Shown here piece by piece: positions 1-27,966 of a stretch of DNA of 27,966 nt. A model generated the notes under the pieces. That model was given only the letters and a program-made list of their open reading frames with translations, had not been told where the DNA came from and searched no databases. Within the stretch, counting starts at the first letter, position 1; each line of letters begins with the position of its first letter. A program made the position numbers and the translations under genes. Source of the stretch: a virus; IMG/VR virus record IMGVR_UViG_3300034104_000729, positions 1 to 27,966 of that record, one strand, 5' to 3'.

Positions 1-417
1 AAAGAATTTACCAAGTTTACAAAAGGCGATAAAATACCTTACAAGATTTTAGACACTATTTATAAGCAAAATTATGATACTACCTACATTGTTAAAGATT
101 ATAACCAAGTTAAAGAGTTTACTGATAGCATCAGACAAGATAGCAACCTCTTTGTCATCCGAGATACCATCAGCCAAAACAGAATCATCGGCAGGTCATT
201 CCAAGCCAAAATCCAAGAAAAAACCATAACGATTACAAACAATATACAAGCCAAACCTAAATCAGCGTTATACATAGGATTTAGAAGCGATATAAGGCAA
301 GATATGAGCAGAGTGGAACACAACATTAGCCTATCATTTAAAACTCGGCAGAGAGGCTTATTTAGCGTTGGTTATGGAATGTCTGGATATTCAGTAGGTT
401 ATGCAATAAAATTATAG
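1..417 (+). CDS. Unrecognised phage protein, C-terminal part (partial)
   Basis: The reading frame is open from the first base and stops at TAG 415-417, giving 138 residues; the start lies outside the window. The first half is polar and rich in D, T, I and K with DTxY/RDTI-type stretches (DTTYIVKDYN, VIRDTISQN). The last 50 residues alternate polar and hydrophobic residues (ALYIGFRSDI, GLFSVGYGMSGYSVGYAIKL), which suggests beta structure. Its place just before a lysis block hints at an envelope or virion-accessory role, but I do not recognise the family. The coding call is secure; the function is unknown. Confidence 0.75.
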   Translation, partial: KEFTKFTKGDKIPYKILDTIYKQNYDTTYIVKDYNQVKEFTDSIRQDSNLFVIRDTISQNRIIGRSFQAKIQEKTITITNNIQAKPKSALYIGFRSDIRQDMSRVEHNISLSFKTRQRGLFSVGYGMSGYSVGYAIKL

Positions 418-419
418 TT

Positions 420-551
420 ATGGCAAAGGCAATGAACGTAAGTGCATACGTTAAAAAATCAAGCAAAAGAGGCGTAGCTGCAAAAAGTAAAACAAGCAGT
501 ATCAAAACAAGCAAAAATTATAAAAAAAAATATAGAGGTCAAGGTCGATAA
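420..551 (+). CDS. Small very basic protein, 43 aa
   Basis: The ATG at 420 follows the preceding stop by two bases, and the frame runs to TAA at 549-551. The 43-residue product is extremely rich in K, S and R and ends in NYKKKYRGQGR. Short Lys/Ser-rich proteins ending in a KKYRGQG-like tail are, from memory, recurrent in Bacteroidetes phages, so I read it as a conserved small phage protein. Its charge suggests nucleic-acid or envelope binding; neither is shown by the sequence. It is not a shadow of another gene: no other frame here holds a better ORF. Confidence 0.7.
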   Translation: MAKAMNVSAYVKKSSKRGVAAKSKTSSIKTSKNYKKKYRGQGR

Positions 552-562
552 ATAATAATATT

Positions 563-856
563 ATGGCAATCAAACAAAATTTAACAAATCCGTTACCTGT
601 ATCATTTAAAGATTTTTCTCGTAATCCTGTAGTTGGTACAATGTTTTTAGTCATCATTGGCATTAGCGTTTTATACATTGATATTAGAGGTAACTTTAAT
701 AGTCAATTAGAGGCTCAGAGTGCTAAGATTGAAAAGCTAGAAGCCAAAATGGATGCTATGGGACAGTCATTAATTAAGTGCGAGAGCGCAATGAGTGGAG
801 CATCTGCAAAGTTAAGCACATTAGAATCATTAGGTAAAATACAAAAGATAAAATGA
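563..856 (+). CDS. Single-pass membrane protein with coiled coil (inner-membrane spanin-like)
   Basis: The protein has 97 residues. After a short cytoplasmic N-terminus there is one membrane segment (about residues 22-42, VGTMFLVIIGISVLYI). The rest is a charged, heptad-like helix (LEAQSAKIEKLEAKMDAMG and onward), i.e. a periplasmic coiled coil. That layout matches an i-spanin, which spans the periplasm to help fuse inner and outer membranes at lysis. The stop overlaps the start of the next gene, a lipoprotein, by four bases (ATGA), as expected for a spanin pair. The assignment rests on topology and context, not recognised homology; a generic phage membrane protein is the alternative. Confidence 0.7.
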   Translation: MAIKQNLTNPLPVSFKDFSRNPVVGTMFLVIIGISVLYIDIRGNFNSQLEAQSAKIEKLEAKMDAMGQSLIKCESAMSGASAKLSTLESLGKIQKIK

Positions 857-1188
857 GATATTTAGCATTCATACTGCTTTTATCTTCATGTTCTACGGCT
901 GAAGTTGAGCAGGTAAATAAATACGATACTTTATTATTAAAAATAGAGCAAAGCCAAAAGGTAATGGATAGCAGTATTGTTGAGGCGACAAAAAAAGAGG
1001 CTAAAATAATTAATAAAACTGTGCAAAGCATTATTCAAGACAAAAAGCAAATAGCAGAATTAGTTACTCAAGTAGCTGAAGCAAAAGCAAACACTAGAGT
1101 TGAGATACAAGTTCAGACTATCAGGGATACTGTTTTTGTTACAGAAAAGAAAAACTTTTGGGGTAAAAGTAAAAAGGATACATTATGA
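853..1188 (+). CDS. Lipoprotein, candidate outer-membrane spanin partner
   Basis: The 111-residue product starts with a classic lipoprotein signal peptide: MRYLAFILLLSSC, lipobox LSSC with the lipidated Cys at residue 13. The mature part is a long charged helix (about residues 25-85) followed by QTIRDTVFVTEKKNFWGK near the end. Together with the membrane coiled-coil gene just upstream (4-base overlap) it forms a plausible two-component spanin; an outer-membrane lipoprotein plus an inner-membrane coiled coil is the Rz/Rz1 logic. It is longer than a typical Rz1, so the pairing is inference. Translation is probably coupled to both neighbours through ATGA overlaps. Confidence 0.75.
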   Translation: MRYLAFILLLSSCSTAEVEQVNKYDTLLLKIEQSQKVMDSSIVEATKKEAKIINKTVQSIIQDKKQIAELVTQVAEAKANTRVEIQVQTIRDTVFVTEKKNFWGKSKKDTL

Positions 1189-1397
1189 CACAGTTTTTTA
1201 AAGATGAGAATGGCAATCTAAGCATGAAGCGTTTATGCGGATTGCTTTGCGTAATAGCCTTATGTGTTACGATGTATCATAACTCGTTTAGTGAGGAGCA
1301 TGTAGCACCATCGGCAATATTGGTCGAATCAGTAGCCTTATTGGCTTTTGGTTGTCTTTCATTAACTACGGCAGATAAAATATTTAAAAAGAAATGA
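1185..1397 (+). CDS. Holin-like protein with two membrane segments
   Basis: This 70-residue protein opens with FFKDENGNLSMKRL, followed by two hydrophobic segments (about residues 17-34 and 43-62) and a basic tail KIFKKK. Small size, two membrane helices, charged C-terminus and a position directly before the endolysin gene are what a holin shows; holins form the membrane lesions that time lysis. The FxDENGNxS...R start is, as I recall it, typical of holin-like proteins in Bacteroidetes phages. It overlaps both neighbours by four bases. Holin function is inferred from topology and context. Confidence 0.75.
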   Translation: MTQFFKDENGNLSMKRLCGLLCVIALCVTMYHNSFSEEHVAPSAILVESVALLAFGCLSLTTADKIFKKK

Positions 1398-1996
1398 AAT
1401 TATCTAAGGAGCAAATAGAAGAATCGGTAAAGGCTAAAGGCTACGTTTGGTTTGATGGCGATAAAGATTTTGATGTAAATATCGTGGGAGTGCGAAATTC
1501 TGCAACTGGTCAAAAAGTTACAAACGTATTTGATGATGCTATAACCTTATCCTATAAGGAAGATGGCGAATGGAAATTTCATTCATGGATGGCAACAACA
1601 GATCCAGGTACTAAAGGCGTTAAAGAGTTTCATAACGCATCTGGAGTGGCAAGACTTGTTGAAGGGCAATATAGAGGCTCTCATGCAATCGGTTTACATC
1701 AAGGTAAATATGAAGCCTTAAAACAAGCCAAAGCAGTTAAAGTTTATCGTGATTTTAATAAAGACATGGTTTATGATGAATCAAAAATTCAAGAGGGTGT
1801 GTTTGGTATTAACATTCACAAAGCAGGAGTTGATTCAACCTATGTAGAAAATTGGTCAGAAGGATGTCAGGTGTTTAAGAAGTCTGCTGATTTTGATGAA
1901 TTTATGGCTATCATAAGAAAAGCTAAAGACATACATGGCAATTCTTTTACTTATACTTTAATTGAATCTTCAGATATAAAGGTTAATACAGATTAA
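1394..1996 (+). CDS. Endolysin-like protein with L,D-transpeptidase (YkuD)-type motif
   Basis: The protein has 200 residues and no signal peptide. Around residues 139-165 it reads GINIHKAG...ENWSEGCQVF, i.e. His142 followed about 16 residues later by S-E-G-C with Cys158. This matches the YkuD pattern H...S-H-G-C, where Cys is the nucleophile. The upstream part contains a YRGSHAIGLHQGKYEAL stretch. Next to a holin-like gene, the natural role is cutting cell-wall peptide cross-links at lysis, reached through holin lesions because no signal peptide is present. The substitution of Glu for the His of SHGC is a departure from cellular YkuD enzymes. Family placement is moderate, the lysis role is inference. 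Confidence 0.7.
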   Translation: MKLSKEQIEESVKAKGYVWFDGDKDFDVNIVGVRNSATGQKVTNVFDDAITLSYKEDGEWKFHSWMATTDPGTKGVKEFHNASGVARLVEGQYRGSHAIGLHQGKYEALKQAKAVKVYRDFNKDMVYDESKIQEGVFGINIHKAGVDSTYVENWSEGCQVFKKSADFDEFMAIIRKAKDIHGNSFTYTLIESSDIKVNTD

Positions 1997-2010
1997 TTAA
2001 ATAATTTATT

Positions 2011-2018
2011 TATCTTTG
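2011..2018 (+). promoter_or_regulatory. Bacteroidetes -7 box (TATCTTTG), leaderless start
   Basis: TATCTTTG fits the Bacteroidetes -7 consensus TAnnTTTG and lies in the short AT-rich gap after the endolysin gene. Only four bases separate it from ATG 2023, so initiation would fall at or next to the start codon. No good -33 TTG is visible at the usual distance. It would restart transcription for the small-gene region. Confidence 0.5.
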
Positions 2019-2022
2019 CGAT

Positions 2023-2187
2023 ATGTACAAAGAAGAATTAGAAGATTTAAAGATCAATCAGGTCATCAAAGTATTTGAGAATCCTCAGGTCTGGCGCAAT
2101 AATGCAAGTAGATTGCATAAAGAAACTGAAAAATTATTCCATATCAAGAAGATGAAAGATCATACTATGATTATCCGTATATTGTAA
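2023..2187 (+). CDS. Hypothetical small protein, 54 aa
   Basis: ATG 2023 lies four bases behind a TAnnTTTG promoter box, and the frame ends at TAA 2185-2187. The product is charged and helical (MYKEELEDLKINQVIKVFEN, then a basic RLHKETEKLFHIKKMKDH). No known domain is recognised. Promoter position and the absence of a competing ORF support it as a real gene. It is the first of a series of small genes between lysis and recombination modules, a region that in phages usually carries host-takeover or counter-defence functions. Confidence 0.55.
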   Translation: MYKEELEDLKINQVIKVFENPQVWRNNASRLHKETEKLFHIKKMKDHTMIIRIL

Positions 2188-2203
2188 TATTGTTGTTACA
2201 ATA
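2180..2203 (+). terminator. AT-rich hairpin overlapping stop codon, possible weak terminator
   Basis: TATTGTAA (2180-2187) and TTACAATA (2196-2203) form a perfect 8-bp stem with an 8-base loop; the stem includes the stop codon of the 54-aa gene. It is followed by A4-TATA-T6 rather than an immediate T tract, so terminator function is uncertain. Confidence 0.35.
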
Positions 2204-2245
2204 AAAATATATTTTTTATTTATGGAATTATTAAAATAACTTTTT

Positions 2246-2253
2246 TATATTTG
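2246..2253 (+). promoter_or_regulatory. Bacteroidetes -7 box (TATATTTG)
   Basis: TATATTTG matches TAnnTTTG in a non-coding gap (2188-2293) with no other gene. It lies 40 bases upstream of ATG 2294, so the transcript would have a leader of roughly 35 bases holding the AAAACTTGCA element at 2280-2289. No clear -33 box is seen. Confidence 0.45.
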
Positions 2254-2279
2254 ATCAGCAATTCAATGAAGGGTTGCAC

Positions 2280-2289
2280 AAAACTTGCA
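2280..2289 (+). repeat. AAAACTTGCA leader element, copy 1
   Basis: Ten bases identical to 2668-2677. Both copies lie just upstream of a start codon beginning ATGA (distances 4 and 2 bases). The core ACTTGCA is the reverse complement of TGCAAGT at 2597-2603 in the structured RNA candidate. Confidence 0.4.
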
Positions 2290-2293
2290 AATC

Positions 2294-2584
2294 ATGACAA
2301 ACTGGAACAATTTAAAAACTATCATTGAATTAGAAATTCAAAAATCTGAAATTACAAACAAGGAAGTAATTAAATTAATATTTAATCTTGAAAGAAAATT
2401 AAATACTTGCAGAAACTTCCTTATAAAAAATACTTGGTGTTCAATGTGTTATAATTTAAAAGCTCACGATGACGCCAGAACTATTCTCTACGATTTACAA
2501 GAAAAATATCCAAATGATTATAATAAATATTGTGATGCAAATGGATATTCAAGATATATGACTATTGGTTGTATGCTATCATAA
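2294..2584 (+). CDS. Hypothetical protein, 96 aa, Cys-containing
   Basis: I chose ATG 2294; an in-frame TTG at 2285 is less likely and lies inside the repeated leader element. The product is helical at the N-terminus (NLKTIIELEIQKSEITNKEV) and has several Cys in the middle and end (TCRNF, WCSMCYNL, KYCDAN, TIGCML), with a CxxC pair that could bind metal. A KYPNDYNKY stretch recalls small phage proteins nearby (KTKYPDCYYD in the 2923 gene). Family unrecognised. Its stop codon overlaps the 5' strand of the RNA structure that follows, so ribosomes finishing this gene would disturb that fold. Confidence 0.6.
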   Translation: MTNWNNLKTIIELEIQKSEITNKEVIKLIFNLERKLNTCRNFLIKNTWCSMCYNLKAHDDARTILYDLQEKYPNDYNKYCDANGYSRYMTIGCMLS

Positions 2585-2664
2585 CATTCCTGTTCCTGCA
2601 AGTCAGGAATCTGCGCCTCGCTTGATCAGTCAAGCGGGGATTTGGCAGTACCGGGATGTTCCGG
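2583..2664 (+). ncRNA. Three-way-junction structured RNA candidate
   Basis: The gap between two genes folds into a compact element. P1 pairs 2583-2590 (AACATTCC) with 2653-2660 (GGGATGTT), 8 bp with one wobble. P2 pairs 2593-2598 (TTCCTG) with 2604-2609 (CAGGAA) around loop CAAGT. P3 pairs 2611-2614 with 2645-2648 (CTGC/GCAG) and continues, after an internal loop, as 2616-2625 with 2630-2639, 10 bp with one wobble, loop TCAG. It is visibly richer in GC than its surroundings. CCGG 2651-2654 can instead pair with CCGG 2661-2664, excluding P1. P2 loop bases 2597-2603 can pair with 2671-2677 in the leader of the next gene. A cis-regulator or small RNA is likely; I recognise no known class, and it lacks tRNA features. 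Confidence 0.55.
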
Positions 2665-2667
2665 ATT

Positions 2668-2677
2668 AAAACTTGCA
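2668..2677 (+). repeat. AAAACTTGCA leader element, copy 2
   Basis: Second copy of the ten-base element, two bases before ATG 2680. Its ACTTGCA core is complementary to the P2 loop region (2597-2603) of the preceding RNA structure, which would allow a pseudoknot that covers the translation start. Confidence 0.4.
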
Positions 2678-2679
2678 TT

Positions 2680-2835
2680 ATGAAAATATACACAATTGAA
2701 TTTATGGACAAGGATTACAATGATCTAATGACCAAAGTAGTCATATTTAAGAACTTAAAACAAGTCAAATCATACGCTAAAGAGATTTTAGCTAACCTTT
2801 GTGATAATGACATCGTAACCTTTAGAATTTACTAA
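2680..2835 (+). CDS. Hypothetical small protein, 51 aa
   Basis: The ATG at 2680 directly follows the AAAACTTGCA element, and the frame ends at TAA 2833-2835. The product begins MKIYTIEFMDKDYNDLMTKV and alternates beta-like and helical stretches (VVIFKNLKQVKSYAKEIL), suggesting a tiny folded domain; the family is unknown. Its start sits within reach of the RNA fold immediately upstream, so it is the obvious candidate target if that RNA controls translation. The next gene begins one base after its stop. Confidence 0.6.
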   Translation: MKIYTIEFMDKDYNDLMTKVVIFKNLKQVKSYAKEILANLCDNDIVTFRIY

Positions 2836-2836
2836 C

Positions 2837-2926
2837 ATGGAAATTATAATCTTTTTTATTATTATGTCGGCGGTCCTTATTGGATTAGCCGGAGTATGTG
2901 ACTATTTAATCCAAAAAATACAATGA
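2837..2926 (+). CDS. Small membrane protein, 29 aa
   Basis: This 29-residue ORF is almost entirely one hydrophobic helix (EIIIFFIIMSAVLIGLAGV) followed by a short polar end. It starts one base after the preceding stop and its TGA overlaps the next ATG by four bases (2923-2926), which argues that it is translated. Function unknown. A similar 33-aa single-pass protein lies at 3615-3716. Confidence 0.5.
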   Translation: MEIIIFFIIMSAVLIGLAGVCDYLIQKIQ

Positions 2927-3180
2927 GTGTACTAAAAGATTTAAAAACAAAGTACCCTGACTGCTATTACGATGCAGATATGGATGCTATTTACTGGAAC
3001 GATCAGACAATAGCAGAAGATGCTAAGGACTTGATCGAAGATCATTACGAGGGTAAGAAAACCTGGACTACTGGTAGATCTGGAAATCCAGAAGATGATA
3101 CAATGGAGCCATGCTCAGGTGAAGATTACATTATTGCAGAATTAAACCACGATTATCATTACGCATTCGACCAGATATGA
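2923..3180 (+). CDS. Hypothetical acidic protein, 85 aa
   Basis: The product is strongly acidic with many D/E and aromatic residues (KTKYPDCYYDADMDAIYWND; later EDYIIAELNHDYHYAFDQI). No known motif is identified. High negative charge at about 85 residues is reminiscent of DNA-mimic phage proteins, but that is only a composition-based suggestion. It is linked by ATGA overlaps to the membrane peptide upstream and to the next gene, so it belongs to one translationally coupled set. Confidence 0.65.
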   Translation: MSVLKDLKTKYPDCYYDADMDAIYWNDQTIAEDAKDLIEDHYEGKKTWTTGRSGNPEDDTMEPCSGEDYIIAELNHDYHYAFDQI

Positions 3181-3398
3181 ACCTACTAGAAAGATTAAGC
3201 CCAGAGCATTTAGAGATGCTAAAGGCAGAAGAAATAAAATTTCCACTTACGATTAAAAATTTAATTGCAGAATTGGAAAGTAATAATCATTTTTTAGATT
3301 TAACCTACCAAAGCATCCTTAAATTATTTTTGCATTTAGACTTAAAAGATTATTCAGTAACTTCACTAGAAAAATTATTTGACAATGTTAGCAGTTAA
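3177..3398 (+). CDS. Hypothetical protein, 73 aa
   Basis: This helical, Leu/Glu-rich protein starts MNLLERLSPEHLEMLKAEEI and looks like a small all-alpha domain of four or so helices. No family is recognised. Its ATG overlaps the upstream stop by four bases and its 3' end overlaps the following gene by 14 bases, so its place within the coupled early-gene run is clear. Confidence 0.65.
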   Translation: MNLLERLSPEHLEMLKAEEIKFPLTIKNLIAELESNNHFLDLTYQSILKLFLHLDLKDYSVTSLEKLFDNVSS

Positions 3399-3618
3399 AT
3401 CAACAGTATACCCTGACGGATTCAGAATCACGTGGGTAAATGGAATGCCAAAGCACAAAGAATTGGCAATGGACAATCAGCTTTATAACCGATGGGCAGT
3501 GTATATTCACAACTTGGTTTACAATATCAAAGGCGTTAACAAGATTAGATCTGGAGGCGTATGCTATTCAGATGGGCAGGACTCAGCTCTAAGGTTGGCT
3601 AAAGAGATACTAGGATGA
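3385..3618 (+). CDS. Hypothetical protein, 77 aa
   Basis: I start at ATG 3385; an in-frame TTG at 3379 would add only two residues. The sequence MLAVKSTVYPDGFRITWVNG and the later WAVYIHNLVYNIKGVNKI suggest a small mixed alpha/beta fold with conserved-looking Trp, Tyr and Gly. No known family is recognised. It overlaps the upstream gene by 14 bases and the downstream membrane peptide by four. Confidence 0.6.
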   Translation: MLAVKSTVYPDGFRITWVNGMPKHKELAMDNQLYNRWAVYIHNLVYNIKGVNKIRSGGVCYSDGQDSALRLAKEILG

Positions 3619-3716
3619 TCGAAAATCGTATTTTCTGGGTGATCATGGCAGCCATGTCCTTAGTAGTATTGGTATTTATTATTGAATTATTTATCATGTT
3701 TTATTTGTACTTATAA
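3615..3716 (+). CDS. Small membrane protein, 33 aa
   Basis: ATG 3615 overlaps the previous TGA by four bases. After MIENRIFWVIM the product is one long hydrophobic helix (AMSLVVLVFIIELFIMF) ending YLYL. It is a single-pass membrane peptide of unknown function, the second of its kind in this early region. Its 3' end contains the TTTG that acts as the probable -33 element of the next promoter. Confidence 0.5.
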   Translation: MIENRIFWVIMAAMSLVVLVFIIELFIMFYLYL

Positions 3717-3734
3717 ATTATTATTATAACTTTA
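3704..3734 (+). promoter_or_regulatory. Promoter with -33 and -7 boxes before the recombination genes
   Basis: TTTG at 3704-3707 and TAACTTTA at 3727-3734 are separated by 19 bases, the normal Bacteroidetes spacing (TTTG...TAnnTTTG, last base A here instead of G). ATG 3739 follows the -7 box after only four bases. It is the only promoter in the window with a convincing -33 box. Confidence 0.5.
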
Positions 3735-3738
3735 AAAA

Positions 3739-4401
3739 ATGAGCGATATAGAATTACATCAAAAGAAATTACCAACCTTACAGGAGCTTTATAGCGATCC
3801 AGAGGGACTAGTAAAAACGGATGCTTTGCAAGTTATCCTAAACGGGCAACCTCCGGCATCCTGGATTAAAACACATCCATTTATTAAAGGCTATAAGTAT
3901 CTGCCTATTGATAAAGTAGAATATTTACTAAAGCGCATTTTTAAGAATTACAGAATAGAGGTCCTGCGTGAGGGTTCTTCATTTAATGGCGTTTATGTCG
4001 TGGTTCGTGTTCACTATCTTAATCCTATTTCCGGTCTTTGGGATTTTCACGATGGCATTGGAGCTGCGCAATTACAGACCGCCTCTGGTAAGTCTGCGGC
4101 TGATTTAGCGAACATTAACAATGGCGCTTTGTCAATGGCTTACCCATTAGCTAAAACAGTAGCCATAAAGGATGCCTGTGATCATTTCGGTACTACGTTT
4201 GGAAGCGATTTAAACCGCAAAGACACCTTAGCATTTACATCAGATGATAAATTGCACATGGTTGCGCAAAACAAAGAGGAGGAGCGGTTGCAAAAGCTAA
4301 TCGAAAAGGCACAAGATCAGCAAACTTTAAAAAAATTAGAAAAACACGTACCCGAAAACTTAGTAGATCAATATCTTACAAAATGGAAATCTTTAAAATA
4401 A
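3739..4401 (+). CDS. Single-strand annealing protein (Rad52/RecT-type recombinase), putative
   Basis: The protein has 220 residues. The core (about 50-160) reads YLPIDKVEYLLKRIF, then YVVVRVHY, then a W-F-HDGIGAAQLQ stretch, and AYPLAKTVAIKDACDHFGTTFGSDLNR. This beta-strand/helix pattern ending in a conserved 'AIKDA...FG..FG.DLNR' is what I associate with Rad52-like and Sak-type phage annealing proteins. The C-terminus is a charged helix. Its role would be annealing of complementary single strands during phage recombination. The exonuclease gene that follows overlaps it by 19 bases, exactly the partner expected for a Red-like two-component system. The precise SSAP family is not certain. Confidence 0.7.
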   Translation: MSDIELHQKKLPTLQELYSDPEGLVKTDALQVILNGQPPASWIKTHPFIKGYKYLPIDKVEYLLKRIFKNYRIEVLREGSSFNGVYVVVRVHYLNPISGLWDFHDGIGAAQLQTASGKSAADLANINNGALSMAYPLAKTVAIKDACDHFGTTFGSDLNRKDTLAFTSDDKLHMVAQNKEEERLQKLIEKAQDQQTLKKLEKHVPENLVDQYLTKWKSLK

Positions 4402-5078
4402 GAGCGTCATCAGCCGGTAAAATATCTGGCATAAAAGGATTAGGCGAAACAGGTAAAACATACTGCAAACAATGGCTAAAAGAAAAGCTATACAAAAGGC
4501 GTACTGAAATTAAATCTAAATACATTGACAAAGGAAACAGGCTAGAGGAGGAGGCGTTTACGCTCATGGCTTTGCAGTTAGACTTAGGAATGGTTTACAA
4601 GAATGATAAATACTTTGAGGATGACTATTTCTGCGGAACTCCAGATTTAATACATAACGGAGTTGTTTATGATAATAAATGCTCCTGGTCCTTAGATACG
4701 TTTCCTATGTTTGAATCAGAAATACCAAATTCTGACTACTTTAATCAGTTGCAAGTATATATGCACTTGACTGGATGTACCAAAGCCTCTCTGTGTTACA
4801 CTTTAATAGATGCGGACTATGATCTAGTCAGTCAAGCAGTAAAATGGCTTACAGAGCCTAAAAAGATATACAGTACGATTTTTAACATGGTTTATACAAA
4901 AGAAGCGTATAAGGTATATTATGAGGAGTTTTGTGATGGATTTGAGGGCAATTTTATTGAGATACCAGAAGCAGACCGAATTAAAACCTTTGAGTTTGAC
5001 TATGATCCGCAAGTGATTGAAAAGCTACAAGCCAGAGTAATTGAATGTAGGGACTATATAGCTACACTTGTTAAATGA
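4383..5078 (+). CDS. PD-(D/E)XK exonuclease, YqaJ/lambda-exo type
   Basis: The protein has 231 residues. It carries RASSAGKI at the start, RLEEEAF near residues 52-58, GTPDLI near 86-91 and VYDNKCSW near 95-101: the Glu, the Asp of the PD motif and the D-x-K are the metal-binding residues of this nuclease superfamily. A later QLQVYMHLTG matches the conserved Gln/Tyr helix of YqaJ-type enzymes. It would resect double-stranded ends to make 3' tails for the annealing protein encoded just upstream (19-base overlap). Its stop overlaps the next ATG by four bases. Assignment is confident at superfamily level. Confidence 0.85.
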   Translation: MEIFKIRASSAGKISGIKGLGETGKTYCKQWLKEKLYKRRTEIKSKYIDKGNRLEEEAFTLMALQLDLGMVYKNDKYFEDDYFCGTPDLIHNGVVYDNKCSWSLDTFPMFESEIPNSDYFNQLQVYMHLTGCTKASLCYTLIDADYDLVSQAVKWLTEPKKIYSTIFNMVYTKEAYKVYYEEFCDGFEGNFIEIPEADRIKTFEFDYDPQVIEKLQARVIECRDYIATLVK

Positions 5079-5275
5079 AAAAATACCTAAAGATACCAGA
5101 TAAAAAGCGAATTGCTTTGACTCTGGAGTTAATAGCAGGTCAAGGCGTTAGTCCGGCAGATGCAAGTAAGTATTTAAACCTGTCAATGCCTAGCGTTTGC
5201 GGTTGGATGACTAAGTATTGGTTTTATCAAAAGCCTATTATTCCAGTAGTTATAACTCTAAAAAGCGATGTTTAA
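5075..5275 (+). CDS. Small helix-turn-helix protein
   Basis: The 66-residue product has a basic N-terminus (MKKYLKIPDKKRIALTLELI) and then a helix-turn-helix of resolvase/transposase-like type: QGVSPADASKYLNLSMPSVC followed by GWMTKYWF. It is likely DNA-binding. Sitting between an exonuclease gene (4-base overlap) and a nuclease gene, it may regulate the early operon or act as a replication accessory. Target and role cannot be read from the sequence. Confidence 0.65.
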   Translation: MKKYLKIPDKKRIALTLELIAGQGVSPADASKYLNLSMPSVCGWMTKYWFYQKPIIPVVITLKSDV

Positions 5276-5378
5276 TCATTTATTTCACAAGATAATTTTA
5301 GATTATATTAGAGGCAACTCACTTTCTAAATATAAAATAGAAGATATTTGCAATGCTTTAAAAAATTATTATGGCTAA
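5268..5378 (+). CDS. Hypothetical small protein, 36 aa
   Basis: This short ORF fills the gap between the HTH gene and the next gene, overlapping each by eight bases. The sequence MFNHLFHKIILDYIRGNSLS, then KYKIEDICNALKNYYG, is amphipathic and could be two helices, perhaps a continuation of HTH-like architecture. No family recognised. Tight overlap at both ends supports translation, but its small size keeps confidence low. Confidence 0.4.
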   Translation: MFNHLFHKIILDYIRGNSLSKYKIEDICNALKNYYG

Positions 5379-5565
5379 AAAACACATCAAAACCGATGGG
5401 CATGGATCTGCTCAGCAGCTAGGCAAAGTCCAGGAATATAAAGCCAAACCAAAAAAGTATAAATCAGACATTATCGAAAACTATTTAAAAGCCAGAGATC
5501 GGTTGTTCTGGCTAGAGGGTACGCCAGATCAAAGGTTAGAAATTGAGCAAAGATGGAAAGCATAA
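5371..5565 (+). CDS. Hypothetical basic protein, 64 aa
   Basis: The product is Lys/Gln-rich at its N-terminus (MAKKHIKTDGHGSAQQLGKV) with a helical C-terminus (IENYLKARDRLFWLEGTPDQ). It overlaps the next gene by 13 bases. I recognise no domain. Position in the recombination block and basic charge suggest a nucleic-acid-associated role, which is inference only. Confidence 0.6.
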   Translation: MAKKHIKTDGHGSAQQLGKVQEYKAKPKKYKSDIIENYLKARDRLFWLEGTPDQRLEIEQRWKA

Positions 5566-6008
5566 AAAGAGATGCTATGGAAATGTACCATAGCCGTAAA
5601 ACTGCAAAAGTAGTAAAACCAACTACAATACGTACTGAATGGCAAGAGCAACTGGCGTTCTGTAAGTGGTTAAAAATGCAATACCCAGAAGTGCGCTTTA
5701 GATCAGACATTCAATCAGCCGGTAAGCTGACACCTGCGATGCAAAATATTAAATTGATTATAGATCCGTTTAAAGGTTTCCCAGATATTACTATTTATTT
5801 AAAGCGAGGCAAATTTTGCGGTCTTATGATTGAAATGAAGCGAATAAACTCTGGTCTTTATCTTAAAGATGGTAGCTTGTCTAATTCAAAGCACGTACAA
5901 GAGCAGGGTAAAATGCATGAGTTTTTACGCGATAATGCATGGAAAGTTGAGTTTGCAGAGGGAATGGATGGGGCAATAGATTTATTTGAAAATTATTTGT
6001 TATATTAG
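5553..6008 (+). CDS. VRR-NUC domain nuclease
   Basis: The protein has 151 residues. WQEQLAFCKWLKMQYPEV (about 29-46) is followed by RFRSDIQSAGKLTPAM, FKGFPDITIYL (about 72-82) and GLMIEMKRINSG (about 90-101), then HVQEQGKMHEFLRDNAWKV and AEGMDGAIDLF. The G-F-P-D ... I-E-M-K pair and the downstream EQ and FAxG-like motif are the signature of the VRR-NUC branch of PD-(D/E)XK nucleases, found in phages as resolvase-like enzymes. A role in processing recombination or replication intermediates fits the neighbourhood. Confidence in the fold is high; the exact substrate is unknown. Confidence 0.85.
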   Translation: MESIKRDAMEMYHSRKTAKVVKPTTIRTEWQEQLAFCKWLKMQYPEVRFRSDIQSAGKLTPAMQNIKLIIDPFKGFPDITIYLKRGKFCGLMIEMKRINSGLYLKDGSLSNSKHVQEQGKMHEFLRDNAWKVEFAEGMDGAIDLFENYLLY

Positions 6009-6035
6009 CTTTGGAATTTAATCCCATTGTATTTG

Positions 6036-6092
6036 ATTAGGGACTTATACAGATGGAAATTATTAATTATATATCTGAGTGGCATCCCTAAT
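6036..6092 (+). promoter_or_regulatory. Long hairpin in leader of zinc-ribbon gene
   Basis: In the 105-base gap before ATG 6114, ATTAGGGA (6036-6043) pairs perfectly with TCCCTAAT (6085-6092), and inside it CAGAT (6050-6054) pairs with ATCTG (6073-6077). A TGTATTTG, one base off the -7 box, ends just before it at 6035. It may be a structured 5' leader; no T tract follows, so it is not a terminator. Confidence 0.4.
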
Positions 6093-6113
6093 GCTTCCAG
6101 ATTTTCTTAAATT

Positions 6114-6389
6114 ATGGACATTTCTTGTCAAAAATGCGGACTTGTTGGCGACTATAACGAGCAACAATCCGGTCCTCACAAAAGCGCCTACTGTAATGGA
6201 TGCGGAAGCTACATTAAACATTTACCACAGGGCAAACCAATTACTTTATATTTTGGTAAATACAAAGACCGAGAACTTTCAACACTTCAATCAGATGAAG
6301 AATTAAAGTATCTTATCTGGTTGTCTCAGGCGCCAGGTTTAAATCCAAAGTTAAAAACTGCCATTGATGCTCATATAAAGAAATCATGA
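6114..6389 (+). CDS. Zinc-ribbon protein with exodeoxyribonuclease X C-terminal-like domain
   Basis: The 91-residue product has a zinc ribbon at the N-terminus: CQKCG (Cys5, Cys8) and YCNGCGSY about 20 residues later. The second half, ITLYFGKYKDRELSTLQSD then EELKYLIWLS, resembles the short 'FGKYKGKxLSEL...D..YLxWL' domain found at the C-terminus of exodeoxyribonuclease X-like proteins and alone in many phages. It is probably a nucleic-acid-binding accessory of replication. Its stop overlaps the primase-helicase start by four bases. The competing frame from 6079 is a shadow and lacks these motifs. Confidence 0.7.
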   Translation: MDISCQKCGLVGDYNEQQSGPHKSAYCNGCGSYIKHLPQGKPITLYFGKYKDRELSTLQSDEELKYLIWLSQAPGLNPKLKTAIDAHIKKS

Positions 6390-8386
6390 CAGATCCAAAC
6401 ATATCGTATTTTAACAATATAGCACATACCAAAAAAGGTATGAGTTTAACATTTTCGGACTTTTTAGAAAAGATCAAAGATGGTTTTTGGCAAGATCAGG
6501 TTTTAAAATATAGGAATGAAAAGACACAAGAGAGCAAAAAAGCATTGCCTTATGTCACTATTTCTGGACTATTTAAGGAACGTAATTCAAGCCTATTAAC
6601 TCAGCATTCAGGGTTTATTGCTATTGACATTGATGGATTAAAAGACATAAATTTTGTGCGTGAGCAAATATGTTGCGATAATAATTTCTATGCAACCTTT
6701 GTATCATGCGGTGGTTCTGGTCTTTGTGCCATAGCTAAAATTAATCCTAAACTACATTTAGAGAGTTTTAACTACCTAAGCAAATATCTATACACAAAAT
6801 ACAACATTATAGAAGTAGACGAAAAATGCAAAGATGTAAGCCGGGCAAGGTTCGTTTCTTATGATCCTGATTTATACATTAATAAGGATGCAATAGAAGT
6901 GCAAGTAAAAGCCTATGCAAAAGATAAAAAAGAGGCTACTAGTTACGTATTTGTTGAGTCAGAATTTACTAATGTTATTCAAAATATTATAGATCAAAAA
7001 GTAGATGTAACCTCTGATTATGGGGACTGGATAAATATTGGATTTGCTTTAGCCGGTAAGTTTGGCGAAAATGGCAGGTCTTATTTTCATGCTTTAAGTT
7101 CATTAAATGCTGATTATAATCAGAATAAAACAGACCAGAAGTATAGTCATTTAATCCGTACTAAAAAGGATCCTACAGTACCGATTGATTTTATTTACAA
7201 TCTGGCTAAAAAAGAAAATATTAAAGTTGAGGCAATAGATGAAAAAAATATTATTAATCAGCTAAAGCTATTTATTCAGAAAAATTACAATATGAAGCGG
7301 AATGATATAAGCCGAAATATTGAAATTGATGATAAACCTATAACAGATATTGATCTAAATTCAATCTTTATTAACTGCAAAACATTTATAGACAAAGCAA
7401 ATAAGGAACTTGTAAAAAGCGTAATATTCTCAGATTTTACTAAAACCTATAATCCGTTTCATGTTTTCTTGCTTACAAATATTAAAATTAAAGGAACTGG
7501 AAATATTGATAAACTGATTAGTACAATTACAACCGATACCCAAAACCATGATTTATTTATAAAGAAATGGCTCACATCCTTAATGGCGTCAATCAATGGT
7601 AAACATTCACCTTTGGTCCTGGTATTAGTCGGAGGTCAGAATACAGGTAAAACCGAATGGTTTAGGCGTTTACTTCCAGATGAGTTAAAATCTTATTATG
7701 CAGAAGATAAGCTAGATCAGGGCAAAGATTCTGACATCCTAATGACTAAGAAGCTGATAATCATGGATGATGAAATGGGAGGTAAATCTAAAGCCGAAGC
7801 TAAAATGCTTAATCGGTTAACATCTAGCCAGACATTTTCAATACGTGAGCCTTATGGCGTTGTTTCCGTTGATTTAAACCGATTAGCTATGCTTTGCGGT
7901 ACAACTAACATCGAAGGACTTTTAAGCGATCCTACAGGTAATAGGCGAATACTGCCAGTCAAGGTGCTAAGTATAGATCATCAACTTTACAATTCAATAG
8001 ATAAAAAGGCTTTGTTTATGGAAATGTATCATCTCTATAACTCTGGTTATAATCATAATTTATCAGGGGATGACATCCAGATACTTAATGCTAGTACCGA
8101 TGAATTTAAAGCAGTATCTCAAGAAGAGGACATGATTTTAAAGTATTTTGAAATACCTACCAATGTAAATGAATCTGAGTTTTTCTCATCTACTGAAATT
8201 CTAAGCTACATTAAAGTTAGGTCACAGATTACGCTATCGCCTGTCATGATAGGTCTTAGAATGAAGTCTATTGGATTTAACAGGCGAATGAAGAAGGTAA
8301 ACAACATACCTGTCTATGTTTGGGAGGTAAGTACAATAAACACTAACCAGGTGCATACTAATGGCTATAATCACGATGTTTTTTAG
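6386..8386 (+). CDS. Primase-helicase: BT4734-like N-domain, PriCT-2, VirE-type AAA+ helicase
   Basis: The protein has 666 residues. The N-terminal part (about 40-170) contains KALPYVTISGLF, SGFIAIDIDGL and TFVSCGGSGLCAIAKI, matching the BT4734-like/VirE N-terminal domain with its catalytic D-x-D. Around 197-258, DYGDWINIGFALAGKFGENG matches PriCT-2. The C-terminal half is a VirE/superfamily 3-like AAA+ domain: Walker A GGQNTGKT (about 415-422), Walker B LIIMDDEM (about 457), and a sensor/arginine region ending TNIEGLLSDPTGNRRILPVKV. It should prime and unwind DNA at the phage origin. The gene stop lies in the first iteron of the repeat cluster that follows, which places initiator and origin side by side. 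Confidence 0.9.
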   Translation: MTDPNISYFNNIAHTKKGMSLTFSDFLEKIKDGFWQDQVLKYRNEKTQESKKALPYVTISGLFKERNSSLLTQHSGFIAIDIDGLKDINFVREQICCDNNFYATFVSCGGSGLCAIAKINPKLHLESFNYLSKYLYTKYNIIEVDEKCKDVSRARFVSYDPDLYINKDAIEVQVKAYAKDKKEATSYVFVESEFTNVIQNIIDQKVDVTSDYGDWINIGFALAGKFGENGRSYFHALSSLNADYNQNKTDQKYSHLIRTKKDPTVPIDFIYNLAKKENIKVEAIDEKNIINQLKLFIQKNYNMKRNDISRNIEIDDKPITDIDLNSIFINCKTFIDKANKELVKSVIFSDFTKTYNPFHVFLLTNIKIKGTGNIDKLISTITTDTQNHDLFIKKWLTSLMASINGKHSPLVLVLVGGQNTGKTEWFRRLLPDELKSYYAEDKLDQGKDSDILMTKKLIIMDDEMGGKSKAEAKMLNRLTSSQTFSIREPYGVVSVDLNRLAMLCGTTNIEGLLSDPTGNRRILPVKVLSIDHQLYNSIDKKALFMEMYHLYNSGYNHNLSGDDIQILNASTDEFKAVSQEEDMILKYFEIPTNVNESEFFSSTEILSYIKVRSQITLSPVMIGLRMKSIGFNRRMKKVNNIPVYVWEVSTINTNQVHTNGYNHDVF

Positions 8387-8434
8387 GTAGTAAGGTAGTA
8401 AGGTATAGGATTTTATTAAACAACCTTACTATCT

Positions 8435-8456
8435 GCGTTTAAACACACTTAAAGCC
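8435..8456 (+). repeat. GCGTTTAAA repeat, copy 1
   Basis: GCGTTTAAACAC-ACTTAAAGCC, matching 8585-8606 at 18 of 22 positions. Each copy sits outside the AT-rich core of the origin candidate, one per side, suggesting a second protein-binding site type. Confidence 0.5.
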
Positions 8457-8468
8457 ATAAAAGTAGTA

Positions 8469-8488
8469 AGGTAGTAAGGTAGTAACTA
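8469..8488. repeat. 20-bp inverted repeat, left arm
   Basis: AGGTAGTAAGGTAGTAACTA, a perfect reverse complement of 8562-8581. It consists of two and a half iterons, so the inverted repeat places iterons in opposite orientation on the two sides of a 73-base AT-rich centre. Confidence 0.75.
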
Positions 8489-8561
8489 TATTTTATATAA
8501 TATATGAAGTAGTAATATGTGTACATATATATTTGTAGAGGGTTTACAAAATTACATTTTC

Positions 8562-8581
8562 TAGTTACTACCTTACTACCT
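8562..8581. repeat. 20-bp inverted repeat, right arm
   Basis: TAGTTACTACCTTACTACCT, the perfect reverse complement of 8469-8488. The two arms could form a cruciform or long stem enclosing the AT-rich core. Confidence 0.75.
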
Positions 8582-8584
8582 ATT

Positions 8585-8606
8585 GCGTTTAAATACGTTT
8601 AAAGGC
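8585..8606 (+). repeat. GCGTTTAAA repeat, copy 2
   Basis: GCGTTTAAATAC-GTTTAAAGGC; contains CGTTTAAA twice (8586-8593 and 8596-8603) and mirrors copy 1 at 8435-8456 across the core of the origin candidate. Confidence 0.5.
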
Positions 8607-8741
8607 ACTTTTTAAAAATTCAACCCTACTACCTTTTGCTAAAAGTAGTAAGGTTAGGAGCAAAAAATGAGTAAAAAAAGGGTAAAATCCTTACATTATG
8701 TTAAATAGAAACCAAAAAATAATGAATAATTAGTAATTAAA

Positions 8742-8981
8742 ATGACAGTTGCAGAGAAAAGTATGGCAATGAGTTACATACTCAGCCAACTATTAATAGA
8801 GAATTTAGAAATTGTTTGCCTGGAGGTAAAAGATAAGCCAGAGTTTGGCAAACTAAACGATAAGTTAATGAAGTTAAAAGGTGCATCTAAAAATGCCTTC
8901 AGAATACTAGAAAAGAATACAGAGCAACCAGATCGGTTAAAAAATGAGATAGAAGAATTGTTAGGAACATTATGGGATTAA
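8742..8981 (+). CDS. Hypothetical helical protein, 79 aa
   Basis: The product is all-helical in appearance: MTVAEKSMAMSYILSQLLIE, LEVKDKPEFGKLNDKLMKLK, then RILEKNTEQPDRLKNEIEEL. It has no Cys-rich or catalytic motifs, and I recognise no family. It is the only gene between the origin candidate and the packaging genes, and is read in the same direction. It might be an origin or replication accessory, or the last early gene; this is guesswork from position. Confidence 0.65.
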   Translation: MTVAEKSMAMSYILSQLLIENLEIVCLEVKDKPEFGKLNDKLMKLKGASKNAFRILEKNTEQPDRLKNEIEELLGTLWD

Positions 8982-9001
8982 AGTATATTCTATTAATTTA
9001 A

Positions 9002-9009
9002 TACCTTTG
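9002..9009 (+). promoter_or_regulatory. Bacteroidetes -7 box (TACCTTTG) before packaging genes
   Basis: TACCTTTG fits TAnnTTTG in the 54-base gap before the terminase small subunit gene; ATG 9036 is 26 bases downstream, giving a leader of about 20 bases. It would drive the packaging/head operon up to the terminator at 14732-14765. No -33 box is obvious. Confidence 0.5.
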
Positions 9010-9035
9010 TTTTTGAATAATCAAATTATTTCAAA

Positions 9036-9326
9036 ATGGAAAATAGAGGCGGATCTAGAGAAAATGCAGGTAGAAAACCAAAGTCAGACGAAATAGCTTT
9101 AATCGCAAGACTATCGCCAATGGATAACCTAGCGTTAAAATTATTGAATGATAAGTTAGAGGATGGTGATATGGCAGCGCTTAAAATGTTTATGGAATAC
9201 AGGTGGTCTAAACCAAAGCAAGAGGTTGCCATTGATGGTGATTTAATGCTAAGTATTCCGGCACCTGTGATCTACAATACTGCACCACCAATAGCTAATA
9301 ATGAAAATGATATAGAGGATGTTTAA
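9036..9326 (+). CDS. terS: Terminase small subunit, putative
   Basis: The protein has 96 residues. The basic start NRGGSRENAGRKPKSDE is the 'GGxRxGAGRKPK' opening common in DNA-binding terminase small subunits of Bacteroidetes phages. It is followed by a helical part (SPMDNLALKLLNDKLEDGDM, AALKMFMEYRWSKPKQEV) and an acidic tail. It lies directly before, and overlaps by eight bases, the large-subunit gene. Its expected role is recognising the packaging site and recruiting the motor. It is shorter than many TerS proteins, so the call leans on context. Confidence 0.7.
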   Translation: MENRGGSRENAGRKPKSDEIALIARLSPMDNLALKLLNDKLEDGDMAALKMFMEYRWSKPKQEVAIDGDLMLSIPAPVIYNTAPPIANNENDIEDV

Positions 9327-10485
9327 ATGCTCACCTGTTTTTTATAAGAATTATAATTACAAAGAGAAGGTCCTAATCAATCAAGGTGGGACATCTTCAA
9401 GCAAAACCTATTCTATTATGCAACTGCTATTTTACAAAGCAGTCACAGAGCAGAGATCAGTTATAACAGTAGCCGGTGAATCATTGCCTAACCTAAGAAA
9501 AGGTGCTTACAGGGATGCTGAAAATATCTTTGCGGATAACAAATATCTACAATCTCAATTAAAGTTCTGGAATAAGACAGAACGGATAATCTATTTTAAG
9601 AATGGTTCTTTGATTGAGTTTGTTTCATTCGAAAATGAGCAATCTGCTAAGAATGGTAAGCGTGACTATTTATTCGTAAATGAGGCTAATGGTATAAGTT
9701 ATCAGATATATTGGCAGTTATCCATAAGGACAAAGAATCAAATTTACATTGATTATAATCCCACAAATGAGTTCTGGGCGCATACTAAACTAATTGGTCA
9801 GCCAGATACAAAACTGATCATCTCAGACCATAGACATAATCCATTTCTATCAGAAGAGGATCATGAAAGAATAGAAGCAATAAAAGACTTAGATCTGGAA
9901 CTATGGCGAGTATATGCCAGAGGCTTAACAGGTAAGATTGAGGGCGTTATCTTTAGGAACTGGGCAATATGTGAGGCAATACCAGAGAATGCTGAATTAA
10001 TTGCATTTGCGATTGACTTTGGATTCACGAATGATCCGACAGGCATAATAGAAGTTTATAAGTCTGGTGGCGAATTATGGGTGAATGAGATGTGTTATGA
10101 GACCAGGTTAACTAATATGGATATATGCAGAAAGTTGCGTGAGTTTGGTGTAACAGAGGACCAAGAGATTATAGCAGACTCAGCAGAGCCTAAATCAATA
10201 CAGGAAATCTATGCAGAAGGATTTAACATTCATGGCGCAATGAAAGGACCAGACTCGATCAAGCAAGGCATCGACATTCTTAAAAGATATAAGATAAATG
10301 TAACGGCAAATAGCCATAACTTTAAAAAGGAATTATTTAGTTATATTTGGAAAAAAGATAAGACAGGCAGGATGCTTAACGAGCCTATTGATGCTTTTAA
10401 CCACCTGATAGATCCGTTGCGTTACGTGGCATTAAATAAGTTAGCATCTAAGATTAAACAAGAATATTCATTTGATTGGAATTAA
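9319..10485 (+). CDS. terL: Terminase large subunit (Terminase_3 family)
   Basis: The protein has 388 residues, normal for the family. The N-terminal ATPase has Walker A NQGGTSSSKT (about 21-30) and Walker B DYLFVNEAN (about 116-123) with the catalytic Glu. The C-terminal RNase H-like nuclease shows IDFGFTNDPTG (about 231-241), IIADSAEPKSI (about 287-297) and FNHLIDPLRYV (about 359-369), providing the metal-binding acidic residues. It pumps DNA through the portal and cuts concatemers. It forms an operon with the small subunit (8-base overlap) and the portal gene, which starts two bases after this stop codon. Confidence 0.95.
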   Translation: MFKCSPVFYKNYNYKEKVLINQGGTSSSKTYSIMQLLFYKAVTEQRSVITVAGESLPNLRKGAYRDAENIFADNKYLQSQLKFWNKTERIIYFKNGSLIEFVSFENEQSAKNGKRDYLFVNEANGISYQIYWQLSIRTKNQIYIDYNPTNEFWAHTKLIGQPDTKLIISDHRHNPFLSEEDHERIEAIKDLDLELWRVYARGLTGKIEGVIFRNWAICEAIPENAELIAFAIDFGFTNDPTGIIEVYKSGGELWVNEMCYETRLTNMDICRKLREFGVTEDQEIIADSAEPKSIQEIYAEGFNIHGAMKGPDSIKQGIDILKRYKINVTANSHNFKKELFSYIWKKDKTGRMLNEPIDAFNHLIDPLRYVALNKLASKIKQEYSFDWN

Positions 10486-10486
10486 A

Positions 10487-11929
10487 ATGGGCGTATTTTC
10501 TAAAATATTCAAGGCTGATATAGAAAAGGCAGCTACTACTCAGTTAGAGGCTTTAATGCCAGGACTTCAACAACAGATAACTGCTAACCTTTATAATCAG
10601 AATGTTTTTGGTTGGATTGGTAATAATCAGGTTATAGTTGATTTTGAAGATAAGGTAAAATTTGTAGATGAAGGATATAAGAAAAACGCCGACATATATA
10701 CCTGTATTGATATTATATCAAAGAAAATAGCTGAATGCGCTTATTCGCTTTATGAGGTTAAAGAGGGCGTAAGTAAAAAAGATTTAAAGGTATTTGAGAA
10801 TATGTCAATGGCTGAGGGTGCATCTGCTAAGATGCGGACTTTGCAACTTAAAGAGCAGATGTTTAATCAAGTAGAAAGCAATCCAATTCTGGACTTACTA
10901 GCAAAGCCTAATCCTCAGCAGACTTATGAAGAATGGATGACTGATTTAGCAGGATTCTTTTTATGCACAGGCGATGGTTATATCTTTGGAAATGGCAAAG
11001 ATCCTGCAATGACTGAGAAACAAATCTGGTCACAGTTATATTCTTTGCCGTCACAGTTTATAGAGATTATCTCAGGTGGTATGTTTGAGCCAATCAAAGG
11101 TTATCAGATGCGTTCAGTTTATATGACCGAAGTGCCAATACCGGCTAATCAGGTTTTGCATTTTAAATCTTTTAATCCAGACTTTACTTTGACAGGTGCG
11201 CAACTATACGGACAATCGCCTATAAAAGCTATTTACCGGAACGTGCTAAAAGAGAATGAGGGCGATAACGAATTGCTAAAGCAGATTAGGAATGGCGGTG
11301 CTTATGGTTTTATCTCACCAGATGGACCAGGTGCATCGCTGACTAAAGATCAGATGAATGTGCTTAAAGAAAAGTTTGTCGAGGCAAAGCGTGGCGAAAC
11401 ATTAATGGATCGTATTTTTCCGAGTTCAGGTCCTTTGAAATGGACTCAGATAGGAATGCCATCAACTGATCTACAATTAATAGAATCGCTTAACATTGAT
11501 ACCAGAAAGATTTATGCAGCGTTTCACGTTCCTATACAGTTTTCGGGTAGTGAAGCTGCATCTACAGATAATAACATGGGATGGGCATCTAAGCAGTTAA
11601 TTTACAATGCAACCGCTCCATTATCTCGCAAGATAAGAGATGCAATCAACAAGTTTGTTTGTGAGCCATACGCTAAAGCATACGGCAAGAAATATTACTT
11701 TGATTTTGACTTTAGTTCTTATCCTGAAATGCAGGAGGATATGGCAAAGCTAACTGACTGGTTGGCTAACTCATATTGGATTACTCCTGATGAGAAACGT
11801 ATTGCTCAGGGTTACGATAAGATTAGCACTCCAGAAATGCAGAACATATACGTTCCCGCTAACTTAGTACCTATTGAGGAGTTATCTTTAGACCAGGCGT
11901 ATAACAATGCAACCATAAATGGCAAGTAG
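10487..11929 (+). CDS. Portal protein (HK97/SPP1-like)
   Basis: The protein has 480 residues from ATG 10487; an in-frame TTG at 10472 would overlap the terminase gene and is less likely. YKKNADIYTCIDIISKKIAE (about 62-81), LLAKPNPQQTYEEWMTDLAG and CTGDGYIFGNG are typical of HK97-type portal proteins, as are the downstream NQVLHFK and LYGQSPIKAIY stretches. A dodecamer of it forms the DNA entry vertex and docks the terminase. Gene order TerL-portal-MuF-protease-capsid supports the call. The 3' end overlaps the next gene by 11 bases. Confidence 0.93.
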   Translation: MGVFSKIFKADIEKAATTQLEALMPGLQQQITANLYNQNVFGWIGNNQVIVDFEDKVKFVDEGYKKNADIYTCIDIISKKIAECAYSLYEVKEGVSKKDLKVFENMSMAEGASAKMRTLQLKEQMFNQVESNPILDLLAKPNPQQTYEEWMTDLAGFFLCTGDGYIFGNGKDPAMTEKQIWSQLYSLPSQFIEIISGGMFEPIKGYQMRSVYMTEVPIPANQVLHFKSFNPDFTLTGAQLYGQSPIKAIYRNVLKENEGDNELLKQIRNGGAYGFISPDGPGASLTKDQMNVLKEKFVEAKRGETLMDRIFPSSGPLKWTQIGMPSTDLQLIESLNIDTRKIYAAFHVPIQFSGSEAASTDNNMGWASKQLIYNATAPLSRKIRDAINKFVCEPYAKAYGKKYYFDFDFSSYPEMQEDMAKLTDWLANSYWITPDEKRIAQGYDKISTPEMQNIYVPANLVPIEELSLDQAYNNATINGK

Positions 11930-12767
11930 TGTTAAATACCACAAAACTTATTTAAAGCTACATAAAGAGTATGAGGCTTATGCTTACCCTATTATCAAAA
12001 AGGCTTTAGATGACCAGACTGGTGCCGTTGCTGACTTTGTGAATGAAGATAACTTTGATAACATCGAGTTATACATTCAGTTCTTATTACAACAAAAACC
12101 TTTGTATTCTGGCTTAGAAAAGATTTATACAAAGGTTGGCGTATCAGCTGCGACCTTTAGCTATGATTGGATTCGTAATTCAGTACCTAAAACTAAAAAG
12201 GATTTTATAATTGATTTCTTTAATGCTGCATGGTATGAAGAGATGGTAAATTTCTTTAGGCTTGTTGGTGGAACTACAGTTCAGGGTATTGATGATACAA
12301 CAAGGAATATCATTAATAACTTATTATCTAATATTTTAGGACAAAATTTGTCCAGAAGAGATCAGGCTAAACTATTTCAAGAAACCTTAAATGATCCGGA
12401 ATATAATAGAGCAAGGTCTTTAGTTATTGCAAGAACTGAATCAACAAAAGCGGCAAACTATGGCATTAACATGGGTGCTAGGAGTTCTGATTACGAGGTG
12501 CAAAAGTTCTGGATTAACACAAAGGATAAACGTACTAGGAGAAGTCATTTGCTAATGACGCAAGATCGCATAGGATTAAATCAGCCATTTATAGTTGGTG
12601 GAACTCCAATGATGTATCCTGGTGAAGTTGGCGCACCTGCGGCTGAGGTTGTTAATTGCCGTTGTGTAATGGCTACCGAAGCGATAAAGGATGCTGATGG
12701 ATTGCCGATACTAAAACCGAGAACGCCTGAGTATCTAAGAAAATTAAAAGAAATAGATAACGATTAG
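11919..12767 (+). CDS. Phage Mu F-like minor head protein
   Basis: The protein has 282 residues. The second half holds the MuF domain: ARSLVIARTESTKAANYGIN (about 164-183), then FWINTKDKRTRRSHLLMTQD, and the closing VVNCRCVM (about 243-250) where two Cys flank Arg. The N-terminal part is helical. MuF-domain proteins are minor head components next to the portal, involved in head morphogenesis or as carriers of ejected domains. Its location between portal and protease is canonical. No extra toxin domain is fused here. Confidence 0.88.
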   Translation: MASSVKYHKTYLKLHKEYEAYAYPIIKKALDDQTGAVADFVNEDNFDNIELYIQFLLQQKPLYSGLEKIYTKVGVSAATFSYDWIRNSVPKTKKDFIIDFFNAAWYEEMVNFFRLVGGTTVQGIDDTTRNIINNLLSNILGQNLSRRDQAKLFQETLNDPEYNRARSLVIARTESTKAANYGINMGARSSDYEVQKFWINTKDKRTRRSHLLMTQDRIGLNQPFIVGGTPMMYPGEVGAPAAEVVNCRCVMATEAIKDADGLPILKPRTPEYLRKLKEIDND

Positions 12768-12791
12768 TATATTTACATAAAATTTTTTAAT

Positions 12792-13499
12792 ATGAAAGGA
12801 TTATTAGAATATAAAAACTTTAAAGCCGAGATTAAGGACATGGATTCTGAAAGGATGACTGTTACCGGCTACTTTGCTAGTTTTGGGAATATGGATTATG
12901 ATGATGATATTATCATGCCCGGCGCAGCAAATAAGACAATTGCAGAACGTGGTCCAATGGGATCCAATGAGATATTCTTTTTAAATCAGCATAACTGGTC
13001 ACAACCTCATGGAAAGCCAATGGTATTAGAGGCTCAGGAAAAAGGTATTTACTTTGAGAGTTCTATTGCACCTACTTCATACGGAAAGGATGCAATGATT
13101 CTTTATGCTGAAGGTATTGTTGTGCAGCACTCAATTGGCTTTAGTACAGTTAAGGCTGACTATGATCAAACAACTGGAACAAGAATTATCAAAGAGATTA
13201 AATTATATGAAGGATCTAATGTAACTTTGGGTGCTAATCCAGAAACTCCATTTACAGGATTCAAGTCTTTGACAATGGCAGAGATAAACGATCAGATTGG
13301 TAAAATGATTAAGCTACTTAAAGATGGTAGCTTAACGGATGAGGGTTTCGGTAGATTAGAAATTGCATTAAAGCAGTTTCAGTTGGAAGCCTTCAATTTA
13401 GGTAAAAATTCACTATTAGATAAAGAGCCGGTAAAATCCACTCCTAAAACTGATGAGCCGAATATATTAACAGGTTTAATTAACGTCTTAAAAAATTAG
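12792..13499 (+). CDS. Prohead protease (HK97 gp4-like, S78 family)
   Basis: The protein has 235 residues. The domain shows TVTGYFASFGNMDYDDDIIM and GAANKTI, then FFLNQHNWSQPHGKPM with the likely catalytic His67, and IVVQHSIGFSTVKA with the likely Ser114, as in HK97-type prohead proteases. The C-terminal tail after about residue 160 is helical and probably acts inside the procapsid. It removes the capsid delta domain during maturation, and the capsid gene begins two bases after its stop. A TATATTTA (12768-12775), one base from a -7 box, precedes the gene but is weak. Confidence 0.92.
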   Translation: MKGLLEYKNFKAEIKDMDSERMTVTGYFASFGNMDYDDDIIMPGAANKTIAERGPMGSNEIFFLNQHNWSQPHGKPMVLEAQEKGIYFESSIAPTSYGKDAMILYAEGIVVQHSIGFSTVKADYDQTTGTRIIKEIKLYEGSNVTLGANPETPFTGFKSLTMAEINDQIGKMIKLLKDGSLTDEGFGRLEIALKQFQLEAFNLGKNSLLDKEPVKSTPKTDEPNILTGLINVLKN

Positions 13500-13501
13500 A
13501 A

Positions 13502-14704
13502 ATGGACAATTTAGAATTAAAGGCTCAGGAGTTGCTAGATGCAAACAAAGCCAAAACTATTGATGAGGCAAAAGCTATCATCGCAAACGCTATCAGCGAA
13601 GCTACAAAGGCAGCTGATTTAAAGATAGAAGAATTGCAAAAATCTACAACTGTTAGAATTGATGCAATGGATAAAGCATTACTAGAAGCAAAATCAGAAG
13701 CTAATAGAATGAAAATAGATGCTCAAGAAGCAGCTCCAATTTCTTTTAACAAAGCATTTGCTACTGCTATGGATGAGAACTCTGATAACTTAGAGAAATT
13801 CCGTAGAAAAGAAATCAAGCAATTTGCTATGGAATTAAAGACTGTTGGTGATATGTCATTAGCTAACATTACTGACTTAGCTGCTGCTAACGTGCAAATG
13901 CTACCGGGCATCATTCCTGCTGCACCACGTAAGTTGCACATCAGATCATTATTGCCTACTGGCGTAATGACTACTTCTGCTATTCATTACTTGCAAGAAA
14001 CAGGATCAGAGGGATCAGTTGCTGCATGGGCTGATAATTCAGGTACTAAATCTCAGATTGATTACGATTTGACAGAGGAGGTTGCACCAAGTGAGTTCAT
14101 TGCAGGTTACCTTCGTATAACTCGCAAGGCTTTAGATGACATCTCTGCAATGCGTTCTTATCTTCAATCTCGTTTGTTAGAGCAATATTTAGATGCGGAG
14201 GATAATCAATTGCTTAATGGTTCTGGAGTTTCGCCAAATCTAGGTGGTTTGATTACCAATGCTGAGGCTTACTCAGGATTCCGTACTATCCAAGTAGAGA
14301 AGTTACTAGATTCAGTTGCACAAATTGAAAGCAATAACCACTCTGCAAATGGTATCTTGTTAAGTCCAGAGCAATTCTATGCTTTGATGCTTACTAGAGG
14401 AACTACTAATGACTACACTCTTCCAGGTGGAGTTGCAGTTGACTTAGTAAATGGTCAAATGTTTATCTCAGGCGTTCCTATCTTCAAGTCTACTGCAATG
14501 AGCGATTCTAAATACTTAGTTGGTGACTGGTCAAAAGGTGCGCAACTATTTGTACGTGAGAATCCAATTGTAAGATTCTTCGAAGAGGATGGTACAAACG
14601 TAAGAGAGAACAAGATTACAGTTCGTGTTGAAGGTCGTATTGCTTTACCAATATACTACACAGATGCATTCGTAACTGGTTCACTTAACGCTAATCCTAG
14701 CTAA
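13502..14704 (+). CDS. Major capsid protein (HK97 fold)
   Basis: The protein has 400 residues. The first 80 or so are an Ala/Lys/Glu-rich coiled coil (ISEATKAADLKIEELQKSTT), the delta domain that replaces a separate scaffold and is removed by the upstream protease. The rest has HK97-capsid features: LHIRSLLPTGVM, a HYLQETGSEGSVAAWADNSG E-loop-like stretch, SEFIAGYLRITRKALDDISA, LLNGSGVSPNLGGLIT, and a closing VRVEGRIALPIYYTDAFVTG. It assembles the icosahedral shell. A strong terminator follows the gene, so head transcription appears to end here. Confidence 0.95.
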   Translation: MDNLELKAQELLDANKAKTIDEAKAIIANAISEATKAADLKIEELQKSTTVRIDAMDKALLEAKSEANRMKIDAQEAAPISFNKAFATAMDENSDNLEKFRRKEIKQFAMELKTVGDMSLANITDLAAANVQMLPGIIPAAPRKLHIRSLLPTGVMTTSAIHYLQETGSEGSVAAWADNSGTKSQIDYDLTEEVAPSEFIAGYLRITRKALDDISAMRSYLQSRLLEQYLDAEDNQLLNGSGVSPNLGGLITNAEAYSGFRTIQVEKLLDSVAQIESNNHSANGILLSPEQFYALMLTRGTTNDYTLPGGVAVDLVNGQMFISGVPIFKSTAMSDSKYLVGDWSKGAQLFVRENPIVRFFEEDGTNVRENKITVRVEGRIALPIYYTDAFVTGSLNANPS

Positions 14705-14731
14705 TTTTTTTGGTTAATAAGTGTAAGGATG

Positions 14732-14765
14732 AAAAGCCTGTCATTAATTTGACAGGTTTTTTTTA
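14732..14765 (+). terminator. Rho-independent terminator after the capsid gene
   Basis: CCTGTC (14737-14742) pairs with GACAGG (14751-14756) around an 8-base loop. The stem is extended by A/T pairs on the outside and followed directly by eight T (14757-14764). It is the cleanest terminator in the window and separates head genes from the glycosyltransferase cassette. Confidence 0.85.
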
Positions 14766-14788
14766 TTTCTTTATGTTATATAAATAAT

Positions 14789-14796
14789 TAACTTTG
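14789..14796 (+). promoter_or_regulatory. Bacteroidetes -7 box (TAACTTTG), leaderless start
   Basis: TAACTTTG matches TAnnTTTG, sits 24 bases behind the terminator and four bases before ATG 14801. It probably restarts transcription for the glycosyltransferase cassette and the connector genes beyond. A -33 box is not evident. Confidence 0.55.
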
Positions 14797-14800
14797 CTTT

Positions 14801-14977
14801 ATGTTCAAAGCCAACTTTATAGGTCAAGCAGGATTATACAAGAATGAGGAGTATGTAATCTGTATTGGCGTCATAAATGGTTGGATTCATGTCCGCAGGA
14901 AGTGTGGAGCAGGTCGAGTAAATTACCCATCAATATTAGATTTCCTAAGAGATTGGGATAATATCCGTAAAGTATGA
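14801..14977 (+). CDS. Hypothetical small protein, 58 aa, first gene of the glycosyltransferase cassette
   Basis: ATG 14801 lies four bases after a -7 box and the TGA overlaps the next ATG by four bases. The sequence FIGQAGLYKNEEYVICIGVI looks like paired beta strands, followed by HVRRKCGAG and SILDFLRDWDNI. Small proteins with a Y-x-SxxxFLxxWxxI ending occur in Bacteroidetes and their phages; no function is known to me. Position makes it part of the cassette transcript. Confidence 0.6.
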   Translation: MFKANFIGQAGLYKNEEYVICIGVINGWIHVRRKCGAGRVNYPSILDFLRDWDNIRKV

Positions 14978-15888
14978 GAATATTCCATCTAGGTTTAATG
15001 GTAGCGCCTCCGCCAAATGATTCAGCACGTAAAGCCTTTATGGCTAACTGCACAGATTACATAGAGTTATCTACAGGGGCAAAGGATGTAAACCAAGAAG
15101 CGATAAGAATAGCTAGAGAGTTTAGACCTGATATTATCTTTATGCAGATACAAAGTCCTAACATTATACACATAGAAACTGTTAAGGCTATGCGTGAAAC
15201 AGGTGCGTGGATCTGTAATTGGAACGGCGATATAAGAAACGAAACTCCTGCATGGATGATTGACATGGCTCCTCATATAGATAAGACTTTGTTTAGCAAT
15301 ATGCGAGATGTTAAGAACGTAGTAAACGGCGGATATTTAGAGATAGGTTACGATCCTGAGATATACAAGCCAAAGGGCGAGATAGGTAATTGCAGAGAGA
15401 TTTCTTTTTTTGGTAATAATTACGGAGGCGATAAATTTCCGCTTAGCAGGTTGCGTATAGATATGAATACTATGCTACATAAACACTTTGGCGATAAATA
15501 CGGCGTTTACGGCAATAATTGGTTTAACGTAGCAGGTAACTATAACCATTCACAGGCAGAGGAATCAAAAGCATACAGAGCTACAAAGATAGCCATTAAC
15601 CTGAGCCATTATGATGAGGACTCTTATAGTTCAGATAGGATATACAGGATATTAGGCTCTGGTGCGTTCTGTTTATGCAAGGCTTATCCTAATATGCCTT
15701 TTATAGATCATGTTCACGTTAGGACATGGAATAGTCTTTATGATTTAATGGTATTGCTAAGATATTATATAGATGACCACAAAGAGGAGCGGGATATGAT
15801 AGCAAAGCAAGGCAATGAGTTTGTAAAAGCTAATTATACATTTGATAACATGGTAAAGAATTTAATTAACATATATGAGCAAAATTAA
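14974..15888 (+). CDS. Glycosyltransferase, GT-B fold, CgeB-like
   Basis: The protein has 304 residues. MRIFHLGLMVAPPPNDSARK begins a first Rossmann domain, with FRPDIIFMQIQSPNI and GAWICNWNGDIRNETPAWM. The C-terminal part contains EISFFGNNYGGDKFPLSRLR and YRATKIAINLSHYDEDSYSS, then DRIYRILGSGAFCLCKAYPN and YTFDNMVKNLINIYEQ, the nucleotide-sugar-binding pattern of CgeB-like proteins (Glyco_trans_1_2). It probably transfers a sugar from a nucleotide donor; the acceptor is unknown. It has no signal peptide or membrane segment, so it acts in the cytoplasm. It overlaps the next gene by 14 bases. Confidence 0.8.
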   Translation: MRIFHLGLMVAPPPNDSARKAFMANCTDYIELSTGAKDVNQEAIRIAREFRPDIIFMQIQSPNIIHIETVKAMRETGAWICNWNGDIRNETPAWMIDMAPHIDKTLFSNMRDVKNVVNGGYLEIGYDPEIYKPKGEIGNCREISFFGNNYGGDKFPLSRLRIDMNTMLHKHFGDKYGVYGNNWFNVAGNYNHSQAEESKAYRATKIAINLSHYDEDSYSSDRIYRILGSGAFCLCKAYPNMPFIDHVHVRTWNSLYDLMVLLRYYIDDHKEERDMIAKQGNEFVKANYTFDNMVKNLINIYEQN

Positions 15889-16624
15889 GGTTTTAGGTTT
15901 TATGACCATTCACTATGCAGGTGATTACTTGCGTGAGGCTTTGATGTCGGTTGTAGATCATGTAGATAAAATGGTGATTGCTTATAGCATGATGCCTAGT
16001 CAAGGTCACGGAACGCTATTAAGATGCCCAGATACAGAGGGTTTTATATTTAGTATTTGTCAGGATGTTTTAAAAGATAAAATGATTTGGGACCGAGCAG
16101 ATAGATATGGAGCTGAGAATGAACATAGATCAGTTAAGTATAAATACTCTGATGGATATGATCTGGTGTTGACAGTAGATTCAGACGAAGTTTATAAAAC
16201 AGATGAATTACAGAAGTCTTTTGACTATGCGTATTGGGGCGTAGATAGGTTTTATGGCATTGATGGTTTTGTAAACTTTTGGCGCTCTTTTGACTATGCT
16301 TGTTATGATGGCTTTAGACCGATTAGGTTAGAGAATTTGCACAGAAAAGAACATACTCAGGATTTAAACCTAAAGCAGACTATCTATCATTTTAGCACCT
16401 GTCAGCCAGAGCCGATAATGAGATATAAGTATAATGTTTTTGGTCATGCTCACGAAGTTAGAAAAGACTGGCTAAATGATATTTTTTATAAATGGAAACC
16501 TAATAAGCAGTTTGATGACGTGCATTGCGTAGCCTACAACATTTGGAATCCTGTTAAGTTTGATAAATCTATATTGCCTAGCTATTTAAAGAGTCATCAT
16601 AATTATAACAAGGTTTTAGTATGA
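15875..16624 (+). CDS. Glycosyltransferase, GT-A fold (family 2-like)
   Basis: The protein has 249 residues. KIKVLGFMTIHYAGDYLREA with a following VVDHVDKMVIAYS is a GT-A-type N-terminal Rossmann half. YDLVLTVDSDEVYKTDEL (about 94-111) carries the D-x-D that binds metal and the nucleotide sugar. Later Trp/Tyr/His-rich stretches (YHFSTC, GHAHEVRKDW, SHHNYN) would form the acceptor side. It resembles phage and bacterial transferases loosely annotated as family 2; the sugar and acceptor are unknown. It overlaps the next gene by four bases. Confidence 0.75.
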   Translation: MSKIKVLGFMTIHYAGDYLREALMSVVDHVDKMVIAYSMMPSQGHGTLLRCPDTEGFIFSICQDVLKDKMIWDRADRYGAENEHRSVKYKYSDGYDLVLTVDSDEVYKTDELQKSFDYAYWGVDRFYGIDGFVNFWRSFDYACYDGFRPIRLENLHRKEHTQDLNLKQTIYHFSTCQPEPIMRYKYNVFGHAHEVRKDWLNDIFYKWKPNKQFDDVHCVAYNIWNPVKFDKSILPSYLKSHHNYNKVLV

Positions 16625-17193
16625 ACGCTGCTATAATTATAGATGATAGGGAAGATGTAGCTCAGGAAGCAATCGCAAGGCATAAAAAGTTTTTATCTGA
16701 TAATTGGGTTGTGTTAAATATAAAGCCTCCTTATGAGGGCGGGATTTACCACATAAAGACTGCTCAGGTTTATAATAACATATTAACGAATGCTAACTTT
16801 TGGAAGGGTTGTATTTATGACAGGGTGCTAATATTTCAGCATGATTCTGGATTGTTAAAAGATGGCATTGAGGACTTTTTAGAATGGGATTTTATAGGAT
16901 CGTGGATTAAGAACATACCGGGATGCATGAATGGAGGTCTAAGCATACGCAATCCAAAGTTGATGTATGAGATTTGCTCAAAGCATCCGTACAAAGGCAT
17001 GGCAGTACATGGCAATGAGGATATATACTTCTGCAATAAAATGCGAGAGTTAGGCTATAAGTTACCTGATAAAGCAACTTGTAATAAGTTTGCAGTTGAA
17101 ACAGAGTTTGAGTATGGCTCAGTAGGTTATCATGCAATAGATAAATACCATAAAAATTATAACCTTTTACTAAAGCAATATGAAAATAGTTAG
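16621..17193 (+). CDS. DUF5672-type putative glycosyltransferase
   Basis: The protein has 190 residues. AAIIIDDREDVAQEAIARHK, YDRVLIFQHDSGLLKDGI with an H-D-S in the position of a metal/sugar-binding motif, WDFIGSWIKN, GCMNGGLSIRNPKLM (about 99-113) and GNEDIYFCNKMRELGY (about 123-138) match the DUF5672 pattern, a GT-A-like family common beside sugar-transfer genes. The NGGLSxRN and EDxYF blocks are the clearest. Role in a shared glycan pathway with its neighbours is inferred from the cassette. Confidence 0.75.
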   Translation: MNAAIIIDDREDVAQEAIARHKKFLSDNWVVLNIKPPYEGGIYHIKTAQVYNNILTNANFWKGCIYDRVLIFQHDSGLLKDGIEDFLEWDFIGSWIKNIPGCMNGGLSIRNPKLMYEICSKHPYKGMAVHGNEDIYFCNKMRELGYKLPDKATCNKFAVETEFEYGSVGYHAIDKYHKNYNLLLKQYENS

Positions 17194-17287
17194 GTTTTTA
17201 TTTCACATGATAGCAGGAGCGTTTTTTCTGCTAGGTTTTAGCTTTATTTTATTAGCAGTAATTGGTTTAATTAAATATATATGGTAA
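17180..17287 (+). CDS. Small membrane protein, 35 aa, inside the glycosyltransferase cassette
   Basis: ATG 17180 overlaps the DUF5672 gene by 14 bases, and the TAA overlaps the next gene's start region by seven. The product is MKIVRFLFHM followed by one hydrophobic helix (AGAFFLLGFSFILLAVIGLI) and KYIW. It is a single-pass membrane peptide of unknown function. Tight packing between two transferase genes argues it is expressed; it might anchor a cassette enzyme at the membrane, which is speculation. Confidence 0.5.
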   Translation: MKIVRFLFHMIAGAFFLLGFSFILLAVIGLIKYIW

Positions 17288-17886
17288 ATCTTTTTACTTC
17301 AATCTATACCGACAAAAGTCCAATTAGGCAAAAGGAATTAATATACTGTCTGAATAAAAATATAGAGAATGCGCACATCAATAAAATTTATTTATATGTT
17401 GATGGCGAAGTAGAAATTCCTGCATCTGACAAATTGGTAATTATACCATTTAAGCGACCTACATATCGTGACTTTTTTAATCTGATAGATAGAACAGTTA
17501 CAAGCAGGGATGATGTTTCAATGGTTGCAAATACAGATATTTACTTTAATCATACTCTTAGCCAGTTGACTTTAAATGAACGGCAATGTATTGCGTTGAG
17601 CAGATGGGATGATAAGCCTGGAGGCTTAAAGTTACATAATGAGCGCTTTAGTCAGGATGTCTGGATATTTAAGGGCAAGATGCGCAATGTTAATTTCTGT
17701 GATTTCTTTTTAGGCATACCGGGTTGTGATAATCGGATTGCTTATGAGTTACATAGCGCAGGTTATGCGCTTTATAATCCGGCTACAAGAATACAAGCTA
17801 TACACTACCATAGAAGTGATCTGCATAATTACGATGGCAGAACATTAAAGATACAAAGACCTTATCTGTTTATTCCTGTAACATGA
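17281..17886 (+). CDS. Putative glycosyltransferase, GT-A-like
   Basis: The protein has 201 residues. MVNLFTSIYTDKSPIRQKEL, HINKIYLYVDGEVEIP and RDDVSMVANTDIYFN (about 76-90) with an N-T-D resembling a degenerate D-x-D suggest a GT-A fold. RFSQDVWIFKGKM (about 122-134), FFLGIPGCDNRIAYELHSAG and IQAIHYHRSDLHNYDG are conserved-looking blocks that I associate with sugar-transfer proteins of Bacteroidetes and large phages. Its stop overlaps the next start by four bases. The transferase call is moderate; it could be a non-catalytic relative. Confidence 0.6.
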   Translation: MVNLFTSIYTDKSPIRQKELIYCLNKNIENAHINKIYLYVDGEVEIPASDKLVIIPFKRPTYRDFFNLIDRTVTSRDDVSMVANTDIYFNHTLSQLTLNERQCIALSRWDDKPGGLKLHNERFSQDVWIFKGKMRNVNFCDFFLGIPGCDNRIAYELHSAGYALYNPATRIQAIHYHRSDLHNYDGRTLKIQRPYLFIPVT

Positions 17887-18827
17887 ACATTTTACTTAGT
17901 CCAGGCATTTACTTGCCTCACCAGAGAGCAGGATCTGAAATCTATTTGCATCGGGTTGTAACCTATCTAATGAGCAAAGGTCATGAGGTTAAGGCGGTTA
18001 CTAGATGTCCAGAGAATTACAGTTTTGAGGGAATAGAAGTTTACAAAGCCAAAGACAATTACAAGCATTGCCATAATGATTTATGGGACTGGGCGGATCT
18101 GGTGTTTTGTCAACTGTCAGGCACTTACTATGCAATGAACAAACAAAGACTAAAGCCTAAAAAAGTTATAAACTTTGCTCATAATAACGTAGGCTATCCG
18201 CAGGTCAACATTAGACCGAATGTTTATACTGTCTACAACTGCGAGAATACAAAGCAAGAATTAAACTACAATCAGGAAACCTATACCCTATACGCGCCAA
18301 TTAATTACAGAGATTACTCAACAGATAGACCACAGGCAGAATACGTTACGCTGATAAATCATAACGAAAACAAAGGCGGTCAGATATTAATAGAGATAGC
18401 AAAGCGAATGCCTAAAACAAAATTTCTAGCGGTTCAAGGCGGTTACTATCATCAGATCAAAGATGAAAAGGTTAGGAATATAAAATATGTACCTTTAATT
18501 GATGATGTCAAGAAATATCTAGCTATTACTAAAGTGCTAATTGCACCAAGTGAGTATGAGAGTTATGGCATGGCTCAAATAGAAGCTCTGTGTTGCAATA
18601 TTCCTGTTATCTGTTCTGATATACTAGGCTTTAGAGATAGTGTCGCAGATGCAGGGATATTCGTTGAGAGGAACAATATAGATGGATGGATAGATGCTAT
18701 TTCTAACATAGATACAATCCAGACTAAAAAAACGCCTTTAGAGAGAGCAAAAGAATTAGATCCTACTAAGGAATTGCCAAAGTTTGAAAATTGGTTAAAT
18801 AAAATATGTAATTTAGCGCTGATATAA
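17883..18827 (+). CDS. Glycosyltransferase, GT-B fold, family 4 (group 1)
   Basis: The protein has 314 residues. The N-terminus NILLSPGIYLPHQRAGSEIY and LHRVVTYLMSKGHEVKAVTR is the glycine-rich donor/acceptor loop and helix of group 1 transferases. The C-terminal domain shows KVLIAPSEYESYGMAQIEAL (about 218-237), then CCNIPVICSD and VADAGIFVE, the E-x7-E nucleotide-sugar site (the first Glu in PSEYESYG). It should transfer a sugar from a nucleotide donor with retention. It closes the cassette, followed after 45 bases by the head-tail connector genes. Confidence 0.88.
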   Translation: MNILLSPGIYLPHQRAGSEIYLHRVVTYLMSKGHEVKAVTRCPENYSFEGIEVYKAKDNYKHCHNDLWDWADLVFCQLSGTYYAMNKQRLKPKKVINFAHNNVGYPQVNIRPNVYTVYNCENTKQELNYNQETYTLYAPINYRDYSTDRPQAEYVTLINHNENKGGQILIEIAKRMPKTKFLAVQGGYYHQIKDEKVRNIKYVPLIDDVKKYLAITKVLIAPSEYESYGMAQIEALCCNIPVICSDILGFRDSVADAGIFVERNNIDGWIDAISNIDTIQTKKTPLERAKELDPTKELPKFENWLNKICNLALI

Positions 18828-18872
18828 TGGAAAAAAAAGAGTATCTAAAAGCACCTTATAAATCTAAAGAAG

Positions 18873-19373
18873 ATGGACCAGTTAAATGTAGTGAGTTTGG
18901 CGGATGCAAAGATGTATCTAAGACTAGACCTAGACTATACAATAGAAGATGGCTTAATTACATCATTGATAAAATCTGCGGTAAATCAAGCTGAACAATT
19001 TACGCTGCAAGTATTATGGCAAAGGCAATTAAGTTTGATTACGCCTGTTTCTGGTGCAGTTAAAATATATGAGTATCCTTTGATCTCGGTTGAAACTGTG
19101 GTAGATCCTGACATGGTTGCGCTAACATTTGAAACAATCGAAACTCAGGGATTTACTGAGGTTATATCTAGCACGGCAGGATTCAATACAGTTACATTTG
19201 TAGCAGGTTACGGATGGAATTATGAGGGCGGTTCTGAGGTTCCAGATGACATAGAAACGGCGATTAAAGAAATGATAGCTTTTTATTATGAAAACAGAGA
19301 CAATCCAGTTGTAGGAATGCCTACGATTGCAACTCTTTTGCTTTCTCCTTATAGACGCATAACACTATTCTAA
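18873..19373 (+). CDS. Head-tail connector (HK97 gp6-like)
   Basis: The protein has 166 residues. LNVVSLADAKMYLRLDLDYT followed by EDGLITSLIKSAVNQAEQFT is the hallmark of gp6-like connectors ('isLeeaKxhLrid...dDxlI..li.aA...vE..t'). The end, PDDIETAIKEMIAFYYENRD, also matches. It forms the first ring under the portal. The ATG at 18873 is the first possible start, because the frame has a stop shortly before. The gene resumes the structural order interrupted by the glycosyltransferases. Confidence 0.85.
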   Translation: MDQLNVVSLADAKMYLRLDLDYTIEDGLITSLIKSAVNQAEQFTLQVLWQRQLSLITPVSGAVKIYEYPLISVETVVDPDMVALTFETIETQGFTEVISSTAGFNTVTFVAGYGWNYEGGSEVPDDIETAIKEMIAFYYENRDNPVVGMPTIATLLLSPYRRITLF

Positions 19374-19711
19374 TGAACCCAGGCAGATTAGATAAGCGCA
19401 TTACATTTGGCACGTTCACATCGGTTGAGAATGCCTATCAGGATTACGTGATTACGTTTGTGCCTGTATTAGCTACATGGTCAAATATTAAGCCGTATGA
19501 TGGTAATAGACAACTACAAGCGCAAGAGCAGGTAATAAATCAGGTCTTTAGGTTTACAATCCGGTATAGAAAAGATTTTGCACCTACTAAGGATATGCGC
19601 ATTCTGTATGAATTAAATTTTTTTACTATTCATTCAATTAGGAATGTAGATGATACATTTAGGTTTTATGAGATATTGGCATCTGTAACGGATGATAATA
19701 ATGGCGTCTAA
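19373..19711 (+). CDS. Head-tail joining (stopper/adaptor) protein
   Basis: The protein has 112 residues. NPGRLDKRITFGTFTSVENA, then VLATWSNIKPYDGNRQLQAQ, FRFTIRYRKDFAPTKDMRIL and FFTIHSIRNVDDTFRFYEIL follow the phage head-tail joining family (SPP1 gp16/lambda gpFII-like): 'G.ldrritfq....d.yg......ATVwA.I......e......v..t..frIRyr..i...mri.y....y.I..i...d'. It closes the connector after packaging. It starts on TAATG, sharing one base with the preceding stop. Confidence 0.85.
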   Translation: MNPGRLDKRITFGTFTSVENAYQDYVITFVPVLATWSNIKPYDGNRQLQAQEQVINQVFRFTIRYRKDFAPTKDMRILYELNFFTIHSIRNVDDTFRFYEILASVTDDNNGV

Positions 19712-20144
19712 AATAGATATTTCTAAACTTTTATCTCAAATTTCAGCCTTTGGTCATGATGCTAATAGGTCGGCAGTTTCGGTTACTAATGATATTGCGC
19801 AAGGCATGGTAACTGCGGCTCAGTTAAGAGCAGTTGTTGGGTTATCAGGTCAATTAAGATTATCTATTGGTAAAACACTTGCGACAGTAGATGCTAATAG
19901 ATCAATATTTTTTTCTAATGCACCTTACTCTGCTTATGTTGAATTTGGTACTGGAAGCGGTGTAAATATACCTAAAGGTTTTTCATATTTAGCAGCACCT
20001 TATAAGGGCAAAGGAATAAGGCGCAGGGATTATGGTCCTAAACCTTTTTTTATTCCTAGCTACCTAGAGGGCATACAACAATATCCTAAAGATTTAAGAA
20101 AAGTTCTTGAAGTACAAACAAGAAAATATAATGCAAAAAAATAA
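19701..20144 (+). CDS. HK97 gp10-like neck/tail completion protein
   Basis: I choose ATG 19701 (MASKIDISKLLSQISAFG), giving 147 residues; an in-frame ATG at 19692 adds three. SGQLRLSIGKTLATVDANRS, FFSNAPYSAYVEFGTGSGVN and PKPFFIPSYLEGIQQYPKDL fit the gp10-like family ('tGnLr.si......ygayVEfGT....aqPFl.pA'). It acts at the junction of head and tail. It overlaps the preceding gene by 11 bases and ends just before a promoter-like box. Confidence 0.82.
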   Translation: MASKIDISKLLSQISAFGHDANRSAVSVTNDIAQGMVTAAQLRAVVGLSGQLRLSIGKTLATVDANRSIFFSNAPYSAYVEFGTGSGVNIPKGFSYLAAPYKGKGIRRRDYGPKPFFIPSYLEGIQQYPKDLRKVLEVQTRKYNAKK

Positions 20145-20145
20145 T

Positions 20146-20153
20146 TACATTTG
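20146..20153 (+). promoter_or_regulatory. Bacteroidetes -7 box (TACATTTG), leaderless start
   Basis: TACATTTG matches TAnnTTTG in a 13-base gap and is followed after exactly four bases by ATG 20158, the same spacing as at 2011 and 14789. It would give the tail genes their own transcript. No -33 box is evident. Confidence 0.5.
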
Positions 20154-20157
20154 AGAA

Positions 20158-20580
20158 ATGAAAGATGCTAATTTATCAATACTAAATGCATATAAGAGCG
20201 CTCTAGCCAATTTAATAGTTGGTGGCGTGACTATTCCAGTATACAGTAAATCAGCGCCTTTAAAGAATGTACCGGCTAAATATGTAATATTATCAAGCCA
20301 AACTAGATTACAAGAACAAACAAAGTGCGGATATTGGTATATTTGTACTATAAACGTGCAGATAGTAACCAAATACCCGAATGGTAATGGCGATTTGAGT
20401 TTTGCAATGGTAATAAGCGAAGAAATACAAAATAGGATTCAAGTAACTAACTTAACTTTGTCTAACTTTATAAATGTTGAAACCTTACAACTATTAACAA
20501 ATGAGGTAACACTAGAAACAGAAACAGAAAACATATTTCAATACATACTAACTTTTCAACACAAATTAAATAGAACTTAA
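20158..20580 (+). CDS. Tail completion/terminator protein, putative
   Basis: The protein has 140 residues. NLSILNAYKSALANLIVGGV, then PVYSKSAPLKNVPAKYVILS, a central beta region (YICTINVQIVTKYPNGNGDL) and ENIFQYILTFQHKLNRT at the end fit the DUF3168/gp17-like tail completion fold that ends the tail tube and faces the head. Position between the gp10-like protein and the tail tube is where that gene normally lies. Sequence motifs in this family are weak, so the call is mainly positional. Confidence 0.7.
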   Translation: MKDANLSILNAYKSALANLIVGGVTIPVYSKSAPLKNVPAKYVILSSQTRLQEQTKCGYWYICTINVQIVTKYPNGNGDLSFAMVISEEIQNRIQVTNLTLSNFINVETLQLLTNEVTLETETENIFQYILTFQHKLNRT

Positions 20581-20582
20581 TT

Positions 20583-21053
20583 ATGGCAGCAGAAACATTT
20601 TATTCAGGCAGCTTATTCATGCTCTACATTCGCACAGGTGGCGCATGGAAGCCAGTAGCATGTTTGACATCCAACGGAATCAGCGAATCATGGGATTTTG
20701 CTGAAACAGTAACTAAATGCGATCCGGGAGTTACCAGACGCAAGCCGACAACGTATTCTTATGAAATTCCTTTCGAAGGAGTTTTCACAGATACAGTCGG
20801 TGCAGGTGGCGACACCGCTAAAGCATCATGGGACACAATTAAAAACATTGCAAGAGCAAAGACTTTGACTGAGTACCAGGTAGCTTTATTACTTGCTAAT
20901 GGTGCAGAAGATCCTAACTTTGCCGCTCAATTTGGTGCAGCTTATTTTAGCGCTTTAGAAATCACAGGCGCAGAGGGTGAGTTCATTACCTTTACAGGTA
21001 CTTTGTTAGGTGATGGTGATATTACTGAGGTTGATCCTTATCCTGGCTACTAA
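20583..21053 (+). CDS. Major tail tube protein
   Basis: The protein has 156 residues. It contains SLFMLYIRTGGAWKPVACLT, SNGISESWDF, TYSYEIPFEGVFTDT, ASWDTIKNIARAKTL and FSALEITGAEGEFITFTGTL. This is the TP901-1-type major tail protein pattern; hexameric rings of it stack to make the tail tube. It starts two bases after the preceding stop. Two later proteins in this window (26272 and 26609) share its blocks (LYI..PV.CL, YSI.FE.V, LEI.GE...F..FTG), so the fold is present three times. Confidence 0.88.
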   Translation: MAAETFYSGSLFMLYIRTGGAWKPVACLTSNGISESWDFAETVTKCDPGVTRRKPTTYSYEIPFEGVFTDTVGAGGDTAKASWDTIKNIARAKTLTEYQVALLLANGAEDPNFAAQFGAAYFSALEITGAEGEFITFTGTLLGDGDITEVDPYPGY

Positions 21054-21407
21054 ATGGAGGGACATTTAACGTACAAAATAGGTGAGGTTGATAGGCAGAT
21101 GTTCTTTGGCAATTATGCACTAGAGCAAACGCTAACTCACTTTGATGCATCGGTGACTGATCTATCAGATTTGTTAGGTAAGCAATTACTACCGTTCCTG
21201 AGAGTGTTTATTTATCATGCGTCGGCTTATCCAATATTAAAGAAAGGCGAGATCATAGACTTTACGGAGTTTGATGTGCATGATTGGATTGATAACTCTG
21301 GAGGCTCAGGTGGTGAGTTTATCCTGACAGTATCTAAAGAAGTTTTTAGGGTGTTGGGGTTAAATACAGAGGCTACTGAACAAAAAAAAAGCAAAGCGGA
21401 AAGTTAA
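21054..21407 (+). CDS. Tail assembly chaperone, first frame (gpG-like)
   Basis: The zero-frame product is 117 residues: TYKIGEVDRQMFFGNYALEQ, LSDLLGKQLLPFLRVFIYHA and FDVHDWIDNSGGSGGEFILT, ending in a Lys/Ser-rich tail EQKKSKAES encoded by the A-rich slippery region. Small acidic proteins between tail tube and tape measure genes are tail assembly chaperones that coat the tape measure. The start abuts the tail tube stop. A -1 frameshift at 21383-21389 would fuse residues 1-112 to the following frame, as in lambda gpG/gpGT. Confidence 0.8.
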   Translation: MEGHLTYKIGEVDRQMFFGNYALEQTLTHFDASVTDLSDLLGKQLLPFLRVFIYHASAYPILKKGEIIDFTEFDVHDWIDNSGGSGGEFILTVSKEVFRVLGLNTEATEQKKSKAES

Positions 21408-21435
21408 ATTGGAATAAAGATGTTTTAACCTTTGC
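21383..21435 (+). promoter_or_regulatory. Programmed -1 ribosomal frameshift site with downstream stem
   Basis: Nine A (21382-21390) include the heptamer A-AAA-AAA in zero-frame register at 21383-21389. After a -1 slip the frame continues open through 21389 to the stop at 21715. Immediately downstream GCAAAG (21391-21396) pairs with CTTTGC (21430-21435), and GTTAAA (21403-21408) with TTTAAC (21424-21429), a bulged 12-bp stem that contains the zero-frame TAA. Slippery site, stem, frame and gene position all agree. Confidence 0.8.
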
Positions 21436-21715
21436 TTTTGGAGAAATGGGAATGATGCCCAAAGACTTTTACGCCTTGACCTGGAATCAATACATTCTAA
21501 AGTGTCAAGGCTTTTTTAATAAAGAGAAAAAAGACTGGGAGCGCATAGGTTGGTCTACGTGGAACGGCATGAGAGTACACGTAAATAAAGGGATGCCTAG
21601 TTTTAAAAAATTCATGTCTTTTATCTATGAGAATGATGAGATAGCAGACATGGATATAATCAAAGATCAAATGAACAAGGCAATGCTTAAATACTTACAA
21701 GATGCAAGGAATTGA
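21389..21715 (+). CDS. Tail assembly chaperone, frameshifted second part (gpT-like)
   Basis: This -1 frame is open from the slippery site without a stop: KQSGKLNWNKDVLTFAFGEM, then MMPKDFYALTWNQYILKCQG, WERIGWSTWNGMRVHV and KFMSFIYENDEIADMDIIKD. The first ATG in it is at 21446, but the open frame back to the A9 tract and the good-looking residues before that ATG favour synthesis as a fusion to the 21054 product (about 220 residues in total). Trp/Tyr-rich helices preceding the tape measure gene fit the T domain, which recruits tail tube subunits to the tape measure. It overlaps the tape measure gene by 14 bases. Confidence 0.75.
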   Translation, partial: KQSGKLNWNKDVLTFAFGEMGMMPKDFYALTWNQYILKCQGFFNKEKKDWERIGWSTWNGMRVHVNKGMPSFKKFMSFIYENDEIADMDIIKDQMNKAMLKYLQDARN

Positions 21716-23828
21716 GATCCCTATTGGCGCACCTTTAGGAAAACTAAATCAGGATTTAGATGGTGCGCAAAAAGCATTAAAGGGGTTTACTGTTGCAGCT
21801 AATGGTGATTTACTTTCAATAGGTAAAAGTTTAGGCACATTAGAGCGACAGTTAAAAGTATTTAAAGATGGTATTAGAAACTCAACAGATCCTGGAAGGA
21901 TACTTCTTTTAAATAATGCTATTAAAGCAACCGAATTACAATTAGCAGGTACAAGAAATGCTATTAATAATGTTGGTTTTAATAAGTTTAGTACAGGATC
22001 TAATCAAGCTGCATTTGCTTTAACTAATCTGGGTAGAGTTGCTCAGGATGCTCCTTTTGGTTTTATAGGTATACAAAACAACTTAAATCCATTATTAGAA
22101 TCATTCCAACAGTTAAGAGCGCAAAATACATCTCTAGGTGCTACATTTAAAGCATTAGGTCAATCATTAATTGGTCCTGCCGGATTAGGCATTGCTTTAT
22201 CATTAGTTACTGCTGCATTTACATTTTATACTCAATATCAGCAAAGAGCAAATAAAGGAACAAAGGAGGCGGTTGATGCTAATAAAGAATTAGCAGATAG
22301 CATAAAATCTATTTCAGGTGTTCAAGCAGAAGGTAGATCAAATGCTTCTAAAGATTTATCTCAATTACAAAGTCTTTATAATGCAACTCAAAACGTAAAT
22401 ATCCCTGCAAAAGAAAGATTAAAAATTGCCGATGATTTAATAAAAAGATACCCTACATATTTAAAAGGATTAACTGCGGAAGAAATTTTAGCAGGTAAAG
22501 CAGCATCAGCTTATATATCATTAACAAATGCAATATTAGCAAAAGGATATGCTCAAGCAGCAGAAGAAAATAGGCAAAAGCTAATTAATCAACAATTAAA
22601 TGCAAAAGTTGAATTAACAAAAGAACAAGCAGCGCTAGACAAGTCTGCGGCTGAATTATCAAAACGTACTGCTCAAAAACAGGCTACTTTAGATATACAA
22701 GGTCAAGCAGCTTTAGAGGGTGGGATTAGCAAAACATCAAAAGCAGTTGAAAATAGCAAAAACAAAATAAATGAGTTAAATCAAGTTTATAAAAATGCTG
22801 CTACTGAAATTAAAATACTCGATTCTGTAACTCAAGGATTAATAAAAACATACGGTGCCGGGGTTGTAGTAGAGCCAGATAAAATAGATAAATCAAATAA
22901 AGAATTAAAAACTCAGGCTGAAATATTAAAAACATTAAGCCTTGATTTTAAACAGGTAGCATCCGACTTTTCAATTACATTTGGTCAAGGCAATGAGCAA
23001 AGAGTAACTGCTTTAAGAAAGGCTATAAATGATTTAATAAGTATTGGCTTTACTGCTGATAGTAGTATAATTAAAAGATTACAAACTCAATTATTAGCTA
23101 TTAATCCAGATCAGATTAAGGCTCAAGGTAAGGAAGTTGGAGTAACTGCTGCATTAGGAATAGGTGAAGGATTGGCAGCTACTGCACCAGTAATTGCAAA
23201 AGATTTTGGCAATAGTTTAAAACTTCCTTTGACTGATTTTCAGATATATGTAAATGAGCAATTACTGCCTAAATTACAGACTAACTTTGAAACTTTCTTT
23301 AATGATATATTAATGAATGGTAAATTATCATTTGATAGTTTAGGCAAAGCATTAATAAATACTTTACTTTCAGTTGTTGCAAGTGATGCGGCAAGGCAGG
23401 TAACAAGTTTATTAAAGACTAGCTCTGGTAAAGATTTTACTGATAGCAAAAAAGATGGAGGAGGTGGAATATTAGGTGCAGCTTTTAATTTATTAAAAAT
23501 AGGCAAAAAAGCTGCACCAGTTGTAACTACTGCGGCAACCGCAACGGCAGCAACAGGAGGAACTGCGGCATTAGCATCTGGAACTGTTGCAACAGGTGGA
23601 GCATTGTTACCTATCTTAGCAGGAGTAGCTGCAATAGCCGGAATAGCATCATTATTTAAAAAGAAACAACAGGCACCTATTCCACAAGCATCATCAACTA
23701 TCAGCACAAGCGCAGCAGGATCAGCTCAGGACTTTGGAGGTGGCAGAGTTGTATTTGAGATTTCAGGTACTAACTTAATCGGAGTGTTAAACAGAGCAGG
23801 TGCAAAATTACAGAGGTTCGGACCATGA
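21702..23828 (+). CDS. Tape measure protein
   Basis: The protein has 708 residues, the second longest tail gene of the window. It is Ala/Gln/Asn/Lys-rich and mostly helical, with one hydrophobic region near 150-176 (GPAGLGIALSLVTAAFTFYT) and a Gly/Ala/Thr-rich hydrophobic stretch near 605-655 before KKKQQAPIPQ. Long coiled helices (about 270-390) fit a ruler that fills the tail tube. At about 0.15 nm per residue, the usual rule, it implies a tail near 100 nm, hence siphovirus morphology. No lytic domain is evident. It is preceded by chaperone genes and followed by the hub gene with a 4-base overlap. Confidence 0.9.
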   Translation: MQGIEIPIGAPLGKLNQDLDGAQKALKGFTVAANGDLLSIGKSLGTLERQLKVFKDGIRNSTDPGRILLLNNAIKATELQLAGTRNAINNVGFNKFSTGSNQAAFALTNLGRVAQDAPFGFIGIQNNLNPLLESFQQLRAQNTSLGATFKALGQSLIGPAGLGIALSLVTAAFTFYTQYQQRANKGTKEAVDANKELADSIKSISGVQAEGRSNASKDLSQLQSLYNATQNVNIPAKERLKIADDLIKRYPTYLKGLTAEEILAGKAASAYISLTNAILAKGYAQAAEENRQKLINQQLNAKVELTKEQAALDKSAAELSKRTAQKQATLDIQGQAALEGGISKTSKAVENSKNKINELNQVYKNAATEIKILDSVTQGLIKTYGAGVVVEPDKIDKSNKELKTQAEILKTLSLDFKQVASDFSITFGQGNEQRVTALRKAINDLISIGFTADSSIIKRLQTQLLAINPDQIKAQGKEVGVTAALGIGEGLAATAPVIAKDFGNSLKLPLTDFQIYVNEQLLPKLQTNFETFFNDILMNGKLSFDSLGKALINTLLSVVASDAARQVTSLLKTSSGKDFTDSKKDGGGGILGAAFNLLKIGKKAAPVVTTAATATAATGGTAALASGTVATGGALLPILAGVAAIAGIASLFKKKQQAPIPQASSTISTSAAGSAQDFGGGRVVFEISGTNLIGVLNRAGAKLQRFGP

Positions 23829-26275
23829 GTTATTCACAAAGATATTATTTTACGTTTTATTCAGATCGAGATACTCGAATTGTTGATGGGTTCCCAGATG
23901 AATACCTGTGCAGTATATCGCAATTAAACTATGCAGGTCCATCTACAGAAATTGACGCTCAGCAAAATCCTATTCAAATAAATTACCAAAACACTTCAAG
24001 CAATAAGCTAGAGCCTATCATAGGATCGGAGTGTACTTTAAACCTAATAGCAACTGAGGATTTTCAGCTAGAGGATTTATACACCGAGAATGAGCGCGAG
24101 TTTATGGTGCAAATTTATCGCAAAGTAACTCCATCTAAATTTGTAGTTAATTGGTCTATGAGTGAGGTTGCGGCTGAAATGGATTTAGAAATATTTGTCA
24201 ATGGAGTTAGCAAGGTTTTACAGTTTACTACGGCATCAGGATCCTTTGAGATAAATAATGGCGATACTGTTTTAATAAAGCCTTTTGCAGCAGGACCATC
24301 CGCAGGTGGCATACCGGGTATGAATTTAGAAATTACAGGATTACCAACTCAAAGAACAACTACCTATCCGTTTTCAATAGATGTTAGTTTAGTGCCTACT
24401 AGCGATATTACAATAGAAACCTATACGACGTATTCAGCTACTAATTATACGGCAATTCGTTCAGCAGTTTTCGAAACATCTTGCGCATCAGGTGAGGGAT
24501 CTACTGAGGTATTTACTAAAAGTTATACAAGCGTTACAAGTCAAGCTGCGGCTCAGGCTTTGGCAGATGCTGATACAGGGTTTACTGCTGAAGGTCAGGC
24601 GTATGCAAATGCAAATGGTGTTTGTTATGCAAGTCCTGGAGGCTTTGATGATTTAATATGGCAAGGATTTATCATTCCAGATGGATGCCAGGAATCATTT
24701 ACTTTTGCTCCTTATGTAATTTCAGTAAATGCCGTTGATGGCATTGGATTGCTCAAAAATTTATCTTATGTCCAGAATGATGGAAATTTTTATTTAGGTA
24801 AGCAAAGTTTCATCGAAGTCATACAGGCATGTCTAGTTAGGCTAGAAGCACCTGCATTAGTCTTAAATACTTGTGTTAATATTTATGAAACGAGCATGAC
24901 ACAGGGCGATTCATACGATCCTCTGGATATGGCTTATGTAAATAGTGAGCGTTATCTAAAAGATGACCAGTTTAACCCTATGAATTGCGAGGAGGTTCTT
25001 AGGTCTATTTTAGAATTATGGAGTGCGGTTCTTATACAAAGTTCTGGCGAGTGGTATATTTATAGACCTACGGAATTAGCAGTAGATGGTAGTTTAACAT
25101 TTAGAAGATATTTAGATGGTTTCAGGATTTATGATCAGCCTACAATTACAGAGAATTTAGATTTGGTTCTGGGTGGTGAGAGTGAAGGCTTAATAGCAGC
25201 TCCTTATTTCCATATAAATACAGATCAAATGAAAATGATTGACAGACCTTATAAAAATGCGTCTATGTCTTTTCTTTATGGTTTTGTAACCTCTTTAATT
25301 GTTAATCCAGAATTTAGATATTACAACGGAATTACTTTTGATGATTGGGCAAAAAGTAGTGTTTTATTACCACTTACAGAAGATTCAGGCGGTGGCGCTA
25401 AATTAGGCAATTTAACTGCCTCGCCTGGTCCTTATGAATATATTGAAAACATTACACCTGCACCAATTACAGAGGGCGATATGGTAGTGTTTAAGATGAG
25501 TTATTATAACTATATTTCAGACGGACCAAGTGCTAGAGTTATGCTAACTGATGGATTAACAACATGGTATTTAGATCAAACCGGTGAATGGTCGGTAACT
25601 GATACCAGAATAAACGGCTTGACTTTACAATACTATGAGGGTGTTATGAGTATAACGGCACGTAGAGCGCCAATTACAGGAAATTTAACTATCAGACTAT
25701 ATGAAGCACGTGAGGACTTAATACCTCCATCTATTGATTTATTTATTACTTATAGATCAGCAAGTATAATTCCAAACATAGGAACAGAAGATCCTATTGG
25801 TGAAATGCATACGGCTACGCAAACAGGAAAGTTTACTTTTGTTCCAGAAACTGTTAATCTATTTAATGGCGATACAACATCGAATTTATATTTAAGTGGA
25901 ATTTATCAAGATGATCAAACGACGCTAACAACTTTATGGAATCGGCGTGGAATATCGGAGAGCATTTTGGCTCAACCTTATGAAGCTAGTAAACAATTTT
26001 TACGAATTGCAGTTGAAGAAAAACAGAGGTTATATGCAGGACCATTTGTAAGGTTTGAGGGTTCTATCTTTGGATACTTTAATCCTTTGCAAAGATGGAC
26101 TATCAATGGTATACCAGAGGGTTACTTTATGAATTTGAGCCTTAACTATGATCTTCAGCAAAATATCTGTAAAGCAGTTTTAGGTAGAATAGTAGATGAT
26201 GAAATTGCTCTTGATTATACGCTAACGCCAGATTACGGAGCGACAACAAAAGTAACAGTAAAAGGAACGCCATGA
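23825..26275 (+). CDS. Baseplate hub / tail tip protein with DUF5977-like insert
   Basis: The protein has 816 residues. It begins RYYFTFYSDRDTRIVDGFPD and has PIIGSECTLNLIATEDFQLE near 60-80, a pattern common to Bacteroidetes tail hub proteins. At about 213-268, TSCASGEGSTEVFTKSYTSV and SQAAAQALADADTGFTAEGQ then YANANGVCY match a DUF5977-like module, two Cys framing it. It continues with LIWQGFIIPDGCQESFTFAP, ISVNAVDGIGLLKNL and a long beta-rich C-terminus (LWSAVLIQSSGEWYIYRPTE; later LWNRRGISESILAQPYEASK). It probably forms the tail tip between tape measure and fibre. No enzymatic motif is seen. Confidence 0.75.
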   Translation: MSYSQRYYFTFYSDRDTRIVDGFPDEYLCSISQLNYAGPSTEIDAQQNPIQINYQNTSSNKLEPIIGSECTLNLIATEDFQLEDLYTENEREFMVQIYRKVTPSKFVVNWSMSEVAAEMDLEIFVNGVSKVLQFTTASGSFEINNGDTVLIKPFAAGPSAGGIPGMNLEITGLPTQRTTTYPFSIDVSLVPTSDITIETYTTYSATNYTAIRSAVFETSCASGEGSTEVFTKSYTSVTSQAAAQALADADTGFTAEGQAYANANGVCYASPGGFDDLIWQGFIIPDGCQESFTFAPYVISVNAVDGIGLLKNLSYVQNDGNFYLGKQSFIEVIQACLVRLEAPALVLNTCVNIYETSMTQGDSYDPLDMAYVNSERYLKDDQFNPMNCEEVLRSILELWSAVLIQSSGEWYIYRPTELAVDGSLTFRRYLDGFRIYDQPTITENLDLVLGGESEGLIAAPYFHINTDQMKMIDRPYKNASMSFLYGFVTSLIVNPEFRYYNGITFDDWAKSSVLLPLTEDSGGGAKLGNLTASPGPYEYIENITPAPITEGDMVVFKMSYYNYISDGPSARVMLTDGLTTWYLDQTGEWSVTDTRINGLTLQYYEGVMSITARRAPITGNLTIRLYEAREDLIPPSIDLFITYRSASIIPNIGTEDPIGEMHTATQTGKFTFVPETVNLFNGDTTSNLYLSGIYQDDQTTLTTLWNRRGISESILAQPYEASKQFLRIAVEEKQRLYAGPFVRFEGSIFGYFNPLQRWTINGIPEGYFMNLSLNYDLQQNICKAVLGRIVDDEIALDYTLTPDYGATTKVTVKGTP

Positions 26276-26616
26276 TGTTATATATAAATGATATACCTGT
26301 AGGGTGTTTAAGTTCTGTAAGTAGATCAGAACAAATTTCTTTTATAGGTACTTGCAAGACTACACAGTCAGGAGGTCAGACGCAATTAGGTAGGCTCTAT
26401 ACGTACTCTATACCTTTTGAAGGTGTTATGACTACAGACAATAGTATAATGTCGTGGACGGGCTTAAAATCGCTTGAAAGAGTCAAAATTGATTGGGAAA
26501 TTACAGGCGATGGCATAGAGGGTGAGCAAGGGCAAGGATTTATTGAGAATTTAGAGATAGTTGGGGAAGTGCAGGATTTTATAAAATTTAGTGGAAACAT
26601 AACAGGCTATGACTGA
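26272..26616 (+). CDS. Tail-tube paralogue 1 (downstream copy)
   Basis: The protein has 114 residues. LYINDIPVGCLSSVSRSEQI, CKTTQSGGQTQLG, LYTYSIPFEGVMTTDNSIMS, WTGLKSLERVKIDWEI and FIENLEIVGEVQDFIKFSGN follow the tail tube protein block by block, though shorter. A second ATG lies at 26275, and the first overlaps the hub stop by four bases. Lying after the hub gene, it could cap or start the tube or decorate the tail tip. It is closely related to the next gene, at DNA level too, so the pair looks like a tandem duplication. Confidence 0.75.
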   Translation: MMLYINDIPVGCLSSVSRSEQISFIGTCKTTQSGGQTQLGRLYTYSIPFEGVMTTDNSIMSWTGLKSLERVKIDWEITGDGIEGEQGQGFIENLEIVGEVQDFIKFSGNITGYD

Positions 26617-27064
26617 TTTAATGCTTTATATAAATGATACGCCTGTTGGGTGTTTGCTGAGTAATAATTTAGCTGAAAATATTAGCTTTATTAAAACCTG
26701 CAAGTCAACTCAGGACATGGCTCAGAAGCAGTTACCTCAGTTGCATTCTTATTCTATTAGTTTTGAAGCGGTTTACTCTACGGATCAGGCAATCATAGGA
26801 TGGGATCAGTTAAAAGATTTAGGCAGATCAAGACAGATTATGGACTGGTCTATGCTAAACACAGATACGAATGAGGGCGATGCAGGTGAGGGATTTCTGG
26901 AATCTTTAGAGATTAGTGGAACTAGCGAAGATTTTGTTAAATTTACAGGAGTTATTACAGGTTATGGAGCGATTGTAAATGCAGGATTAACTTATGATGT
27001 TTGGGCACAAGATGAGGGTGTTTATGTCGATAATGGTGGTGGATTGTATGTATTTGTAAATTAG
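26609..27064 (+). CDS. Tail-tube paralogue 2 (downstream copy, extended)
   Basis: The protein has 151 residues. LMLYINDTPVGCLLSNNLAE, SFIKTCKSTQDMAQKQL, LHSYSISFEAVYSTDQAIIG, WDQLKDLGRSRQ and FLESLEISGTSEDFVKFTGV match the previous gene throughout. An in-frame ATG at 26621 aligns better with the first copy's start, so the true start may be there. About 32 extra residues at the end (NAGLTYDVWAQDEGVYVDNG and beyond) are not found in copy 1 and may contact the fibre encoded next. Role otherwise as for copy 1. Confidence 0.75.
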   Translation: MTDLMLYINDTPVGCLLSNNLAENISFIKTCKSTQDMAQKQLPQLHSYSISFEAVYSTDQAIIGWDQLKDLGRSRQIMDWSMLNTDTNEGDAGEGFLESLEISGTSEDFVKFTGVITGYGAIVNAGLTYDVWAQDEGVYVDNGGGLYVFVN

Positions 27065-27069
27065 AAATT

Positions 27070-27966
27070 ATGCCAGTTATAAATGGAGTTTATTTAAAAG
27101 ATTTTACGGCATTACCGAGTTCAGTAACGGATGCTAATATTATACCTATTGCAATCTCAGGCAATCAGATAGCGTATAGGACAACTGTTGGAGGTATTGT
27201 AACAGATGCTAGAGTGACTAGCAAACTATTGACAGGCTTATCAGTAACAGGAGGTGCGGTGGTTGCTACTGATACGATATTACAAGCATTCGGCAAAGTA
27301 CAAAACCAGATCAATAGCAAAGTTAGTTCAGTTGGCTTAACGATGCCCGCTGCTTTCTCTGTTGCTAACTCTCCAATTACAAGCGCAGGGACTTTAGCAG
27401 TAACGGCAATAGGTGCAGCATCTCAATACATCAGAGGCGATGGAGCATTAGCTGATTTCCCAACAACTGGGGGCGGTGGTTCATCGGTTGCTTATTACTT
27501 AAACGGCTCAGTCAATCAAGGTACTTTTGTAGGCAATACGTACTATGAAATGAACAAAACGCCTGTCATTGGTACAGGTACTGATTTTACTATTGCAGCA
27601 GATGGATATATTGCGCAATTTATAACAGATGCTAATGACCCTGCATCTTTACTAATACCGGCAGGAAATTGGAACGTAGAGATGTATTTTAGTGCATCAT
27701 CTAGCGGAGGTACTCCATCATTTTATGTAGAGGTTTACAAATATAACGGCACTACTTTTACTTTGTTAGGTTCTAGTGCAACTACGCCAGAGGGTATAAC
27801 AAATGGAACGGCAATAGATATTTATTACACATCGGTTGGTATTCCTGAAACAGTTTTAGCAATAACAGACAGGTTAGCTATTCGGGTATATGTTACGCAT
27901 TCAGGCAGGACGATAACGCTACATACAGAGGATAATCATTTATCAGAGATAGTTACAACTTTTTCG
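27070..27966 (+). CDS. Tail fibre / receptor-binding protein, N-terminal part (partial)
   Basis: The frame is open from ATG 27070 to the last base (299 residues), so the gene is cut by the window end. After MPVINGVYLKDFTALPSSVT comes DTILQAFGKVQNQI, then VSSVGLTMPAAFSVANSPIT and SQYIRGDGALADFPTTGGGG (about 115-137). The 'SVGLxMPxxFxVxxSPIT...YIRGDGxLAxFP..GGGG' module is the virion-attachment region of fibres in Bacteroidetes phages. It is followed by a beta-sandwich-like domain beginning SVAYYLNGSVNQGTFVGNTY. The receptor-binding end lies outside the window. Confidence 0.85.
   Translation, partial: MPVINGVYLKDFTALPSSVTDANIIPIAISGNQIAYRTTVGGIVTDARVTSKLLTGLSVTGGAVVATDTILQAFGKVQNQINSKVSSVGLTMPAAFSVANSPITSAGTLAVTAIGAASQYIRGDGALADFPTTGGGGSSVAYYLNGSVNQGTFVGNTYYEMNKTPVIGTGTDFTIAADGYIAQFITDANDPASLLIPAGNWNVEMYFSASSSGGTPSFYVEVYKYNGTTFTLLGSSATTPEGITNGTAIDIYYTSVGIPETVLAITDRLAIRVYVTHSGRTITLHTEDNHLSEIVTTFS

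Follow-up and report, generated by a model that had tools for sequence, protein, structure and literature searches.

A Structured RNA in a Small Phage Operon That Looks Like a Previously Undescribed Translation Switch

1. Introduction

To our knowledge, little is known about structured RNAs by which Bacteroidota and their phages control translation. Bacteroidota initiate translation without Shine-Dalgarno pairing. Among described elements, the preQ1 and SAM-II riboswitches and the ribosomal-protein leaders contain a loop that can form a pseudoknot next to the start codon, an integron gene cassette is composed of an ORF followed by the folded attC site, and the C4 RNA makes use of two separate loop-target pairs, termed a′ and b′. 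The C4 RNA of phages P1 and P7 is a folded RNA located within the operon it regulates, and its loops are complementary to the initiation regions of that operon (PMC8198154, PMC12197685); the difference in specificity between P1 and P7 is credited to Citron and Schuster (1990), as cited in PMC8198154 and PMC12197685. In F. johnsoniae, structure close to the start codon is described as tuning initiation (PMC6847099).

2. The Operon and Its Setting

The window, that is, the whole stretch of DNA analysed, is the 27,966-base phage record IMGVR_UViG_3300034104_000729 of IMG/VR, which includes genes for a terminase, a portal protein, an HK97-type capsid protein, a RecE-like exonuclease, and a VapE-like primase. 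The element under study is located in the early region, where several small plus-strand ORFs follow one another downstream of a Bacteroidota-type promoter; the phage group carrying it is uncultured and probably infects Bacteroidota. The −7 element of the promoter, TATATTTG (positions 2246–2253), matches the Bacteroidota consensus TAnnTTTG (PMC6847099), drives the small operon, and is found ahead of the boxed leader in nearly all homologues. All features of the operon lie on the plus strand. The leader is followed by an upstream box, ACTTGC (2283–2288), 5 nt before ATG 2294, by a variable "cargo" ORF of 96 amino acids (2294–2584) with its TAA stop (2582–2584), by the element with its helices P1 to P4, by a downstream box, again ACTTGC (2671–2676), 3 nt before ATG 2680, and by a small ORF of 51 amino acids (2680–2835). 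A search for tRNA and tmRNA genes found none. On the minus strand, at 8621–8656, a long terminator-like inverted repeat of 16 pairs, followed by T-rich sequence, separates the primase gene from the ORFs that come next.

3. Comparison with Described RNAs and Elements

Over the whole window, none of the covariance models of Rfam 15 gave a match at the gathering threshold. At permissive thresholds, nothing usable was obtained. The model of C4 (RF01695) did not match the element up to E = 10, nor was a C4 match obtained in the divergent phage L225 up to E = 5; a weak match of c4-a1b1 (RF03163) over the element, with 9.2 bits and E = 7.2, is insignificant. Like C4, the element is an RNA of a phage operon whose loop is complementary to initiation regions of the same operon, and its co-changed loop and box specificities recall the difference between P1 and P7. 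It differs from C4 in having one conserved loop-box pair instead of two, the contact between P1 and the P4 loop being internal, in its fold, in its position between genes right after a stop codon, and in the lack of a covariance-model match; C4 itself is a processed stable RNA repressing in trans, and processing and repression are putative features of the element. With the preQ1, SAM-II, and ribosomal-protein leaders it shares a loop that can form a pseudoknot beside a start codon, but it has neither an Rfam match nor a constant regulated gene, it has an extra box before the preceding gene, and some of its copies are devoid of a downstream box. The succession of promoter, short core, exchangeable ORF, and folded element directly after the stop resembles an integron cassette; however, the direct repeats are not obligatory, so that cores are not found on both sides throughout, and the element displays wobble pairs of the RNA strand as well as loop-box co-variation. 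Judged by its sequence, it is a predicted operon-encoded antisense-type regulatory RNA that is C4-like in logic, is not a C4 member, and constitutes a new RNA family. It looks like a previously undescribed translation switch, unlike anything in the Rfam library.

4. Homologues and Distribution

The downstream protein, the primase, and DNA patterns served as queries for homologues and led to about 31 distinct full-length copies in other phage contigs, together with two divergent cases, G431 (L204/L223) and L225; searches of whole records returned one confident copy per record and two in L225. One copy (L143) comes from a MAG with the label Chitinophaga pinensis; the contig concerned may be of phage origin and have been binned with the MAG. 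The element is absent from all 395 further genomes that were sampled in the phylum of this MAG (G001 phylum), and it was not found in about fifty loci of phages with a primase about 40% identical. Two weak matches in a second bacterial genome sample were interpreted as a terminator and as a fortuitous hairpin, and pattern scans with loose spacing gave mostly chance matches (L052–L067, L103–L108, L206–L222). Among isolated phages, no similar DNA was found; the nearest portal proteins, with about 28% identity, are those of Cellulophaga and Flavobacterium phages, and the two of these phages that were examined are without the element.

5. Fold of the RNA Element

The original prediction, made from the window sequence, described a three-stem junction, and its quoted sequences and coordinates are all correct. 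P1 had been drawn as 8 bp formed by AACATTCC (2583–2590) and GGGATGTT (2653–2660) and overlapping the stop TAA at 2582–2584. This overlap is present, whereas only a 4-bp core of the stem is retained in homologues: CATT (or TATT) is paired with RATG in 31 of 31 copies, and in the window the 5′ strand CATT (2585–2588) can pair with GATG (2655–2658), which lies in the loop of P4. P2 is formed by TTCCTG (2593–2598) and CAGGAA (2604–2609), exactly as proposed; the hairpin (2593–2609) is supported by covariation, with compensatory T-A/A-T/G-C exchanges at pair 5, and presents the anti-box loop GCAAGT (2598–2603), which is complementary to both ACTTGC boxes. P3 (2611–2648) had been taken as one stem, 2611–2625 with 2630–2648; it holds as a hairpin, but actually consists of two stacked helices, namely, a proximal helix CTGC/GCAG, in full CTGC(C)/GGCAG, and a distal hairpin of 9-10 bp (2616–2639), with an ATTT bulge between them. 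Compensatory changes are seen in both helices, since double changes in the wider alignment affect 7 of the 9 distal pairs and 2 of the 5 proximal ones, and the distal stems of different copies are unrelated in sequence. The bases between P3 and P4 are conserved, as is the P3 bulge.

P4 is the hairpin CCGG-(GATGTT)-CCGG (2651–2664). Its two strands, 2651–2654 and 2661–2664, had been recognised, but as a competing hairpin that excludes P1, and this part of the prediction is not borne out. All four pairs of P4 show compensatory change, and its stem is CCGG/CCGG, ACTGG/CCAGT, TACAGGGC/GTTCTGTA, TACAGAGC/GTTCTGTG, or TATAAGAC/GTTTTATA in the copies, always with a loop of 6 nt. Being a conserved helix, P4 is not a rare alternative to P1; because the P1 core CATT pairs with RATG within the 6-nt P4 loop, the two need not exclude each other, and P1 can form as a putative pseudoknot on P4. 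Two-sided co-variation of this contact beyond the 4-bp core was looked for among the 31 copies and not found. The ATG inside the P4 loop was ruled out as a true start because its spacing to the gene ATG keeps no constant frame among the copies.

Taken alone, the single-sequence fold is modest evidence (−38.6 versus −28.9 kcal/mol for shuffles; z = −2.7; 2 of 200 shuffles equally good), and it is the homologues that decide. Covariation in homologues, which the original prediction had suggested as a check, was found. In the 31 distinct copies, 95.4% of the pair cells are standard pairs, and 11 of 24 pairs are changed on both sides; the covariation score of this alignment was reached by 0 of 500 shuffles, and the signal collapses when pairing partners are slid as a control. 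With the divergent copies included, two-sided changes are seen in 17 of 24 pairs; given the mosaic nature of the copies and the small number of independent events behind them, these counts overstate independence, and a sounder argument is provided by how many different stem sequences occur. The alignments derive from models built here; two rows of the R1 seed had been slightly edited by hand, while the counts were made on unedited sequences. Outside two mis-registered columns, 30 G·U cells stand against 1 A·C cell, which suggests that the element acts as the sense RNA strand. This confirms, as far as comparative sequence data go, that the element is a real structured RNA.

A hairpin built like P4 is also found in the leader. 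In the window it reads GCAATTC-(AATGAA)-GGGTTGC (2258–2277), a stem with a 6-nt loop of the type AATNNA, and its stems are changed yet kept in homologues, with replacements such as TGTC/GACA and CGTTATC/GGTAACG. Leader hairpins before boxed ORFs (window 2258–2277; L225 about 8679–8698) differ in their stems, while the loop always has 6 nt; the loops are mostly AATNNA and the closing pair is mostly C-G, as in P4. Such a 6-nt-loop hairpin is a possible candidate for a protein-binding site.

6. Anti-Box Loop and Start-Site Boxes

The main-group P2 loop, GCAAGT, is complementary to the ACTTGC box found 3–5 nt before the next ATG. The original prediction had noted the pair in the window, TGCAAGT (2597–2603) against ACTTGCA (2671–2677), two bases 5′ of ATG 2680, and had read it as a loop that can pair with the start region of the next gene; the sequence is as quoted, and the reading is supported by loop-box co-variation from L225. 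The second box at 2283–2288, before ATG 2294 of the upstream ORF, had been missed. This box, AAAACTTGCAAATCATG, is usual among the copies and stands behind the AATNNA-loop hairpin of P4 build. When 18 whole records were inspected, AAACTTGC-N2-6-ATG was present in 14/14 records with the element and in 0/4 without it, and the backward pattern, used as a control, gave zero matches; the boxes are confined to records with the element. The original prediction had held that homologous phages lacking the element with the flanking genes intact would speak against it. Such phages exist (L008, L022, L023, L031, L038), but they are also without ACTTGC boxes, and this linked pattern of presence and absence supports a function. 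The proposal of a cis-regulatory RNA of an unrecognised class is upheld as well, in the sense of a sense-strand RNA of no known class and without a usable Rfam match; as a whole, the earlier interpretation is partly supported.

A box can be lost singly with the loop retained. G431 (L204/L223) has kept the loop and the upstream box only, P4, the downstream box, and CATT being lost, while L143 and L087 (L076 type) have only the downstream box. Both in G431 and in the second copy of L225, CATT is replaced by AATT and P4 is absent. In L075 (819–1261), L078, L080, and L096, two boxed ORFs are arranged in tandem before one element, and one anti-box faces three boxes. ACTTGCA/TGCAAGT occurs 15 times in the window, whereas 5.8 occurrences are expected (0 of 100 shuffles). 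The surplus consists mostly of TGCAAGT within genes, on their coding strand; plus-strand TGCAAGT is found, for instance, at 2103, 3827, 4750, 5161, 6900, 19006, 23378, 24628, and 26699. This excess could be due to codon usage or to decoys.

Within the main group, loop and box are both invariant, and all copies may go back to a recent common origin with extensive recombination, so that few independent events are represented. Co-variation of loop and box is seen in one divergent phage, L225, which has no early-region protein detectably in common with the window. Two copies of the element bracket two small ORFs in this phage. The second copy (E2) has the loop GCTAAGT, and the boxes of L225 are ACTTAGC and CTTAGC; the loop of the first copy (E1), GCTAATC, matches over 5 nt only (GCTAA/TTAGC). 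Of 56 ORFs of at least 40 amino acids, only these two are preceded by CTTAGC within 14 nt, and CTTAGC-N2-6-ATG has only these two plus-strand matches in the 43.8-kb record. Duplexes between matched loops and boxes are predicted at −9.0 to −13.2 kcal/mol, as opposed to −5.4 to −5.6 kcal/mol for crossed ones. As in the main group, the anti-box is placed directly after a stop codon. The concerted change of loop and box in L225 is the best evidence that the two would pair with each other.

7. Gene Slots and Fixed Geometry

Among 33 distinct contexts, there are 29 in which the upstream stop begins 3 or 4 nt 5′ of CATTCC, despite at least 20 unrelated ORF families in this slot, and the ATG is found 3–5 nt 3′ of the downstream box across 8 different and unrelated downstream families. 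With so many families at fixed geometry, the RNA is not tied to one gene. In L143, the element is a leader right behind the promoter, without an upstream ORF. Where relatives are devoid of element and boxes, cargo is missing as well, and a short plain leader stands before the same downstream genes, and halves of the element are shuffled among genomes. The slot is hypervariable (window 2294–2584 and L002–L143), at least 20 unrelated small ORFs being exchanged in it exactly from ATG to stop; possibly, these are early anti-host or anti-defence genes. Those of the ORF families that were compared with Pfam and PHROG, among them the window cargo ORF, scanned against PHROGs as the full 96-aa protein, gave no informative match, and only one PHROG of unknown function was hit. 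A coding check gave a third-position excess in several families, which, resting on few independent pairs, is supportive only.

8. Proposed Mechanism and Rival Explanations

The element would be a sense-strand regulatory RNA of a small polycistronic phage operon, composed of two modules. An anti-box module, consisting of P2 with the loop GCAAGT and of P3, would begin right after the stop of the first ORF; an initiation module, consisting of the P4 hairpin and the ACTTGC box, would be placed right before the next ATG, with a leader version preceding the first ORF. By pairing of the anti-box loop with the boxes of one or several start sites, on its own mRNA or, were it excised, on other copies, the nucleotides just 5′ of AUG would be covered, where structure lowers initiation in these bacteria without Shine-Dalgarno pairing. 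Since the 6-7 paired nucleotides would end 3–5 nt before AUG, a block of initiation is the simplest outcome; we infer the direction of the effect from this placement, and loop-box pairing would probably repress or balance the boxed ORFs. During termination at the upstream stop, CATT and the base of P2 would be hidden under the ribosome, and, because the anti-box starts at the preceding stop, such a ribosome should keep the anti-box unfolded; in this way, the boxes could be unmasked or masked again through translation of the first ORF. What counts against this explanation is the shortness of the pairing, 6-7 bp, and the local folding, which predicts that box and loop are partly paired elsewhere; also, the stop codon adjoining the element could follow from the compactness of phage genomes alone.

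The main rival, which we consider unlikely, is an activating role, in which pairing would bridge stop and start, promote re-initiation or re-loading by bringing them close, and raise translation. The distances from stop to fold (3-4 nt) and from box to ATG (3–5 nt), which are fixed in nearly all contexts, would suit such a bridge, and so would the position of the L225 anti-box right after a stop; however, the L143 element follows a promoter and has no upstream ORF to terminate, and a paired box would lie where structure normally hinders initiation (PMC6847099). The same exact exchange of at least 20 unrelated ORFs between boxed leader and element could mark a recombination boundary, with the box as direct-repeat core, the element as attC-like end for cargo swapping, and any RNA role secondary. 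The missing cargo of relatives without element and boxes and the shuffled element halves are in line with this, but one direct repeat is absent in G431, L225-E2, L143, and L087 (L076 type), the G·U pairs fit a sense RNA strand, and a concerted loop-box change would be unnecessary, all of which makes such a boundary highly improbable.

Conservation of the P3-P4 spacer bases and of the P3 bulge would be expected of a metabolite riboswitch whose fold senses a small molecule and whose loop-box pseudoknot hides the next start codon, and pseudoknots onto the start region are common in translational riboswitches. This reading is improbable, given that no Rfam match was obtained, that the flanking genes vary freely and are without metabolic annotation, and that neither the second box, ahead of the upstream ORF, nor the existence of copies devoid of a downstream box (G431, L225-E2) would be expected. 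Least probable of all is that the box merely serves initiation as a preferred sequence, or binds a protein, and is complementary to the P2 loop by coincidence; invariance of both partners in the main group would allow for it, as would the location of the box in an A-rich initiation region beside an AATNNA-loop hairpin that could bind protein, but in L225 loop and boxes have changed together, and boxes are found only in records with the element.

Going beyond repression or balancing by loop-box pairing, it is tentatively conceivable, if somewhat doubtful, that one structured RNA with an exchangeable box/anti-box address of 6-7 nt (ACTTGC/GCAAGT, CTTAGC/GCTAAGT) governs every boxed ORF and represents a new class of phage operon RNA, which would fold behind the terminating ribosome, switch several starts in cis, and perhaps act in trans by silencing related phages on their arrival. 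A compact RNA family that is supported by covariation and finds its start sites through a short exchangeable code would constitute a testable case of RNA-based translation control without Shine-Dalgarno pairing. For this phage group, the element would be a possible immunity determinant, and for Bacteroidota it may serve as a ready part for the control of gene expression.
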